Source: Bradyrhizobium sp. Y36
GTDB lineage: Bacteria > Pseudomonadota > Alphaproteobacteria > Rhizobiales > Xanthobacteraceae
Reading direction: 5' to 3'
Length of the DNA stretch: 64,000 nucleotides
Assembly (NCBI RefSeq): GCF_002531575.1
Contig: NZ_NWTI01000003.1
Coordinates: 248,001-312,000 of the forward strand
Made by a program: the position numbers and the translations under genes. This document shows, in pieces, positions 1 to 64,000 of the stretch. Position 1 is the first letter of the stretch, and every line of letters begins with the position of its first letter. The notes beneath the pieces were generated by a model. That model saw only the letters and a program-made list of their open reading frames with translations. It was not told the origin of the DNA and ran no database searches.

Positions 1-690
1 GCGGTAGCCGAAGCTGCCGACGCTCACCTGCGCCAGCCCCCTGGTGCGATCGATCAAACCGATATGGACGCTCCCGGCCGAGGCGAAATCGCCTTCGTCG
101 GCAAAGTACGGACCCTTGCGCACATCCATCGCGGCGACGGTTTCCGGGATCAGCCAGTTGAGATCGGCATAGCCCTGGCCGTGCGCGTGCGTGCGCATGT
201 TGACGGGAACGCCGTCGACGGTGATCGCAAGGTCGGTCCCGTGATCGAGATTATAGCCGCGCAGAAAATACTGGTTGGCTTTGCCCTCGCCGGAATGCTG
301 CGTCACGATCAGACCCGGCACGGCTTCGAGCGCTTCGCCCGGCCGCGTGAACGGGCGCGCGTTGAGCTGTTCGCCCGTGATGGTGATCTCGCTCGCCATG
401 CTGGGCTGGCTCTTCGCGCCCGATCCGGCGCTGCGTACATCCTCTCCTTGCGCCGTCGCCGGAGACACGAAAATGCGGTGGCCGGCCGGAGACGGCTTGC
501 CGGTGTGGCGCGATGCGATCGGCTTCCTGCGCGCCGACGTTTCGCCGCCACCAATCTCGATCGGCGGCAGCTCGCGCGAGGTCTGGCTGCCTTGCGCGAA
601 AGCGCGGCCGTCATCCGCAAGCAGCACCGCGGCCGAGAGTACCGTCAGCGCGCCGCCGCCACGACGGGGCTCACGCCGCTTCGGTCGCAT
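1..690 (-). CDS. TonB-dependent outer-membrane receptor, N-terminal part (cut by window edge)
   Basis: The reading frame starts at the ATG at 690 and stays open to base 1, giving about 230 residues. A basic start (MRPKRREPRRGG) is followed by a hydrophobic stretch and an AFAQ-type signal-peptidase site, then a Pro/Ser-rich linker. A plug domain follows with GEALEAVPGLIV, QYFLRGYNLDHGTDLAI and GVPVNMRTHAHGQGYADL, typical of TonB receptors. The beta-barrel lies outside the window. The start overlaps the end of the nickel/cobalt permease gene by 20 bp, so the two are probably translationally coupled, and a role in nickel or cobalt entry across the outer membrane is a reasonable inference. The ligand itself cannot be read from the plug. 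Confidence 0.88.
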   Translation of the reverse strand, partial: MRPKRREPRRGGGALTVLSAAVLLADDGRAFAQGSQTSRELPPIEIGGGETSARRKPIASRHTGKPSPAGHRIFVSPATAQGEDVRSAGSGAKSQPSMASEITITGEQLNARPFTRPGEALEAVPGLIVTQHSGEGKANQYFLRGYNLDHGTDLAITVDGVPVNMRTHAHGQGYADLNWLIPETVAAMDVRKGPYFADEGDFASAGSVHIGLIDRTRGLAQVSVGSFGYR

Positions 691-1750
691 CGGCGCATTC
701 CAGAGCTTTCGTTGCGGCGCGGTGCCGGCTGCCCTCGAAGATGCGACGATAGAGCACGACCGAGACGAGCCAGGCGATCGCAAACAGCGCGATCACGGCA
801 AAGCCGACATTGGCGAGCGACTCGTTGAGGCCGTCGACCAGCGCCCACACGCCGCCGGACAGGCCGAGCCGGTCGGCCGCGAGCCCAAGCGCCTCGATAC
901 CGCCGATGAAGAGCGCGACCGCCACGGAGGCGCCGGTGATCGTGAGATTGTACCAGAGCTTGCGCAAGGGATCGACGAAGGCCCATCGATAGGCGCTCAC
1001 CATCAGCGCTGAATCGGCAGTGTCGACCAGCGCCATGCCGGCGGCGAACAGCGCGGGGAAAACCAGGATATCGGCAACGGACGCACCGCGCGCAGCTTCG
1101 GTGGCGGAAATGCTGAGCAGTCCGATCTCGGTCGCGGTGTCGAAGCCGAGCCCGAACAGGAAGCCGAGCGGATACATGTGCCAGGGTTTCGTGACCAGGC
1201 GGAATAGCGGGCCAAGCAGTCGGGCCAGGAACCCACGATTGGCAAGCAGCCTCTCGAGCCCTTCGGCATCGTGAACGCCCTGCTCCCGCGCCGCGCGAAA
1301 TGTCCGCCACAGCCCGGCGAAGATGACGAGATTGATGGCTGCGATCGCGAGCAGAAAAAGCGCCGACACCGAGGTGCCGATGAGACCGCCGATTTCCTTG
1401 AGCAGGCTGTCGCCGCCAAGGCCGACCACACCGAGCGCAAGCAACAGCGTCGCGACCACGACGACGGTGGAATGGCCGAGCGCGAAATAAAGGCCGACGC
1501 TGTGCGGCGCGCCATCCGTCTGCATCAACTTGCGCACGACGTTGTCGATGGCGGCGATGTGATCGGCATCGACGGCGTGGCGCAAGCCGAACACCCAGGC
1601 CAGCAGCGCTGTCGCCAGCACCGTCGGCCGGTCGCCGAACAGCGCGAAAGCCCAGGCCCAAGCGGCAATGTTGGCGGCGATCAGCCCTCCGAACAGCACC
1701 AGCGTTCCGGATTCGATCGTCCGAAAAGTCAGCCTCACCGCCTGCTCCAT
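671..1750 (-). CDS. hupN: NiCoT family nickel/cobalt permease (HoxN/HupN/NixA type)
   Basis: This is a 359-residue polytopic inner-membrane protein of the usual size for the HoxN/HupN/NixA family, which imports Ni2+ or Co2+ for hydrogenase, urease or cobalamin synthesis. The family signature RHAVDADHIAAIDN is present in the second membrane segment (about residues 57-70), including the metal-binding HX4DH core. A second family motif, LGFDTATEIGLL, lies near residue 200. The start has a GGGAG purine run just upstream. The downstream TonB receptor start lies inside this gene, suggesting a metal-uptake pair. Nickel versus cobalt preference cannot be decided from the sequence, and no convincing cobalamin riboswitch precedes it. 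The symbol is by family resemblance. Confidence 0.92.
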   Translation of the reverse strand: MEQAVRLTFRTIESGTLVLFGGLIAANIAAWAWAFALFGDRPTVLATALLAWVFGLRHAVDADHIAAIDNVVRKLMQTDGAPHSVGLYFALGHSTVVVVATLLLALGVVGLGGDSLLKEIGGLIGTSVSALFLLAIAAINLVIFAGLWRTFRAAREQGVHDAEGLERLLANRGFLARLLGPLFRLVTKPWHMYPLGFLFGLGFDTATEIGLLSISATEAARGASVADILVFPALFAAGMALVDTADSALMVSAYRWAFVDPLRKLWYNLTITGASVAVALFIGGIEALGLAADRLGLSGGVWALVDGLNESLANVGFAVIALFAIAWLVSVVLYRRIFEGSRHRAATKALECADATEAA

Positions 1751-2097
1751 CGCTCCCGCCCCGCAGTATGACGTTTATCAAGAACCCTCATACTGACAAG
1801 AGCAAGAGCCGCGCCACTTTCGACCCTGCGGCCGGCAGACTCCTGGAGACGGTCACACCTCATTGATTCCATGGAAGATTTTTGGCTCAGCCCGGCGCAA
1901 CGCCAAATCGGGATGCTGCGCCTTTGTTGGCAAGCAACTATCCACTTTGCCGACCAGGTTGACCGGTCCGCACACGCCCCCTGAGGGGATATTTGCAAAA
2001 GATCGTCTGCGGACGTTCGACATGGATCGCCGCTGGCGGACGTGCTGCCGCCGACGGCTCTCGCCCGACCGTGCCTTCACGACCGCCCGGAGGCGTT
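1751..2097. other. Intergenic region upstream of nickel/cobalt permease
   Basis: About 350 bp between the siderophore-receptor stop and the permease start. No coding frame looks real. It presumably carries the permease promoter. A short stretch at 1831-1850 on the minus strand resembles a cobalamin-riboswitch B12 box, but the rest of the riboswitch core is missing, so none is called. Confidence 0.4.
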
Positions 2098-4374
2098 TCA
2101 CATGTCCACGGTCATCGACAGGAGATATGTGCGTGGTGCTCCCAGGAAGAACGTTCCGAACGAAGCCACGCTGGACCAGTAACTCTCACCGGTCACATTC
2201 TGAATGTTTGCGCGGAAAACCGTCTTCTTGCCGTTGATCGCCGTGGTGTAGCGAGCCCCGACGTCGAGTCGCGTCCACTCCGGAATCGACTGCTTGTTCG
2301 CGGAATCGATGAACTGCCTGCCCGTGTAGATGACGGCTCCGTTCAACGTGAGATCCCTCATCCACGGAAGGTCCCACTCCGCACCAAGATTGGCCTGCAC
2401 GTTCGGCACGCCGATCGGCGTGTTGCCGACATTCGCCGCGACGGCGGTCTTCGTCAGCGTGCCGTCCAGCAGCGAAACGCCTCCGAGGATTCGAACATCC
2501 GGCATGAGCTCGCCGTAGACGTTGAACTCCAGCCCCCGGACTCGTTGTTCGGCCGTCGCCGCGAAGCGCCCGGCGGAGAGCTCGCCGCTCGCCTTCGAAA
2601 TCTCGAAGGCGCTGAAGGTGGTTGCGATCCGGCCGAAATCCACCTTGATACCGGCCTCATACTGCTTGGCGACGTAAGGCTGCAGCACTTCGCCGAAATT
2701 GGACGCGGTCTGCGGAGCGACGTCGCCCCGGGCGAGACCTTCGACATAGTTCGCGTACAGAGAGACGTTCTCCACGGGCCGGACCACGAGCCCGACAACG
2801 GGGGTCACCGCGCTCTTGTCGTAGGACGACGTCAGCGTCCCGACGTTGGAGAGATAGTTGTTGGCCTCGATGCCCTGGCGCCGGACACCGAGAGTCAGCA
2901 GGACGCGCTCGTCGAGCACGGACAAGGTGTCGGCAATCGAAAGCCCCGTAAGTTCACTGTCCGAGAGCCGCGGACGGCCGCTGCTCTCGTTGGCGAATTG
3001 AGTTGGCGCAACAGTGGGATTGTAGATGTTCGATGTGACAAGCGTGCCGTTGGTCAGCCGCCGGTACAGGGCGTCATGATAGACCGAGGCCTGGACGGCG
3101 AGCGCATGATGCACGAAGCCGGTGTCGAAGCGGGCGCGGACACCGCCATCATAGGTGGTTCGATCGATGCTGAGGCCGAAGAACTGGGGCGTGGAGGTCG
3201 TGTCACCGCTCCCGTTGACGATCGTCGAAAGACCGAAGAACCGCTCGACATTGGTCTTGGAGCCGCCGACATCCGCAAACAGCGTGACCTGGTCGCTGAC
3301 ATCGTATTCGGTCCGCAGCAAGGCGGATTGGTCGGTGATGCGCGACCATTCCCAGGGCTGGGTCACGTTCAGCTTGCCGTCCGGCGCCTTCGGCACCTGC
3401 AGGCCGGAGGCCATCAAAAAGGGCCGTGACGGCGCGTCGAACCGATCGGTCTGCGCGATGAGATAGAGCCACGACCTGAAGCGCTCGCCCCGATAATCGA
3501 GAGCTAGCGATCCGACACCTGTCGTTTCGGATTGGCGATCGATGGGCGTGTTACCGCCGCGAACGCTACCGCTGGCGCGTACGCCCCATTCCTTGCCGTC
3601 GCCGTAACGCCGCGCAACGTCCCAGTGACCGCCGAAGCGCGCCGTCGAGCCGTAGCTTGCGGTCAGACGGGTCAGATCCTCGTCCGCCCGCTTTGGCACG
3701 ACGTTGATCACGCCGCCGACGCCGCCATTGGGCGCCATGCCCGACAGCGCGGCCGAGGGACCCTTGAGCACTTCGATGCGCTCGACGTAATCCGTGAAGA
3801 TGCGATAGGTCGGCGCGATTCCGTAAAGCCCCTCGAAAGCGAACTCACCATTGTTGCCTTCGTTGATCGGAAATCCGCGAATGTTGAAGGAGTCCACCAC
3901 GCCGCCCGTCGGGTGGGAGCTCCGCACCGACGGATCGAGGATCAAGGCATCGGCGCCCGTTGCCGCCTGCTGATCCCGAACGAACTTGTCGGTGTAGCTG
4001 GTCGCGCTGAACGGCGACTTCATCGTGCTGGTGTTGCCGAGCAGCCCGAGCCGCGCGCCCTGGGCGACCTGGCCGCCGGCGAATGGCGGGGCGACAGCGG
4101 CCTGCGATTGCACCGCGACCGCTGGCGCCTGCGGTGCGCGCCGCGCGGTCGATCGGATGCGGGCATCGTTTCGCCTGACAGGCGCACGGCGAGCCGACTG
4201 TTTCGCCGGCGCTTCGACGGTCACTGGTGGAAGAGAGCTTCCGCCTTGCGATGTCTGGGATCGCGCAGGCAATTCGAACCACGTGAGAAACGCCACTCCG
4301 CCCAGCAGCGCCACGGCTACGCGCGCCACCGTCCCAACCCCACCCGCACGTCGCATTCCCCGCAAGTCCTTCAT
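2098..4374 (-). CDS. TonB-dependent siderophore receptor
   Basis: A 758-residue outer-membrane receptor, typical in length for ferrichrome/ferrioxamine-type receptors. It begins with a hydrophobic signal segment (VARVAVALLGGVAFL) ending near LPARSQ, then a Pro/Ala/Arg-rich linker. The plug has NIRGFPINEGNNG, YVERIEVLKGPSAALSG and GGVINVVPKRA, and a long beta-barrel follows. The frame is open upstream, but the extra residues (many Cys/Pro) do not look like a signal peptide, so the ATG at 4374 is preferred; an ATG at 4356 is also possible. The chain ends in SMTVDM rather than the usual terminal aromatic residue, which is slightly odd for Bam-mediated barrel assembly. The siderophore is unknown. 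Iron regulation is expected for the family, but no clear Irr or RirA site was seen. Confidence 0.93.
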   Translation of the reverse strand: MKDLRGMRRAGGVGTVARVAVALLGGVAFLTWFELPARSQTSQGGSSLPPVTVEAPAKQSARRAPVRRNDARIRSTARRAPQAPAVAVQSQAAVAPPFAGGQVAQGARLGLLGNTSTMKSPFSATSYTDKFVRDQQAATGADALILDPSVRSSHPTGGVVDSFNIRGFPINEGNNGEFAFEGLYGIAPTYRIFTDYVERIEVLKGPSAALSGMAPNGGVGGVINVVPKRADEDLTRLTASYGSTARFGGHWDVARRYGDGKEWGVRASGSVRGGNTPIDRQSETTGVGSLALDYRGERFRSWLYLIAQTDRFDAPSRPFLMASGLQVPKAPDGKLNVTQPWEWSRITDQSALLRTEYDVSDQVTLFADVGGSKTNVERFFGLSTIVNGSGDTTSTPQFFGLSIDRTTYDGGVRARFDTGFVHHALAVQASVYHDALYRRLTNGTLVTSNIYNPTVAPTQFANESSGRPRLSDSELTGLSIADTLSVLDERVLLTLGVRRQGIEANNYLSNVGTLTSSYDKSAVTPVVGLVVRPVENVSLYANYVEGLARGDVAPQTASNFGEVLQPYVAKQYEAGIKVDFGRIATTFSAFEISKASGELSAGRFAATAEQRVRGLEFNVYGELMPDVRILGGVSLLDGTLTKTAVAANVGNTPIGVPNVQANLGAEWDLPWMRDLTLNGAVIYTGRQFIDSANKQSIPEWTRLDVGARYTTAINGKKTVFRANIQNVTGESYWSSVASFGTFFLGAPRTYLLSMTVDM

Positions 4375-4801
4375 CAATGGTGCGCAACCGCCGTGAGGCG
4401 GCTCCACACTTGGCCAGCAACAATCATCGACCGAAGAGCAGCTCTTCGGATCCAAGTCCGGCCGGCACACATGCCCCGTCAATCAATTGCTCTGCAGACG
4501 CGCACGCCCGTTCGCTGCCATCGTCTGGGCGGCGACATGCGAATGCGAGCGACCTGCATGGCCTCTTTAGGAAGAGGCCGTCGCGACGGCAACGCAATTG
4601 CGTCCGCTACGACTTAGAATGCCTCGATCGTTAGCGATCGACAGGCGAATGTCTGGAACGATTCAAATGCGCCCTGGATGATTCCAAATCGGTGCGGTCA
4701 AAATGTCGCGGGAATATCCGGAAGAATGCGCGGGTCAGGAATGCTCCGCGCTGCATCTCATTGATGTCGCCGATATTCCGGCGACAACTGCTGCTGACGC
4801 G
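4375..4801. other. Intergenic region upstream of siderophore receptor
   Basis: About 430 bp without a credible gene. It contains a perfect 7-bp inverted repeat (4561-4567 and 4572-4578, listed separately). It is more AT-rich by eye than the surrounding coding DNA, as expected of a promoter region. Confidence 0.4.
4561..4578. repeat. Perfect hairpin upstream of siderophore receptor
   Basis: GCCTCTT and AAGAGGC flank a TAGG loop, a perfect 7-bp stem. It lies about 190 bp upstream of the receptor start, on the side expected for its promoter or long leader. There is no following T-run, so a terminator is unlikely. An operator or leader hairpin is possible. Confidence 0.45.
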
Positions 4802-5236
4802 CTACCTCAGCGAGATCGTGATCTGGCTGACATTGGCCGCAAGCTCCAGTCCCGCTTTCGGCCCCTGCATCACGATCGTCACTCCCTTTTCATTGCGAAG
4901 GTGGACGCCGTTGACGCCGCCGACCAACGCAAAGCCGCCGCCGACCGAGCTGTAGGTGCCGGCAAAGTCGTTGATCTCGCGAATCCCAGAAGCCCAACCG
5001 TCAAGCCGGCCGACCGTCGCACCGGCCGTGATGCCGAAGCTCATGCCCGTGATCTTGAAGGGATAGGCCCGACCGCGATAGGTCAGCACGCCGCTGCCGG
5101 CGCCGCCGCCGATCAGAAGGCCGCCCTTGAGGATCTTGGCGCGGACGTGACCCGCCGCCTGCGCGAACGACGGTGTCGCCGGCGTAGCCAGTCCAAGCGC
5201 CAGCAGCAACATTGCGATCAGGCGAAAGCCCAGCAT
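4802..5236 (-). CDS. Small exported conserved protein, paralogue of 14183-14617
   Basis: A 144-residue protein with a clear signal peptide (LIAMLLLALGLATPATPSFAQA) and a glycine-rich body. The body carries KGGLLIGGGAGSGVLTYRGR, YPFKITGMSFGITAGAT and a C-terminal GLELAANVSQITISLR. The protein at 14183-14617 has exactly the same length and aligns throughout (KGGFIVGVGGGEGVLLYRGK, YPFTVSGMSVGLTVGAS, VGAEVSAAVGGVTIRLK), so the two are paralogues. It starts 8 bp after the DUF2950 gene stops and is the last gene of the DUF3300-DUF2950 operon. Function is not recognised; the alternating Gly/hydrophobic pattern suggests a beta-rich periplasmic or outer-membrane protein. The ATG at 5236 is chosen because it gives the signal peptide. 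Confidence 0.82.
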   Translation of the reverse strand: MLGFRLIAMLLLALGLATPATPSFAQAAGHVRAKILKGGLLIGGGAGSGVLTYRGRAYPFKITGMSFGITAGATVGRLDGWASGIREINDFAGTYSSVGGGFALVGGVNGVHLRNEKGVTIVMQGPKAGLELAANVSQITISLR

Positions 5237-5243
5237 GCGTCGA

Positions 5244-6161
5244 TCACGGCTTTGCGGCATCGACCTTCTTCCAGGTCTGGTCCGGATCGAACAGCGTGGT
5301 GCGCTCGGCGATGAAGGTCGTGCGCTTGCCGAGATCCTTCTGATAGACGGTGCCGGCATGATTGACGAGGAACGTCATCACCCCGGAATTGCCGTACTCC
5401 GCAGGCCAGGCGATCAGCGCGAAGCCGCCGATCATCTTGCCCTTGACGACATAGTTGAGCGCGCCGCCGGGCGCATCGGGGCCCTGCCCTCTGAGGATGT
5501 GGAAATAGTAGCCGTGATAGGGCGAAGGTCCGACATCGCCTGCGCGGTAACCCTCCTTCGAAGCCTCGGCCGCCAGTGCGCCGAGCGGGCTCGGATCGCT
5601 GTCGTCGCGCCAGAACAGACCATCTTTCTTGCCGGGCGTCGAGACGATGCGCTGGGCGTAGACGCCGGCGCCCTCGCCGCGATCCTTGTCGGCATATTCG
5701 TTCTGCGCATCGACATAGGCGAGCGCGGTCTGGATCGCGTCGAGCTCGTTGCGGCCGATGCGACGGCGCAGCACCTCGATCCGTCCCTCGTCGGTGTCGA
5801 ACTCCCAGCCGGTCTTGGTGTTGAGCAGCGGGATCGGGAACGGGAAATCGTCAGGCCCGAGCATCAGGGTCGCGCTCTTGTTGCCTTCCGTCTTGATGCC
5901 GTGCTTGGCGTCATACATCGACGTGAAGCGCTGGCGGATATCGTTGTCCGCGATCTCGTCGCCGGAGGAGACGATGTCGTCGGCAGCGTTGCCGAGCACT
6001 TTGAGGATATCGCGAGGTCCACTCTTCACCGCGGCCGCGAGCGCCGCGGCCGCGTCCTCAGGCGTCTTGAAGGATTGCTGTGCCTGCGCTGCAGATCCCA
6101 GCATCGCCAGCGCCATGAGAGCCGGCAACATTGCGCGGCGGATCAATGTCAGACCGGTCAT
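5244..6161 (-). CDS. DUF2950 family exported protein
   Basis: A 305-residue protein with a signal peptide (MLPALMALAMLGSAAQAQ). The body matches the DUF2950 family as I know it: an early FKTPEDAAAAL segment, TGWEFDTDEGRIEVLRRRIGRNE, a QNEYADKDRGEGAGVYAQRI segment and PYHGYYFHILRGQG. DUF2950 genes often sit beside DUF3300 genes, as here. The ATG at 6161 overlaps the stop of the DUF3300 gene by 4 bp (ATGA), which both fixes the start and shows translational coupling. Molecular function is unknown; the location should be periplasmic. It should share the FixK-type promoter at 7926-7939. Confidence 0.9.
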   Translation of the reverse strand: MTGLTLIRRAMLPALMALAMLGSAAQAQQSFKTPEDAAAALAAAVKSGPRDILKVLGNAADDIVSSGDEIADNDIRQRFTSMYDAKHGIKTEGNKSATLMLGPDDFPFPIPLLNTKTGWEFDTDEGRIEVLRRRIGRNELDAIQTALAYVDAQNEYADKDRGEGAGVYAQRIVSTPGKKDGLFWRDDSDPSPLGALAAEASKEGYRAGDVGPSPYHGYYFHILRGQGPDAPGGALNYVVKGKMIGGFALIAWPAEYGNSGVMTFLVNHAGTVYQKDLGKRTTFIAERTTLFDPDQTWKKVDAAKP

Positions 6162-7870
6162 GGCGTCACCTCTGCTGGGATCTTCGCGCCGCGGGCGAGC
6201 CACTCGCGGTAGGTGCGGAATGTCAGCCCGAGCTTCTCGTAGTAAACGCGCAGATAGCCATCGCTACCGCGCGTCACGGCACCGGGCATCACCTGCTCGA
6301 CTTCCTGCGCCATGACGCCGACATAGGCCTTGTCGCTGCCGATATAGCTGAAGCGGTAATAGCCGAGGCCATTGGCGAGATGGCCGAGCAAGACGACGTC
6401 ATGCTTCAGCGCGATATCGGAACGTCGGCCACCGCCGCCACCGCCACGGCCGCCTCCCCCGAAGCCGCCGCCGCCACCACGCGTCGCCATCCCGCCACCG
6501 CCGCCACGACCGGCCATGCTCGGTCCGCCGCCACCGCCGCGCGGCATGCTCGCCATGCTGGATCGTCCGCGTGCAGATGCTGCGGCCGCCGACCGGCCCG
6601 CGGAGACGTTCATCGCGCCGCCGCGATTGCCGCCGCCGCCGCGGTTGGCTGCAGCACCTCCGCCCGCGCGGTTCGCCGCCTTGGCGCGATCGCCGCCGCC
6701 CTTGGCCCGGTCACCTCCGCCCTTTGCGCGATCACCTGCGCCCTTGGCGCGATCCCCGGCACCGGCGCGGTCGCCGCCGCCCGGCCGATCCCGCGTCCCT
6801 GCGCTTGGACGATCTCCCGCACCCGGACGATCGCCGCGATTGCCGGCGCGGTCACCGGGACCACCGCGATCACCAGCACGGTCTCCCGCGCGATCGCCTG
6901 CCCGATCTCCCGCACCCTGATTGGGCCGCAGCACCTGGTTGCCGTCACGGCCGCGGAAATCCATCCGGTCCGACACGCCGGCCTTCAGGTTGTTGTTGCC
7001 GAAGCGCTGTTGAACATTGCTGTTGTTGTAGCGCACGCCTTGGCGATGCGCCGGATTGTGCTGCCAGCCATTGCCGATGTTGGTGGTGCGATGGTTGACG
7101 TAGACGTTGCGGTTGCCCCAGTTGCAGCCGCCACCCCAGTAATTGCCCCAGCGCCCGATCGCCCAGGCGGTGCCGAAGGCCAGTCCCGCTGCAACCACGC
7201 CTGCCCCGATATAGGACGGGTAGCCCCAATAATACGGCGGATACTCCGCATAAGGCCAACTGCCATAGACCGTCGCCGGATCGTAATACGGGACGTACAT
7301 CTCGGCAGGATTGGCCTGCTGGATCACGACGACCTGCTTGCCTTGCTGCGCCTGGACACTGACCTTCTGCTGCTTGGTCGTGACCAGCTTCTTGTTGTCA
7401 TACGCCTTGGTGCGCAGGCGCTGGATCGCGTCCATCACGTCGGGCTGCTGGGCGAGGAAGGCATCGCCGAGCTTCTTGGTCCATTCGAGCTGGTCGCTCA
7501 TCATGGTCAACACGTCGGCGGTGCTGGCCAGGGCCTTGACGCTGTCGTCCCAGGCCTGCTTGTCGACCTCCGTCTTCAGCGCATCACCCTTGAGAGACTT
7601 GCGCTCCTTCAGCCAGCGGTCGGCCTGCACCACCTCCAGCGGATAGGTCGAGGCGGCGAGCACGTTGGCGAGGAGCTCGTCGGGATAGAGCGCGATCGGC
7701 GCGACCAGGGCCTCGAGCTGCTCCGGCTTCAGGACCTCGGCGGTCGGAGCGGGCGGGCTTGCGGGCTGCGCCTGCGGAGTTGGAGGCGCCGTCGTGGTCT
7801 GCGCCGTCGCGGCGACCGACGTCGTCATCAAGAGCGCGAGTGCCATCAGGGTCTTGCAGCAGCGGAACAT
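6158..7870 (-). CDS. DUF3300 protein with GDR repeats and S74-like C-terminal domain
   Basis: A 570-residue exported protein in three parts. (1) After a signal peptide (TLMALALLMTTSVAATAQ) comes a DUF3300 domain with LVAPIALYPDELLANVLAAS, YPLEVVQADRWL and NPAEMYVPYYDPATVYG. (2) A low-complexity region at roughly residues 325-460 is built of AGDR/GGDRAK/GNRG repeats, followed by Gly-rich runs. (3) The C-terminal 90 residues (SDIALKHDVVLLG, LGYYRFSYIGSD, AYVGVMAQEVEQVMP) resemble the intramolecular-chaperone (peptidase S74-like) domain of tail-fibre and adhesin proteins. It is the first gene of a three-gene operon, 56 bp downstream of a perfect FixK/FNR box. The start at 7870 is supported by the signal peptide and box spacing. 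Likely an envelope or surface protein; function unknown. Confidence 0.9.
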   Translation of the reverse strand: MFRCCKTLMALALLMTTSVAATAQTTTAPPTPQAQPASPPAPTAEVLKPEQLEALVAPIALYPDELLANVLAASTYPLEVVQADRWLKERKSLKGDALKTEVDKQAWDDSVKALASTADVLTMMSDQLEWTKKLGDAFLAQQPDVMDAIQRLRTKAYDNKKLVTTKQQKVSVQAQQGKQVVVIQQANPAEMYVPYYDPATVYGSWPYAEYPPYYWGYPSYIGAGVVAAGLAFGTAWAIGRWGNYWGGGCNWGNRNVYVNHRTTNIGNGWQHNPAHRQGVRYNNSNVQQRFGNNNLKAGVSDRMDFRGRDGNQVLRPNQGAGDRAGDRAGDRAGDRGGPGDRAGNRGDRPGAGDRPSAGTRDRPGGGDRAGAGDRAKGAGDRAKGGGDRAKGGGDRAKAANRAGGGAAANRGGGGNRGGAMNVSAGRSAAAASARGRSSMASMPRGGGGGPSMAGRGGGGGMATRGGGGGFGGGGRGGGGGGRRSDIALKHDVVLLGHLANGLGYYRFSYIGSDKAYVGVMAQEVEQVMPGAVTRGSDGYLRVYYEKLGLTFRTYREWLARGAKIPAEVTP

Positions 7871-7925
7871 CGCATCCTCCCTCGGACTTCCAGTTGGCAC
7901 GATCGGACCGCAACACCGAGGTTTG

Positions 7926-7939
7926 TTGATCGAGATCAA
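7926..7939. promoter_or_regulatory. FixK/FNR box upstream of DUF3300 operon
   Basis: TTGATCGAGATCAA is a perfect dyad matching the FixK/FNR consensus TTGAT-N4-ATCAA. The centre is 62 bp upstream of the ATG at 7870. A class II promoter (box centred at -41.5) would place the transcription start about 21 bp before the start codon. Confidence 0.85.
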
Positions 7940-7982
7940 CGAAACGAGGTCGACATGGCTGTTGCAGCGCGGAAGCAAACAT

Positions 7983-8963
7983 TCATTCGATCAGCTCGGC
8001 GTCCATCAGGAGCCGGCCGGGCACACTCAATCCGAGGGCATTGGCGGTCTTCATGTTGATGACGAGCTCAAACCTGGTGGCGAACTGCACCGGCAGGCTT
8101 CGGATATCAGCACCGCGCAGGACCCGGTCGACATAGCCCGCGCCGTCACGGAACTGTTCGGTGAGATCCGCGCCGTAGGACATCAGCCCGCCGTTCACTG
8201 CGTAGAAGCGGACGGCGAAGATCGCCGGCACCCGACGCTGCGCGAGCAGCGCGATCACCATCGCGCTCTGCGGCCCGACGAAGCCGCCGTCCGGCAAGAC
8301 GACGAGGCCGCCGCCGACGCGTGCGGCCGTCTCGATCACCGCCGCGATCTCGGCGCCGCTGTAAACGCTGGCCCCGGTGACCTTGAGCCCGAGACGGCCC
8401 TCCATCCGATGAGCGGCCTGGAGATAGTGCTGCGCATAGGGGGAGGATTCCGGATTGAACAGCAGCGCCGCATGGCTGAGGCCGGGCACCATGTCCTTCA
8501 AGAGACCGAGCCACTTTCCGCTCATGGAATGCTCATAAAGCGAAAAGCCAGTCAGATTTCCGGTCGGCCGCGCCAGATTGGCGACGAGGCCTGTCCCGAC
8601 GGGATCGGACAACCCGACGAAAACGATCGGGATCTTCTGCGTTGCATCGCGCAGCGCCCGGGTCGTTCCAGTGCTGGTGGAGAACAGCACGTCCGGCTCG
8701 GTGGCAACGAGCTCGCGCGCCTCCGCCTGCTGCCGGGCCGGATTGGGCCCCGGCCAGCGCACCTCAAGGCGATAGTTCTGGTTGGCGATCCAGCCACGAT
8801 CGGCAAGGCCCTGCTGAAAGGCATCGACACGCATCTGCGCGCCGGGATCTCCCCCAACATTGCCAGTGAGCACCCCGACCGACGGCATCCTGTCCTGGGC
8901 CTTCGCCAGGACCGGAAACACCGCCGCCGCACCGGCAAGCGACATGAATTCACGGCGTCTCAT
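7983..8963 (-). CDS. ABC_sub_bind (PF04392-type) solute-binding protein
   Basis: A 326-residue periplasmic-binding-protein-like protein. It opens with MRRREFMSLAGAAAVFPVLA, a Tat-like signal, then PSVGVLTGNVGGDPGAQ and a long two-lobed fold. YRLEVRWPGPNPARQQAEA, PIVFVGLSDPVGTGLVANLA and the terminal NMKTANALGLSVP are hallmarks of the DUF534/PF04392 group. No permease or ATPase lies beside it. The next gene upstream encodes a sensor kinase whose periplasmic part looks like the same kind of binding protein. A FixK/FNR box lies 66-79 bp upstream. A GTG at 8972 in frame is possible, but the ATG at 8963 begins directly at the twin-arginine segment. The ligand is unknown. Confidence 0.88.
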   Translation of the reverse strand: MRRREFMSLAGAAAVFPVLAKAQDRMPSVGVLTGNVGGDPGAQMRVDAFQQGLADRGWIANQNYRLEVRWPGPNPARQQAEARELVATEPDVLFSTSTGTTRALRDATQKIPIVFVGLSDPVGTGLVANLARPTGNLTGFSLYEHSMSGKWLGLLKDMVPGLSHAALLFNPESSPYAQHYLQAAHRMEGRLGLKVTGASVYSGAEIAAVIETAARVGGGLVVLPDGGFVGPQSAMVIALLAQRRVPAIFAVRFYAVNGGLMSYGADLTEQFRDGAGYVDRVLRGADIRSLPVQFATRFELVINMKTANALGLSVPGRLLMDAELIE

Positions 8964-9028
8964 GGTTCCCACACCCGTCGCATCGTCCTGCAGCGGGGAG
9001 AGGAAAACGACCTCGTCGCCCCAGAGGC

Positions 9029-9042
9029 TTGATCAGGATCAA
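9029..9042. promoter_or_regulatory. FixK/FNR box upstream of ABC_sub_bind gene
   Basis: TTGATCAGGATCAA, a perfect match to TTGAT-N4-ATCAA, lies in the short gap between the sensor-kinase stop (9054) and the solute-binding gene. The centre is about 72 bp from the ATG at 8963, leaving a leader of about 31 nt if centred at -41.5. It gives the solute-binding gene its own promoter independent of the kinase. Confidence 0.83.
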
Positions 9043-9053
9043 GACATCCGTCG

Positions 9054-10937
9054 TCAGCGGGCGATGGGAAGCCGGATCGTGAACAGCGCGCCGCCCGCGA
9101 GTTGGTTCGCGGCCGAGATCGAACCGTGATGGGCCTCGATGATGGTCTTGACGATCGCGAGCCCCATGCCCATGCCTTGCGGCTTGGTCGTGAAGAACGG
9201 ATTGAAGACGTTGGCGAGATCGGAGACGTCCATCCCGGGGCCGGTGTCGACGACCCTGATTTCGGCATCCTTGCCGGCGCGCAAGGTCGAGACACTCACC
9301 TCGCGCTTGCCGCTGTCCGCGTCGAAAATCGCATCCATCGCGTTGATGATCAGGTTGAGAACGACCTGCTGAAGCTGGATCGGATCGCCTCTGACCGGCA
9401 GGGCGGTCGCGGCGGCCATGTAGATCAACGTGATCCGGCGTCCATCGGCGACTGCCTGCACGAGGCCGATCGCCTCGCGCACCGTATCATTGAGCTCGAT
9501 GTCCTTGACCTCGAACGGCGTCTTTTTCAGAACGCTGCGCAGCCGGCGGATGACCTCGCTCGCCCGCTGATCGTCGCGCCTGATGTCCGCGAGGATCTGC
9601 TGGACCTCCTTGATATCGGGTGAAGCTGCTCTCAGCAGGAGCTCGGCGGTTTCGGCGTTGGTCAGGATCGAGCCGAGCGGCTGGTTCAGTTCATGGGCGA
9701 TGGACGTGGTCAGCTCGCCGACGGCCGAATAGCGATTGGCGTGTGCGAGCTCGGCTATGCGCTGGCGCGACTCGATCTCGGCGAAGCGGCGGCGCCTGCG
9801 CTCGTGCAACAGCCCGCTGATAAGGCCGGCCTGCACCAGGAACACCGCCGCAATCATCAATATCTGCCAGCGGTAGCGTTCCCAGATGTTGGGTTCGCGA
9901 AACAGGATCTCACTGCCGGGAGGCAGCCGGCTTTCGCTGATGCCCCAACGCTGCAATTCCCGCCAATCATATCGCGGCGCCGCGAAGCCGATCGTTTCAA
10001 AATTGATGCTTCCCGGTTTCGCACCGCCGAGAATGCCGACCGCGGCACTGACCGTCCGCGAACTCGTGTCCTTGATCAACTGCATCGGTCCACCGACCGT
10101 GCCGTCCCCGAAGAACGGCTCCTGGTAGGAGAAGATCGGAGCATTCGCGACGGCATGCAGGCTGCGCAGCGCGAGGTCGCTCTCATGCACGACGCCAGCC
10201 GCGTCAACCGACATCAGGCCCCAGAACAGCGCGGTGTGTAGCGGGAGCGTCGATGCGCGCTTGAGGATGTCATCGAACGACAAATCCGAATACCAGACGA
10301 ACTCCAGACGCCCGGCGAAAGGCTTGAGCTCCCGCTTCACCTCCTCGACCCAGAATTTCTCGAGCGGCGAGGCACCGATGATGATCGCAACCGACCTGGT
10401 GTCGGGAAGAACCTGCAGAACATTCTCGAATGCGGCGACGAAATCGTTGTGGATCGCCACGACGACGTCGTTCTCGCCGAGATCGGCGCGATCAATCAGC
10501 CGGCGCTCCACCGCGCTCAGAATGAGCGGCGTATCGGGGAACAGTGTTGCACGGTATCTCTGCGCAAACCGGGCGGCGGGCGCGCCGATGCTCAGCACGA
10601 TATCGGGCGTCGCTCCCTGGTAGAGCGACTGCAGATATTCGACGAACGGCGCCTCGGGACCGGGATTGTTGAAACGGGCCGTGAGCAGCGCATGCTCCTG
10701 GATATCCAGCGGCCAGGGCGATTGCCGCTCGAGCTCGGCCTTGATGTCGCGCGCATACTCGCTCCAGGGTCGAAACTCGCGGCCGAAGGAATGCAACACC
10801 AGCACGCGCTTGAGCTCGCCGCGGAGGTTGCGTCCGACGGCCTCCGCGCGCCTGGGCGCAAGGCACGCGGCGAGGACCAGGCAGAGGCACACCAGCGCGG
10901 CCGCAGCTGACCTGGGCCTGACCGAAACACCGCACAT
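9054..10937 (-). CDS. Sensor histidine kinase with periplasmic binding-protein-like sensor
   Basis: A 627-residue membrane kinase. An N-terminal signal/anchor (AAAALVCLCLVLAACLAP) is followed by about 300 periplasmic residues with ABC_sub_bind-like features (RVLVLHSFGREFRPWS, ATPDIVLSIGAPAARFAQ). A membrane helix near 356-376 (ILMIAAVFLVQAGLISGLL) follows, then a cytoplasmic kinase. His415 in SIAHELNQPLGSI is the phospho-acceptor of a HisKA domain. The ATPase has the N box (NLIINAMDAI), G1 (DTGPGM), F (FNPFFTTK) and G2 (GMGMGLAI) motifs. The sensor half resembles the neighbouring solute-binding protein. No response regulator is adjacent; the FixJ-like protein at 25573 is a candidate partner by its architecture only. 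The input signal is unknown. Confidence 0.93.
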   Translation of the reverse strand: MCGVSVRPRSAAAALVCLCLVLAACLAPRRAEAVGRNLRGELKRVLVLHSFGREFRPWSEYARDIKAELERQSPWPLDIQEHALLTARFNNPGPEAPFVEYLQSLYQGATPDIVLSIGAPAARFAQRYRATLFPDTPLILSAVERRLIDRADLGENDVVVAIHNDFVAAFENVLQVLPDTRSVAIIIGASPLEKFWVEEVKRELKPFAGRLEFVWYSDLSFDDILKRASTLPLHTALFWGLMSVDAAGVVHESDLALRSLHAVANAPIFSYQEPFFGDGTVGGPMQLIKDTSSRTVSAAVGILGGAKPGSINFETIGFAAPRYDWRELQRWGISESRLPPGSEILFREPNIWERYRWQILMIAAVFLVQAGLISGLLHERRRRRFAEIESRQRIAELAHANRYSAVGELTTSIAHELNQPLGSILTNAETAELLLRAASPDIKEVQQILADIRRDDQRASEVIRRLRSVLKKTPFEVKDIELNDTVREAIGLVQAVADGRRITLIYMAAATALPVRGDPIQLQQVVLNLIINAMDAIFDADSGKREVSVSTLRAGKDAEIRVVDTGPGMDVSDLANVFNPFFTTKPQGMGMGLAIVKTIIEAHHGSISAANQLAGGALFTIRLPIAR

Positions 10938-11041
10938 GGTCCGCTCTGCTCCACTCCCGCAGCTTCCGACGGCTGCGTTCCGAACAAATCTAGCGGGAAT
11001 GGCGCTGCCGGGACAGTGCCGGCGACGCGATCAAATCCCGC

Positions 11042-12274
11042 TCAATGTCCGCTCAGCACCAGGGTCTGGATCGGCAGCAGCAACGCCTGAATGCGCAGCA
11101 GCAGCGCGTGGACGAGGCCGACACCGTCGACGACGTGCAGCGCGATCTTCCGGATGGTCGGCGTATCCTTGGCCGAGATCTCCTCATGATTGCTCGTATA
11201 GGCGTTGACGACGCAGCTGCTGCCGGGGGTCACGCCATCCAGCCCCCCTTTGTAAAGCGGCTCCATAAACACCAGGATGGTGCCGGGACGAACCGCGTTC
11301 TGTGGATCGACCAGCACCTCTCCGGACCGGAACTGTCCGGCCGCGATGTAATCCTGCACGGTCGTGATCACCATCGGGATGATCACCCATGGCTTGGAGA
11401 TGCAGGTCGCTTCCGCGACCATGCCCTCTTTCATCACCTGCGCCTCGATCTGGCCGAACCCGGCCTGGAGCACCTTGCGGCCGGCTCCCTCCGGAATGAG
11501 CACGCCGGCGGGCCGCATCAGTTGATTGACGACGTCACCCGGGCGCACCAGGAATTGCTCGACACGCCCATCGATGCCGGCACGGACGACGGTCTTGTCG
11601 AGATCCACCTGCGCCTGGTCGAGCGCGGCCTCGGCGCTCGCCTTCTGCGCCGGCAGCAGGACGGAGACCTGCATCGACACGGATTGCTTGGCGGCACTCG
11701 CCGCGTCGACCCCCGACTGACGTTGCTCGACCAGGACTTGGAGCTTGTCGATATCGCGCTGTGGAACGATGCCGGGATTGCGCCGCTGCAGCTCGGTCTT
11801 GACCTCGAGCTCGTCCTTGGCCTGCTGGTAATTGGCCTTCGCCTCGCCGATCTGCGCCTCTGCCTTGACCACGTCAGCTTGTGTCGTCTGTATGGCCGCA
11901 TCGACTTCCGCGACCTTCCGCTTGGCGGTCTCGAGCGCGGCCTGCTGCTTGGAAGCGTCGAGCGTGAACAGGACATCGCCCTTCTTCACCGGAGCGCTGA
12001 AGCCGATCTTGACGTCGGCGACGCGGCCCGAGCCTTCCGGCAGGATCGGCACGGTACGAAAATAGAGCGTCGCCGACGATGTCGCCGGATGGAAATAGAA
12101 GATCATGGTGATCAGCGACACCGTCAGCATCAGGCAGCCCGTGATGCCCCAGCGCAGCTCGTACCAGATCGAAAAGAACGTGATCTCCTTGCCGAAGCGC
12201 TTGCCCTGGCCGTAACGGCGGTAGAGATAGTCGGGCAGGATCGTCAGCAGTGAGCAGAACATCAGCTCAAACAT
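11042..12274 (-). CDS. HlyD/EmrA-type membrane fusion protein
   Basis: A 410-residue periplasmic adaptor. A membrane anchor near residues 40-60 (ITGCLMLTVSLITMIFYFHP) precedes a split lipoyl/barrel-sandwich domain (VADVKIGFSAPVKKGDVLFT and VVRAGIDGRVEQFLVRPGD). Between them lies a long coiled coil rich in Ala, Gln and Lys (residues about 110-210). This is the YibH/EmrA-like layout of the HlyD family. Its ATG overlaps the end of the small membrane-protein gene by 8 bp. No inner-membrane pump or TolC-like gene follows, so it may work with that small protein, as YibH is paired with YibI in enterobacteria. The substrate is unknown. It is expected to be transcribed from the FixK-box promoter at 12765-12778. 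Confidence 0.88.
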   Translation of the reverse strand: MFELMFCSLLTILPDYLYRRYGQGKRFGKEITFFSIWYELRWGITGCLMLTVSLITMIFYFHPATSSATLYFRTVPILPEGSGRVADVKIGFSAPVKKGDVLFTLDASKQQAALETAKRKVAEVDAAIQTTQADVVKAEAQIGEAKANYQQAKDELEVKTELQRRNPGIVPQRDIDKLQVLVEQRQSGVDAASAAKQSVSMQVSVLLPAQKASAEAALDQAQVDLDKTVVRAGIDGRVEQFLVRPGDVVNQLMRPAGVLIPEGAGRKVLQAGFGQIEAQVMKEGMVAEATCISKPWVIIPMVITTVQDYIAAGQFRSGEVLVDPQNAVRPGTILVFMEPLYKGGLDGVTPGSSCVVNAYTSNHEEISAKDTPTIRKIALHVVDGVGLVHALLLRIQALLLPIQTLVLSGH

Positions 12275-12701
12275 CGCTGTGCTCCCTTGCCGGCGCCGGC
12301 TTGCCTGCCGCGGGCGCCGCGGGCTCGGGCGGGACACTCACGCCATCGGCGGCTGGCGTCGCATCGGCAATCTTCTCCACGGAGCCGGCAATGCTGCGCA
12401 GCGGTGTGCCAAAGTCGGGAAGGTCGATCATCGCGAGCAGCAGGCCTGCAATCCAGAAGATATGCATGTGCGTGAACAGCGAGATCAGGCCGAGCACCGC
12501 GACGAATTCGAATTGCAGCTTTTGCGACTTGTGCGCCATCCGCTCGGGCAGGCTGTGCAGTTTCCAATAGAGCGTGCCGACCCATAGCACGGTGCCGATC
12601 AGGAACAGGCCCATCACCACCATCAGCGTATCGGTTCCGCTCCCTGGTGCCAGATAGAACGGCAGATGGTGCGGTGCCATCGGATGCAGCTGGTCGCTCA
12701 A
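12267..12701 (-). CDS. Small inner-membrane protein paired with HlyD protein
   Basis: A 144-residue protein with two predicted membrane helices (TLMVVMGLFLIGTVLWVGTL and VAVLGLISLFTHMHIFWIAG) and a Pro/Ala-rich C-terminal tail (PPEPAAPAAGKPAPA). The pattern of a first helix, a short basic loop, then a GLISLFTHMHIFWIAG helix recalls the DUF3302 proteins YiaW/YibI, which accompany HlyD-type proteins in E. coli. I infer the same pairing here but cannot confirm homology by eye. First gene of a two-gene operon, 64 bp from a FixK/FNR box. Confidence 0.72.
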   Translation of the reverse strand: MSDQLHPMAPHHLPFYLAPGSGTDTLMVVMGLFLIGTVLWVGTLYWKLHSLPERMAHKSQKLQFEFVAVLGLISLFTHMHIFWIAGLLLAMIDLPDFGTPLRSIAGSVEKIADATPAADGVSVPPEPAAPAAGKPAPAREHSDV

Positions 12702-12764
12702 GCGTCTCTCCCGGCAAGCGATGGTCGACTTGCGTCATTGTGTTCAGGCAGCTTCCCCGATTGC

Positions 12765-12778
12765 TTGACTTGAATCAA
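12765..12778. promoter_or_regulatory. FixK/FNR box shared by divergent genes
   Basis: TTGACTTGAATCAA fits TTGA-N6-TCAA. It lies between the divergent starts at 12701 (minus) and 12846 (plus), with its centre about 70 and 74 bp from each. If centred at -41.5 it gives leaders of about 29 and 33 nt, so one box may serve both directions. Confidence 0.78.
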
Positions 12779-12845
12779 GGGAATGTACTCGGCCGGACCT
12801 AGCGTTTGGCCGATGCTGATTGGATAACCATGAGGAGCCGCAACC

Positions 12846-13298
12846 ATGTCCGGCCTCGACGATCTCATCCCCAACGCCGCCCAGATTCGGAAGGAAGCCG
12901 CCCTCAAGGAGGCCGAGAAGGCCGAAGAGTACGTCCGCCTCGCCGCGGCGGCCGATGCCGAGAAGCGCGCACTGATCGAGCGACTCGGCAAGCCCTCCGG
13001 CAAGAGCGAGGAAGAGAAGATCAAGCTCGCCTCGACCATCATCCAGCGTGCGGTGCGAAACGGTCTGACGGAGGTGCTGGTCTATCGTTTCCCCAACTCG
13101 CTCTGCACCGACAAGGGGCGCGCCATCAACCAGATGGAAAAGGGCTGGGAGACCACGCTGACCGGAATCCCCAAGGAGATCTTCCAGCTCTGGACCGACT
13201 ATCTGAAGCCGCGCGGCTATCGCATCGCCTACCAGATCATCGATTTCCCGGGCGGCGTGCCCGGCGATATCGGCGTGACCATTTCCTGGGACGATTGA
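12846..13298 (+). CDS. Hypothetical protein upstream of PPK2
   Basis: A 150-residue soluble protein, not recognised. The N-terminal third is Ala/Glu/Lys-rich and probably helical (QIRKEAALKEAEKAEEYVRL). The rest looks globular (TEVLVYRFPNSLCTDKG, WTDYLKPRGYRIAYQI, GDIGVTISWDD). There is no signal peptide or membrane helix. A GGAG run lies about 9 bp before the ATG. It is 40 bp upstream of the polyphosphate kinase gene in the same direction, so the two are probably co-transcribed from the FixK-box promoter. A regulatory or accessory role in phosphate/nucleotide metabolism is only a guess from position. Confidence 0.78.
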   Translation: MSGLDDLIPNAAQIRKEAALKEAEKAEEYVRLAAAADAEKRALIERLGKPSGKSEEEKIKLASTIIQRAVRNGLTEVLVYRFPNSLCTDKGRAINQMEKGWETTLTGIPKEIFQLWTDYLKPRGYRIAYQIIDFPGGVPGDIGVTISWDD

Positions 13299-13338
13299 TT
13301 ACCTCGCGATTGACGATGTCGCCAAAGAGAGAACCGGC

Positions 13339-14139
13339 ATGGCCAAGGATGCGCCCGCGGAACGCATGAAGCGGAAGGACTACGAGAAGCAGCTGGAAAA
13401 GCTTCAGGTCGAGCTCTGCCATCTCCAGGACTACGTGCGGCAGAACAAGCTCCGCGTCATCGTGCTGTTCGAGGGCCGCGATGCCGCCGGCAAGGGCGGG
13501 ACGATCAAGGCCATCACCGAGAAGGTCAGCCCGCGCGTGTTTCGCGTTGTCGCCCTCCCCGCCCCGTCGGACCGCGAGAAGACCCAGCTGTTCTTCCAGC
13601 GCTACATGGAGAAGTTTCCGGCCGGCGGCGAGATCGTGATCTTCGACCGCAGCTGGTACAACCGCGCCGGCGTCGAATATGTCATGGGCTTCTGCACGCC
13701 CGCCGAGCACGAGCGCTTCCTCAACCTCTGTCCGCAGATGGAGAAATACGTCATCGAGGGCGGCATCATCCTGATCAAGATCTGGCTCGAGGTCGGGATG
13801 GACGAGCAGGAGCGCCGCTTCAAGGCTCGCATCGACGACCCCGTCCGGCAATGGAAGCTCAGTCCGATGGACCTGGAGTCCTTTCGACGGTGGTACGACT
13901 ATTCGCGGGCGCGCGATCTCATGCTCAAGAAAACGAGCACCAGGGATGCGCCCTGGTACATCATCCGCTCCGACGACAAGCGGAAGGCTCGGTTGAACTG
14001 CATCGCTCATCTCCTTGGCGCCATCCCCTACAAGCGCATCAGGAAGGACAAGATCAAGCTGCCGAAGCGCTCCGACAAGGGACGCTACAACGATCAGGCC
14101 AGCCTGAAGGGGATGAACTTCGTCGCCGAGCGATATTGA
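13339..14139 (+). CDS. ppk2: Polyphosphate kinase 2 family protein
   Basis: A 266-residue single-domain PPK2, the usual size. These enzymes transfer phosphate between inorganic polyphosphate and nucleotides (NDP/NTP or NMP/NDP depending on class). Walker A GRDAAGKGG is at residues 46-54 with Lys52. The lid/Walker B region IVIFDRSWYNRAGVE holds Asp103 and Arg104. The conserved WKLSPMDLESFRRWYDYSRA and DAPWYIIRSDDK segments follow. Cytoplasmic. It is the second gene after the FixK-box promoter, suggesting that polyphosphate-dependent nucleotide charging is raised when oxygen falls. The class (I or II) cannot be assigned safely by eye. Confidence 0.95.
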   Translation: MAKDAPAERMKRKDYEKQLEKLQVELCHLQDYVRQNKLRVIVLFEGRDAAGKGGTIKAITEKVSPRVFRVVALPAPSDREKTQLFFQRYMEKFPAGGEIVIFDRSWYNRAGVEYVMGFCTPAEHERFLNLCPQMEKYVIEGGIILIKIWLEVGMDEQERRFKARIDDPVRQWKLSPMDLESFRRWYDYSRARDLMLKKTSTRDAPWYIIRSDDKRKARLNCIAHLLGAIPYKRIRKDKIKLPKRSDKGRYNDQASLKGMNFVAERY

Positions 14140-14147
14140 GACGCGAT

Positions 14148-14169
14148 CGGGCTGCGCTGCCGCAGCCCG
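14148..14169. terminator. Bidirectional hairpin between convergent genes
   Basis: CGGGCTGCG and CGCAGCCCG form a perfect 9-bp GC-rich stem around a CTGC loop. It begins 8 bp after the PPK2 stop and lies 13 bp before the stop of the convergent gene at 14183. Position and stem strength suit a terminator for both, though there is no long T-run. Confidence 0.7.
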
Positions 14170-14182
14170 TTGCCGCCTCAGG

Positions 14183-14617
14183 TCACTTCAGGCGGATCGT
14201 GACGCCGCCCACCGCCGCCGACACTTCCGCGCCGACCTTCGGACCGCTGAGCTGGAGGATCACGCCGTTGCCGTTCTGCAATTGAACGGCACCGGCCCCC
14301 GCGGCGATCGCCCCACCGGCTCCGCCCACGGCATAGGAACCCTCGATCGATCCAGGCCCCTTCAGATTGAGCGCCCGGCCGACGAACTTCGTTGTCGAGG
14401 CGCCCACCGTGAGTCCCACGCTCATGCCGGAGACCGTGAACGGATATTTCTTGCCCCGATAGAGCAGAACGCCCTCTCCACCGCCGACGCCGACAATGAA
14501 GCCGCCCTTGGTGAAGACGACGGCGACCTGGCCGGTGTCAGCGCGCGACGGCGTGCTGACACCGGTCAGGACTGCAATCGAGGCAACCAGTGCAATGCTC
14601 TTGGTAAGTTTCTTCAT
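14183..14617 (-). CDS. Small exported conserved protein, paralogue of 4802-5236
   Basis: A 144-residue protein with a signal peptide (SIALVASIAVLTGVSTPSRA) and a Gly-rich beta-type body. It shares length and motifs with the protein at 4802-5236 (see that entry). It starts 20 bp after the AspT-type gene and is probably the last gene of the decarboxylase-exchanger operon. The ATG at 14617 is preferred because an AAGGGG ribosome site is about 10 bp upstream. The in-frame ATG at 14626 would be too close to it. Function unknown. Both paralogues are the last gene of operons that follow a FixK/FNR box, which suggests a shared envelope role under low oxygen. Confidence 0.83.
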   Translation of the reverse strand: MKKLTKSIALVASIAVLTGVSTPSRADTGQVAVVFTKGGFIVGVGGGEGVLLYRGKKYPFTVSGMSVGLTVGASTTKFVGRALNLKGPGSIEGSYAVGGAGGAIAAGAGAVQLQNGNGVILQLSGPKVGAEVSAAVGGVTIRLK

Positions 14618-14637
14618 GACTTTCATTCCCCTTTTGA

Positions 14638-16338
14638 TCATTGCGCGAGGATCATCGCGAAATAGCCGAACACGGTGAGAAGGATGCCCGACACGGCGTA
14701 GCCGACCGGGAATCCGATCCAGGGCACGGAGCTCTGGATCTCGACTGCGGCTTCGCGGCACGGACCGGAATGCGACCGCGCGCCCGCAACGCCGCCCATC
14801 AGCACCGCTGGATTGATCTTGAAGACGTGGAAGCCGATCGCCCAGACGATGAACGGCGGGATCGTGCAGGCGATGAAGCCGACGATGAAGATCTTCAGTG
14901 CCACCGCGCCGGTGAGCTGGGCCAGCAGCCCTGCGCCGGCATTGACGCCGACGATGGCCACGAAGACGACGAGGCCAAGATCCTCCAGCACGTTGCGCGC
15001 GGCATTCGGCGTGTTGCCGAAGAAGCGCAGGCGCGACACGATCGAGGACACGATCACACCCGACAACAGCAGGCCGCCGGCGTTGCCGAGACCGATCTTG
15101 GCGCCGAACGCCGGGAATTCGATCTTGCCGATCAGGAAGCCGATGATCATGCCGACGGCCAGCGTCAGCAGATCGGTCGAGGTGTTGGACCGGGCAATCC
15201 GGCCCCACATCTCGCCGAGCTCGTTCACGGCGGACTTCAGGCCGACCACGGAGACGATGTCCATCCGCTCCAGCTTGGTCTTGAGACCGGCCGGGATCTG
15301 CACGCCGCCCCGCTCGACCTTGGTGACCTGCAACTGGCCGGCGAGCGCGTTGTCGCGGAAGGACTCGAACGTACGTCCCACCATCTCCTTGTTGGTGACG
15401 AGGATCTCGGCCTGGTCCATCGGGATGCCGAGAGTCTTGGCATCGGCGACCTCTGGCCCGATCAGGCCCATCTTGTCGGTGAGATGTTCGGTCGAGCCGC
15501 CGAGTGCGACGATATCGCCCCTCTGCAGCACGAGCTCCGGATCGGCGCCTTGCGCCTCGCCACCGCGTGAGACGTTGACGATGCGGTATTCCGGATTGAC
15601 CGCCCGGAACTTGGCGATACTCATGCCGGCCGTTGCGGCGTTCTCCAGTCGATAGGCGCGCAGGCCGAACTGGCGGAAACCGGTGAGACCGCCACCCTCG
15701 AGATCTTTGACGCCGAATTCCTGCTCGTACTGCCGGGCCGCCGCCTTCGCGTCGACGCCCCACCAGCGCGGCAGATATTTGCAGATCAGGATGATGCCGA
15801 CGGTGCCCCAGATATAGGTGATGCCGTAGGACAGCGCGATCATGCCGGAGGCATCCTCGGCCTTCATGCCCTCGGGCAGCTTGACGACGCCCGAAGTGAC
15901 GGCCTGCTCGGCCGAACCGATCGCCGCCGACATGGTCTGGGATCCCGCCAGCATGCCGCCGGCCGCACCGGGCGGTAGCGAGAACATCTTGGCGCCGATG
16001 ACGACCAGCGCCAGGCCGATCACGCTCGACACCACCGCCAGGATGCAGAACTTCAGCCCGTCGCCCCTGAGGCTGTTGAGGAAGGACGGGCCGACACGCA
16101 GGCCGACGCCGTACATGAAGAGGTAGTAGAACAGGCTCTTCGCGAAATTGTTCAGCTCCAGCTTCACTCCGTAGCTGGAAGCCCAAACGGAAACGCCCGC
16201 CCCGACCACGATGGCGCCGGCAACCATGCCGAGGCCATAGCCCTTGATGCTGGCCCGGCCGATATAGACGGCGAGACCGACGACGAAGAACAGCAGCAGA
16301 TACGGGTTCTGCTGCAGGAACGTGAAGAACGCCTGCAT
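14638..16338 (-). CDS. aspT: AspT-type (AAEx family) amino-acid exchanger
   Basis: A 566-residue polytopic protein with the AAEx layout. An N-terminal membrane block (LLFFVVGLAVYIGRASIKGY, GVGLRVGPSFLNSLRGDGL) is followed by two cytosolic TrkA-C-like domains at about 205-370, then a second membrane block (LEDLGLVVFVAIVGVNAGAG). AspT of Tetragenococcus exchanges aspartate for alanine and so generates proton motive force with a decarboxylase. Here the gene directly follows an Orn/Lys/Arg-type decarboxylase (18 bp gap), so the true substrates may be a basic amino acid and its amine. The ATG at 16338 has a strong GGAGGGG site; the longer frame would need a TTG. The symbol is by family only. Confidence 0.85.
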   Translation of the reverse strand: MQAFFTFLQQNPYLLLFFVVGLAVYIGRASIKGYGLGMVAGAIVVGAGVSVWASSYGVKLELNNFAKSLFYYLFMYGVGLRVGPSFLNSLRGDGLKFCILAVVSSVIGLALVVIGAKMFSLPPGAAGGMLAGSQTMSAAIGSAEQAVTSGVVKLPEGMKAEDASGMIALSYGITYIWGTVGIILICKYLPRWWGVDAKAAARQYEQEFGVKDLEGGGLTGFRQFGLRAYRLENAATAGMSIAKFRAVNPEYRIVNVSRGGEAQGADPELVLQRGDIVALGGSTEHLTDKMGLIGPEVADAKTLGIPMDQAEILVTNKEMVGRTFESFRDNALAGQLQVTKVERGGVQIPAGLKTKLERMDIVSVVGLKSAVNELGEMWGRIARSNTSTDLLTLAVGMIIGFLIGKIEFPAFGAKIGLGNAGGLLLSGVIVSSIVSRLRFFGNTPNAARNVLEDLGLVVFVAIVGVNAGAGLLAQLTGAVALKIFIVGFIACTIPPFIVWAIGFHVFKINPAVLMGGVAGARSHSGPCREAAVEIQSSVPWIGFPVGYAVSGILLTVFGYFAMILAQ

Positions 16339-16355
16339 GTTCGTCCCCTCCAAAC

Positions 16356-19109
16356 CTATGACGCGGCCTTGAGCTTCGGCTGCGCGCCCGGCTTCGGCCG
16401 TCCGAGTTTCGCCAAGGCTTCCGTGCGCACGAGCTTCAAGCCTTCCTTGGCGTCGTAGCCGTGGATCTCCTTCACATCGAGCTTGCGCATGAAGTCGATG
16501 GTCTCCTGCGTGATCACCTGCCCGGGCACCATGATCGGGAAGCCGGGCGGATACGGGATCACGAAGTTGGCCGAGACGAGCTCCGGTCCGGCCTTCAGCC
16601 GCCGGTCGATCTCGGGATCGTTGAGGCGGATGTGCTCGCAGCCGGCGACGTCATAGGCAGTGTAGAAGCCGGTGCGGATATCGCCTTCGTTGGTCTTGGT
16701 GCCGGCGTCGCCGCGGAAGCTCGGGTGGAAATGCGAGAAGTTCGGCAGGTCGGGCACGTCTTTCATGAGGCTCGTCACCCGGGCCTCGAACGTCTTGCGG
16801 GCATTGGCGCCGCCGTGGGCAAGGCCGCGGTCGATCTCGCCCGCGATTTCGGCGAGCACGCGGACGAGATGCGCGACGTCGCTGCGGGTGTTGTTGATGT
16901 TGGACTGGACCAGGACCGAGTTACGCGAGGTCTTGTTGACCTGAATATTGTATTCGTTGGCGAGAATGCCCTTGAACTGCGTGCCGTCATACCCGGCCAT
17001 GCCGCACACCAGCGTCATGCGGGTCGGGTCGAGGCAGAACTCGTCCTCATCCAGGCTCTTGAGCGTATTCGCCCAGTTGACGCCGGGAGCGAGAAAATCC
17101 GTGAAGCCGCTCTGGCGGTATTGCGCGGGCACCATGGCGTCGGCACCGAGGATGCGGAAGTATTTCGAGATCAGCGGATTGTTGTTGACCGCCTGGCGGA
17201 TCGCGAATGCGATCTCGATCGCATTGGCGACGAGACCATAGCCCTCCAGCTCCATCTGCCGCCGCGAGATGTCGAGGCTGGCGATCAATTGCTGGTTCGG
17301 ACTGGTCGAGGCGTGGGTGAACACCGCCTCCTTGAACTGCTGCTCGACCGTGTGGAACTCGACGTCCTTGACCGAGAGCATCGAGCCCTGACGGATCGCC
17401 GACATCGACTTGTGGGTCGAGTTGGTCTGGTAGACACGCAGCCGGATCAGGCGCGGATCCGGGATCAGCCGGGTCTTGAGCAGCACCTCCTCGGACGGGC
17501 TCTTGCCGAGCTCGGTCTGCTGCTTCTCATAGGCCGCAACCGACTTCGGATCGCGCATCCACGCCTCGATCTCGTTGGCGGCGCCAAGTCCAGTGCGACG
17601 GCGCAGGAACGGCGAGAAGCGCGCGAAGCCGAACCAGGCCTCGTCCCACAGGAAGATCAGGTCGGGCTTGATGGCGAGACATTCCTCCATCACCCGGCGG
17701 GTGTTGTAGATGTGGCCGTCGAAGGTGCAATTGGTGAGATCGACCATCTTGACGCGGTCGAGCCGGCCGTCCGCCTTGGCGTTCAGCAGCGCCTGCTTGA
17801 TCGTCTTCAGCGGCACCGCGCCGTACATCGAATATTCCGTCATCGGGAACGCCTCGACATAGAGCGGCTGCGCTCCGGCCAGCACCATTCCGTAGTGATG
17901 CGACTTGTGGCAGTTCCGGTCGACGATCGCGATGTCGCCGGGCGCGAGCAGCGCCTGCACCGCCATCTTGTTCGAGGTCGAGGTACCGTTGGTGACGAAG
18001 AAGACGCGGTCGGCGCCGAGTGCCCTCGCCGCCTTCTCCTGCGCCTTCTTGATGTTTCCGGTCGGCTCGAGCATGCTGTCGAGGCCACCGGTGGTGGCGC
18101 TGCTCTCGGCCAGGAACAGGTTCGGCCCGTAGAACTCGCCCATGTCGCGGATCCAGTCGGACTTGAAGATCGACTTGCCGCGCGCGATCGGCAGCGCGTG
18201 GAAAGTCCCGATCGGACGCTGCGCGTACTTCTTCAGATTGTCGAAGAACGGCGTGTCATAGCGATCCTGGATGCCTTCGAGGATCGACAGATGCAGCTCC
18301 AGAAGCTCTTCAACGGAATAGAAGATGCGGCGAACCACCGCCGCCTCGGGATTGCCGGCCAATTCCTCCACGTCACGGTTCGAGATCATGTAGAGATCGA
18401 GCTCGGGCCTGATGCGCTTGATGATCTGCGCGAGCCGCAGCGCCGACGCGTCGGTTTCGTCGTTGAGACCGGCGGTAGCCATGATCGAGCGCAGCACAGG
18501 CGCATTGTGCCGCGAACGCAGGCCAAAGCCCTCGTTGATGATGACGGCGCCGATGTTTGAATTGAGCATCGTCGCGCAGAAAGCATCCTCCAGGCTGCCG
18601 ACGATGACCGGTTCATAAATGAAGGCATCGACCGGACGCCGTAGCTTGCGCCACTCGGCCGCAAGGGCGGGCCATTGGCCGGGCGACACGCCGGTGACGA
18701 CCAGGGTCTCGAAATACGGCCTGCGCGCGGTAGGCGCGCCGAAGCTCGGCGGCACCAGCTCGGGCGCATCGCCATTGCCGTCATCCTTGACGTTCCAGTC
18801 GCCGGCATGCTGGCGGAAGGACCGGGTGGCCAGCGCCTGGGCAATCCTCGTCGCAAGAGCGAAGGAGGTCGCGCCGTCGCCGGCGGCCGCGGCTTCCCGC
18901 ACCGCCGCCATCAGATGCATCCCGGGATAGCCGTGAAATTCTTCTGTGATCGAAAGATCAGCCAGCACCGCATCGTAGGCCGCGCGATTGCCGTCCCGCG
19001 CCCAGGTCTTGGCTGCTTCGACCAGGTCTCGCCAGTCGTCCGCCCGGGCGCCCGGACCGGAAAAGAACTGGTCGATGCGCTTTTGCGCCGGCTTCGTGTC
19101 CTTGGCCAT
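16356..19109 (-). CDS. PLP-dependent Orn/Lys/Arg-type decarboxylase
   Basis: A 917-residue fold-type-I decarboxylase, longer than the roughly 710-750 residues of E. coli LdcI, SpeC or AdiA. It has an extra N-terminal segment and a wing-like region with PVIVGSLEDAFCATM. The PLP core shows FFVTNGTSTSNKMAVQALL, DRNCHKSHHYGMVLAGAQP and FLWDEAWFGFARFSP. The PLP lysine, Lys567, is in QTNSTHKSMSAIRQGSM. The C-terminal domain has PYPPGFPIMVPGQVI, a strong family marker. Start at 19109 with GGAGAG upstream. It is the first gene of an operon with an AspT-type exchanger, so a decarboxylation/exchange cycle that consumes protons is likely. The amino-acid substrate cannot be read from the sequence. Confidence 0.92.
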   Translation of the reverse strand: MAKDTKPAQKRIDQFFSGPGARADDWRDLVEAAKTWARDGNRAAYDAVLADLSITEEFHGYPGMHLMAAVREAAAAGDGATSFALATRIAQALATRSFRQHAGDWNVKDDGNGDAPELVPPSFGAPTARRPYFETLVVTGVSPGQWPALAAEWRKLRRPVDAFIYEPVIVGSLEDAFCATMLNSNIGAVIINEGFGLRSRHNAPVLRSIMATAGLNDETDASALRLAQIIKRIRPELDLYMISNRDVEELAGNPEAAVVRRIFYSVEELLELHLSILEGIQDRYDTPFFDNLKKYAQRPIGTFHALPIARGKSIFKSDWIRDMGEFYGPNLFLAESSATTGGLDSMLEPTGNIKKAQEKAARALGADRVFFVTNGTSTSNKMAVQALLAPGDIAIVDRNCHKSHHYGMVLAGAQPLYVEAFPMTEYSMYGAVPLKTIKQALLNAKADGRLDRVKMVDLTNCTFDGHIYNTRRVMEECLAIKPDLIFLWDEAWFGFARFSPFLRRRTGLGAANEIEAWMRDPKSVAAYEKQQTELGKSPSEEVLLKTRLIPDPRLIRLRVYQTNSTHKSMSAIRQGSMLSVKDVEFHTVEQQFKEAVFTHASTSPNQQLIASLDISRRQMELEGYGLVANAIEIAFAIRQAVNNNPLISKYFRILGADAMVPAQYRQSGFTDFLAPGVNWANTLKSLDEDEFCLDPTRMTLVCGMAGYDGTQFKGILANEYNIQVNKTSRNSVLVQSNINNTRSDVAHLVRVLAEIAGEIDRGLAHGGANARKTFEARVTSLMKDVPDLPNFSHFHPSFRGDAGTKTNEGDIRTGFYTAYDVAGCEHIRLNDPEIDRRLKAGPELVSANFVIPYPPGFPIMVPGQVITQETIDFMRKLDVKEIHGYDAKEGLKLVRTEALAKLGRPKPGAQPKLKAAS

Positions 19110-19203
19110 GTGTCTCTCCGTACCTCGACAGTCCCTGCTGATCTCTTGATGGTCTCTGGGACAAGAATGATGCGTCATCGTGAGTTCGGGGCCGGCGACT
19201 CCA

Positions 19204-19217
19204 TTGATCCAAGTCAA
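19204..19217. promoter_or_regulatory. FixK/FNR box upstream of decarboxylase operon
   Basis: TTGATCCAAGTCAA fits TTGA-N6-TCAA with one mismatch to the perfect dyad. The centre is about 101 bp from the decarboxylase ATG, implying a leader near 60 nt if centred at -41.5. The box lies in the gap between this gene and the SulP gene stop (19282). Confidence 0.75.
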
Positions 19218-19281
19218 CGGTCGGACTCATTCTCGGGAGAGCATCGCCCGACACGACAGATCGCATTGCAACACGCAGCCG

Positions 19282-20985
19282 TCAGGCTGTCCGGTGCGCG
19301 GTGACGGCCTGCGCGTCACCGAGCACGCTGTCGAGCGTGCGCAGCCATTGGACGCTATCGGTCTTCTCCGCGAGCCCTTCGGCATGCAGGAGATCGCGGA
19401 GCTGCGCGTGCGCTCCGACGATGCAGAGCGCAACCTTGCGCGAGGCGAGCTCGTCATGAAGGTCGTGCAGCATGTGCGCCCCCGCGAGGTCGATATAGGG
19501 CGATGCCGAGAGGTCGCAGATCACCAGCCGAAGCTCGGACGAGGCCGCGAGCGCGTCCAGAACCCGGTCGAGGACGGTCTCGGCGTTGATATAGAGCAGC
19601 GAGGCTTCGGGCCGGAAGGCGATGAGTCCGGTCAGGGGCTCGACCCCCTCGTGCCGCGCGCTGTCCGAATAACGGCCGCTGCCGGGCAAACGACCGATGA
19701 AGGCGACATGCGGTTGCGAAGCCCGCGCCAGCAGCAACAGGATCGACGCGATCGAGGCGAGCAGGACGCCTTGGAGGATTCCGAGCAGCAGCACGGCAAT
19801 CAAGGCAATTCCCGCGGCATAGAAATCGATCCGGCTGACCCGCCACATCCGCAGAAGCGCACGGATATCGACCAGTCTGTAGACCGCGGCAAAGACGATT
19901 GCCGCAAGCACCGCCTTGGGCAGATTGGTGAGCAGTCCCGTGAAGTACAGAAGACACAGCCCGAGCGCCGCCGAGCAGATCACCAGTGCCAGCGGGGTCC
20001 GCGCGCCGGCGCTGTCGTTGACCGCTGATTGCGACAGGCCCCCGGCGACGGGATAGCCGTGCCCGAGCGCCGCCGCGAGGTTCGCGGCTCCCAATCCCAG
20101 GAATTCCTGCCGGACATCGAGGGAGTAGCCGTGCTTGGCGGCGAAGCTGCGCGCGGCCGAGATGCCCTCGATATAGGCCAGCAGCACACAGCCGGCCGCG
20201 AGCGGGAAGAGATCGTCGAACTCCAGCAGGCCGAAGGTCGGCAGCGACAACGCCGGCAGGCCCTGCGGTATCGTGCCGGTGACGGGCACGCCGAGAGCAG
20301 GAAGGCCGAGCAGCGTCGCTGTCGCGATCGCCAGGGCGACGATCGCGATTCCGACCGGCCTGCCCGGCAGGAGCCGCTCGCCAGACAGAAGCAGTGACAG
20401 CGCGACGGCGCCGATGGCGAGCACGAGCGGGTTTGTCGCGCCGATCTGTCCGGACAGCTTGATCGCCCGGTCGAAGAAATTGTGGCCGCCGCCGGCGACA
20501 CCGAGCAGGCTCGGCAACTGGCTCATGATGATCGTGAGCCCGGCCCCGGCCTTAAAACCAACCAGGATGCTGTCGCTGACGAGGCGGACCAGCACGCTCA
20601 GCTTGAACAGCCAGGCGATGAGACACAGCACCGCCACCGCAAAGGCCGCAAGGCTCGCGATCTGCGCATAGCGAACGGCATCGCCTCCCGCCAGCGCACC
20701 GACGGTGCTCGCAATCATCAGGGAGATCGCCGAGGTCGGCCCGATCGCGAGTTGCCGCGAGGCTCCCAGCAACGCGTAGCCGAGGCCGCCGAGCAGATAA
20801 CCGTAAACGCCAACCTGAGGCGGCAGCCCGGCCATCGCGGCATAGGCGAGCGAGACCGGAATAGCGTAAGCCGCGAGCGTGACGCCGGCGACCGCGTCGG
20901 AGAACAGCCAATCTCGCCGATAGGCGGCAAGCCAGCCGGTCGGCGGAAAGAAGCGTATCCACCCGCGCTCCGACGGCGCATTCAT
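19282..20985 (-). CDS. SulP family anion transporter with STAS domain
   Basis: A 567-residue transporter of normal SulP length. The membrane domain includes AYAIPVSLAYAAMAGLPP (the SulP signature near the first helices), GLGYALLGASRQLAIGPTSA and GISAARSFAAKHGYSLD. A C-terminal STAS domain at about 445-555 contains LVICDLSASPYIDLAGAHML. SulP proteins carry sulfate, bicarbonate, chloride or dicarboxylates; the substrate here is not evident. The start at 20985 overlaps the YoaK-like gene stop by 4 bp (ATGA), so the two are translationally coupled and under the divergent FixK-box promoter at 21729. Confidence 0.92.
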   Translation of the reverse strand: MNAPSERGWIRFFPPTGWLAAYRRDWLFSDAVAGVTLAAYAIPVSLAYAAMAGLPPQVGVYGYLLGGLGYALLGASRQLAIGPTSAISLMIASTVGALAGGDAVRYAQIASLAAFAVAVLCLIAWLFKLSVLVRLVSDSILVGFKAGAGLTIIMSQLPSLLGVAGGGHNFFDRAIKLSGQIGATNPLVLAIGAVALSLLLSGERLLPGRPVGIAIVALAIATATLLGLPALGVPVTGTIPQGLPALSLPTFGLLEFDDLFPLAAGCVLLAYIEGISAARSFAAKHGYSLDVRQEFLGLGAANLAAALGHGYPVAGGLSQSAVNDSAGARTPLALVICSAALGLCLLYFTGLLTNLPKAVLAAIVFAAVYRLVDIRALLRMWRVSRIDFYAAGIALIAVLLLGILQGVLLASIASILLLLARASQPHVAFIGRLPGSGRYSDSARHEGVEPLTGLIAFRPEASLLYINAETVLDRVLDALAASSELRLVICDLSASPYIDLAGAHMLHDLHDELASRKVALCIVGAHAQLRDLLHAEGLAEKTDSVQWLRTLDSVLGDAQAVTAHRTA

Positions 20986-21662
20986 CGGGCCGCCCTTTGA
21001 TCCGAGGCTTCGCAGCGCAGCAACACGGCGAGCAGCGCGACCACGGGAATGCCGAGCGCGAGGTTCGGAATGGCCTGCGTGGCGAACGCGCCGGCCGCAG
21101 CGCCGAAGCCGAACACGGCGCAGAGCGCGAAGAAGATGCCCGAACGGCGCAGCGTGCCGGGCGGCGTGCCGCCGGCGACGGCGACGAAAACCGTCTCGAT
21201 CGCCTGCCGCAGATTGCCCGTGACCATCACCGTGCTGCAAAGAACGCCTTCGACCTTGGTGAAGATCGCGGTCTGCATTGCGGCAACGAACGAGATGCCG
21301 AGCGTGCCAGCCAGATCCGGCACCCTGTTGTGGAGGATGCTGATCGCGATCAGCAGCAATATCTCGAGCAAGGTGCTGATTGCGCTGGCCCGCTCGCCCG
21401 CGGCACGGCGCAGCCACGCGGCGGTCACGATCCCAGCTGCAAAGGCAAGAAGCGGTGGCACGAAGTGAAGGGCCCTGGTCCAGTCGCCGGCCGTCGCATG
21501 GACCCAGAGGAAGATCAGATTGGCGGTCTGGGCATTCGCCATCACGCCGTGGATGATCCAGGTATAGGCGTCGATGTAGCCGCCCGCGAAGGCGAGCAAC
21601 AGAACGATCTCGACCGTCTCGTCGCGACGGGTCGCGCCGGCTGCGAGATCAAGTAGGCTCAT
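20982..21662 (-). CDS. YoaK/DUF1275 family membrane protein
   Basis: A 226-residue inner-membrane protein with about six hydrophobic helices. Family features include LLLAFAGGYIDAYTWIIHG near the N terminus, GISFVAAMQTAIF and STVMVTGNLRQAIETV. DUF1275 proteins are of unknown function. The ATG at 21662 is preferred because the longer frame would reach into the FixK/FNR box region. First gene of a two-gene unit with the SulP transporter; the box at 21729-21742 lies 67 bp upstream. Confidence 0.9.
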   Translation of the reverse strand: MSLLDLAAGATRRDETVEIVLLLAFAGGYIDAYTWIIHGVMANAQTANLIFLWVHATAGDWTRALHFVPPLLAFAAGIVTAAWLRRAAGERASAISTLLEILLLIAISILHNRVPDLAGTLGISFVAAMQTAIFTKVEGVLCSTVMVTGNLRQAIETVFVAVAGGTPPGTLRRSGIFFALCAVFGFGAAAGAFATQAIPNLALGIPVVALLAVLLRCEASDQRAAR

Positions 21663-21728
21663 GTCGACGACGCCGATTGACGCGAACGGTGCATCATCCG
21701 ATTGGCCGTGCCTTGTCGCTCGCAAGTC

Positions 21729-21742
21729 TTGATCTGGATCAA
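21729..21742. promoter_or_regulatory. FixK/FNR box shared by divergent operons
   Basis: TTGATCTGGATCAA is a perfect match to TTGAT-N4-ATCAA. It lies between the divergent starts at 21662 (minus) and 21798 (plus), with centres about 74 and 62 bp away. Class II spacing would give leaders of about 32 and 21 nt, compatible with the AGGGGAG ribosome site at 21784-21790. Confidence 0.86.
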
Positions 21743-21797
21743 GCTATCCCGCGATTTCGCGAACGAGATCGTGACGACGCGTCAGGGGAGATGCGAC

Positions 21798-23486
21798 ATG
21801 GATACCGTCAGGTGGATCATCACCACCGCCCCGGAAATCTTCCTGCTGCTGGCCGTTGCCATCGGCACCATCCTTGGCCGGGTCCGGATCCGCGGTTTTG
21901 CCGTCGGGACCACCGCCTGCATCCTGATCGTGTCCGTGCTGCTCGGACAACTCGGCCATTTTGCGTTTCCCGCTCTGCTGCGCGTGACTCTGTTCAGCCT
22001 GTTCGTGTTCACGATCGGCTATCGATCGGGCCCCGAATTCTTCGCCTCCTTGAGCGTCCGCACGCTGGCTCAAGTCGCCGTGGCGCTGGTGCTGGGCGGC
22101 ACGGGCCTCGTCATCGTCCTGCTGTTCGCCCGCGCCTTCAGCCTCGATCCCGGCACTGCGTCCGGAATTGCGGCCGGAGCGCTGACGCAATCCTCGGTGA
22201 TCGGAACGGCCTCGGGCGCATTGGCCCAGCTCGGCCTCTCCAAGGATCTGCTGAGCCAACAGGAGGCGAACATCGCGGCGGGATACGCGGTGACTTACGT
22301 GCTCGGCTACATCCTGACGCTGCTGTTCGTCCCCTTCGTCGCACCGAAATTGATGCGGATCGACCTGAAGGCCGAGGCCAAGAAGCTGGAGGCCGAGCTT
22401 GCCGGCGGTGATCCGCCCAAGACCGAGAACCTCTCCTACCGCAAGTTCCAGGCCCGCGCCTATCGGGTGACGGCAGGCGCCGGCCGCACCGTCAAGTCGA
22501 TCGAGGAGGAAATCGGAAGCCGCACCGTCGTCGAACGCATCGTCCGTCGAGGCGCGGACGTCGAGCCGCATCTGGAGACCGTGCTCGAAGCCGGCGACGA
22601 CATCGTCATCGCCGGCCGCACAGCCGTGATTGTCGCCGCCAGGCCGATCATCGGCACCGAGATCGACGCCGACGAGATCCTGAAGGCCGTCCCGGGCAAC
22701 GTGATCGAGGTGCTCGTGGACAATCGCCATCTCCACGGCCTTTCGATCCAGGACATCGCAGCACGCGTCGGCGCCGACGCCCGCGGCGTCTTCCTCCGCG
22801 GCCTCACCCGCATGAGCCGCGAGGTGCCCCTGAGCGCGGATACGCGGGTCTATGTCGGGGATGTCATGACGCTGGTCGGCAGCACGCGCCATATCGAGCG
22901 CGCGGCAAAGTCGATCGGTCAGATCCTGCGCTCGGGCGATCGCACCGACATTGCGTTTCTGGCCGCCGGCATCGCAGCCGGTCTGCTCGCGGGGCTCGTC
23001 AGCTTCAGGATCGGCGGCGTTGCCCTGACGCTCGGCGGTGGCGGCGGGGCCCTGATCGCGGGCCTCGTCTGCGGCTGGCTGAGGTCGCGCAAGCCGACCC
23101 TGGGTGCGATGCCTCCGGCCGCGCAACAGACCCTGAGTGACCTCGGGCTCGGCGGTTTCATCGCGGCGATCGGCCTCGGCAACGGCGCTGCCGCCTGGAC
23201 CGCGATCCAGGCGCACGGGCTGCTCCTGGTCGGCATGGGACTCGTCATCACCGTCGTGCCGCTGGTCGTCGCCACGCTGTTTGCCTATCACGTGCTGCGC
23301 ATGAATCCGGTCATCACCTGCGGCGCATTGGCCGGTGCCATGACGGTCGATGCCGCGGTGACCGGCGCCTGCGAGGTGGCAGAGAGCCAGACGCCGGTCC
23401 TCGGCGTCGCCGTCCCCTACGCGGTCGGAAACGTGGTGCTCACCGTCCTCGGACCGATCATCGTGGCTGCAACCTACAGCGGATGA
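21798..23486 (+). CDS. Second AspT-type (AAEx family) exchanger-like protein
   Basis: A 562-residue polytopic protein with the same layout as the protein at 14638-16338. An N-terminal membrane block contains LFVFTIGYRSGPEFFASL, an AAEx marker equivalent to MYGVGLRVGPSFLNSL. Two TrkA-C-like regions follow (about 200-370), then a C-terminal membrane block with LSDLGLGGFIAAIGLGNG and a closing VAVPYAVGNVVLTVLGP. The ATG at 21798 is set by an AGGGGAG site 7 bp upstream. It is followed at 12 bp by a hydrolase gene. The substrate is unknown; no decarboxylase is in this operon, but one lies 2.7 kb away. Confidence 0.85.
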   Translation: MDTVRWIITTAPEIFLLLAVAIGTILGRVRIRGFAVGTTACILIVSVLLGQLGHFAFPALLRVTLFSLFVFTIGYRSGPEFFASLSVRTLAQVAVALVLGGTGLVIVLLFARAFSLDPGTASGIAAGALTQSSVIGTASGALAQLGLSKDLLSQQEANIAAGYAVTYVLGYILTLLFVPFVAPKLMRIDLKAEAKKLEAELAGGDPPKTENLSYRKFQARAYRVTAGAGRTVKSIEEEIGSRTVVERIVRRGADVEPHLETVLEAGDDIVIAGRTAVIVAARPIIGTEIDADEILKAVPGNVIEVLVDNRHLHGLSIQDIAARVGADARGVFLRGLTRMSREVPLSADTRVYVGDVMTLVGSTRHIERAAKSIGQILRSGDRTDIAFLAAGIAAGLLAGLVSFRIGGVALTLGGGGGALIAGLVCGWLRSRKPTLGAMPPAAQQTLSDLGLGGFIAAIGLGNGAAAWTAIQAHGLLLVGMGLVITVVPLVVATLFAYHVLRMNPVITCGALAGAMTVDAAVTGACEVAESQTPVLGVAVPYAVGNVVLTVLGPIIVAATYSG

Positions 23487-23498
23487 TGGAGCCCGGTG

Positions 23499-24386
23499 AT
23501 GAGGCAGCTGGCCAGATCGACGCTGGGATGCTTCGCAGCCCTGTTGCTCGCGTGGGTCGCTTTCGCCGCGAGCGCGCGCGCCGCGGACGACGTCCGCATC
23601 CAGGAGGAAATCTGGGCGCTGCCGCTCCCGCTCCCGATGTTCGCCTATCTGGCACGTCCGATCGGCGACGGCCCCTTCCCGCTCGTGATCATGAATCACG
23701 GCGTTTCGCTCAACCCGATCGACCGCAGCTTCTTTCCGCTGGTCGAATTCCGCGACGCCGCCCAATGGTTCGCGAGGCGCGGCTACCTCGTGGTGGCGCC
23801 GGTCGGCACCGGCTATGGCGCAGCTGCCATCGACATTCCGGAGCGCGCGGTGTACGGGCCGTTCTTCTCCAAGATCGGCAGGTGCGGCAACCCCAACTTC
23901 CGCGACGCCGGCCTTGCGGTTGCCAAGACCGACCTCGCGATCATCGACTATCTCGCCGCCGAGAAGCGCATCATCCCCAGGGACGTGATCGTGGTCGGGC
24001 AGTCCGCCGGCGGCTGGGCCTCGATCGCCTTGTCGAGCCTGAACCCGCCGCAGGTCAAAGCCATCATCACCTTCGCAGCAGGCCGTGGTGGCCGCGTCGG
24101 CGGCCGGCCGAACAACAACTGCGCGCCCGACAGACTGGTGGAAGCGACCGCGGATTTCGGCCGCACGTCGCGTGTGCCGATGCTGTGGATCTACATCGAG
24201 AACGACACGTTCTTCGGCCCCGCCCTGTCGAAGCGCATGCACGCGGCTTTCACAACCGCCGGCGGCCGCGCCGAATATCATCTGATGCCGCCGTTCGGCG
24301 ATGAGGGGCATTTCTTCATCGGGTCGAAAGATGCGATCCCGCTCTGGTCGCCGCTGGTCACGAAATTCCTCGACACGCAGAAATGA
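23499..24386 (+). CDS. Exported alpha/beta hydrolase (dienelactone hydrolase-like)
   Basis: A 295-residue protein with a signal peptide (LGCFAALLLAWVAFAASARA), so periplasmic or secreted. The fold markers are FPLVIMNHG (oxyanion region), a nucleophile elbow VVGQSAGGWAS with the catalytic Ser in GQSAGG, an acidic residue likely in WIYIENDTFF, and a final DEGHFF with the catalytic His. Such proteins cleave esters or lactones; the substrate is unknown. It follows the AspT-type gene closely and should share its FixK-box promoter. A GTG at 23496 just before the ATG is an equal alternative start. Confidence 0.88.
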   Translation: MRQLARSTLGCFAALLLAWVAFAASARAADDVRIQEEIWALPLPLPMFAYLARPIGDGPFPLVIMNHGVSLNPIDRSFFPLVEFRDAAQWFARRGYLVVAPVGTGYGAAAIDIPERAVYGPFFSKIGRCGNPNFRDAGLAVAKTDLAIIDYLAAEKRIIPRDVIVVGQSAGGWASIALSSLNPPQVKAIITFAAGRGGRVGGRPNNNCAPDRLVEATADFGRTSRVPMLWIYIENDTFFGPALSKRMHAAFTTAGGRAEYHLMPPFGDEGHFFIGSKDAIPLWSPLVTKFLDTQK

Positions 24387-24408
24387 GAGCCCGACCGTGA
24401 GGCCAAAC

Positions 24409-24993
24409 ATGCCCAATGTTCGTGACTGCCTTGCCGGTCTTCTGGTCATCACCCTCGCCGGCACCACGACGTTGCCTGGCCGTGCCGCACCGAAGGGCAC
24501 CCGGGCCGAGAGGCCGGCCGAGATCGTGCCGCGCGGCCAGCGTGAAGCAAAGGACATCAGCTACGGAAATTGGCAGAAGCTCTGCTACAAGGCCGGTGGC
24601 GCGCCCACGCTTTGCCGGACCTCGATCACGGGCCAGTTCGCGACCGGACAGACGGCAATCCGGGTCGATCTGATCGAGCGCGAAGACTCTGCCGCGGCCC
24701 GGCTGCAACTGTTCGTTCCCGTCGGCATGTACCTGCAACAGCCACCGAGGTTGAGCGTCGACCAGGGCACTCCGTTCCGCGTGCCCTATACCTGGTGTCT
24801 GACCAATCTCTGCATCGCCGCGGATGTCGCATCGCCGAAGATCGTCAAGGACATGGAGTCCGGCAAGATCCTGACGCTCGAGCTGATCGACTCGAACCTC
24901 CTCGCCATGACGACGTCGATCCCCCTGTCGCAATTCGCCTCCGTGCATAAGGGAGCGCCAGCCAGGACATTGGAGCAGGATATCGACGAATGA
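24409..24993 (+). CDS. IalB-like (invasion-associated locus B) exported protein
   Basis: A 194-residue protein with a signal peptide (LAGLLVITLAGTTTLPGRA). The mature part has WQKLCYKAGGAPTLCRTSIT, VPVGMYLQQPPRLSVDQG and PYTWCLTNLCIAADV. These conserved Cys residues and the LxVxxG/YxxCxxxxC pattern fit the invasion-associated locus B family, which is common in Rhizobiales and linked to envelope stress. The ATG at 24409 has GTGAGG 6 bp upstream. Last gene of the exchanger-hydrolase-IalB operon. Function in free-living species is unknown. Confidence 0.85.
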   Translation: MPNVRDCLAGLLVITLAGTTTLPGRAAPKGTRAERPAEIVPRGQREAKDISYGNWQKLCYKAGGAPTLCRTSITGQFATGQTAIRVDLIEREDSAAARLQLFVPVGMYLQQPPRLSVDQGTPFRVPYTWCLTNLCIAADVASPKIVKDMESGKILTLELIDSNLLAMTTSIPLSQFASVHKGAPARTLEQDIDE

Positions 24994-25008
24994 TCGCCGG
25001 CGTCGATG

Positions 25009-25377
25009 TCAGGAGATCCCGGCGCGCGCGACGGATTCGATCAGTGACTTCGCCGCAAATGGCTTGGTCAGGTAGGCGATGCAGCCGGACCCGAGCGCCG
25101 CGGCACGGTTCGCAGGACTGTCATTGCCGGTAATGTAGATCACCGGCGCCGTGACGCCCTGCTCGGCCAGGCTTCGCCGCACGTCGATACCGGATTGTCC
25201 CCCGAGATCGATATCGAGAACGATGCAGATCGCGGTGTCGAACTTGCCGTGCTGGAGCAAGGCCCCCGCGGAGTCGAACAGCGTGGCGTTGAAGCCGTAT
25301 CCGCGCAGCAATCTGTTCATGCTGGTTCGCATGGACGGATCGTCATCGACGACAAAGACGGACCTGCGTAGCGGCAA
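25009..25377 (-). CDS. Single-domain response regulator (receiver only)
   Basis: About 122 residues, almost wholly a CheY-like receiver. It has acidic residues in VFVVDDDPSM, phospho-acceptor Asp55 in CIVLDIDLGG, Thr in VIYITGND and Lys in AYLTKPFA. There is no output domain. No ATG suits the domain start: the upstream ATG (25488) adds about 37 residues that look non-coding. A TTG at 25377 with GAAGAGG about 10 bp upstream is preferred. Such stand-alone receivers pass or drain phosphate in a relay. It lies downstream of the FixJ-like regulator in the same orientation, separated by about 200 bp. Confidence 0.78.
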   Translation of the reverse strand: MPLRRSVFVVDDDPSMRTSMNRLLRGYGFNATLFDSAGALLQHGKFDTAICIVLDIDLGGQSGIDVRRSLAEQGVTAPVIYITGNDSPANRAAALGSGCIAYLTKPFAAKSLIESVARAGIS

Positions 25378-25572
25378 GGCGATGCGCCTCTTCGAAAGAT
25401 GATCGCGCGGCAAACGCCGTGATGGCAATTGGATACCGGATGCGCTTGCTCCGCGTTGCCGGCCCGGCGCCTGTCCGTCATTGCGCACGGCTCGTCATGC
25501 CGTGTCAACACGCTTCGATACTGTCCTTTGGGGCAGTCACAGGGTCGGAACCGAATCCCGATGTGCGGGTAG

Positions 25573-26202
25573 CTAATGCTCGTTGGCACCCAGCATTCCG
25601 AGCCGCTCCGCGATCGAAACCAGCGCTGCAAGCGATTGGACCTGCATCTTTTCCATCACCTGATGGCGATGCGCTTTCACGGTGCGTTCGGTGGTTCCGA
25701 GCTCATGCGCAATCTGCTTGTTGATCCGGCCGCGCACGATGAGGTCGAACACCTGCCGCTCGCGTTGCGTCAGCGTGGCCAGATGAGTTCGAAACGTGTC
25801 GAGCTTGGTGCGCTGGGCGCGCGCGGCCCGCTGTCCCGCCAGAGCCCGCTCGATGGCATCAATCAATTGCTCCGATGATATCGGCTTGGTCAGGAAGTCT
25901 TCCGCCCCCGCCTTGATCGCCCGCACGGTGGTCGGAGTATCGGCGTGCCCGGTCAGGAAGATGATCGGCAGCGTCGAGCCGGATGCGACCAGCCGCGCCT
26001 GCAAATCGGGACCGCTCAATCCGGGGATACGCACGTCCAGCAAAATGCATCCCGCCTGCGCGTCGTCGAGCGAGGAGTCCAGCAACTCCAGCGCCGACGC
26101 ATAGGTCACGACCTCGTAGCCCGCGAGTTTCAGGCGCCGCCCGATTGCCGTCCGAAACGACTCATCGTCGTCAACTACGTGAACCAGACCCGGCACCTTC
26201 AA
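25573..26202 (-). CDS. FixJ/NarL-type response regulator
   Basis: A 209-residue regulator with an N-terminal receiver (VHVVDDDESF, phospho-acceptor Asp56 in ILLDVRIPG, Lys in DFLTKPIS). A short linker leads to a LuxR-type helix-turn-helix (LTQRERQVFDLIVRGRINKQ, IAHELGTTERTVKAHR). This is the FixJ/TodT layout. In rhizobia FixJ activates fixK under low oxygen. Here a FixK-like gene lies 300 bp away in the opposite direction, so the pair may be a local FixJ-FixK-type module. No FixL-like heme sensor is in the window; the kinase at 9054 is one possible partner. Confidence 0.93.
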   Translation of the reverse strand: MKVPGLVHVVDDDESFRTAIGRRLKLAGYEVVTYASALELLDSSLDDAQAGCILLDVRIPGLSGPDLQARLVASGSTLPIIFLTGHADTPTTVRAIKAGAEDFLTKPISSEQLIDAIERALAGQRAARAQRTKLDTFRTHLATLTQRERQVFDLIVRGRINKQIAHELGTTERTVKAHRHQVMEKMQVQSLAALVSIAERLGMLGANEH

Positions 26203-26502
26203 CCTCTCGACCAGTTCCAGCGAAGCTCATCGACGGCCCCGCTCTGCAAAGTCCATCTCCGACAGTCTGCGAATCGGAATTTCGGCACGCAATGAGCCAA
26301 ATCTCCGGGGGCAGCAGCGACTTCTCATTCCACGCACCAAGCTCCGGGGCTGCCCCTTGGTACAATGAACCTAGGGACAATGGATTGGAATACCGCCTTG
26401 GTCGAAAATCAACCTCGGCGGGAGCGGGACAGCGCGGCGTATTCCCGGCTTGGAAATATATCGTCCGACGGATCAATTCGGCGATGAGTTGAGGGTTTTG
26501 CC
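26203..26502. other. Divergent intergenic region between FixJ-like and FixK-like genes
   Basis: 300 bp without a credible gene, more AT-rich by eye than the coding DNA. It must hold the promoters for both divergent regulator genes. I saw no TTGA-N6-TCAA box here, so FixK-type autoregulation is not indicated. Confidence 0.5.
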
Positions 26503-27186
26503 ATGTTTGTTCGCATCACCACCGATTCCGCACTGCGCCCCAATTCCCTCCGCGACCTCGGAATGACCAGCGATTCAAGGGCGCTCGTCAATTTGAGCGA
26601 ATTTTCTTACAGAAAGGGAACAGAGATTTACGGTGAGAAGGAGCCCGCCGAATACGTCTATCAGGTCAAGGCTGGCGCCGTCCGAAGCTACAAGCTGCTG
26701 TCGGACGGCCGCAGGCAGATCGGAGCATTCCACCTCAGCGGCGATATTTTCGGCCTCGAGAACGGCGCCGAGCACCGGTTCACGACGGAAGCGGTCGTCG
26801 ACACCACGGTGCGCCTGATCAAGCGGCAGAGTCTCGAAACGGTGGCCGAGAGCGATGCAATGGTGGCCAAGAACCTGCTCAGCATGACCACGACCAATCT
26901 CCAGCATGCTGAAGACCACATGCTGCTGCTTGGCCGCAAGACCTCGTTGGAGCGGGTCGCGGCGTTCCTGCTCGAAATGGACAAGCGGCTGACGGCGGCG
27001 GGCGTCATGGCGCTCCCGATGTCGCGGCGCGATATCGCGGACTATCTCGGCCTGACGCTGGAGACGGTCTCGCGCGCCCTGTCGCGCCTGCACGAGCTCG
27101 GCGTCCTCGGCTTCATCGGCAACACCCAGCGTCAGATCGTGTTGCTCGACCGGACCCAGCTCGCCGGCCTCGATCTTCAATCTTGA
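26503..27186 (+). CDS. FixK-type Crp/Fnr transcription regulator
   Basis: A 227-residue Crp/Fnr protein. A cyclic-nucleotide-binding-like sensor (YQVKAGAVRSYKLLSDGRRQ, IGAFHLSGDIFGLE) leads to a dimerisation helix (LGRKTSLERVAAFLLEMDKR) and a DNA-binding winged helix (MSRRDIADYLGLTLETVSRA). The recognition helix carries the ExxSR signature (ETVSR) that in FNR and FixK reads TTGA half-sites. The protein has no cysteine, so it cannot hold FNR's iron-sulfur cluster and should be FixK-like, controlled at the level of its expression. Six boxes of the type it should bind lie in the surrounding 20 kb. The ATG at 26503 has a GAGGG site 8 bp upstream. Confidence 0.94.
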   Translation: MFVRITTDSALRPNSLRDLGMTSDSRALVNLSEFSYRKGTEIYGEKEPAEYVYQVKAGAVRSYKLLSDGRRQIGAFHLSGDIFGLENGAEHRFTTEAVVDTTVRLIKRQSLETVAESDAMVAKNLLSMTTTNLQHAEDHMLLLGRKTSLERVAAFLLEMDKRLTAAGVMALPMSRRDIADYLGLTLETVSRALSRLHELGVLGFIGNTQRQIVLLDRTQLAGLDLQS

Positions 27187-27194
27187 ACGGAACG

Positions 27195-27219
27195 CCGATC
27201 GCGGTCGACCACCGATCGG
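27195..27219. terminator. Inverted repeat between convergent FixK-like and channel genes
   Basis: CCGATCG (27195-27201) and CGATCGG (27213-27219) form a 7-bp stem around an 11-nt loop that itself contains GGTCGACC. It lies 8 bp after the regulator stop and 16 bp before the stop of the convergent gene, a position suited to a two-way terminator. There is no T-run. Confidence 0.45.
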
Positions 27220-27235
27220 GAGCTCTGCGGCCTCG

Positions 27236-27691
27236 TCAGATCTGGCGTGAACCTGGGCCGGGCGCTTCGGTCAGTCCGAGATGCTCGAGCGTCTTGCGCA
27301 GCACCTCGAAAAGAATGGCGGCGGACCAGCCGAACAGCAGGACGCCATTCATGGCGGTCAATGGGCCGATCAGCCGCCATTCGCTGACCGGCGTGATGTC
27401 GCCGTAGCCGAGCGTGGTGTAGTTGACGAAAGCGAAGTAGAGCAAGTCACTGCCTGCAGCGGCAGCCCGGACGATCTCGTAGATCGCGGCCCAGGTCAGG
27501 ACTTCCGACATGTGCGCAAGCATCAGCACCACGGCGGTTGCGATCATGACGCCCATCAAGTGCAATCTCGGTCGCCTGGTATGACGCAGACCCGCGCTGC
27601 GCGCGATCCCGACGGCAACCACCGTCACGAGCGCGTGAATCCCGATATTGATCACGCTCACTAGCGTGCCGACGAGAAACTGCAGCATCAT
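27236..27691 (-). CDS. Two-helix ion channel protein (potassium-channel pore)
   Basis: A 151-residue membrane protein with hydrophobic segments before and after a pore loop. The loop holds VNYTTLGYGDITP, whose TLGYGD matches the potassium-selectivity filter of Ion_trans_2 channels. An N-terminal pair of helices (LVGTLVSVINIGIHALVTVV, MIATAVVLMLAHMSEVLTWA) precedes the pore. There is no RCK or ligand-binding domain. The ATG at 27691 is preferred: the longer frame begins at 27763, only 9 bp from the FixK/FNR box, leaving no room for a promoter. K+ selectivity is inferred from the filter. Confidence 0.9.
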   Translation of the reverse strand: MMLQFLVGTLVSVINIGIHALVTVVAVGIARSAGLRHTRRPRLHLMGVMIATAVVLMLAHMSEVLTWAAIYEIVRAAAAGSDLLYFAFVNYTTLGYGDITPVSEWRLIGPLTAMNGVLLFGWSAAILFEVLRKTLEHLGLTEAPGPGSRQI

Positions 27692-27771
27692 GGTAATAAC
27701 CCAGACGTCATATTGCCCCCGGCTGCCTTGATCCGCACGCCACACTCGGCGCCAATCGACCATTGCAACGG

Positions 27772-27785
27772 TTGATCCAGGTCAA
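27772..27785. promoter_or_regulatory. FixK/FNR box upstream of ion channel gene
   Basis: TTGATCCAGGTCAA fits TTGA-N6-TCAA. The centre is about 88 bp from the channel ATG at 27691, giving a leader of about 46 nt if centred at -41.5. On the other side the nearest gene ends towards it (27853), so the box serves the channel only. Confidence 0.77.
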
Positions 27786-27852
27786 TGGAGCTTCAACGAA
27801 CGCGATGTCTCGCCACGGAGCCGGTGGTAGCTCGCACGCGCCCGGCGCGATC

Positions 27853-28848
27853 TCAGCCGCGCTTGAGCCCGATCGACCTGACGATGGGAGTAAGGCGAGC
27901 CAGCTCGTCCTCGACCAGGCGCTGAAATTTGTCGGGGCCCGAATCGAGGTCCGGCTCCAGACCCTGGGAACGATAGCCCTCCTGCAAATGAGGATCGTTC
28001 ATCGCCGTGCGTGTCGCCGCGGCGATCCGCTCCACGATCGCATCCGGGGTCGCTCTCGGAGCGAACAAGCCAAACCAGCCGGCATATCCGAGGCCCGGCA
28101 TGCCTTCCTCGATCACCGTCGGAATCTCCGGCGCGCCGCTCAACCGATGATCGCTCGTCACCGCGATCAGCCGCAGCTTGCCCGCAGAGTGCAGTTGCAG
28201 GATCTGGCTCGACACCACGGCGATCACCGAAGAAATCTGTCCACTCACCAGGTCGTTGGTCGCGGGCCCCATGCCCCGATAGGGAACGTGGACGAAATCC
28301 GCCGCAAGGCCGGATTGCTGCCTGAACATCTCTCCGATGAGATGATTGCCGGTGCCGACGCCCGGAGTGCCGTAGGAAAGCTTGCCCGGATTGGCCCTGG
28401 CAAAAGCTATCAGTTGCCTCAGGTCGTTGACCGGCAAGGAAGGATGGACCGCGAATGCGAGCGTGCTGGTGATCAGCCGGTAGATGGCGCGGAAGTCGCG
28501 AACCCCGTCGTAGGCCGGCTGCGCCGAGGACAACGGAATCATCACCTGCGTGCTGCCATTCCCGAGCAGAAGCGAATAGCCGTCGGGCGCGCTCTGCGCC
28601 ACCGCGGCGGAGCCGATCGCGCCGCCCGCGCCGCCGATGTTCTCGACATAGATCGGCCCTAGCAGCGGGGCGACCCTGTCGGCCCAGGGACGGCCAATCT
28701 GATCGCCTGCGGCGCCGGCCGTATAAGGAATGACCAGCCGGATGGGCCGGACGGGGTAATCGTCAGCGGCTGCGCCACCGGGCCAGGCGGCCAGCGCCGC
28801 CATCCGGGCCGCCTTATCAAGCAGTTCTCGTCGCGAGAGGAGCGTCAT
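27853..28848 (-). CDS. Bug (TctC) family periplasmic binding protein
   Basis: A 331-residue solute-binding protein of the tripartite tricarboxylate (TTT) family. The start MTLLSRRELLDKAARMAALA includes a twin-Arg-like signal. The mature part has the family markers YPVRPIRLVIPYTAGAAGDQ, VENIGGAGGAIGSAAVAQSA and DGYSLLLGNGSTQ. TTT proteins bind carboxylates such as citrate or aromatic acids. No TctA/TctB membrane genes are nearby, so it is an orphan, as is common in beta- and alphaproteobacteria. The ATG at 28848 is chosen by the signal peptide. The ligand is unknown. Confidence 0.92.
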   Translation of the reverse strand: MTLLSRRELLDKAARMAALAAWPGGAAADDYPVRPIRLVIPYTAGAAGDQIGRPWADRVAPLLGPIYVENIGGAGGAIGSAAVAQSAPDGYSLLLGNGSTQVMIPLSSAQPAYDGVRDFRAIYRLITSTLAFAVHPSLPVNDLRQLIAFARANPGKLSYGTPGVGTGNHLIGEMFRQQSGLAADFVHVPYRGMGPATNDLVSGQISSVIAVVSSQILQLHSAGKLRLIAVTSDHRLSGAPEIPTVIEEGMPGLGYAGWFGLFAPRATPDAIVERIAAATRTAMNDPHLQEGYRSQGLEPDLDSGPDKFQRLVEDELARLTPIVRSIGLKRG

Positions 28849-29058
28849 TGGCTGCGAATTCGGGACCGTGGTGAGCGTGCGACACGATTGTGGAGGCCGG
28901 GCGGCTCCGGGACTTAAGGATTTGGTAACGATACCAACGCGATTGCGCACATTAATGCAAATCGCACGCCGCCGGTGTCTAGCCCGAAACGACCCTGCTA
29001 TAAAGCGCAGCTACGGCTCGATCGATCTTCGCGAATTGTCCGGTTTCCTTGATTGCGC

Positions 29059-30195
29059 ATGAACAAGCCCAGCAACACGTTCGACGTCGGCATCGAGCCA
29101 TCGTTCGATTTTCTGTCTCCGGAATATGCCGAGCTGTTCGATCGCTCGGCGGCCACCGCGTTTCAGCATCCGATCTGGCTGCACAGCCTCTATGCCCGGC
29201 TTGCCTCGAATGCCGGTGCAACACCTCTGGTCGTAGTCGTCCGCCACCGCACAACGGGGGCCCTCGCGATGGTGCTGCCCCTGCTCCGGATCCGGCGTGG
29301 TCCGATCCGGACCGTCGAGTTCGCCGACCTGCGCGTCTCGGACTATCTGGCACCGGTCTGCAGCCTAGAGGTGTTTTCGCAACTGCTCGACGATGCGGCA
29401 GCGTGCGCGGAGATCCGGCGCCTCGTTCGCCCCTTTGACCTGCTGCGCATGACCAAGCTGCCCGACGCGCGGCTTCCGATCGAAAACCTCCTGGCGGCAT
29501 CCCGCCGCGTCTCGATGGACACCAATGCCTATGCGACGGTTCTCGTCGCACCGTACGAGCAATGGCGGGCCAGCGCGATCGATCGTTCCTATCAGAAGGA
29601 GCTCGCGAAGAAATATCGCCAGCTCCAGAAGAAGGGCGAGCTGAGCTTCTCATGCTGCAACGACAGCGCCACCTTGCTCGAAGCGCTGGAAGTGATGAAG
29701 AAGTTTCGCGGTCCGCGCTTTCAGGCGCAGGGCGACGGAGACCTGCTTCAGCGTCCGGAGTATTTCGGCTTCTATTCCGACGTCGCGCTCCGTGGCCTCG
29801 GCAGCTTTGTGCGCCTCTATGCCATGAAGATGGACGGCGAGGTGATCGCCGCCGTGCTCGGACTGTGCCATCGGGGCAGCTTCCTCATCATCATGAGCGC
29901 CTTCGACATTGCCGGCTACAAGAGCCAGTCCCTGGGCGCACTGATGTTCGAGCAGGTGGCGCGCGATTGCATCGAGCGCGGAGACCAGATGCTCGACTTC
30001 ACCATCGGCGACGAGCCCTACAAGAAGCTGTTCGGCGGGCAGCCTTCGCCGATGTGGGCGGTCACGCAGGTCGGCAGCACCGCAGGGTCGATCGCGCTGT
30101 TTGCGCTGAAGCAGGCGCCCTGGCTGAAGCTGGCGGCCAAGCGGCTATCGGATTTGCGGCTGCTGCCCGCCCGCACCCCGACACCTACGCGCTGA
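29059..30195 (+). CDS. GNAT-fold acetyltransferase, CelD/FemAB-like
   Basis: A 378-residue soluble protein of the CelD/BcsL-like double-GNAT group often found in polysaccharide gene clusters. Markers are FQHPIWLHSLYARLASNAG near the N terminus, the charged RSYQKELAKKYRQLQKKGEL segment, VRLYAMKMDGEVIAAVLGL and a C-terminal LDFTIGDEPYKKLFGG. The last of these is typical of this family. The likely role is acyl transfer in exopolysaccharide or cell-surface glycan synthesis. It stands at the left edge of a small group with a flippase and a glycosyltransferase. A TTG at 29053 would add two residues; the ATG at 29059 is preferred. Confidence 0.87.
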   Translation: MNKPSNTFDVGIEPSFDFLSPEYAELFDRSAATAFQHPIWLHSLYARLASNAGATPLVVVVRHRTTGALAMVLPLLRIRRGPIRTVEFADLRVSDYLAPVCSLEVFSQLLDDAAACAEIRRLVRPFDLLRMTKLPDARLPIENLLAASRRVSMDTNAYATVLVAPYEQWRASAIDRSYQKELAKKYRQLQKKGELSFSCCNDSATLLEALEVMKKFRGPRFQAQGDGDLLQRPEYFGFYSDVALRGLGSFVRLYAMKMDGEVIAAVLGLCHRGSFLIIMSAFDIAGYKSQSLGALMFEQVARDCIERGDQMLDFTIGDEPYKKLFGGQPSPMWAVTQVGSTAGSIALFALKQAPWLKLAAKRLSDLRLLPARTPTPTR

Positions 30196-30223
30196 TCCGG
30201 CGGCGGACGAAGACGCGCACATC

Positions 30224-31447
30224 TCAGGCGCGCAGCGCGCCGCGGACGCGCCCAAGCCAGCCCGGATGCATCTGATCGACACGGTGCGCCAGGCTGCGCC
30301 GCAGGAAGTGCAGCCGGCGCCGGACATCCCAGCCGATATCATCGCGCGACGTCAGGGCCTGGCGGAAGCGCGCCATCTTCAGCGACTGCTGATCCGCCGC
30401 GACCTTGTCGCGGTCGGAATAGAACTGCGAGATCTTGTCCAGGCCCATGCCGGGAGTCGCGAGCCATTTCGGCGCATATTCGGTGCACAGGCGATCGACG
30501 TCCACCAGCAGGCGTGCGACGCCTGTGCCGGCCGCGGGACAATTGGTCTGGGAGGCGTCGCCGATCAGGGCGATTCCGGGCTGAAGATGTCCCTCGACGA
30601 CGGTCAGGTCCATTACCCAGTTCTGGACCTTGTCGATGACGCGGAAGTCGCCGAGATAGGTCCGCAGTCCCGGCAGCAGACGCAAGACCGTCGCTTCCGG
30701 CTCGCGACGCAGCTCGCGCATGATCGGATCGGTCGGGTCGCGGAACATGAAGAGATTGGCGCGCATGCCGGCGCGAACGGGGAACAGGCTGAGATAGTCG
30801 ATGCCGTCCGCCGTGCGCTCGCCATAGCAGGTCAACGCCTCGAAATCGAACGGGCGGCCGTCTTGGCTGGCAATCGTGAAACCAAACGACACCGAGTGGC
30901 GTTCGGCCAGAATCCGTCGCTTGATACCGAGCTTGTATCCGAGAGCCGTCGCCATGCCGGTCGCGAGCACGACGAGACGCGCGGTCACGCGCCGTCCCGA
31001 GGCCAGCTCGAGATGCTGGACGTCGTCGCTGCTGCTGATCGCGGTGACCTCGTCGACGATCAGGCGCGACGGGTCAGGTATCTGGCTGCGCGCCATCGCG
31101 ACGAGATCTGCATAGGGAAACCCATAAGCCTGGCCGACGCTGACATCGACCACCTTGCCTTCCCGGATGTTGAGCACCTGATCGTATCGGCAAGCGATGG
31201 TCTCGAGCGCGTTGAAGAAACCCAGCTTGCGCAACAACTCCAGTTGATGGCCACCGATCTTCTCGACCCGGAATTCGTCCGGTTGAACCGCGCGCTTCTC
31301 GATCAGGGCGACGCGATGCCCTGCCCGCGCCAGCACCGCAGCCGCAAGCGATCCTGCAAGGCCGCCGCCGACGATCGCGATGTCCGCAACGGTACGCGCA
31401 GGTTCAGCTGCGGCATTCGGCTCGGTCACGGTTCTATCCGCCGTCAT
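30224..31447 (-). CDS. FAD-dependent oxidoreductase (geranylgeranyl reductase-like)
   Basis: A 407-residue flavoprotein. The dinucleotide-binding motif ADIAIVGGGLAGSLAAAVLA is near residues 22-41, the GD motif is in PGIALIGDASQTNCPAAGTG, and VLATGMATALGYKLGI lies between. This is the p-hydroxybenzoate hydroxylase/geranylgeranyl-reductase fold. The reaction is unknown. It is convergent with the CelD-like acetyltransferase (28 bp between stops). The ATG at 31447 has GGGAGC upstream; the longer frame needs a TTG. Its place beside envelope genes suggests lipid or isoprenoid modification, which is inference. Confidence 0.87.
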   Translation of the reverse strand: MTADRTVTEPNAAAEPARTVADIAIVGGGLAGSLAAAVLARAGHRVALIEKRAVQPDEFRVEKIGGHQLELLRKLGFFNALETIACRYDQVLNIREGKVVDVSVGQAYGFPYADLVAMARSQIPDPSRLIVDEVTAISSSDDVQHLELASGRRVTARLVVLATGMATALGYKLGIKRRILAERHSVSFGFTIASQDGRPFDFEALTCYGERTADGIDYLSLFPVRAGMRANLFMFRDPTDPIMRELRREPEATVLRLLPGLRTYLGDFRVIDKVQNWVMDLTVVEGHLQPGIALIGDASQTNCPAAGTGVARLLVDVDRLCTEYAPKWLATPGMGLDKISQFYSDRDKVAADQQSLKMARFRQALTSRDDIGWDVRRRLHFLRRSLAHRVDQMHPGWLGRVRGALRA

Positions 31448-31913
31448 GATCTGGGCTCCCACGGTCAACTAAAGTCGCACGTGCAATTCTCCCGCCTGAT
31501 CTCGCATCGCAGGGCCAAATGCGATGATTTCTCGATATCGAGGTTAACGAGCGGGAGGGCCGGTCCTTCCAGCGACGGCCGGCACGTCTCTTGCTGGGGA
31601 ATCTCCGTCAATGGCGGCTTTTGACAGCGTGGCGGCCGATTCCGGCGAGCCGTTCCGCAGGCAAACCGCAGATCTCTCCTTCCCGGCCGTCGTCGCCACG
31701 CTGCGCGACCGGTCGATCCGAACCGCGCCTTGCTCTAATTGGGACAATGGGGACGACGATGTTCCACAGTGAGGCAACCGGTTTCACCGCGGTATCGTCA
31801 TCGCCGGCGGGATCCTGGACGACGCCCATTAACACTCGGGGTTTTTCGGCATGCTAGGTTGTCGTCCGTACCGGAACATGTCTCGCCGGGAGAGAGCAGC
31901 TCCTTAGATTTCC
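31448..31913. other. Divergent intergenic region, flavoprotein / flippase
   Basis: About 465 bp with no reading frame that looks real on either strand and no RNA gene I can identify. It should carry both promoters. The length leaves room for a small RNA, but no structure stands out. Confidence 0.4.
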
Positions 31914-33260
31914 ATGATCGAATCCATCCTCCAGCTATTGCGGCGTGACGTCACGCGCGGTGTTGTCGGTACCATCCTTCTCAAGGTCGGTAGCGGCGCG
32001 CTCGCGTTTGCGCTGTTCTCGCTGGCGGCACGAACGATGTCGCCCGACGGCTTCGGTATCTTTGCGACCTGGCTTTCGGTTGCGCAGATCGCCGCCGTCA
32101 TCGGACTGGTCGGGCAGGAATCATTGCTGGTGCGCTTCCTGAACGAATACCAGGTCGGCGAGCGGCCGGACCTCACCAAAGGCGTCCTGCTGTCGAGCTT
32201 CAAGATCACCTCGGTCGCCATGCTGATCGTCATTGTCGGCATCGCCGTCGCGGCGAACATGAGAGGCGACTGGTGGGTGCTGATCCTCGCAGTGTCGGCC
32301 TACACGGCGGTGAACGCCGGCGTGATGCTCGGCAGCCAGGTCGCACGCTCGTTGGTCAGCATCCTCATGGGCGAGGGAAATCGCGAGTTCTTCTGGCGGG
32401 TCATCGTCGTCCTCTTCCTGCTCGTCATGCTGCTCGCGCACCGGAAGCTTGATCCCGCCGAGTTGTTCGCGGTGATGACCATTGCCATGTCCGTCAGCCT
32501 CGCGGCGCAGATCATCTCGATCGCGCGCGTGCTGCCTGATCTGCGCGGCACGGCTGCGCGTTCCGAAACATCCCGCTGGAACTCGAGCGCCCTTCACTTC
32601 TGGCTCGCATCCATCCTCGAGGTCGCCAACCAGTATTTCGACGTCATCCTGGTTTACTGGATGCTCGACCCAACGACGGCGGGAATCTATTTTGCCGCCT
32701 CGCGCCTCGCCAACATCTTCGCCATGGTGTCGGCGGCATTGTACACGTTCGGCGCGCGCCGGCTTCCCTCGCTGTATTTCAGCAAGAACCATCTGGAGTT
32801 CGAACGAACGCTGCGGTTGATGGCGGAAGTGACCGCGCTTTGCGTGGCCGCCGGGCTCGCCACCGTCTGGGTCGGCGGCCCCTATCTCCTCAACCTGTTC
32901 GGACCTCATTTCACCGAGCAGCATTCGGTCCTGATCGTGCTCGCAATCGGAACCGCCATCCAGGCCGCTGGCGGCCCGTCCGCTGCGATCCTGCAGCTGA
33001 CCGGCCACGAACGGATCTATGTTCCCGTCGTCGCCGCCAACGTCGCGCTGCGGCTCGCTGGATTTCTCGTCCTCATTCCCTGGCTCGGCGTGCTCGGCGC
33101 GGCGATTTCCGCCACGGCGTCGCTGGCGCTCGCCACCATTGCGCTGAACGTCCTCTGCCGCCGGCGGACGGGCGTGGATCCTTCAATCCTCGTGCTTTTG
33201 CGCTTCGGCGCCTTGAAGCGCGGCAAATATGCCGTCCGCGGCGCCGACTCCGGTGAATAG
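31914..33260 (+). CDS. Wzx-like polysaccharide/lipid flippase
   Basis: A 448-residue polytopic protein with about 12-14 hydrophobic helices and the MATE/MOP-superfamily pattern. It opens with TRGVVGTILLKVGSGALAFA and FSLAARTMSPDGFGIFATWL, the typical first two helices of Wzx/PST flippases. A mid-protein FDVILVYWMLDPTTAGIYFA and a C-terminal GFLVLIPWLGVLGAAISATA follow. It probably flips a lipid-linked glycan across the inner membrane. A glycosyltransferase and a GINT1-like protein follow in the same direction, 240 bp downstream. Confidence 0.9.
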   Translation: MIESILQLLRRDVTRGVVGTILLKVGSGALAFALFSLAARTMSPDGFGIFATWLSVAQIAAVIGLVGQESLLVRFLNEYQVGERPDLTKGVLLSSFKITSVAMLIVIVGIAVAANMRGDWWVLILAVSAYTAVNAGVMLGSQVARSLVSILMGEGNREFFWRVIVVLFLLVMLLAHRKLDPAELFAVMTIAMSVSLAAQIISIARVLPDLRGTAARSETSRWNSSALHFWLASILEVANQYFDVILVYWMLDPTTAGIYFAASRLANIFAMVSAALYTFGARRLPSLYFSKNHLEFERTLRLMAEVTALCVAAGLATVWVGGPYLLNLFGPHFTEQHSVLIVLAIGTAIQAAGGPSAAILQLTGHERIYVPVVAANVALRLAGFLVLIPWLGVLGAAISATASLALATIALNVLCRRRTGVDPSILVLLRFGALKRGKYAVRGADSGE

Positions 33261-33498
33261 TCCGCAATCGCGGCGTCGCTCTGCAGCCCTTGGCCGTACG
33301 TCTGCGCCGCGCAAGTCCGATTGGTTAACGCGCTTCCCGCGCAGCGTGCGGGAAGCGGTCGAATGGCTGCGCGAACGATCTCGACAGCCGAGCCGTGCAT
33401 TAACTCCGTTTGTTTCTAGCCGGTGTTCGCACGATGCCTGCATGATAGGTACGGTGCTAAGAAGGTGAAGATTTCGTTTCTCTAGCGGGTCGGGATCC

Positions 33499-34674
33499 GT
33501 GCTCCACTATCAGCCGAACAAGGAATTGGGCGAGACGACCGCGACATCACCCGCGGGGCCGAATGGCCGTGGGCCGAAGCTGCACGTGCTTCTCGCGCAG
33601 ACCCAGGCCGAGAACGCCGGCGCGCAGGAGATCTCGAGGCTGCTCGGCGCCGGGCTGACCGCGCGCGGCTACCGCGTCACCAATCTGTTCTTCTTCCGCA
33701 AGTCGGACTCCTTCGACGAGCCGCCCGATACGCTCTACTGCGCGCCGAGCCGGCCGGGAAATCCGCTGGCGCTGCTGCGGATGCTGTGGATGCTCGGGCG
33801 TCATGTCAGGACGATCAGGCCCGACGCCGTTCTGACATTCCAGCATTTCGGCAACGTCATCGGCGCCGGCGTGACGCGCCTCGTCAGCCGCGCACCTGTC
33901 ATCGCCAATCAGGTTTCATCCGCGCTGTCGATGAGCTGGCCGGTTCGTACCGCCGACATCGTGATGGGCAGCGTCGGCTTCTTCGACTGCATCACGCTCA
34001 ATTCGAAGGACATGGAGCGCGAATATTCGGGCTATCCCGCTGCCTACCGGTCGCGCATGGTGCATGTGCCGCACGGCTTCGACGACAAGGCCCTCACCCT
34101 GTCGAAAGAGGCCGCACGGCAACGATTCGACTTGCCGCCGGACCGCGTCCTGCTTGGCTGCGCGGCAAGGCTGCATCCGCACAAGCGACTCGATGCGGCC
34201 ATTCGTCTGCTGCCGGACGAGCCGTCCTGGCATCTCGCGCTCGCCGGCCAGGGCGCCGACGAAGCCCGGCTGAGGCGGCTGGCGAACGAGTTGAAGGTGT
34301 CGGACAGGCTGCATCTGCTCGGGGAAATCCCCCCGAGCCGGATGGCGGACTTTCTCGCCTGCCTGGACGTGTTCGTGTTCCCGACCCAGGCTGAGACTTT
34401 CGGTCTGGCTGCGGTCGAAGCCGCGAACGCCGGTGTCCCCTCGGTCGTCACCGATCTTCCCGTCCTGCGCGAAGTGTTGTCTTACGAAGGCAAGCCGACG
34501 GCCCTCTTCGTCGACGCCTCCGATCATGCGAAGCTGTCGGCGGCCGTCTCCAGGCTGCTGACGGACCGGCATTTGAGCGACGAGCTGCGACAAAACGCCA
34601 AAGGCCTGCGGTTGCGCTATTCGGTAGATGCCATGGTGGAGGAATACGTTCGAATTCTCGGCCAGGTCCTCTGA
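33499..34674 (+). CDS. GT4-type glycosyltransferase
   Basis: A 391-residue GT-B glycosyltransferase. The N-terminal half has QTQAENAGAQEISRLLGAGL and the C-terminal half the GT4 donor site (LGCAARLHPHKRLDAAIRLL, HLLGEIPPSRMADFLACLDV). The EX7E-type motif is in FPTQAETFGLAAVEAANAG. Start is a GTG at 33499 behind a GGG-rich stretch; no ATG fits. It follows the flippase gene and precedes the GINT1-like gene by 28 bp, so it likely adds a sugar to the same surface glycan or glycolipid. Sugar specificity is unknown. Confidence 0.92.
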   Translation: MLHYQPNKELGETTATSPAGPNGRGPKLHVLLAQTQAENAGAQEISRLLGAGLTARGYRVTNLFFFRKSDSFDEPPDTLYCAPSRPGNPLALLRMLWMLGRHVRTIRPDAVLTFQHFGNVIGAGVTRLVSRAPVIANQVSSALSMSWPVRTADIVMGSVGFFDCITLNSKDMEREYSGYPAAYRSRMVHVPHGFDDKALTLSKEAARQRFDLPPDRVLLGCAARLHPHKRLDAAIRLLPDEPSWHLALAGQGADEARLRRLANELKVSDRLHLLGEIPPSRMADFLACLDVFVFPTQAETFGLAAVEAANAGVPSVVTDLPVLREVLSYEGKPTALFVDASDHAKLSAAVSRLLTDRHLSDELRQNAKGLRLRYSVDAMVEEYVRILGQVL

Positions 34675-34702
34675 CCGGACGATTGGAATAGATGGGCTCG
34701 AC

Positions 34703-36238
34703 ATGATCATCGAGTTTCGCTGTGAACGTGAATACGCGCGGCGCTGGATGAGCCGCGAGACGCTATCGATCGACGGCCGGGATATTCCGGTTCAAATCGC
34801 GTGGGCGGCAACGGCCGAGCCGCGGCCCGCAGGTCTCGACGCCCTGTTCGAGCTCGAGCGTTTGGTGCTGCACAAAGGCCGGCACAGCGGCGCCAACAGG
34901 CTGATCGCCAATTCGGAACCGACGCGGGCGCGCACCGAGACAGCCGACGTGATCGTCGACTTCACCGGCGGCGCGCGCGATCCGAACAACTCCGGCCGGC
35001 TGTATCTGCGTCCGCGGTTCAATGGCGTTGCAGGCGAAAACGCCGCGCTCGCCGCCATCCTGGCCGGCGACCTGCCGGTCATCGACATCGTCAACGAGGT
35101 TGACGGCTCCGTCCTCGATCGCGGTCATCCCTCTGGAGAAATTGCCGCAGGCCTCAGCGGCGCGCTCGAAACCGTCATGGCGCGAACCCTGACCATGGTC
35201 GCTGCAGTTCTGTCGGGAAGGCCGCGAATTGTTCCGCAGCTGGCGCCCCCCGTCGGACATGGCCCGCGCCGTGGCCCCGTTGGCTATGTCGCACGCGGCC
35301 TTGCCGTGTCGGTTGCCAAGGAGATCTATCGCCTCTGCTGTTATGCTCCGCATTGGCACGTCGGATGGCGGTTCAATGATGGCGCAGGCGTCTGGCAGAC
35401 CGGAGATCTATCAGGTCCAGGCTGGAACGTTCTGGGAGATCCAGGAAACCACTTCTACGCCGATCCCTTTCCCATCACCTGGCAGGGACGAACATTCGTC
35501 TTCTTCGAGGATCTCGACCACCGCGTCGGAAAAGGCATTATTTCCGCGGTCGAGTTCGCCGACAGTGGGCCGGTCGGCGAGGTCTTGCCCGTGCTGGAGG
35601 AGCCCTGGCACCTCTCTTATCCCTTTCTGATCGAGGACGGCGGCGAGCTGTGGATGATCCCGGAGAGTTCGATCCACGGGGACGTCGCGCTCTACAAATG
35701 CATCCGATTCCCGGACAAATGGGAGCGGCACACGACGCTGCTTGCAGGCCTCGAGCTGGCCGACGTCACGATCACGCGGCACAACGGCCTGCACTATCTG
35801 TTCGGAGCCTGGCGCGACGGAACCGGCGGCTACTCGGATTCGCTAGCGATCTATTACGCCGATCACCTCCTGGGCCCCTGGTTGCCGCACGCCAGCAATC
35901 CGGTCCTGATCGACCGTGCGAGCACGCGGCCGGCGGGGAATTTCGTCACGATCAACGACAAGCTGTGGCGCCCGGTTCAGAACTGCGCCGATGGATACGG
36001 CGCGGCGCTCGCACTGGCGGAAGTGGTCGAACTGTCGCCGACGACATTCAGGCAGATCGTTCGCCATTCGCTGAAGCCCGGACCGGCATGGCCCGGCAGG
36101 AAGCTCCACACCCTGAACCGCTGCGGCCGGCTCGAGGTGATCGACGGATCGCATGTGCAACCCAAGACCCGCACACTCACGCGCAGATTTCCGTCGGCCG
36201 TCGCGCCGCCACGAACCAGCCCGAGTACCGTTCGCTAG
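34703..36238 (+). CDS. GINT1-like/glucosamine inositolphosphorylceramide transferase-like protein
   Basis: A 511-residue protein in two halves. The first 200 residues have a formyltransferase-like flavour (DVIVDFTGGARDPNNSGRLY, LPVIDIVNEVDGSVLDRG). The second half matches the beta-propeller region seen in the glucosamine inositolphosphorylceramide transferase 1 N-terminal group (HFYADPFPITWQGRTFVFFE, WHLSYPFLIEDGGELWMIPE, VTITRHNGLHYLFGAW). Bacterial members occur in envelope glycan clusters; the function is not settled. The ATG at 34703 is chosen because the longer frame runs through the glycosyltransferase end. It is the third gene of the flippase-GT-GINT1 group. Confidence 0.82.
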   Translation: MIIEFRCEREYARRWMSRETLSIDGRDIPVQIAWAATAEPRPAGLDALFELERLVLHKGRHSGANRLIANSEPTRARTETADVIVDFTGGARDPNNSGRLYLRPRFNGVAGENAALAAILAGDLPVIDIVNEVDGSVLDRGHPSGEIAAGLSGALETVMARTLTMVAAVLSGRPRIVPQLAPPVGHGPRRGPVGYVARGLAVSVAKEIYRLCCYAPHWHVGWRFNDGAGVWQTGDLSGPGWNVLGDPGNHFYADPFPITWQGRTFVFFEDLDHRVGKGIISAVEFADSGPVGEVLPVLEEPWHLSYPFLIEDGGELWMIPESSIHGDVALYKCIRFPDKWERHTTLLAGLELADVTITRHNGLHYLFGAWRDGTGGYSDSLAIYYADHLLGPWLPHASNPVLIDRASTRPAGNFVTINDKLWRPVQNCADGYGAALALAEVVELSPTTFRQIVRHSLKPGPAWPGRKLHTLNRCGRLEVIDGSHVQPKTRTLTRRFPSAVAPPRTSPSTVR

Positions 36239-36260
36239 CGCGGCTCGCTCAAACTCTCCG

Positions 36261-37952
36261 TCAACCGCGCGCCGTCGCGCCATGTCCGAGTGCGCGGGCA
36301 AGCACGCGTCCGATCGCACCCACCTGTGAGGCGCTGCCGCGCCACGCCACGATCTGGTCGGGACGTATCAAGGCAAGGTCCGCCTCGTAGAGGTCGCGCA
36401 GGGATGCCGGCAGCGTGACGAGCCTTACCTCGACCCCGAGAGCACGGACGGCGTCAGCGACGACAGCAGAAGCGATCTCGCCAAACTGCAGCAGTGTCCA
36501 TTCGAATCCGAACATGTCGTACAAGGACGCGCCGTCATCCAGCCACGCATGCGGCGCCCGGCCGCCGGGACAGGCGCTCGGAATATAGACGTTCGCGGCA
36601 TCCGGCGGCGGCTGGGTGCCATCGGAGACGATGATCGGAGAGCCGTCGTAGCGCCCGCCGAAGGTGACGCCGGGGATGTTGAACTCGGCACGGGCGTGTT
36701 GCTCGAGATAGGCGCCAGCCGTCCGCCGCGCGGCATTGCCCTCATCCGTGGCGTCCTCGATCTCAGGCGCCGGTGCGAACAGACCAAGGGAGTCGGCAAA
36801 GCGCCGCGCATAGTCGGTGTTGCGGAGCGCCACCGGGCGGCGCTCGAACTCGTAGCTGTCCAGCAGCGAAACCGGGCTTGCGCCCTTGACGACGCTTGCG
36901 AGCTTCCAGCCGAGATTGACCGCATCCTCGATCGCGGTGTTGTAGCCGAGCCCGCCGGTCGGCGTGAACAGGTGTGCCGCATCGCCGCCGAGGAACACCC
37001 TGCCCCGCTGCATGCCGTTCGCGACCAGCGCGTGACCGGCGGTCCAGGTCAGGAACGACAGCACCTCGCACGCGATCGGCGCACCGCAGGCGCGCTGAAA
37101 CGCAGCCTTGGCCTCGTTGACCGTGATCGCATTCTCGTCTTCACCCGGTCGCAACTGCGTGTGAAACGCGAATTCGTCGCGGCCGTTCACCGACGCCATG
37201 AAGGCGCGGCGGTCGCCGTTGAAGCAATTGTACATCCACGCCTTGGCATGCGGGATGCTCGCATAGAACTCCGGCGAGCGGAGATACACGGCCAGCATCC
37301 GGCCGCCCATGAAATCGCGCTGCGTCCCCGTCTCGCCGCCAAAGACGATGCCGAGCGACTGGCGGACGTGCGAGCGTGGCCCGTCCGCTCCGACGAGGAA
37401 GTCGACATGGACCTGAAAGCGACTGCCGTCATCGAGAGATTCGACCTCGCCGACGATGCCCTTATCGCTTTCGACGTAGCCGACCAGCCGGTGGCCATAG
37501 TTCAGCTTGATACCGGAGAGCCGTTCGGCATGACGGCGCAGCACCGCTTCGACATATTTTTGCGAGACCCGATGCGGCAGCTCCGCCGCGCTCCAGGAGC
37601 CCGACATGCCCTTGATGAGCTCGCCCGCGCGTGACGATGACGGCAAGGCGAAGCGCGCCAGCTCGTAAGCAGTATAGCGCGTGAAATACGCAACGTCGGT
37701 CGGGTAATCGGCGGGCAGGCCCTCGCGCCTGATTTTGTCGGCAAATCCCAGCCGCCGATAGTGCTCCATCGAGCGCGCCTGCGTCGCGTTGGCTTGCGGA
37801 TTGAACGCGGTACCCGGCTTCTCGTCGACCAGGATCGCGGACACGCCACGCCGGCCGAGCTCGTTGGCCAGCATCAGCCCGCAGGGCCCCCCGCCTACGA
37901 TGAGCACCGCGGCCGTCAGACGTGTTTCCAAGACGCTTCTCCCTACCAGCAT
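36261..37952 (-). CDS. FAD-dependent aromatic hydroxylase (class A monooxygenase)
   Basis: A 563-residue flavin monooxygenase like MhpA/phenol hydroxylases. The N-terminal FAD motif is AAVLIVGGGPCGLMLANELG, the DG motif is FLVGADGPRSHVRQSLGIVF, and the GD motif is RVFLGGDAAHLFTPTGGLGY, all in order. The C-terminal thioredoxin-like domain (about 430-560) is usual for the family. The enzyme should insert one oxygen into a phenolic ring with NAD(P)H. The substrate is unknown, but a hydroxyquinol ring-cleavage cluster begins 7 kb away. It lies 46 bp downstream of a MarR gene with a perfect palindrome between them, so control by that MarR protein is likely. Confidence 0.93.
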   Translation of the reverse strand: MLVGRSVLETRLTAAVLIVGGGPCGLMLANELGRRGVSAILVDEKPGTAFNPQANATQARSMEHYRRLGFADKIRREGLPADYPTDVAYFTRYTAYELARFALPSSSRAGELIKGMSGSWSAAELPHRVSQKYVEAVLRRHAERLSGIKLNYGHRLVGYVESDKGIVGEVESLDDGSRFQVHVDFLVGADGPRSHVRQSLGIVFGGETGTQRDFMGGRMLAVYLRSPEFYASIPHAKAWMYNCFNGDRRAFMASVNGRDEFAFHTQLRPGEDENAITVNEAKAAFQRACGAPIACEVLSFLTWTAGHALVANGMQRGRVFLGGDAAHLFTPTGGLGYNTAIEDAVNLGWKLASVVKGASPVSLLDSYEFERRPVALRNTDYARRFADSLGLFAPAPEIEDATDEGNAARRTAGAYLEQHARAEFNIPGVTFGGRYDGSPIIVSDGTQPPPDAANVYIPSACPGGRAPHAWLDDGASLYDMFGFEWTLLQFGEIASAVVADAVRALGVEVRLVTLPASLRDLYEADLALIRPDQIVAWRGSASQVGAIGRVLARALGHGATARG

Positions 37953-37974
37953 TATCCTGCATGGTAAGGAAGCC

Positions 37975-37988
37975 TGACGATATCGTCA
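37975..37988. promoter_or_regulatory. Palindromic operator candidate, MarR-hydroxylase junction
   Basis: TGACGATATCGTCA is a perfect 14-bp palindrome in the 46-bp gap between the MarR stop and the hydroxylase ATG, 23 bp before that ATG. Length and symmetry are typical of MarR-family operators. Assignment to the neighbouring MarR protein is by position. Confidence 0.62.
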
Positions 37989-37998
37989 AGTAACCTGA

Positions 37999-38478
37999 CT
38001 AAATCACGTCATCGAGCGTGTCGAACCGCTCGCCATAGACCGACAGTCCCTTCAGGATCGCGTCCATGGTGGCCTTGCCGAGCTCGGCGCGCATCTCCTG
38101 CTCGGCGATGTCGACCGCATCGCGGAACGCATCGAGCCATTTGCGCCCGGCCGGCGTGAACAGCACGATGCGCGCGCGCCGGTCGGTCGGATCGGCGATG
38201 CGATCGACGAGACCGAGCTCGGCGCATTGATCGACCAGCTCGCCCATCGCCTGCTTGCTCATGGAGGCGCGGCGGGCAAGCTCGGTGAGCCGCGTCCCCT
38301 CCACATCGAGATTGCGGGTCAGGCTGACATGGGCGATGCGTGTCTCGTCGTGGCCCTTCTCGCTCATCAATTCGAGCACGCGGCCTTCGAAGCGCCGCAC
38401 GGCATTGTTGAGCAGGCGACCGATATTGGCATGCCGCCACGCGGTGCCGGATACGGTGCCGGGTGTTTTGGCCTTCAC
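37999..38478 (-). CDS. MarR family transcription regulator
   Basis: A 159-residue winged-helix regulator of MarR length. The helix-turn-helix and wing show GTRLTELARRASMSKQAMGE and LVDRIADPTDRRARIVLFTP, with the DPTDRRAR wing diagnostic of MarR. N- and C-terminal helices for dimerisation flank this core. It precedes the aromatic hydroxylase gene in the same direction. MarR proteins in aromatic pathways usually repress and are released by the phenolic substrate. That is inferred here, supported by the palindrome at 37975-37988. Confidence 0.93.
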   Translation of the reverse strand: MKAKTPGTVSGTAWRHANIGRLLNNAVRRFEGRVLELMSEKGHDETRIAHVSLTRNLDVEGTRLTELARRASMSKQAMGELVDQCAELGLVDRIADPTDRRARIVLFTPAGRKWLDAFRDAVDIAEQEMRAELGKATMDAILKGLSVYGERFDTLDDVI

Positions 38479-38652
38479 GAGATCTGCTTCCGATTCGATC
38501 GATCGAGGTTGCGCGAAGCTAGCACAAGAGGCGACGTCACGCGCTCGGACAGGTGATCGGCGCGGCTTGGCAGCGGCTCGCCAGAACGGACGGCGTGAGT
38601 CGAGACGCCGTCCGTCATGTGGTGCTTCGAGCGCCCTCGGGGGCGACAGCGC

Positions 38653-39600
38653 CTATTGAGAGCGATCCGAGGTCCAGCCCTTGTACTCGGCGACGTTGTC
38701 CCTGGTCACGAGCTTGGACGGCAGCAGCTCGACGGTCGAGGCCGGCTTCTGGCCGTTGAGAATGCCAACGCCGACCTGCACGGCCCGCCGCGCCATGAAG
38801 AACGGGTCTTGCGAGGCCGAGGCCTGGATCTGCGGCGACTGCGGATCTTTCAGGGCGGCCTCGATATCGGGCGCGCCGTCGACCGCGGTGATGACGATGC
38901 CGCTGCGGTTTTGCTGGCGCGCCGCAAGGTCGGTGCCGATCGCCTGCGGATCGTTGATGGCGAAGATGGCGTCGATCTTGGGGAAGCGGGTCAGATAACC
39001 CTGCGCAACGGTGAGCCCGCCTTCGCGCGAGCCTTTGCCGTCCTGGTCGCTGGACAATACCTTGATGCCGGGGTTCTTCGAGAAGACGTTCTTGCAACCG
39101 ACGACGCGGTCGATCACGGCGGAGACCTGCGGGCCGTTCTGGATGATGACGTCGCCCTTGCCCCCTAACTTGTCGACGATGTACTGGCAGGAGATCTCGC
39201 CGGCCTGCACGTTGTTGGTGGTCACGGTGGCATCGGCGCCTTCGGCCGCGGTATCGACCGCGACGACGACGATGCCGGCGGCCTGCGCCTTCTTGATCGC
39301 CGGCCCGATCGCCTTGGGATCGCCGGGGTTGAGCAGGATCAGGTCGACGCCGGCAGCGATGAAGTTGTCGATCTGGGTGACCTGCTTGCCGAGATCGTAT
39401 TCGAAGCCGACGGCGGTGATCTTCACGTTGGGGTTGGTCTTCTTCGCCTCGAACTCGGCGCCCTTCGACAGCGCGACGAAGAACGGGTTGCCCATCGAGC
39501 CCAGCGAGACGCCGATCGACTTGAGCTCCTTGGCGAAGGATGGTGCGGTCGTCAGGACGAGCGCCATCGCGGCGCCGGCGAGCGTGGTCTTCTTCAACAT
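38653..39600 (-). CDS. Ribose-type sugar ABC solute-binding protein (importer 1)
   Basis: A 315-residue type-I periplasmic binding protein of the RbsB cluster. A signal peptide (LKKTTLAGAAMALVLTTAPS) precedes IGVSLGSMGNPFFVALSKGA, DLILLNPGDPKAIGPAIKKA and VVAVDTAAEGADATVTTNN, the typical hinge and ligand segments. The start at 39600 has a GGGAGGA site. It is the last gene of an ATPase-permease-binding protein set, 87 bp after the permease. The ligand is unknown; a xylulokinase gene upstream points to a pentose or pentitol. Confidence 0.93.
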   Translation of the reverse strand: MLKKTTLAGAAMALVLTTAPSFAKELKSIGVSLGSMGNPFFVALSKGAEFEAKKTNPNVKITAVGFEYDLGKQVTQIDNFIAAGVDLILLNPGDPKAIGPAIKKAQAAGIVVVAVDTAAEGADATVTTNNVQAGEISCQYIVDKLGGKGDVIIQNGPQVSAVIDRVVGCKNVFSKNPGIKVLSSDQDGKGSREGGLTVAQGYLTRFPKIDAIFAINDPQAIGTDLAARQQNRSGIVITAVDGAPDIEAALKDPQSPQIQASASQDPFFMARRAVQVGVGILNGQKPASTVELLPSKLVTRDNVAEYKGWTSDRSQ

Positions 39601-39668
39601 TGGCTTCCTCCCTGGTCTGTCTTCGTCCCCGGCACGGCAGACCAGTTGCCGCAACGGAACTTCGCTTT

Positions 39669-39705
39669 TCAGGTTCTGGCGGAGCCCTCAAGTTCTGGCG
39701 GAGCC
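39669..39705. repeat. Near-perfect 18-bp tandem duplication across permease stop
   Basis: The 18-bp segment at 39688-39705, coding the last residues GSART plus the TGA, is repeated at 39669-39686 with one base difference, at a 19-bp period. The second copy lies just outside the gene. Confidence 0.8.
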
Positions 39706-40728
39706 TTGCAGCCGATAGCGATCGAGTGCCACGGCACCGATGATCACCAGGCCCTTGATGACATATTGCCAGATGTCGGAGACGCCGACGAGAATGAGGC
39801 CGTTCGAGAGGACGGCGATGATCAGCGCGCCGACCAGCGTACCCCAGATCGAGCCGATGCCGCCGACGAACGAGGTGCCGCCGAGGATCACGGCGGTGAT
39901 GGCGTCGAGCTCATAGGATTGCCCGAGTTGCAGGCCGTTGGCGGCATAGAGCCGCGCCGCCTGCATGGCGCCGCCGAGCCCGGCGAAAAGTCCGGAGATC
40001 CCGTAGACGAAGATCAGCACCGCCCAGACCTTGATGCCTGCAAGCCGCGCCGCGCTTTCATTGCCGCCCACCGCATAGATGTGCACGCCGAGCACGGTCC
40101 GGCGCAGCACCAGCCACGAAATGACGATGACGAGCAAGGCGATCACCGAGAGCCACGGGATCGATGCGACGCCGGGAACGAGGGTCAGCGAGCCGTTGCC
40201 GATGAAGGCATAGGGAATGGACGGATTGAACACGGTGGTATCTGCTCCGAGCAGCCGCGCAAGGCCTCGCACGGCGGTGAGAGAGCCGAGCGTGACGATG
40301 AAGGGCGGCAGGCGGAGCAGCGCGATCAACGCGCCGTTGACGATTCCAAAACCAAGGCCGGTAAGCACCGACGCCGGCAGCCACAGCATCCCAAGCTCGG
40401 GCAGCTTGGAGAGCGTCAACCCGGCCATCGCGGAGGCCGCCAGGATCGAGCCGACCGAGAGGTCGATACCGCCGGTGAGGATGACGAAGGTCATGCCTGC
40501 GGCGAGCACGGTGTTCACGGCGGCCTGCTGCAACACGATGCCGAGATTCTGGCCGGTGAAGAATCGTCCCTCGGACAGGAAATGGAAGCCGATGCAGAGG
40601 ATCAGCAGCACCGGCAACATGCCCAGCGCGCTGATCAGCACTCTCATCCGCTGGCGCCTCGTCTCTGCGGCGGCACCGTTGGTCGTCGTCGGGGCGGACT
40701 TAACCTCCGCAGCACCATTGTCAGGCAT
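39688..40728 (-). CDS. Ribose-type sugar ABC permease (importer 1)
   Basis: A 346-residue inner-membrane permease of the RbsC group. It shows [40 protein letters not shown], the EAA-like [17 protein letters not shown] loop and [20 protein letters not shown], all standard for the family. The N terminus is a hydrophilic tail. The ATG at 40728 overlaps the ATPase stop by 8 bp. Its 3' end carries an odd duplication (39669-39705). It works with the ATPase at 40721 and the binding protein at 38653. Confidence 0.93.
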
Positions 40729-42244
40729 CGAGATGCTCCATCCCCGTGGCAAACGCCATGATGTCTTCCTGTGTCAGCGGCGAATTGGAGCCGCGCGCGA
40801 CCTCGCCGCCGATGTGCCCGGCGCGCATCACGACGACGCGGTCGCAGATGCCGATGATCTCGGGGAGATCGGACGAGATGACCAGGATCGCGGTGCCAGC
40901 CTTGGCCAGATTGTCGATGATCGAGTAGATTTCCGACTTGGCGCCGACATCGACGCCGCGCGTCGGCTCGTCGAGGATCAACACCTTTGGCGCGATGGCC
41001 AGAAGCCGCGACAGCAGCAGCTTCTGCTGATTGCCGCCGGACAGGCCGCCAGCGGGGACGCCGACATTGGCGGCGCGGATGCTGAGACCTGCGAAGGCCC
41101 GGTCGGCGCGCTCGCGCGCCTTGTCGCGATCGAGCCACCAGCCGAGCTTGGCATCACGGCCAAGCACCGCGAGATTGATATTGTCCAGGCACGACATGTC
41201 GAGGAACAGCCCGAGCGCCTTCCTGTCCTCGGTCAGGTAGGCGATGCCGGCCTCGAGCGCCTCACCCGGCGTGCGGATCTCGATCGGGCGGCCTTCAAGC
41301 TCGAGACGCCCCGACGTTCGCGGCGAGGCGCCGATGATGAGATGCGCAAGCTCGGTGCGGCCGGCACCGACGAGACCGGCGAGCCCGACCACCTCACCCG
41401 CATGCACCGTGAGCGAGCAGCCCTTGACGCGCTGGCCGTCAGCCATGTCGATCGCTGCCAGCACGGGATGTCCCCGCCCCGCCTCCGGGTCGTGGTCCTT
41501 CTTGTAGAACGAGGAGACGTCGCGTCCCACCATCATCCGCACGATGGTGTCTGCACGGATCTCGCCCTTGTCGAGCGAGCCGACCAGCCGGCCGTCGCGC
41601 AACACGGTGACGCGGTCGCCGAGCGCGTAGACCTCGTCCATGCGATGCGAGATGTAGATGATGGCGAGGCCCTCGGCGCGAAGCTGGCGGATCAGCGCAA
41701 ACAGCCGCGCGCTCTCGCCGGCCGACAACGCGGTGGTCGGCTCGTCCATGATCAGAATCTTTGATCTCGCGTGCAGCGCACGCGCGATCTCGACAAGTTG
41801 CCGCTGCCCCATGGAGAGATGCGCCACCAGCGTCGATGGCACGAAGTCCGCGCCCAGCCGTTTCAGGATGGAGCCGACGCCATCGCGCATCTCGCCGCGC
41901 GCCAACATTCCTGAACGCGAGATCTCGCGGCCGAGATAGATGTTCTCCGCCACAGTGAGGTTGGGAGCGAGCGACAATTCCTGATAGATGATGGCGATGC
42001 CCGCGTTGCGGCCGCCGAGCGGACCCTCGATCCGTACCGGGTGTCCTTCGATACGAATCTCGCCGCCGGGATCAGGCCTGTAGGCGCCGGACAGGATCTT
42101 CATCAGCGTCGACTTGCCGGCGCCGTTCTCCCCCATCAAGGCATGGACTTCGCCGGCATAGACGGTGAGATCGACAGCTCGCAGCGCCTTGATGCCAAAG
42201 AAGGATTTTGAGACCCCACGCATCTCGAGGATCGGATCGTTCAT
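40721..42244 (-). CDS. Ribose-type sugar ABC ATPase (importer 1)
   Basis: A 507-residue double ATPase of the RbsA/XylG type. The N half has Walker [11 protein letters not shown], the [15 protein letters not shown] signature and Walker [12 protein letters not shown]. The C half has a degenerate Walker A ([11 protein letters not shown]), as usual, then [15 protein letters not shown] and [20 protein letters not shown]. It follows xylB after 127 bp with a CGGGAGG ribosome site, and overlaps the permease gene by 8 bp. Energises importer 1. Confidence 0.95.
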
Positions 42245-42371
42245 CGTGCCTCCCGGCGCAATGCGTTTCCCACCCGCGTCTCGATCTTCTGTCAGCGCGG
42301 CTCACGCATTAAACAAAAGGCCGCGGCGCAGGGCAATACTGAACACGGAGGAATACAACACCGAACCGTCG

Positions 42372-43817
42372 CTAGTGGCGCGGCCGATACAGTTCGCGCC
42401 ACGCGGGAAGCCGCTCGGCATACGCATCCGTCAGCCCGGCGTCAGGTTCGAACGCCTCGATGCGCTGCGGCCGCGTGCATATCGTGTCGATTGCCTCACC
42501 GGTGACAGCAAGTCGCCCCAATCTCGCCGCACCGAATGCCGCGCCGGTCTCGCCTCCGGCCAAACGATGGATCGGTACGTTCAGCACGTTCGCCAGCACC
42601 GAGAGCCAGAACGCCGACCGTGAACCCCCGCCGATGACGTCGGCCTCCGCAATCTCGATGCCGGCATCGACGAGCGCATCGCGGCAATCGGCAAGTGCGA
42701 AGGCAACGCCTTCCAGCACCGCCTGCACGATCGTCCCGCGATCCGTGCCGTGGCTCAGACCGTCGAGCATGCCGCGCACGATGGGGTCGTCATGCGGCGT
42801 CCGCTCACCTGCAAGATAAGGCAGGAAGCTCACCGGCGACGGCGCCTGCGGGCGCGATCCAAGCGGCGCCAGCAATTCAGCCTCGGTGACGCCGAACAGG
42901 CGCGCGGCCCAGGCGAGGCAGGAGGCGGCCGAGAGGATCGCGCCGGCCTGAATCCACATGCCGGGAACGGCGTGGCAGAACGTATGCACCGCACGGTCTG
43001 CGTTGGCGGCGATCGTGCTGGTCGGTGCCAGCAAGGCACCTGAGGTTCCCAATGAGACGAAGGCGGTTCCCGGCCGGATCGCGCCGATGCCGACGGCGCC
43101 GGCCGGATTGTCGCCGGCACCGCCCGCAATGATCGGCGGCCTGGTCATACCCCAGCGCCTCGCCAGCTCACCTCGCAGGGTCGTTGCTGGCGCGCATCCC
43201 TCGACCAGACGCGGCATCTGATCGCGCGACAGGCCGGTCGCCGCCAGCGCCGCGTCCGACCAGTCCCGACGCGCGGCGTCGAGCCACAGGGATCCCGACG
43301 CGTCCGAGACGTCCTCGATGGCCTCACCAGACAGCACCAGGCGCAGATAGGCCTTTGGCAGCAGGACGAGCTTCGTCGCCGCAAAGACGTCAGGCTCGTG
43401 CGTTGCGATCCAAAGTAATTTTGGCGCGGTGAATCCCGGCATCGCCTTGTTACCTGTTGTCGCGCGCAAGGCGGGCCAGCGTTGCTCCAGGACGCGACAC
43501 TCGGCGGCGGAGCGTCCGTCGTTCCAGAGGATGCAGGGCCGCAAGGGTCTCGAGCTCGCATCGAGCAGGGTGGCGCCGTGCATCTGGCCCGACAATCCGA
43601 CGCCTTCGACGGCCGCCAGCTCTTTTCCATGCGACGCCTTCAAGGCATCGAGCGTGGCGAAGGTCGCATCGATCCACTGGGCGGGGTCCTGCTCGGAATA
43701 GCCCGGTTGCGGCGAGGCGGTCGCGAGCGGCCGGCTCTCGCCTGCAATCACGCGCTGGGCATCGTCGACGAGAACGGTCTTGACTGCGGAGGTGCCGAGA
43801 TCGATGCCGAGATACAT
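42372..43817 (-). CDS. xylB: Xylulokinase-like FGGY carbohydrate kinase
   Basis: A 481-residue FGGY kinase of normal XylB length. The N-terminal phosphate loop MYLGIDLGTSAVKTVLVDD, the xylulokinase marker VEGVGLSGQMHGATLLD, GGAGDNPAGAVGIGAIRPGT and the C-terminal ADVIGGGSRSAFWLSVLANV are all present. It phosphorylates D-xylulose or a close pentulose in the cytoplasm. It lies 13 bp after the LysR gene and upstream of importer 1, so the operon lysR-xylB-ABC likely feeds a pentose or pentitol into the pentose phosphate pathway. No isomerase or dehydrogenase for the sugar is present in this operon. Confidence 0.9.
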   Translation of the reverse strand: MYLGIDLGTSAVKTVLVDDAQRVIAGESRPLATASPQPGYSEQDPAQWIDATFATLDALKASHGKELAAVEGVGLSGQMHGATLLDASSRPLRPCILWNDGRSAAECRVLEQRWPALRATTGNKAMPGFTAPKLLWIATHEPDVFAATKLVLLPKAYLRLVLSGEAIEDVSDASGSLWLDAARRDWSDAALAATGLSRDQMPRLVEGCAPATTLRGELARRWGMTRPPIIAGGAGDNPAGAVGIGAIRPGTAFVSLGTSGALLAPTSTIAANADRAVHTFCHAVPGMWIQAGAILSAASCLAWAARLFGVTEAELLAPLGSRPQAPSPVSFLPYLAGERTPHDDPIVRGMLDGLSHGTDRGTIVQAVLEGVAFALADCRDALVDAGIEIAEADVIGGGSRSAFWLSVLANVLNVPIHRLAGGETGAAFGAARLGRLAVTGEAIDTICTRPQRIEAFEPDAGLTDAYAERLPAWRELYRPRH

Positions 43818-43830
43818 GGATGCTTCCCGC

Positions 43831-44754
43831 TCATTTCGCCGTATCGATCCAGATCCCCGGCTCCGAACGCTCGCGAATATAGCTGACCAGGAAATCGGAG
43901 AAGACCCTGATCTTGGCGGGCAGCCTGACGCGGTTTTGATAGGCGATGTTCATGGTGAGCAGCGGCAGCTCCCAGCCCGTCAGGACGGGCACCAGCCGGC
44001 CGGCCGCGATATCGCCCTGCACGATGTAGAGCGGCTGGATCAGGATGCCGAGCCCTGCGCGCGCTGCACCACAGATGATCTGGCCGTCATTGCTGTCGAG
44101 CGTCGGCGCGATCCGGACCGTCTGCGTCGTGCTGCCCTGGCTCAGCCGCAGCGAATAGGGATCGTTGGCGAGGTTGTAGATCAGCATGTCGTGGCGGGCG
44201 AGATCGGCGGGGTGCTCCGGCCGGCCGTGCTTCTCCAGGTAGGACGGAGCTGCCGCGAGCACGCGGTGCATCTGGCCGATGCGACGGACGATGATGTTGG
44301 AATCCGGCTCGTGCTCGCGTGTGCGGATCGCGACGTCAATGCCGGCCTCGATGAAGTCCAGATAGCGGTTTGCGCTGATGATCTGCACGCTGAGATCAGG
44401 ATAGAGCGCGCGGAAGGCGGGCAGCATCGGCGCCAGATAGATCATCGCGAAGGACAGCGAGCTCGTCACACGCAGCATGCCCTTCGGCGACAGCGCGCGG
44501 TCCGAGACGGCGTCCTCGGCCTCGGCGAGCTCGTTCAACAGCGTGCTGCAGCGCTGCAGCAGTTCCTGCCCGGCTTCAGTCAGCCATTGCCGGCGCGTGT
44601 TGCGCTCGATCAGCCGGACTGCAAGCCGCTCCTCCAGCGCGCTGAGATGACGACTAGCGGCGGCGTTCGACATCCGCAGGATTTCGGCAGCTTTGGAAAG
44701 ACTGCCGAGTTCGGCGGTTTTGGCAAAGACCTCGAGTTGGAGCAGCCGGTCCAT
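43831..44754 (-). CDS. LysR family transcription regulator
   Basis: A 307-residue LysR protein. The winged helix LLQLEVFAKTAELGSLSKAA and SNAAASRHLSALEERLAVRL is followed by a two-lobed effector domain (SLSFAMIYLAPMLPAFRALY). It is the first gene leftward, 107 bp from the first gene of the rightward hydroxyquinol operon, with an inverted repeat between. A LysR protein at such a junction usually controls the divergent operon and itself. The effector could be a pathway intermediate; none can be named. Confidence 0.93.
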   Translation of the reverse strand: MDRLLQLEVFAKTAELGSLSKAAEILRMSNAAASRHLSALEERLAVRLIERNTRRQWLTEAGQELLQRCSTLLNELAEAEDAVSDRALSPKGMLRVTSSLSFAMIYLAPMLPAFRALYPDLSVQIISANRYLDFIEAGIDVAIRTREHEPDSNIIVRRIGQMHRVLAAAPSYLEKHGRPEHPADLARHDMLIYNLANDPYSLRLSQGSTTQTVRIAPTLDSNDGQIICGAARAGLGILIQPLYIVQGDIAAGRLVPVLTGWELPLLTMNIAYQNRVRLPAKIRVFSDFLVSYIRERSEPGIWIDTAK

Positions 44755-44784
44755 TTTTGCGGAATAAGGAAAAGAGACTTACAA

Positions 44785-44821
44785 ATTTTGACCTTTATTT
44801 CCGATTTCTGCAAGTCAAAAT
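44785..44821. promoter_or_regulatory. Inverted repeat in the lysR / hydroxyquinol operon junction
   Basis: ATTTTGAC (44785-44792) and GTCAAAAT (44814-44821) are perfect inverted copies separated by 21 bp, in an AT-rich 107-bp divergent promoter. Arm spacing of about two to three helical turns is compatible with binding of a LysR tetramer or of two dimers. Assignment to the neighbouring LysR is inferred. Confidence 0.6.
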
Positions 44822-44861
44822 ACCCCCAACAAAGCACTATCGCAGGCGAGGAAATCAGGAA

Positions 44862-45185
44862 ATGTCGGGCCCGATCAGGCACATCGTGATGTGGCGGCTG
44901 CGCGGGGAGACCCCCGAGGAGCGCTCGGCCGCCCGGGTCAAGGTCAAGACCCTGTTCGAGGGCCTCAAGGGACGGATCGACGGCCTCACCCATATCGAGG
45001 TCGGCATGGACGTCAGTGCCGTCGACTATGCCTGCGACGTGGTCCTGTTCTCCGAATTCACCGACCAGGCCGCGCTCAGCGCCTATGCCAACCATCCGGA
45101 ACATCTGCGCGTCCGTGAGGCGCTTGGCGACTTGCGGATCGGACGCTTCCAGGTCGATTATCCCATCAAAGAGACCGGCGCATGA
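44862..45185 (+). CDS. Dabb (stress-responsive alpha/beta barrel) protein
   Basis: A 107-residue ferredoxin-like fold protein. RHIVMWRLRGETPEE at the start and CDVVLFSEFTDQAALSAYAN, HPEHLRVREAL are the Dabb hallmarks. Dabb proteins include small dimeric enzymes and accessory proteins of ring-modifying pathways. First gene of the rightward catabolic operon. The ATG at 44862 is chosen because the upstream frame would cross the divergent promoter. The stop overlaps the next start (ATGA at 45182), showing coupling. Possible isomerase or cyclase-like role; not proven. Confidence 0.88.
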   Translation: MSGPIRHIVMWRLRGETPEERSAARVKVKTLFEGLKGRIDGLTHIEVGMDVSAVDYACDVVLFSEFTDQAALSAYANHPEHLRVREALGDLRIGRFQVDYPIKETGA

Positions 45186-46261
45186 TCGGTTCGTTCACCT
45201 TTGAAAACCTGCCCTGCCGCGTCGTGTTCGGCAGCGGAACCTTGGCTGCGGCGAAGGCCGAGGTCGAGCGGCTCGGCGGCACGCGCGCGCTGGTGCTGAC
45301 GACGCCGCAGCAGGAAGCGCAAGGCAAGAGTCTCGGAACCGCGCTCGGCACGCTCTATGCCGGCATCTTTCCCGGTGCCACCATGCACACGCCGGTCGAG
45401 GTCACCGAGCGCGCGCTCGCCGCGATGAAGGCATGCGAGGCCGACTGCGTCGTGGCGCTCGGCGGCGGCTCGACCACCGGCCTCGGCAAGGCGCTGGCCT
45501 TGCGCACCGGCGTCAACCAGCTCTGCATTCCCACCACCTACGCCGGCTCGGAGATGACGCCGATCGTCGGCCAGACCGAGAACGGCCTGAAGACCACGGT
45601 GCGCGACGCGGCGATCCTGCCGGAGACCGTGATCTACGATGTCGATCTCACGCTGACACTGCCGGCGCGCATGGCCGCGACCTCCGGCATCAATGCGATC
45701 GCGCATGCGGTCGAGGCGCTCTATGCGCGCGACACCAATCCCGTCACATCCCTGATGGCTGAAGAAGGCATTCGCGCGCTGGCCCGCGCCCTGCCCGCGA
45801 TTGCCGCAAAAAGCGACGACCGCGAGGCCCGCACCGAAGCGCTCTATGGCGCCTGGCTGTGCGGCGTCTGCCTCGGCACCGTCGGCATGGCGCTGCATCA
45901 CAAGCTTTGTCACACACTCGGCGGCACCTTTGATCTGCCCCACGCCGAAACCCACACCATCGTGCTGCCGCATGCGCTCGCCTACAACGCGCCTGATGTG
46001 CCCGATGCGGTGACGCGCATTTCGCGTGCCATCGGCGCAGCCGATGCAGCGCGGGGACTCTACGATCTCGCAAGACAGCTCGGTGCAAAGATGGCGCTCC
46101 GCGACATCGGCATGCCCGAGAGCGGGATCGACAGGGCGGCCGATCTCGCGGTGACCAATTTCTATTGGAATCCGCGGCCGCTCGACCGCAGCGCCATCCG
46201 CGACCTGATTGCGCGCGCCTGGGCCGGCCAGCCGCCGGGCACCATCAAAGCAGCGGCGTGA
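45182..46261 (+). CDS. Maleylacetate reductase
   Basis: A 359-residue iron-alcohol-dehydrogenase-fold enzyme of the maleylacetate reductase group, which turns maleylacetate to 3-oxoadipate with NAD(P)H. The family length (350-360) fits. VVFGSGTLAAAKAEVERLGG, VALGGGSTTGLGKALAL (nucleotide site), PTTYAGSEMTPIVGQTENG and a HHKLCHTLGGTFDLPHAETH segment identify it. In aromatic pathways this step follows hydroxyquinol 1,2-dioxygenase, whose gene is 3.4 kb downstream in the same operon. The ATG overlaps the Dabb stop. Confidence 0.95.
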   Translation: MIGSFTFENLPCRVVFGSGTLAAAKAEVERLGGTRALVLTTPQQEAQGKSLGTALGTLYAGIFPGATMHTPVEVTERALAAMKACEADCVVALGGGSTTGLGKALALRTGVNQLCIPTTYAGSEMTPIVGQTENGLKTTVRDAAILPETVIYDVDLTLTLPARMAATSGINAIAHAVEALYARDTNPVTSLMAEEGIRALARALPAIAAKSDDREARTEALYGAWLCGVCLGTVGMALHHKLCHTLGGTFDLPHAETHTIVLPHALAYNAPDVPDAVTRISRAIGAADAARGLYDLARQLGAKMALRDIGMPESGIDRAADLAVTNFYWNPRPLDRSAIRDLIARAWAGQPPGTIKAAA

Positions 46262-46265
46262 GGCG

Positions 46266-47630
46266 ATGCGGCGCACGCTGATCAGATCCGCGACCGTCAT
46301 CAGTATGGATGACACGATCGGCGATCTCGCGACCTGCGACGTGCTGGTCGAGGCCGACCGTATCGCCGATGTGCGCCCGTCGATCGACGTCGCGGCCGAC
46401 ACCGAGATCGTCGACGGCAAAGGCCGCATCGTCATTCCCGGCCTGATCAACGCGCACATGCACACATGGCAGACGGGCTTGCGCGGCTTCGCGGCGAACT
46501 GGACGCTGCTGGAATATTTCCGCCGCATGCATGCCGGACTCGCGACCGTATTCCGGCCCGACGACATCCACATCGCAACCCTCGTTGGTGCGCTGAACCA
46601 GATCAACCACGGCGTCACCACGCTGGTCGACTGGTGCCACAACAACCCGACGCCCGATCACACCGACGCTGCCGTGCGCGGCCTGATCGAGAGCGGCATC
46701 CGCGCAGCGTTCTTCCACGGCTCGCCCAAGCCGGAGCCGAAGCCGGGTGAGCCGCATTTCTCGGAAGTGCCGCATCCGCGCCGCGAAGTCGAGCGGCTGC
46801 TGGCCGGTCCGCTCGCCGATCGCGACGGCCTTGTTACGCTCGGGCTCGCCATTCTGGGCCCGCATTATTCGACGCTCGACGTCGCCATGCAGGATTTTCG
46901 CCTGGCGCGCGAGCTGAACCTGATCGCCTCGATGCATCAGGGCGGCGGTCCGGCGAAAACGCCCGGCGGCTGGGAGAAGCTGATCGAGGCCGGCCTCGTC
47001 GGCGCCGGCATCAACATCGTCCACGGCAATGACCTGCCAGACGATCTGCTCGACCGCATGGTCGATCTCGGCGTGTCCTTCTCCGTGACGCCAGAGAACG
47101 AGATGATCCAGGGCCACGGCTTTCCGATCACCGGACGGCTGCTCGAGCGCGGCGTGCGGCCGACGATCGGCATCGATCTCGAATCCGTTCTGGCCGGCGA
47201 TCTCCTCTCCGTCGCCCGTGTCGCGCTCTCGATGCAGCGGGCGCTCGACAATGCAGAGGCGCGGAAAACGAATGGCACCATTCCGGCGACGACCACGATC
47301 CCCGTGCGCGAGGCGCTGCGCTGGATCACGACGGAGGGTGCCCGGATGCTTGGCCGCGGGCATCAGATCGGATCGCTGACGCCGGGCAAGCTTGCCGATC
47401 TCGTCATCATCAACGCCAGCGAGCTCAATCTCGTCCCGGTGCACGATCCCGTCGCGACCGTCGTGATGCAGACGAGCCTTGCCAATATCGAGGCGGTCAT
47501 GATCGGCGGCGCCTGGAAGAAGCGAAATGGCCGGCTGCTGGTCGATGGACTTGAAGCGAAGAAGGAACGGCTGGCGCAATCGGGGCGGCGGCTGGTGCAG
47601 GACATCGAACGACAGGGGCGCGCCGCCTGA
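46266..47630 (+). CDS. Amidohydrolase of the TrzA/AtzA/8-oxoguanine deaminase type
   Basis: A 454-residue amidohydrolase with a metal-dependent TIM barrel. His64 and His66 in GLINAHMHTWQ are the first metal pair; further ligands lie in LIASMHQGGG and NIVHGNDLP, with an acidic residue in TIGIDLESVLAGD. The last domain has LTPGKLADLVIIN. This subfamily includes deaminases and the triazine chlorohydrolases. In the hydroxyquinol operon it may remove an amino or other leaving group, or open a ring; the reaction is open. The start at 46266 lies 5 bp after the reductase stop. Confidence 0.88.
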   Translation: MRRTLIRSATVISMDDTIGDLATCDVLVEADRIADVRPSIDVAADTEIVDGKGRIVIPGLINAHMHTWQTGLRGFAANWTLLEYFRRMHAGLATVFRPDDIHIATLVGALNQINHGVTTLVDWCHNNPTPDHTDAAVRGLIESGIRAAFFHGSPKPEPKPGEPHFSEVPHPRREVERLLAGPLADRDGLVTLGLAILGPHYSTLDVAMQDFRLARELNLIASMHQGGGPAKTPGGWEKLIEAGLVGAGINIVHGNDLPDDLLDRMVDLGVSFSVTPENEMIQGHGFPITGRLLERGVRPTIGIDLESVLAGDLLSVARVALSMQRALDNAEARKTNGTIPATTTIPVREALRWITTEGARMLGRGHQIGSLTPGKLADLVIINASELNLVPVHDPVATVVMQTSLANIEAVMIGGAWKKRNGRLLVDGLEAKKERLAQSGRRLVQDIERQGRAA

Positions 47631-47650
47631 GCGTCCCAGGGACAACAACA

Positions 47651-48553
47651 ATGATAGATGCTTCGAAAAACGTCGCTTTCATCGGGATCGGCAAGATGGG
47701 CTTGCCGATGTCGGTGCTGATCGCCAAGGCCGGATACGCCGTCACCGCGTTCGACCGGAGCGCGGCGCGGGCCGATGAGGCGCGTGCACAAGGCCTTTCG
47801 ATTGCAGCTTCACCGGCCGAGGCGGTGAGCGGCAAGGCCGCCGTCATCACATCCCTCCCCGACGACGCTGCTTTGCGCAGCGCGCTGCTCGGCCCCGCCG
47901 GCCTCATCGCAGCGATGGCCCCCGGAGCCGCCTTGATCGAGACCAGCACCGTGAGCGTCGAGGCCTCCACAGAGGTTGCGGCCGCGGCGCAGGCGCGCGG
48001 CATTGCCTATCTCCGCTCACCGGTCTCCGGTAATGCCAGCATCGTTCATACCGGCGCCCTCTCCTGCTTCGTCTCGGGTCCGAAGGACGCCTTCGAGAAC
48101 GCAAAGCCGTTGTTCGCCGCGTTCACCCGCGCCCAGACCTATCTCGGGCCTGCCGAGGAAGCGCGCTACGCAAAGCTCTCGGTCAATCTGATGATCGCAG
48201 TGTCGGCGGCGATGATGGCGGAAAGCCTGGCGCTGGCGCGCAAGGGCGGCATCGCATGGCAGGACATCCTGAAAGTGCTCGACGACAGTGCGGTCGCATC
48301 CCCCATGGTGAAATACAAGACCGCACCGCTGCGCACGCGCGATTTCGAGTCGACCTTCTCCTGCAAGCAGATGGCCAAGGACCTCGACTTGATCCTCGGC
48401 GCCGGCCATGCCGTCGGCGTGCCGTTACAGCTCGCCGCCCAGGTGCGCGAGACCTACGGCTCGCTGGTCGCGCAGGGCGACGGCGACACCGATTTCATCG
48501 CGACCGTCAAGCATCTCGAACGGCTGTCCGGTCTCGGCGAGCCCAAACTCTGA
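47651..48553 (+). CDS. Beta-hydroxyacid dehydrogenase (3-hydroxyisobutyrate dehydrogenase family)
   Basis: A 300-residue NAD(P)-dependent dehydrogenase. The Rossmann motif VAFIGIGKMGLPMSVLIAKA starts at residue 8. The substrate-site segment is LRSPVSGNASIVHTGALSCF, and the catalytic Lys175 and Asn179 are in YAKLSVNLMIAVSA. It oxidises or reduces a beta-hydroxy acid; 3-hydroxyisobutyrate, tartronate semialdehyde and related compounds are known for the family. The role in this aromatic operon is not clear. It begins 20 bp after the amidohydrolase. Confidence 0.92.
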   Translation: MIDASKNVAFIGIGKMGLPMSVLIAKAGYAVTAFDRSAARADEARAQGLSIAASPAEAVSGKAAVITSLPDDAALRSALLGPAGLIAAMAPGAALIETSTVSVEASTEVAAAAQARGIAYLRSPVSGNASIVHTGALSCFVSGPKDAFENAKPLFAAFTRAQTYLGPAEEARYAKLSVNLMIAVSAAMMAESLALARKGGIAWQDILKVLDDSAVASPMVKYKTAPLRTRDFESTFSCKQMAKDLDLILGAGHAVGVPLQLAAQVRETYGSLVAQGDGDTDFIATVKHLERLSGLGEPKL

Positions 48554-48567
48554 TCCACGGAGCCTCC

Positions 48568-49452
48568 ATGCGTAACTTCAACGAGAACACGATCACCGAC
48601 GCGGTGCTGGAGCGGATCGCGGGCGCGTCCGATCCGCGCATCAAGGAGGTCAGTGAGGCACTGGTGCGGCACCTGCACGCCTTTGTCCGCGAGGTGCGGC
48701 CGACCCAGAAGGAATGGGAGTTCGGCATCGAGTTCCTGACCCGCACCGGGCATATGTGCGACGACAAGCGTCAGGAATTCATCCTGCTGTCGGATACGCT
48801 AGGCGTCTCCATGCTGGTCGATGCGATCAACCACCCCGTGCCGGAAGGCGCGACCGAGACCACCGTGCTCGGCCCGTTCTTCGTTCAGGCCGCGCCGGAA
48901 AAGGACAGCGGCGCCGACATCTCCGGCCCGATGCAAGGCGATCCGATGCTGGTCACCGGCTCGGTCTCAACCGTCGACGGCAAGCCGCTCGCAGGCGCCG
49001 TCGTGGACGTCTGGCATTCCGATGACGACGGCTATTACGACGTGCAACAGCTCGACCAGATCGGCGATCTGGCGATGCGCGCCCGCTTTCACACCGACGC
49101 CAACGGCCACTTCCATTTCTGGTCGATCAAGCCCGCCGCCTACCCCGTCCCGCATGACGGCCCGGTCGGAGACATGCTGGAGGCCCAGGGCCGCCATCCC
49201 TGGCGTCCCGCGCATGTCCATTTCATGATCTCGGCACCGGGCTTCGAGCCGCTCGTGACGCACGTGTTCGTGGCCGGTGACAAATATCTCGACAGCGACG
49301 TGGTGTTCGGCGTCAAGGACAGCTTGATCCGCGAATTCACCAGGCAGCCCGCCGGCCGTGCGCCGGATGGTCGCATGGTGGACGGCGAGTATTTTCACCT
49401 CAATTACGATTTCGGCCTGAAGCAGGTCGCAAGCAACGCAAGAGCCGCCTAA
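48568..49452 (+). CDS. Intradiol ring-cleavage dioxygenase, hydroxyquinol 1,2-dioxygenase type
   Basis: A 294-residue non-heme Fe(III) dioxygenase. It cleaves the ring of hydroxyquinol (1,2,4-trihydroxybenzene) to maleylacetate. The N-terminal helical dimer domain (REVRPTQKEWEFGIEFLTRT) is followed by the core (ETTVLGPFFVQAAP, VVDVWHSDDDGYYDVQQL). Iron ligands by family position are Tyr157, Tyr192 (AAYPVPHDGP), His216 and His218 (RPAHVHFM). Start at 48568 with CGGAG upstream. Together with the maleylacetate reductase it forms the lower hydroxyquinol pathway. Confidence 0.94.
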   Translation: MRNFNENTITDAVLERIAGASDPRIKEVSEALVRHLHAFVREVRPTQKEWEFGIEFLTRTGHMCDDKRQEFILLSDTLGVSMLVDAINHPVPEGATETTVLGPFFVQAAPEKDSGADISGPMQGDPMLVTGSVSTVDGKPLAGAVVDVWHSDDDGYYDVQQLDQIGDLAMRARFHTDANGHFHFWSIKPAAYPVPHDGPVGDMLEAQGRHPWRPAHVHFMISAPGFEPLVTHVFVAGDKYLDSDVVFGVKDSLIREFTRQPAGRAPDGRMVDGEYFHLNYDFGLKQVASNARAA

Positions 49453-49507
49453 GCTCGGGGCGGCGACGGGCCGGCAAGAGTCCGACAGGGAGCAGACGGG
49501 GAGAAGG

Positions 49508-50902
49508 ATGGGACCGCGGGTCAGCACGACGGCATTGGCCGATCGCCTCTCGGGCATGATCGGCCCGCGCGCGAGCGTTGCGCGCGGCGTGCTCGATCAG
49601 CATGGGCAGAGCGAGTCGCATTATCGCAATTTGCCGCCGGATATCGTCGTCTTCCCTGAAACCACGCAGGAGGTCGCCGAGATCGTCAAGCTGTGTGCGA
49701 GCGCGCGCATGCCGATCGTGCCGTACGGCGCCGGGACGTCGCTCGAAGGCAATGCGGCCGCAGTCGCGGGTGGTGTCTGCTTCGACTTCGCGCGCATGAA
49801 CAAGGTGCTGAGCGTGCACGACAGCGACATGGATGTCGTGGTGCAGCCCGGCATCACCCGCAAGCAGCTCAATGCGGAGCTGCGCAACACCGGCCTGTTC
49901 TTCCCGATCGATCCCGGCGCCGACGCCTCGATCGGTGGCATGACGTCCACTCGCGCCTCCGGCACCATGGCGGTGCGCTACGGCACCATGAAGGACAACG
50001 TCATGGCGCTCGAGGTGGTGCTGGCCGACGGCCGCATCATCCGCACCGCCAGGCGCGCCCGTAAATCCGCCGCCGGCTATGATCTGACGCGCATGTTCGT
50101 GGGCGCGGAAGGCACGCTTGGTGTCATCACCGAGATCACGCTGAAAGTGCATCCCGTGCCGCAAGCGATCTCGGCCGCGGTCTGCAGCTTCGACAGCTTG
50201 CGCGATGCCGTCGACACCGCGATCTCCGTGATCCAGTCCGCGATCCCCGTCGCGCGCATCGAGCTGCTCGACGACGTCATGATGCGCGGCATCAACGCCT
50301 ACGCCAAGCTCGGCTATCGCGAGACGCCGACGCTGTTCTTCGAATTCCACGGTTCCGAAGCTTCCGTCGCCGAACAGGCCGAAGCGGCGCAGACAATCGC
50401 GGCTGACCACGGCGGTCATGGCTTCGCCTGGGCGAAGGCACAGGAAGACCGCAGCCGGCTCTGGCACGCCCGCGACAACACGCTCTATGCCGGCCTCGGC
50501 CTGCGGCCCGGCGCGCGCGCCGTGATCACCGACGTCTGCGTGCCGATCTCGCGTCTCGCCGAATGCCTCACCGAGACGCGGCGCGATGCTGACGAGCATG
50601 GCTTCACCGCGCCGATCGTCGGCCATGTCGGCGACGGCAATTTCCACATGCTGATCCTGATCGATCCGGCCAAGCCCGAGGAGGCTGAAGCCGCCAAGGC
50701 GCTCCAGGCCCGCATGGTCGCCCGCGCCATCGCCATGGACGGCACCTGCACCGGCGAACACGGCATCGGGCTCGGCAAGATCGACTATCTCGCCGACGAG
50801 CTCGGCGAGGCCGTTGACGTGATGCGATCCATCAAGACCGCGCTTGATCCGGACGGGCTGATGAACCCCGGCAAGATCTTTGCGAGCGGAGACAAACCAT
50901 GA
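49508..50902 (+). CDS. FAD-linked oxidase (D-lactate/glycolate oxidase GlcD type)
   Basis: A 464-residue VAO-fold oxidase or dehydrogenase. The FAD-binding half shows VVFPETTQEVAEIVKLCASA, MPIVPYGAGTSLEGNAAAVA and MFVGAEGTLGVITEITLKVH. The C-terminal half has GHVGDGNFHMLILIDP and CTGEHGIGLGKIDYLADELG, the standard markers of D-2-hydroxyacid oxidases. Substrates of relatives include D-lactate and glycolate. In this operon it may oxidise a 2-hydroxyacid side product or side chain; unproven. The stop overlaps the ATPase start (ATGA at 50899). Confidence 0.93.
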   Translation: MGPRVSTTALADRLSGMIGPRASVARGVLDQHGQSESHYRNLPPDIVVFPETTQEVAEIVKLCASARMPIVPYGAGTSLEGNAAAVAGGVCFDFARMNKVLSVHDSDMDVVVQPGITRKQLNAELRNTGLFFPIDPGADASIGGMTSTRASGTMAVRYGTMKDNVMALEVVLADGRIIRTARRARKSAAGYDLTRMFVGAEGTLGVITEITLKVHPVPQAISAAVCSFDSLRDAVDTAISVIQSAIPVARIELLDDVMMRGINAYAKLGYRETPTLFFEFHGSEASVAEQAEAAQTIAADHGGHGFAWAKAQEDRSRLWHARDNTLYAGLGLRPGARAVITDVCVPISRLAECLTETRRDADEHGFTAPIVGHVGDGNFHMLILIDPAKPEEAEAAKALQARMVARAIAMDGTCTGEHGIGLGKIDYLADELGEAVDVMRSIKTALDPDGLMNPGKIFASGDKP

Positions 50903-52422
50903 GCGACGCGCTCCCGATCGAGGTCACCTCGCCCACGCCGCTCTTGGAGCTGCGCGGCATCAGCAAGGAGTTCCCCGGCGTCAAGGCGCTGGACGACGTG
51001 TCCTTTGCCGTCTACCCCGGCGAAGTCCACATGCTGCTCGGGGAGAACGGCGCCGGCAAGTCGAGCCTGATGAAGGTGCTGTGCGGCGCCTACCGCGCCG
51101 ATGCCGGCGAGTTCTATTACAACGGCGAGAAGGTCGCGATCTCGTCCACGGCGGATGCGCAGAAGCTCGGCATCGCGGTGATCTTCCAGGAATTCTCGCT
51201 GGTTCCCTATCTCGATATCGCCCAGAACATCTTCCTCGGACGTGAGCCGAAGGGCCGCATTCCCGGCACCATCGACCGCCGCAGGATCTTGGCCGACGCC
51301 AGGCGCGTGCTCGATACGATCGGCTTCGACATCGATCCCTCCACCACCGTCGACAAGCTCGGCGTCGCCCAGCAGCAGATGGTCGAGATCGCGAAAGCGA
51401 TCAGCCAGAACGCCCGCATTCTCGTCATGGACGAGCCGACCGCGGCGCTGTCCGACCGCGAGACCGAGCTGCTGTTCGCGCTGATCGCGCGGCTGAAGGC
51501 CGACGGCGTCTCGATCGTCTATATCTCGCACCGCATGGCCGAGGTGTTCGCGCTCGGCGACCGCATCACGGTCTTGCGCGACGGCCGCCGCATCGACGGC
51601 GTCAAGCCGGCCGATGTCTCGCCGGACCAGCTCGTCCGCATGATGGTCGGCCGCAACGTGGACATGACCTATCCGCGCAACTTTGCCGACAAACCGGGAG
51701 AGCTCCTGCTCGAGGTCAAGGGCCTCTCCGCTTCGACCGGCATCTCCGACATCAACATCGAGGTGCGCCGGGGCGAGATCGTCGGCCTGTGCGGCCTGGT
51801 CGGCTCGGGCCGCAGCGAGGTCGCCCGCGCCATCTTCGGCGCCGATCCCGTGACGTCGGGCGAGATCGTCTTCGACGGCAAGACCATCTCCGGCGAGCCT
51901 GACCTCGCCGCCCGCCGCGGCATCGCGCTGATCCCGGAGAGCCGGAAGAGCGAAGGGCTCGCGCTGCTACGCTCGGTGAGCGACAATCTCGTGGTCTCCG
52001 CGCTGAAGAAGCTGTTTCCGAGCGGCCTGTTCGACCAGCGCAGCGCCCAGCGCACCGCCGACGGCCTGATCCGGCAACTGCGTATCGCCACGCCAAGCGC
52101 GCGGCAGACGGTCGGCCTGCTCTCCGGCGGCAACCAGCAGAAGGTCGTGATCGGCAAATGGCTGGCGGCGGGCTCAAAGCTATTCATCTTCGACGAGCCG
52201 ACGCGCGGCATCGATATCGGCGCCAAGTCCGAGATCTTTGCGCTGATCGACCGGCTCGTCGCCGAGGGCGCGGCAGCACTGATGATCTCGTCCGAGCAGA
52301 TCGAGATCTGCCATGTCTGCGACCGCGCCTATGTGATGCGCGAGGGGCGCATCGCCGGGCATCTGACCCGCAACGAACTGACCGAGGAAAACATCGTGCG
52401 ATTGGGGATGCATCATGCGTGA
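50899..52422 (+). CDS. Ribose-type sugar ABC ATPase (importer 2)
   Basis: A 507-residue double ATPase with the same architecture and length as the leftward one (40721-42244). The first half has [37 protein letters not shown] and ILVMDEPTAALSDRET. The second half has [31 protein letters not shown] and FIFDEPTRGIDIGAKSEIFA. The start overlaps the FAD-oxidase stop and the end overlaps the permease start by 8 bp. It energises an importer inside the hydroxyquinol operon, so its substrate is probably the pathway's starting compound. Confidence 0.95.
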   Translation: MSDALPIEVTSPTPLLELRGISKEFPGVKALDDVSFAVYPGEVHMLLGENGAGKSSLMKVLCGAYRADAGEFYYNGEKVAISSTADAQKLGIAVIFQEFSLVPYLDIAQNIFLGREPKGRIPGTIDRRRILADARRVLDTIGFDIDPSTTVDKLGVAQQQMVEIAKAISQNARILVMDEPTAALSDRETELLFALIARLKADGVSIVYISHRMAEVFALGDRITVLRDGRRIDGVKPADVSPDQLVRMMVGRNVDMTYPRNFADKPGELLLEVKGLSASTGISDINIEVRRGEIVGLCGLVGSGRSEVARAIFGADPVTSGEIVFDGKTISGEPDLAARRGIALIPESRKSEGLALLRSVSDNLVVSALKKLFPSGLFDQRSAQRTADGLIRQLRIATPSARQTVGLLSGGNQQKVVIGKWLAAGSKLFIFDEPTRGIDIGAKSEIFALIDRLVAEGAAALMISSEQIEICHVCDRAYVMREGRIAGHLTRNELTEENIVRLGMHHA

Positions 52423-53365
52423 GGCCGCGGTCGTCTCGGAGCCCAATCCGCTGCAACGGATTCCCGGTGTCGCCATCGTGCTGGTGCTGCTGATCGCGCT
52501 GTTCAGCGCGATCGCGCCCGGCTTCCTCTCGATCGCCAACCTCTCCAACGTGCTGGTGCAGTCGACCATCCTGACCATGCTCGCGCTGCCGATGACCTTG
52601 ATCATCATGACCGAGGGGCTGGACCTGTCGATGGGCGCGGTGCTGACGCTGACCTCGCTCTGCGTCGCCATCGTCTCGCTCGCGACCAAATCGATGCTGC
52701 TGGGCCTCGGCGCCGGCCTGCTCGTGGGCACGGCCTTCGGCGTCGCCAACGGCTGGCTGGTCGCCATCCTCGGCATCCCGCCCTTCGTCGCGACGCTCGG
52801 CACGCTCGGCATGGCGCAGGGCCTGTCGCTGATCGTCAGCGACGGCCAGAGCGTGGTCGGCATCCCCCACAGCGTGCGCGATATCTATTCGGCGACGCTG
52901 CTGGGCATTCCCGTGCCGATCGTGATGGCGCTCGTCACCTACGCGGCCTTCCACGCGCTGCTCTATCACACCCGCTTCGGCACCTACATCTTCGCGCTCG
53001 GCGGCAACCGCGAAGCGCTGCGTTATGCCGGCCTCTCGCCCAACAAGCTGCTGATCGCGGTCTACGCGATCGGGGGCGCCATGGCCGGCATCGCGGGCCT
53101 GCTGATGACGGCGCGGATGAATTCGGGTCATCCCACCGCCGGCCTCGGACTCGAATTCGACGCCATCGCAGCCGTTGCCGTCGGCGGCACCTCGTTCGAA
53201 CGCGGCAACGGCTGGCTGCTCGGCACGCTGCTCGGGGTGCTTTCCGTCGGCGTGCTGCGCAACGGGCTGAACCTGATCTCGCTGCCGTCCTCGGTGCAGG
53301 TCGCCAGCGTCGGCGTCCTCGTCATCGTTGCCCTGTTCCTCGACGGCCTCCGGAGCCGCGCATGA
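52415..53365 (+). CDS. Ribose-type sugar ABC permease A (importer 2)
   Basis: A 316-residue RbsC-type permease. Markers are LALPMTLIIMTEGLDLSMGA, YIFALGGNREALRYAGLSPN (the coupling loop) and AIAAVAVGGTSFERGNGWLL. Eight to ten hydrophobic helices. The start overlaps the ATPase gene by 8 bp and the stop overlaps the second permease start (ATGA at 53362). Probably forms a heterodimer with the following permease. Confidence 0.93.
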   Translation: MREAAVVSEPNPLQRIPGVAIVLVLLIALFSAIAPGFLSIANLSNVLVQSTILTMLALPMTLIIMTEGLDLSMGAVLTLTSLCVAIVSLATKSMLLGLGAGLLVGTAFGVANGWLVAILGIPPFVATLGTLGMAQGLSLIVSDGQSVVGIPHSVRDIYSATLLGIPVPIVMALVTYAAFHALLYHTRFGTYIFALGGNREALRYAGLSPNKLLIAVYAIGGAMAGIAGLLMTARMNSGHPTAGLGLEFDAIAAVAVGGTSFERGNGWLLGTLLGVLSVGVLRNGLNLISLPSSVQVASVGVLVIVALFLDGLRSRA

Positions 53366-54339
53366 CCGACATCACCAAAGAGGCGCTGATGCCGCCCCGC
53401 TCCTTCCTGTCGCAGGACGCCATCCAGGTGTTCTATCGCCTGCTCGCGGCGCTCCTGATCTGCGCGGTGCTGGCCGTGCTCAGCGATTCCTTCCTGAGCC
53501 TCGGCAACATCCTCAACGTGCTCAGGCAGGCGAGCCTGACCTTCTTCATCGCCTCCGGCCTGACGCTGGTGGTGCTGACCGCCGGCCTCGACCTTTCCGT
53601 CGGCGCCAATGTCGCGCTGTCAGCCTGCATCGCCGGCACCGTGATCCATAAGACCGGCTCTCCGGCGCTCGGCATCCTCACGGGCCTCGCCTGCGGCGGC
53701 CTCGTCGGCCTGCTCAACGGCGTGATGGTCACGGCGCTGCGCATTCCCTCCTTCATCGCCACCTACGGCATGCTCTGGGTGCTGAACGGCCTCACCTACT
53801 GGTACATGGCAGGCGAGACGCTGCACGGCTTCCCCGCCGGTTTCCGCCAGATCGGCAGCGGCTATCTGCTCGGCCTGCCGATCCCCGTCTACCTGCTGCT
53901 GGTGTTTCTCGGGATCGGGACGTTCTTCGCGCAGCGGACGATCTGGGGCCAGGAGATCTATGCGATCGGCGCCAATCCGGTTGCGGCCCGGCTCTCCGGC
54001 ATTCCGGTCGCGCGGCGCCTGCTCCTGGTCTATGCGGTCTCAGGAACCATGGCGGGTCTCGCCTCGATCATCTTCCTGTCGCGGCTCAATTCGGCCGAGG
54101 CCGACATCGGCGAGAGCCTGACGCTGCCGGCGATCGCGGCCGTGCTGATCGGCGGCACCTCGCTGTTCGGCGGCGTCGGCACCGTCTTCGGCACCTTCAT
54201 CGGCGCGCTGATCCTGACGCTGGTGCTGAACGGCATGAACCTGCTGTCGGTCAGCGCCAACTGGCAGCCGCTCGTCACCGGCATCATCGTCATTCTCGCG
54301 GTCTGGCTCGACATGAAGACGCGCCGCCGCACGCAATGA
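53362..54339 (+). CDS. Ribose-type sugar ABC permease B (importer 2)
   Basis: A 325-residue RbsC-type permease, different in detail from permease A. It contains TFFIASGLTLVVLTAGLDLS, VTALRIPSFIATYGMLWVLN, YAIGANPVAARLSGIPVARR and AAVLIGGTSLFGGVGTVFGT. Two unlike permeases in one ribose-type importer suggest a heterodimeric channel, unlike importer 1, which has one permease gene. It starts within the stop of permease A. Confidence 0.93.
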   Translation: MTDITKEALMPPRSFLSQDAIQVFYRLLAALLICAVLAVLSDSFLSLGNILNVLRQASLTFFIASGLTLVVLTAGLDLSVGANVALSACIAGTVIHKTGSPALGILTGLACGGLVGLLNGVMVTALRIPSFIATYGMLWVLNGLTYWYMAGETLHGFPAGFRQIGSGYLLGLPIPVYLLLVFLGIGTFFAQRTIWGQEIYAIGANPVAARLSGIPVARRLLLVYAVSGTMAGLASIIFLSRLNSAEADIGESLTLPAIAAVLIGGTSLFGGVGTVFGTFIGALILTLVLNGMNLLSVSANWQPLVTGIIVILAVWLDMKTRRRTQ

Positions 54340-54381
54340 GTTCTTAGAGTTCCAACAAGCAAAACGAGGGATGGAGGCAAC

Positions 54382-55356
54382 ATGAAACTGAAACTGGGCT
54401 ATATGGCACTGCCGCTGCTGATGGCGGCCGCGTTCACCACCGGCGCGCGTGCCGACGGCGAGACCATCGCCGTCTTCACCAAGAACCAGACCAACCCGTT
54501 CTTCCAGACGGTACGGGTCGGCGCCGACAACATGGCGAAGACGCTGAACGCGAAGACGCTGCAATACATCCCGACCAAGCCGGACTCGATCCCCGAGCAG
54601 CTCAGCCAGATCGAGGACGTCGTGGTGAAGAAGCCGAGCGCCATCGTCTTCACGCCGGTGGACTACAAGGCAATGGTGCCTGGTGTCGAGAAGATCAACG
54701 AAGCCAAGATCCCCGTCGTCAACATCACCGATCGCTCCGCCGGCGGCAAGTTTCTCTCCTTCGTCGGCGCCGACGATTACAGCCTCGGGCTCGAGACCGC
54801 GCGCTTCCTGCTGAAGACGCTGGGCGGCAAGGGCAACATCGTCATCATCGAGGGCGTCAAGGGCTCGCTGACCAATGTCGACCGCGTCCGCGGCTTCAAC
54901 GATGCGCTGAAGGAGAACGCGGGCGCCAAGCTCCTGGCTTCGCAGCCCGGCAACTACCAGCGGCTGCAAGCGCTCCAGGTGATGGAAAACCTGATGCAGT
55001 CGAATTCGCAGATCGACGGCGTGCTCGCCGCCAACGACGCCATGGCGGTCGGCGCGATCGAGGCGCTGGACGGCGCCAACCGCAAGGCCCAGGTGATCGG
55101 CATCAACGGCACCAAGGAGGCGATCGACGCGATCAAGTCCGGCAAGCTGCTCGCCAGCGGCGACTACAACGGATTTGCGCAAGGATGCCTCGGCACCATG
55201 ATGGCGATCCGTAGCCTTCGCAACCAGCCCGTCATCGCCGAGATCGTGCTGAAGCCCACCGTCATCACCAAGGACAATTACCAGCCGTTCGACGTCCCGC
55301 TGGAGCAGCGGACCTGCCCGACCTTCGAGGACGCCAGCAAGCTCGGCGCCAAGTAA
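54382..55356 (+). CDS. Ribose-type sugar ABC solute-binding protein (importer 2)
   Basis: A 324-residue RbsB-type binding protein. A signal peptide (YMALPLLMAAAFTTGARA) precedes ETIAVFTKNQTNPFFQTVRV, PSAIVFTPVDYKAMVPGVEK and IPVVNITDRSAGGKFLSFVG. Mid-protein DGVLAANDAMAVGAIEALDG is standard for the family. A GGAGG site is 5-6 bp before the ATG. The ligand is unknown; by operon context it may be an aromatic glycoside, cyclitol or other ring compound that enters the hydroxyquinol route. Confidence 0.93.
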   Translation: MKLKLGYMALPLLMAAAFTTGARADGETIAVFTKNQTNPFFQTVRVGADNMAKTLNAKTLQYIPTKPDSIPEQLSQIEDVVVKKPSAIVFTPVDYKAMVPGVEKINEAKIPVVNITDRSAGGKFLSFVGADDYSLGLETARFLLKTLGGKGNIVIIEGVKGSLTNVDRVRGFNDALKENAGAKLLASQPGNYQRLQALQVMENLMQSNSQIDGVLAANDAMAVGAIEALDGANRKAQVIGINGTKEAIDAIKSGKLLASGDYNGFAQGCLGTMMAIRSLRNQPVIAEIVLKPTVITKDNYQPFDVPLEQRTCPTFEDASKLGAK

Positions 55357-55429
55357 GCCCGCCCATCGCGCCCGGACGGCCGCCGCGGCGGCCGTCCCAA
55401 GAACCCACGCCTAAGAAACGGAGACTGCC

Positions 55430-55717
55430 ATGTTGTTCGCCATTCACGCCATCGACCGCAGCGGTGCGCTGCCGACGCGGCTCGCCAATTACGATGCCCA
55501 CAAGGCGTTCCTGAGCGACACCTCCCGCTTCGGCGTCAAGATCGTGATGTCGGGACCGCTGGTCTCCGACGATGGCCAGACCATGATCGGCAGCCTGTTC
55601 CTGATCGAGGCGCCGGGCCGCTCTGAAGTCGAGGCCTTCAACCGCGCCGATCCCTTTGCCGCGGCGGGCATCTGGGAAAAGGTGACGATCACAGGCTTCC
55701 TGCGCCGGCAAGGCTGA
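55430..55717 (+). CDS. YciI-family protein (TftG-like candidate)
   Basis: A 95-residue ferredoxin-like protein of the YciI (YCII) family. MLFAIHAIDRSGALPTRL begins it, LFLIEAPGRSEVEAFNRADP carries the family Asp, and GIWEKVTITGFLRRQ ends it. His6 and the Asp of ADPF are the usual His-Asp pair. TftG of the 2,4,5-T pathway, a 5-chlorohydroxyquinol dehydrochlorinase encoded beside maleylacetate reductase and hydroxyquinol dioxygenase, belongs to this family. By context this protein may act on a hydroxyquinol-type intermediate. Last gene of the operon, with a hairpin 29 bp after the stop. Confidence 0.87.
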   Translation: MLFAIHAIDRSGALPTRLANYDAHKAFLSDTSRFGVKIVMSGPLVSDDGQTMIGSLFLIEAPGRSEVEAFNRADPFAAAGIWEKVTITGFLRRQG

Positions 55718-55745
55718 GGCCGGCCTGGTCAAAAGTGCGAAAACA

Positions 55746-55771
55746 ACCCCATGCACAGTAGAATGGGGTTT
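55746..55771 (+). terminator. Hairpin after the hydroxyquinol operon
   Basis: AACCCCAT (55746-55753) and ATGGGGTT (55764-55771) make a perfect 8-bp stem with a 10-nt loop, followed by TGATTCT. It lies 29 bp after the YciI stop, suited to a terminator, though the U-run is poor. Confidence 0.5.
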
Positions 55772-55943
55772 GATTCTGCTGGCGAATTTCCGATACATCG
55801 CGCGACCTCGCATCAGAGGCCAATGCCGACCCATCGGCGGTGAATTTTGACTCGTCGGGCAAAACAGGGGCATAATGCAATCGTAGCCCGATGTTAGTGG
55901 TGCTTTGCGCGAGCTGAGCGTGCGCCTCGTGAGGCGACGGACG
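55772..55943. other. Non-coding border between catabolic operon and ASCH cassette
   Basis: About 170 bp with no gene. It is AT-rich by eye in parts (55830-55890). It looks like a dispersed intergenic sequence of the kind repeated in Bradyrhizobium genomes, but this is an impression, not a match. The terminal part carries small inverted repeats (CGCCTCGTGAGGCG at 55923-55936). Confidence 0.35.
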
Positions 55944-56387
55944 TCATTTCTTGGCGAGCCGTTGCAGGGCCTTGGCTTCCGCATTCGTTAGCCGCAGCAA
56001 GACTTGTGGCGGATGGAAGCGATCCCGGATTTCGCGCAACTCTTCTATCGTGATTGGACCGACCCGCTTGACCGCCGCGAGCAGGATCGCGACCGCCTGC
56101 GGCGCACCGTGAAAATACTCCATGAAGGAGGCATGGTCGACGCCAGCGCCATCACGATGCTTCTGCCAGATCGTGCGCGGATGGGCACGGTTGACATCGC
56201 TGATAGTCGCGACCCCAACAACCGCGGCCGTCGGACGAGTCGCGTAAATCCAGAGCCGCGTGCCATTGGCGAGTTCGGGAATCCGGCGTCGCAATTCTAT
56301 CGTCTTCGTTCCGTCCAGGATCGCATTCGCATATCCGGGATGGATCGAAATGATTGCGTCGCTTGCCTCAGGCACTTGACCATCCAC
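55944..56387 (-). CDS. ASCH-domain protein
   Basis: A 147-residue single-domain protein. The ASCH signature GxKxxExR is present as GTKTIELR (Gly26, Lys28, Glu31, Arg33) after ISIHPGYANAIL. A TRLWIYATRPTAAVVGVATI strand pair follows. ASCH domains are PUA-like folds; some bind RNA and at least one is a ribonuclease. The ATG lies inside the end of the large fusion gene (20-bp overlap), so the two are translationally coupled. Likely partner of that protein, with a role in RNA binding or cleavage. Confidence 0.87.
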   Translation of the reverse strand: MDGQVPEASDAIISIHPGYANAILDGTKTIELRRRIPELANGTRLWIYATRPTAAVVGVATISDVNRAHPRTIWQKHRDGAGVDHASFMEYFHGAPQAVAILLAAVKRVGPITIEELREIRDRFHPPQVLLRLTNAEAKALQRLAKK

Positions 56388-58557
56388 GATCGAGAATTGC
56401 AGCCAACTGGGCGTTGGGTAGCGGAGTTGTTGTTTGAAGATTCGACGATCCTTCGGCGCCGAGTTGCCGAAGTGTATCGAGTGTGACGGGATTCGGGAAC
56501 CGAATTAGGCTATCGAACGATGTCGCCAGAACATCCGATGACGTTGTCAAGGGGTCGAGATCCTCGACAACCGCGCGCTGGAGGAGTTCATCCGATACGC
56601 GCTCCTTAGAGACGATAGTGGCGTCCACGATCCGGCCAGCCGCCACGATGGCAGCGCGGCCGCCGGAGCGCTTGGACTCGTAGAAAAGGATTGGAACGCC
56701 GGACCGCATCAGGGGGGCGGTGCGCGGACTGTTGAAATACGTCCGCAGGCTCACGAAGGCCGCGTTCGGGCGACCAAACATATAAAGTTGGTCGGCAGTC
56801 CCCAGCAGATCGTCGGCGAATGATTTTGCAATTGGAACAATGACGCCATCCCGACCCGGCCAGGCGATCAAGGTTGGCGCGAGCGCGGCTTCCAGGGCGG
56901 CAAGTTGGACCGTGATGTCGCTTCCGTCTGCACCACGGACCGAAAGGCCGGTTTGAATCGCGCTGGCGGCCGGTACGGCTTCGGGCAAGGCGAGGCCGGT
57001 CCGGCGGCGCGTCTGACGTGCAATCGCGGTCCAGGTCGATGGCGTGAGGGGGCGTCCCAAGGCTACCTTGATCAGGATGTCAGAATTGGCTGCGGGTAAA
57101 AAGCCGCGGAGCTTGGCGGCGCGGTTGACGGTCGACTGCCCCGGTATGGCCCGTAGCTCAATAGTGACGGGGCCCGAATGACAGGACTCCCGGATGGCTT
57201 CGTCAAGGAGATGCTCGGCGAAGGTCTCGCAGGAGACGTGATCGGGCCTGACGTGCACCAGCATAAGCGCGGGCGCATCAACACTCGCCGGCGCCCTGTA
57301 CATCCCGACCGCCACGAGATCCCCATCCTCAAAGATTCCGTGCGTGCTCGCCCGCTGGAATGCCGCCGCCGATGGAAGATAATCGGTAACCAGCGCGTCA
57401 CCCACATTCTGGGAGGCCAGATAAGCTTTTGCCTCGGCGGCCGTGGCCGTCTTGGTTTCGCATTTCGTTCCCTTGAGCTGGCCGCGTTCCCGGCTCGGCT
57501 CCTCCGCAGGTAGCAGTTCGACGAACTCGTCGAGGCTCGCAATATCAACGCCGATGAGCCTTAGCAGGTCGTCACGGGCATTGAGCAGGGCATTGTCGCT
57601 GGTGATATAGCCGGACGCGCGGATCAGAGCCGCTTCGGCGAGGTGTCGCGCGTCACTAAGCGCTTGGCGCGTCCCCGCCTGCGCGTGATTGGTATCAACG
57701 AACACGGTTTTGTGGATAGCAGCCGCCAACGGCTCCACATCTTCTTTCGGGAAGGCGGGTAGCTTGGGCAGTTGGCGCGCAAGCTTCAAGGGCGTGTCAT
57801 TGGCAGGGTCCTTCGAGGTGCGTTCGAGCTCGATAATGAATTCGGGCGCAACCGCCAAGCGAACCAAATGTGCGAGCGCCGCTCCGAAAAGGCGGTTGGC
57901 GGTCGCAGACCGCGCGCGTTCCTTAATCAGGTCGAACAAAACATTGAGATCGATGAGGTATAAGGGCGCCTCGAAGGCGCTGCGCGGGCGGAGGCCGAGG
58001 TTTACAACACCCTGCCCGGAGACGGTGGGAGGCGCCATCAACGTGAAGAAGTTCGCCGTATCCAGCTCCCGTGAGCGCAGCACGATACGGCGTTGCCGCG
58101 CCTGGCCGCCGTCACGAACATGCCGGGCGACGAAGCCACGGCTTTCGTAAAAGGCTTGCGCGGTTGCAAGATCGGAGGCGACCGCCGCCGTTATCGCAAT
58201 GTACCCGCGGCTTTCAAGGTGCGACACAAGCCCGCTGACCAGCGCCGACGCAACGCCGCTGCGGCGATGCTCCGCCCTGACCGCGACAGCCTGTACGCGG
58301 GCATTGGGAAACACGCCGCTGAACAAAATAAACCCGGCAAGCTGCGACATGCCGTTCTCGCGGGCCAGCATCACCCTTAGCCGCTTCTCTATAACGGCGT
58401 CGCGATAAGCCGCCTCCGGCAAGAAGCCGAGCGCTTCCTTCTCGCTATCGGCCAGTGCGCGGATGGCTGCGAAATGCTGCAACACGACGGCGGGATCAGT
58501 CTCGGTGCGATAAATGAAGCGGCTCGCCGGCTTCTGCGATATACCCTTATCACTCAT
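56368..58557 (-). CDS. Large multidomain protein: GNAT - PIN - GNAT-like - PUA/ASCH-like
   Basis: A 729-residue protein with four recognisable parts. (1) Residues about 15-165 are a GNAT acetyltransferase with an acetyl-CoA loop (VRAEHRRSGVASALVSGL) and a terminal FYESRGFVARHV. (2) About 198-345 is a PIN nuclease with LIDLNVLFDL, IIELERTS, SDARHLAEAALIRASGYI and TSDNALL; the acids Asp203, Glu246, Asp303 and Asp321 fit a PIN site. (3) About 390-505 looks like a second GNAT (LMLVHVRPDHVSCETFAEHL). (4) About 590-690 is PUA/ASCH-like (PNAAFVSLRTYF, GVPILFYESKRSGGRAAIVA). The ATG at 58557 is preferred over a TTG at 58563. It is coupled to the ASCH gene and 36 bp from a divergent HNH gene. I know of no described system with this architecture; a role in RNA-targeting defence or toxicity is inferred. 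Confidence 0.85.
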   Translation of the reverse strand: MSDKGISQKPASRFIYRTETDPAVVLQHFAAIRALADSEKEALGFLPEAAYRDAVIEKRLRVMLARENGMSQLAGFILFSGVFPNARVQAVAVRAEHRRSGVASALVSGLVSHLESRGYIAITAAVASDLATAQAFYESRGFVARHVRDGGQARQRRIVLRSRELDTANFFTLMAPPTVSGQGVVNLGLRPRSAFEAPLYLIDLNVLFDLIKERARSATANRLFGAALAHLVRLAVAPEFIIELERTSKDPANDTPLKLARQLPKLPAFPKEDVEPLAAAIHKTVFVDTNHAQAGTRQALSDARHLAEAALIRASGYITSDNALLNARDDLLRLIGVDIASLDEFVELLPAEEPSRERGQLKGTKCETKTATAAEAKAYLASQNVGDALVTDYLPSAAAFQRASTHGIFEDGDLVAVGMYRAPASVDAPALMLVHVRPDHVSCETFAEHLLDEAIRESCHSGPVTIELRAIPGQSTVNRAAKLRGFLPAANSDILIKVALGRPLTPSTWTAIARQTRRRTGLALPEAVPAASAIQTGLSVRGADGSDITVQLAALEAALAPTLIAWPGRDGVIVPIAKSFADDLLGTADQLYMFGRPNAAFVSLRTYFNSPRTAPLMRSGVPILFYESKRSGGRAAIVAAGRIVDATIVSKERVSDELLQRAVVEDLDPLTTSSDVLATSFDSLIRFPNPVTLDTLRQLGAEGSSNLQTTTPLPNAQLAAILDRGWSSA

Positions 58558-58593
58558 AGGCAATTATCCGGGCGGCAAACATAGGCACACTTT

Positions 58594-59415
58594 ATGCGCT
58601 GTATCTTCTGCAAACGGGACTCAACCAAAAGTAGGAGTATAGAGCATATTATCCCCGAGTCTCTCGGAAATATCGATCACGTGCTTCCGCGCGGCACCGT
58701 CTGCGATACCTGCAACAACTATTTTGCACGTAAGGTCGAAGGGCCACTGCTGGCGACATCCTGGTTTCGCCACGCCCGCTCTCGGCAATGGGTCCCGAAC
58801 AAGCGTGGCTTGATCCCACCCATGGGAGGCCTTGTGCCGGGAGCCCGCATGAACGCCGATGTATGGATGGATGGGAACAACCTCACGCTCGGAGGGCGCA
58901 ACGAAAGGGAGCATCTCGCTCTCGCGGAGGCCATCCAAACCGGCCGCGCGCGGTCCGTTTACATCCCGATCATCGAGGCAATCGACCAGCGCCTGATGTC
59001 CCGCTTCTTAGCGAAGGTCGCTCTTGAGGTTCTTGTCGAGCGCATTATCCGCGTCGAAGGCTGGAATGAAGAAATCGTGGACAAGGAGGCTCTCGATCCG
59101 ATTCGGCATTTCGCTCGGATCGGCGACCGCCCGGAGAAATGGCCGTTCTCGCGTCGCCGGATTTATGGCGAGGGGGATGTGCACGGGGACGGCGACGGTT
59201 ACCAGGTTCTCCATGAATTCACGATCCTGTGCGAGCAGTTGTCTGAGCCCGGCCACCTCGACCTCTACGCGGTCGTGTGCATCTTTGGAGAGGAATTCGC
59301 CATCAATCTGGGGGAGCCTGAAATCGCCAGCTATGAACGATGGCTGAAGGCCCACGACGGAACGAGCCCGCTTTACACTTCCGACAAGCTGCCTGTTCCG
59401 CCTGTGTTCGAATGA
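58594..59415 (+). CDS. HNH endonuclease-like protein
   Basis: A 273-residue protein beginning MRCIFCKRDSTKSRSIEHII, then PESLGNIDHVL and CDTCNNYFARKVEG. Two CxxC pairs bind a structural zinc; EHIIPESLG with the following Asn residues is the HNH active-site region. The rest (residues about 70-273) is unrecognised, perhaps a specificity or partner domain. It is divergent from the GNAT-PIN fusion with only 36 bp between start codons, so both promoters overlap and the genes are likely co-regulated. There is no methylase or helicase nearby, so it is not a typical restriction system. Confidence 0.87.
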   Translation: MRCIFCKRDSTKSRSIEHIIPESLGNIDHVLPRGTVCDTCNNYFARKVEGPLLATSWFRHARSRQWVPNKRGLIPPMGGLVPGARMNADVWMDGNNLTLGGRNEREHLALAEAIQTGRARSVYIPIIEAIDQRLMSRFLAKVALEVLVERIIRVEGWNEEIVDKEALDPIRHFARIGDRPEKWPFSRRRIYGEGDVHGDGDGYQVLHEFTILCEQLSEPGHLDLYAVVCIFGEEFAINLGEPEIASYERWLKAHDGTSPLYTSDKLPVPPVFE

Positions 59416-59515
59416 CACGTGAGCCGACAGAGTGCGCCGGATTCGAACGGCGTCAGTTCCTCAATTCCTATCCCTTCATTGATGGCCTAACCCACCGCAC
59501 GCCTCATCGATTAGA

Positions 59516-60504
59516 CTATCCGTTCGCCACCGCAGCGCCATCTTCGAGATGACAAGCCACCCACTGCTCGCCTCCCACCGCACGTAGCGTCGGCTCTTCC
59601 GTCCGGCAGCGGTCGAAGACCAGCGGGCAGCGGGTATGGAAGCGGCATCCCTTCGGCGGATTGATCGGGCTCGGCACATCGCCCTTGAGGATGATGGGAT
59701 TGCGATGGGCGCCGGGTTCGGGCAGTGGCACTGCGGAGAGCAGCGCCCTGGTGTAGGGATGCCGGGGTGCCGCAAAGATCTCGCGGCGCGGCGCCACCTC
59801 CACCATCTTGCCGAGATACATCACGGCGACGCGGTGGGTCATGTGCTCGACGATGGCGAGGTCATGGCTGATGAACAGCAGCGCGAGGCCGAACTCGCGC
59901 TGGAGATCCTGCAGGAGGTTGACGATCTGCGCCTTGACCGAGACGTCGAGCGCGGAAACGGCCTCGTCGCAGACGATCAGCTCGGGCTCGGCCGCGAGCG
60001 CGCGCGCAATGCCGATGCGCTGGCGCTGGCCGCCGGAGAATTCGTGCGGCCGCCTGTTCAGTGCCTCGCGCGGCAGCCGCACGGTGTCCATCAGCGCGGT
60101 GACGCGGACCTCGAGATCCTCGGCGGACTTGGCGAGACCGAAATTGCGGATCGGCTCGGCCAGGATATCGCGCACGCGCATGCGCGGATTGAGGCTGGAG
60201 AACGGATCCTGGAACACGACCTGCACACGGCGCCGCATCTGGCGCATCGTGCTCGGATGAGCGTCGTCGATGCGTTGGCCATCGAGGATCACCTGCCCCG
60301 ACGTGATGTCGAACAGCCGCAATATGGCGCGGCCGACCGTCGACTTGCCACAGCCGGACTCGCCGACCAGCGACAACGTCTCGCCGCGTGCGATCTCGAA
60401 GGAGACGCCGTCGACCGCGTAGACCCATTCGGACTTGCGCTGGAAAAGGCCCTTCTTGACCGGAAAGTGCTTCTTGAGGTCGTTGACCTGGAGCAGCGGA
60501 GGAC

Positions 60505-60508
<4 letters not shown>
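59516..60508 (-). CDS. dppF: Dipeptide/oligopeptide ABC ATPase (DppF/OppF type)
   Basis: A 330-residue ATPase. Walker [20 protein letters not shown], signature [16 protein letters not shown] and Walker [14 protein letters not shown] are in order. The C-terminal oligo_HPY zinc/cluster-type extension carries PTNP-like [15 protein letters not shown]. This is the F-type subunit of peptide importers. The ATG overlaps the DppD stop (ATGA at 60505). Last gene of the operon. Symbols in this operon are by family; the substrate may be a peptide, nickel chelate or opine-like compound. Confidence 0.93.
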
Positions 60509-61494
<986 letters not shown>

Positions 61495-61513
61495 CGCGAT
61501 CAGCCCCGATCCG

Positions 61514-62437
61514 TCAGAGACTCTTGGCCATGCGCGGGTCGAGCGCATCGCGAAGGCCGTCGCCGAGGAGATTCACGGCGAGCACGGTGACGGACAGGAA
61601 CGCCGCCGGGAAGAACACAATGTAGGGTTTGACCTGCCACAGCGCGCGGCCCTCGGCCATGATGTTGCCCCAGGACGGAATGGTCGGCGGCGTGCCGGCT
61701 CCGATGAAGGACAGGATCGCCTCCGTGATCATGGCGCTGGCGCAGATATAGGTCGCCTGCACCAGCATCGGCGCGACCGTGTTGGGCAGGATGTGGCGCA
61801 GGATGATCATCGGCGTGCGGGTGCCGCAGGCCACGGCGGCATCCACATAGGGCTGCTCGCGCAGCGACAGCACGACGCTGCGCACGAGGCGCGAGACGCG
61901 CGGGATCTCCGCGACGGTGATGGCGAGGATGACGTTGCCGACGCTGCCGCGCGTCAAGGCCATCAGCGCGATCGCCAGCAGGATCGGCGGGATCGACATC
62001 AACCCGTCCATGAAGCGCATCAGGATGCCGTCGGCCCAGCGGATGAAGCCGGAGACCATGCCGATGGCAAGGCCTGCCGCGGATGCGAAGATCGCGACCG
62101 ACAGGCCCACCGTAAGCGAGACCCGCGCGCCATAGAGCACGCGCGAATAGATGTCGCGGCCGAGCACGTCGGTGCCGAACCAGAAATCCGCCGACGGCGC
62201 CCGCGTGCGCTTGGCAGGTGCCAGCGCGGTCGGATCGACCGTTCCGAGATAAGGCGCAAAGATCGCGATCAGGACCAACGCCAGCAACAGCGCGCCGCCG
62301 ATCGCGACGGTGGGGTGGCCGCGCATCAGGCCGACGAAGCCGCGCCGGATCCTGACCGGCCGGAGGATCTCCGGCAGCTCCGGCGCAAGCACGAGGCCTG
62401 CGGGAAGCGATTGCGGGTTGACGGTGGTGTCGGTCAA
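61514..62437 (-). CDS. dppC: Dipeptide/oligopeptide ABC permease (DppC type)
   Basis: A 307-residue permease of DppC/OppC type. A short hydrophilic N terminus precedes [15 protein letters not shown]. The family segment [40 protein letters not shown] and a C-terminal coupling loop ([34 protein letters not shown]) follow. The ATG overlaps the DppB stop by 4 bp. Forms the channel with DppB. Confidence 0.94.
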
Positions 62438-63375
62438 TAGCGGATCCTCGGGTCAACGAGCGTGTAAATGACGTCGATCATCAGGTTGACGAGGACGTAG
62501 ACGAAGCTGAACAGCAGCACGATGCCCTGGATGACCGGATAGTCGCGGCGCAGGATCGCGTCGATCGTGAGCCGGCCGAGGCCGGGAATGGCGAACACGC
62601 TCTCGGTGACGACGGCGCCGCCGATCAAGAGCGCAATGCCGATCCCGATCACGGTGACGATCGGCACCGCCGCGTTCTTCAGCGCGTGAATGAACAGGAT
62701 GCCACCCTGCCCCAGGCCCTTCGCCTTGGCGGTGCGGATATAGTCCTGCTGCAACACCTCGAGCATGGCAGCGCGGGTGATGCGCGCGACCAGCGCGATG
62801 TAGATGCAGCCGAGCGCGATCGCGGGCAGGATCAAATTCTCCAGCCACGGCAGGAAGCCTTGCGCGAGCGGCGTATAGCCCTGCACCGGCAGCCATTCCA
62901 ATTCGAGAGCGAAAACGTAGGCGAGCATGTAGCCGACCACGAAGACGGGCAGCGAGAAGCCGAACACCGCAAAGCCCATGATGACGCGGTCGATCAGGCT
63001 CCCCGCCTTCCATGCCGCAACGACGCCGAGCGGCACCGCGACCACGATGGTGAGCAGCAGCGTGACCATCATCAGCGACAGTGTCGGCCCGAGACGCTGT
63101 CCGATCATCGTGGAGACCGGCAGGTTGGTGAAGATCGAGGTGCCGAGATCGCCGTGCAGGATGCGCCAGACCCAGCTTCCGAACTGGATCAGGAACGGGC
63201 GGTCGAGACCGAGACTCTGGCGAATGCGCTCCACATCCTCCGGGCTCGCCTGATCGCCCGCGATCACCACGGCGGGATCACCCGGCGCGATGTAGAGCAG
63301 GCTGAACACGAACAGCGCGACGATTGCCATGACCGGCAAGGTCGCGACGATGCGACGGAGAATGTAGGAGAGCAT
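62434..63375 (-). CDS. dppB: Dipeptide/oligopeptide ABC permease (DppB type)
   Basis: A 313-residue permease of DppB type. [20 protein letters not shown] starts it, with [55 protein letters not shown] and [20 protein letters not shown] in the expected order. It follows the binding-protein gene after 17 bp. It shares the operon with the other dpp-type genes. Confidence 0.94.
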
Positions 63376-63392
63376 CTGGCTTCAGCGCACGA

Positions 63393-64000
63393 TCAAGCGG
63401 ACTTCGACACGCCCCAGAAGAACGGCAGCGGCCCCTTGGCGATGCCGGAGACGTTCTTGCGCCATGCCGTGTAGGTCAGGAAGAACCCGGTCGGCGCGTA
63501 GACGACGTCCTCGATCGCGGCCTTGTTGACCCGCCCGATCGCGGCCTTCTCCTCGTCGATGCTCTTGGCGTCGAACCAACCCGTGATCTCCTTCTCGGTA
63601 TTCGGGCTGTTGGGCCAGCCGAACCACGCCTTGTCGCCGTTGGCGCGGATGGCGGTGTAGGCGGCGGGCGTGATGCAATCGGCGCCGGCATGCCAGCTGT
63701 GGAACATGTTCCAGCCGCCCTGCCCGGGCGGCGTCTTCTGCGCGCGGCGAGAGCCGACCGTGCCCCAATCGGTGGCGACGAAGTCGACATTCATGCCGAG
63801 CCGTTTCAGGAGATCCGCGGTGACGTCGCCCTGCGCCTTCGTGATCGGCTGATCCTGCGCGACGAGGCAGGTCACCGGCTGGCCGGAATAGCCGCTCTCG
63901 GCGAGCAGCTTCTTGGCCGCGTCGAAGTCGCGCTTGCCCTTGAGGATATCGCCGCCCAGCTCGTTGTAGACAGGCGTATCAGGCGTGAAGAAGCCGGGCA
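63393..64000 (-). CDS. dppA: Peptide-type ABC solute-binding protein, C-terminal part (cut by window edge)
   Basis: An open frame runs from the right edge to a stop at 63393, about 202 residues visible. GFFTPDTPVYNELGGD and DFDAAKKLLAESGYSGQP, then KRLGMNVDFVATDWGTVGSR, are typical of the C-terminal lobe of the SBP_bac_5 (DppA/OppA) family. The start and signal peptide lie outside the window. First gene of the visible peptide importer operon. Ligand not evident. Confidence 0.92.
   Translation of the reverse strand, partial: PGFFTPDTPVYNELGGDILKGKRDFDAAKKLLAESGYSGQPVTCLVAQDQPITKAQGDVTADLLKRLGMNVDFVATDWGTVGSRRAQKTPPGQGGWNMFHSWHAGADCITPAAYTAIRANGDKAWFGWPNSPNTEKEITGWFDAKSIDEEKAAIGRVNKAAIEDVVYAPTGFFLTYTAWRKNVSGIAKGPLPFFWGVSKSA

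What the first reader, a model, noticed from the sequence alone, without database searches (positions are those of the whole stretch)
14638..19109. AspT-type exchanger coupled to an Orn/Lys/Arg decarboxylase rather than an aspartate decarboxylase
AspT is known to work with L-aspartate 4-decarboxylase. Here the exchanger directly follows a long (917-residue) basic-amino-acid-type decarboxylase under a FixK/FNR box. This suggests a different decarboxylation/exchange cycle, with lysine, ornithine or arginine and the product amine, used for proton consumption or energy under oxygen limitation.
Basis: partly seen in the sequence, partly recalled or inferred. Interest (0 to 1): 0.62.

Follow-up and report, generated by a model that had tools for sequence, protein, structure and literature searches.

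The report
Oxygen-limited decarboxylase–exchanger pair in Bradyrhizobium
A soil bacterium of a legume-nodulating genus carries, behind a likely low-oxygen switch, an uncharacterised amino-acid decarboxylase next to an AspT-like membrane exchanger; gene neighbourhoods and active-site residues suggest that the pair handles an acidic amino acid such as glutamate or aspartate rather than lysine, ornithine or arginine.

Summary
In detail: a 917-aa Orn/Lys/Arg-fold decarboxylase (DC, 16356-19109) and an AspT-family exchanger (ASP1, 14638-16338), 17 bp apart, stand behind a FixK/FNR-type box (19204-19217) that precedes DC in 76 of 76 loci of the genus.

The link is real. Intact AspT-family genes lie within 6 kb of DC in 78 of 94 type A loci and 0 of 24 type B relatives. 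Of 248 family genomes, 13 of 13 with type A DC have AspT, against 23 of 234 without. The 15 Bradyrhizobium exceptions all hold an AspD-AspT-AspT cluster, also boxed.

A lysine, ornithine or arginine substrate is doubtful. Neighbours include aspartate 4-decarboxylase and a glutamate symporter. CadA Glu526 is Asn here, and three arginines missing from four canonical enzymes are invariant in 119 of 119 relatives. The closest solved structure, Rv2531c, has no known substrate.

Best reading: an oxygen-limited decarboxylation/antiport cycle for an acidic amino acid (glutamate or aspartate) that uses up protons and builds membrane potential. The cycle is inferred; nothing was measured.

The parts
16356..19109 (-). 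DC: 917-aa OKR-fold PLP decarboxylase of the Rv2531c-like clade, type A
   Evidence: AlphaFold2 model mean pLDDT 83.2, best match 9n0o Z 47.8, rmsd 1.7 over 754 residues, 43% id; LdcI 3n75 Z 30.3, rmsd 7.5 over 614
14638..16338 (-). ASP1: AspT-family (AAEx) exchanger, clade I
   Evidence: clade I of 6 rows with support 100/100; E 1.4e-36 to solved AspT 8xw5
19204..19217 (.). FixK/FNR-type box TTGATCCAAGTCAA (near-palindrome) in front of DC
   Evidence: within 200 bp upstream of DC in 76 of 76 Bradyrhizobium loci
21798..23486 (+). ASP2: second AspT-family exchanger, clade II (TIGR03802 527.7 vs cut-off 546.95)
21729..21742 (.). FixK/FNR-type box TTGATCTGGATCAA in front of ASP2
   Evidence: a box precedes 48 of 52 ASP2 genes of the other loci
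14183..14617 (-). small protein of 144 aa starting 20 bp behind ASP1; homologs lie behind DC in most Bradyrhizobium loci; one homolog matches EipA weakly (22.8 vs cut-off 30.8)
   Evidence: no Pfam match for the window copy
26503..27183 (+). FixK-like Crp/Fnr regulator, a candidate to bind the boxes
   Evidence: NCBIfam FixK 213.4 bits, below its cut-off of 300
25573..26202 (-). FixJ-like response regulator
   Evidence: NCBIfam FixJ 200 bits, below its cut-off of 255

Best explanation
DC and ASP1 are one transport/decarboxylation cycle switched on at low oxygen. ASP1 brings in an anionic (acidic) amino acid, most likely L-glutamate or L-aspartate. DC removes its alpha-carboxyl group with PLP, taking up one cytoplasmic proton and releasing CO2. 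ASP1 exports the neutral omega-amino acid formed (GABA or beta-alanine) in exchange for the next substrate. Each turn consumes a proton inside and moves net negative charge inward, so it alkalinises the cytoplasm and builds proton-motive force when respiration is oxygen-limited. Shown here: operon layout, conserved box, co-occurrence, clade structure, residue changes. Inferred: substrate, direction, electrogenicity, regulation by oxygen, physiological role.
For: Genomic link: AspT-family gene within 6 kb of DC in 78 of 94 type A loci and 0 of 24 type B loci; 13 of 13 vs 23 of 234 genomes, Fisher 1.6e-12, and in the genus 10 of 10 vs 1 of 7. The 15 Bradyrhizobium genomes whose DC has no intact exchanger within 6 kb all hold a cluster of aspartate 4-decarboxylase, a clade III and a clade IV exchanger, with a FixK-type box before the clade III gene in 15 of 15; in 9 of 15 it lies 10.1 to 14.9 kb from DC on the same contig. 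Four AspT clades recur beside DC. Acidic-amino-acid neighbours: aspartate 4-decarboxylase in 13 of 14 loci with clade III but not I and in 0 of 63 clade I loci, three copies checked at 759-793 bits vs cut-off 435.1; GltS-type glutamate symporter in 5 of 94 (PF03616 for two of them). Active site: N725 for CadA E526; R310, R573, R729 invariant in 119 of 119 relatives against G/G/H/G, S/S/S/S, D/P/L/L in AdiA/CadA/SpeC/own canonical paralog. Known AspT-family cargo is acidic or neutral (Asp/Ala; succinate and glutamate exporters, PMC9527358 passages). No usual glutamate decarboxylase: the single PF00282 gene scores 20.7 vs 380.4 for TIGR01788.
Against: No substrate measurement exists. AdiA also lacks Glu at the 526 position (Thr), so its loss alone does not exclude a basic substrate. 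R310 lies in a low-confidence stretch of the model (305-310), and no contact with substrate could be checked. The same arginines occur in type B relatives that have no exchanger, so they do not tie the substrate to AspT. GltS is in only 5 of 94 loci, none of them Bradyrhizobium, and the one copy checked falls just short of the gltS equivalog (304.9 vs 310.75). The box is nearly absent outside Bradyrhizobium (1 of 18), so oxygen control is not general. 76 of 94 loci are one genus and are not independent. Aspartate 4-decarboxylase and clade III could serve each other with no part for DC.
Confidence: 0.58

Rival explanations
1. One reading: a basic amino acid (lysine, ornithine, arginine) is exchanged for its amine by an AspT-type carrier with altered specificity.
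For: The fold and PLP site are those of basic amino acid decarboxylases; a paper passage describes the superfamily as acting on Lys, Arg and Orn (PMC7806604). ASP1 is far from AspT proper (376.6 vs cut-off 546.95) and has its own conserved second-repeat motif RSHSGPCREA, so a new cargo is possible.
Against: Asn for CadA Glu526 and three gained arginines; aspartate decarboxylase and glutamate symporter among the neighbours, and no amine-handling gene among the neighbours that I identified, though many neighbours were not identified; NCBIfam Lys/Arg/Orn decarboxylase models are missed by far (best 179 vs cut-off 968). In M. tuberculosis the homolog was not crucial for growth on arginine (PMC4569260 passages).
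Confidence: 0.15
2. DC acts on another carboxylate-bearing or unusual amino acid (for example cysteate, 2-aminoadipate or diaminopimelate) and ASP1 carries that pair.
For: The arginines suggest a negative charge on the substrate but not its identity; the substrate of Rv2531c is open.
Against: The neighbours found point to the common acids aspartate and glutamate.
Confidence: 0.15
3. DC and the exchangers share an oxygen-regulated island but not a substrate: the exchangers serve aspartate/alanine or C4-dicarboxylates, DC makes an amine or omega-amino acid for internal use.
For: 16 of 94 type A loci lack an intact AspT gene within 6 kb, 15 of them with DC apart from an aspartate decarboxylase/AspT cluster that is complete in itself; type B DCs never have an exchanger (0 of 24); several loci carry two exchangers.
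Against: Co-occurrence 13 of 13 vs 23 of 234; AspT gene within 200 bp of DC in 76 of 94; use of different AspT clades beside DC.
Confidence: 0.12

Closest known systems
AspD-AspT aspartate/alanine cycle (Tetragenococcus halophilus)
   Same: PLP decarboxylase plus AspT-family exchanger; electrogenic Asp(-)/Ala(0) exchange (PMC9508256 abstract, PMC9527358 passages)
   Different: The enzyme here is of another PLP family (OKR fold); AspD is absent from the own genome; ASP1 is a separate clade and misses TIGR03802
Lysine/arginine/ornithine acid-resistance systems (CadA-CadB, AdiA-AdiC in E. coli; SpeF-PotE recalled)
   Same: Decarboxylase fold, PLP lysine, decarboxylase-antiporter logic
   Different: Exchanger of the AspT family instead (unrelatedness to CadB/AdiC recalled, not tested); active-site changes N725, R310, R573, R729; FixK-type box
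Rv2531c of M. tuberculosis (PDB 9n0o, 9n0n, 9n0p)
   Same: Closest solved structure: E 3.4e-221, Z 47.8 with 43% identity over 754 aligned residues; shares the Arg310, Arg573 and Asn725 changes, read from the alignment
   Different: Has Ile for R729 and Ala for K312; its activity is unknown (review passage); its gene neighbours were not seen here (one search failed)
GadB-GadC glutamate/GABA system (recalled)
   Same: Would be the functional analogue if the substrate is glutamate
   Different: Decarboxylase of family PF00282 and another antiporter family (recalled)

Membership tests
Orn/Lys/Arg decarboxylase superfamily (OKR_DC, PF01276) | Profile match and fold | tested here: met
   240 bits vs 27; LdcI 3n75 Z 30.3, rmsd 7.5, 614 aligned
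Orn/Lys/Arg decarboxylase superfamily (OKR_DC, PF01276) | PLP lysine, His, Asp, Trp of the core | tested here: met
   K567, H401, D489, W492 in 119 of 119 relatives and in four canonical enzymes
Characterised lysine, arginine or ornithine decarboxylase (NCBIfam models) | Curated score | tested here: not met
   LdcC 179 vs 968; arginine decarboxylase 166.5 vs 1167; ornithine decarboxylase 147.5 vs 794
Characterised lysine, arginine or ornithine decarboxylase (NCBIfam models) | PGHxxG-type motif and Glu at CadA 526 (Glu in CadA, SpeC and own paralog; Thr in AdiA) | tested here: not met
   LPIARGKS and Asn725 instead
Characterised lysine, arginine or ornithine decarboxylase (NCBIfam models) | Activity on a basic amino acid | not testable with these tools
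   needs an enzyme assay
AspT/AAEx exchanger family (PF06826, TC 2.A.81) | Profile match, duplicated membrane domain with TrkA_C domains | tested here: met
   172.4 bits vs 27, two stretches; TrkA_C 47.9, two stretches
AspT proper (aspartate:alanine antiporter, TIGR03802) | Curated equivalog score | tested here: not met
   ASP1 376.6 and ASP2 527.7 vs 546.95; clade III copies of three other type A loci 700-713
AspT proper (aspartate:alanine antiporter, TIGR03802) | Residue R76 involved in transport (title of a cited paper only) | tested here: met
   ASP1 GLRVGP, ASP2 GYRSGP; but G in clade III and L or S in clade IV, so the residue does not sort AspT proper from the rest
AspD-AspT cycle | Aspartate 4-decarboxylase in the genome | tested here: not met
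   best TIGR03801 match 51.9 bits vs 435.1
FixK/FNR regulon | Conserved TTGA-N6-TCAA box in the promoter (motif recalled) | tested here: met
   76 of 76 Bradyrhizobium loci; a consensus match does not show binding
FixK/FNR regulon | Expression controlled by FixK/FNR | not testable with these tools
   no expression data seen; the paper search made for it (listing only) showed no title or abstract start naming this pair

The most novel reading that the evidence does not exclude
The whole Rv2531c-like clade consists not of basic amino acid decarboxylases but of acidic amino acid decarboxylases built on the Orn/Lys/Arg fold, a substrate class not known to me for that fold. In Bradyrhizobium one of them runs a FixK-driven glutamate/GABA or aspartate/beta-alanine exchange cycle with AspT-family carriers of several clades, giving proton-motive force and pH control at low oxygen, for example in nodules.
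Probability: 0.4. Interest if true: 0.78.

Novelty: new variant of a known kind. Interest (0 to 1): 0.6.

Why it matters
It gives an orphan enzyme family (including a structurally solved but functionally unknown mycobacterial protein) a concrete, testable substrate class, and shows a decarboxylase found beside exchangers of four AspT clades. If true, rhizobia have a low-oxygen, non-respiratory way to gain proton-motive force and remove acid, which would bear on life in the oxygen-poor nodule.

Tried and rejected
Considered and rejected: chance adjacency (co-occurrence and type B control); that DC simply replaces aspartate 4-decarboxylase (both occur within 10 kb in 15 of 94 loci, and in the same genome in 15 of 15 Bradyrhizobium exceptions); that the exchanger serves a usual glutamate decarboxylase elsewhere in the genome (none at cut-off).

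Mended on checking: I first took the 15 Bradyrhizobium loci without an exchanger as unlinked cases with AspT 'elsewhere'. Fetching the places showed an AspD-clade III-clade IV cluster in 15 of 15; in 9 it starts just beyond the 10-kb flank of DC on the same contig, in one (L140) the two contigs share about 100 bases, in five no overlap was found.

Limits: Of 407 relatives in the named collection only the best 80 were returned, which favours near relatives; the genome surveys are samples of 289, 248, 347 and 398 genomes. The clade I genomes were not all searched for an aspartate decarboxylase or clade III gene beyond 10 kb; the own genome was. Literature: searches showed, in their listings, no paper that describes an AspT-family exchanger paired with an OKR-type decarboxylase; one search matched 1,500 papers of which 20 were listed; only open-licence papers are held. 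The structure paper on Rv2531c is not held; what is said of it comes from a review passage. No model coordinates were available, so residue distances were not measured. That lysine is bound by CadA Glu526 is a docking result and an older proposal quoted in PMC5607190, not a solved complex. The trees carry long-branch warnings, clade III has support 91/89, and type B is not clearly one clade (42/0).

Rows dropped before counts: six duplicate loci (L080, L081, L082, L084, L086, L087, same DC as L104, L114, L112, L120, L134, L156); five fragmentary DCs (L047, L048, L049, L092, L159) are left out of the 94 + 24 (one search counted L159 in, hence 95 type A there). The type A/B line was drawn at 1030 bits by me. 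In the 13 of 13 vs 23 of 234 table, read off by hand (same handles, lists partly cut), a genome counts as having AspT if its best PF06826 hit is E 1e-28 or better; the next best hits are 1.3e-16 (G328) and 3.6e-7. The tool's own tally over the Pfam cut-off is 48 of 248. G328, whose DC and exchangers are in pieces, was left out. The AspT tree used 22 representatives of 140 genes plus the two of the window and YbjL.

Full report
What is there. The window is Bradyrhizobium DNA: nearly all close named relatives of DC, up to 99% identical, are titled Bradyrhizobium. On the minus strand a 917-aa decarboxylase (DC, 16356-19109) is followed after 17 bp by a 566-aa AspT-family exchanger (ASP1, 14638-16338). 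A near-palindromic FixK/FNR-type box stands in front of DC at 19204-19217.

More than chance. The window has six such boxes against 0.35 expected. The box occurs within 200 bp upstream of DC in 76 of 76 Bradyrhizobium loci, 1 of 18 other type A loci (L160, Rhizobium) and 0 of 24 type B loci. A second exchanger gene, ASP2 (21798-23486, plus strand), has its own box at 21729-21742. In the other loci a box precedes 48 of 52 ASP2 genes, 6 of 15 clade III genes, 0 of 11 clade IV genes and 0 of 62 ASP1 genes, which follow DC. A FixK-like and a FixJ-like regulator lie at 25.6-27.2 kb, both below their NCBIfam cut-offs.

What the decarboxylase is. It has the Orn/Lys/Arg decarboxylase fold, but its nearest solved relative is Rv2531c of M. 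tuberculosis (model match Z 47.8, rmsd 1.7, 754 aligned), an enzyme whose activity a 2026 review calls not clarified (PMC12910592, passages). In a tree with AdiA, CadA, SpeC and the genome's own canonical paralog, DC and its relatives are set apart with 100/100 support, and the type A group has 99/98 (long-branch warnings apply).

Two kinds of relatives. Relatives from samples of the class, family, order and phylum and the best 80 named loci were split by score into type A (94 full loci) and type B (24). Type A sits with AspT-family exchangers: 78 of 94 within 6 kb, 76 of 94 within 200 bp; outside Bradyrhizobium 17 of 18 within 6 kb. The one exception there, L161, is cut by its contig end. Type B never does (0 of 24); it sits with an ATP-grasp-like protein (21 of 24), a C45 hydrolase (21 of 24) and a carbon-nitrogen hydrolase (19 of 24) (families).

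Co-occurrence. In the same 248 genomes of the family, all 13 with a full type A DC have an AspT gene against 23 of 234 without; in the genus 10 of 10 against 1 of 7 (Fisher 1.6e-12 and 5.7e-4; the genomes are related, so these values overstate independence). Fifteen Bradyrhizobium loci have DC without an intact exchanger within 6 kb. All 15 genomes hold a cluster of aspartate 4-decarboxylase, a clade III and a clade IV exchanger, with a FixK-type box before the clade III gene in 15 of 15; in 9 of 15 the exchangers lie 10.1 to 14.9 kb from DC on the same contig. In L106, L111 and L152 fragments of ASP1 or ASP2 remain beside DC.

Which exchangers. AspT-family genes beside DC fall into four clades: I (ASP1), II (ASP2), III (three copies score as AspT proper) and IV. 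Aspartate 4-decarboxylase accompanies clade III (13 of 14 loci with III but not I) and not clade I (0 of 63) within 10 kb. Together, the 76 Bradyrhizobium loci divide into 53 with clade I beside DC, 8 with clade III beside DC and 15 with the clade III cluster farther off. So in some lineages DC shares its genome with what looks like a complete aspartate/alanine cycle, and in others, including this window, a different exchanger stands with DC. A Na+/glutamate symporter lies beside DC in 5 of 94 (L168, L169, L170, L197, L198; PF03616 checked for L170 and L197; L170 is just below the gltS equivalog cut-off, 304.9 vs 310.75).

Active site. The PLP lysine K567, H401, D489 and W492 are kept in 119 of 119 relatives. 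At the place of CadA Glu526, named as a postulated lysine-binding residue (PMC5607190, passage), all 119 have Asn; AdiA has Thr. R310 (in LPIARGKS, where canonical enzymes have a PGHxxG-type motif), R573 and R729 are invariant in all 119 and absent from the four canonical enzymes compared. This turns a site described as lined by negative charges (PMC4832331, passage) towards positive and fits a substrate with a side-chain carboxylate. The limits: four comparison enzymes only; R310 lies in a weakly predicted stretch; no distances were measured; type B shares the changes; many of the 119 are near-copies.

Mechanism. The most economical reading is a precursor/product exchange cycle for glutamate or aspartate, induced at low oxygen. 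Decarboxylation uses a proton, the exchanger trades an anion for a neutral product, and the cell gains membrane potential and loses acid. For AspT itself an electrogenic Asp(-)/Ala(0) exchange is reported (PMC9508256, abstract). The transfer to ASP1 is inference. Glutamate is slightly favoured by GltS and by the lack of a usual glutamate decarboxylase; aspartate by the recurrent AspT and AspD.

Verdict. The pairing is real and conserved, oxygen control is likely in Bradyrhizobium, and the lysine/ornithine/arginine assignment is doubtful but not excluded. It is a new variant of the decarboxylase-antiporter kind with an orphan enzyme; a substrate assay would settle the main point.

Noticed in passing
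L043:8565-15077; L044-L046, L201-L208, L222-L229 (not L209-L211): Type B relatives of DC form a conserved cluster with an ATP-grasp-like protein (NCBIfam PRK06524 'biotin carboxylase'), a C45 NTN hydrolase and mostly a CN-hydrolase, suggesting an unknown amide or peptide pathway.
   Followed up: partly
window 7926, 9029, 12765, 27772: Four further FixK/FNR-type boxes near other genes (DUF3300 protein, ABC substrate-binding protein, DUF3302/HlyD-like pair, ion channel): the region looks like a low-oxygen island.
   Followed up: no
window 13339-14139: PPK2-type polyphosphate kinase close to the pair; in a genome of another family of the order (L196) a PPK2 gene also stands beside DC.
   Followed up: no
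L092 (G328): DC, ASP1 and ASP2 are all present only as pieces, as if the unit decayed together.
   Followed up: partly
L112: A contig titled Frankia sp. RB7 carries the Bradyrhizobium locus; a contig of equal length with the same DC is in G492, a genome placed in the window's genus, so the title is probably wrong.
   Followed up: no
L001:1039-3435 (G000:C34): The genome also has a canonical 798-aa Orn/Lys/Arg decarboxylase that groups with SpeC in the tree.
   Followed up: partly
L167, L168, L169, L170, L199, L200 near DC: A TPR protein (TPR39) or a porin recurs near type A DC outside Bradyrhizobium.
   Followed up: no
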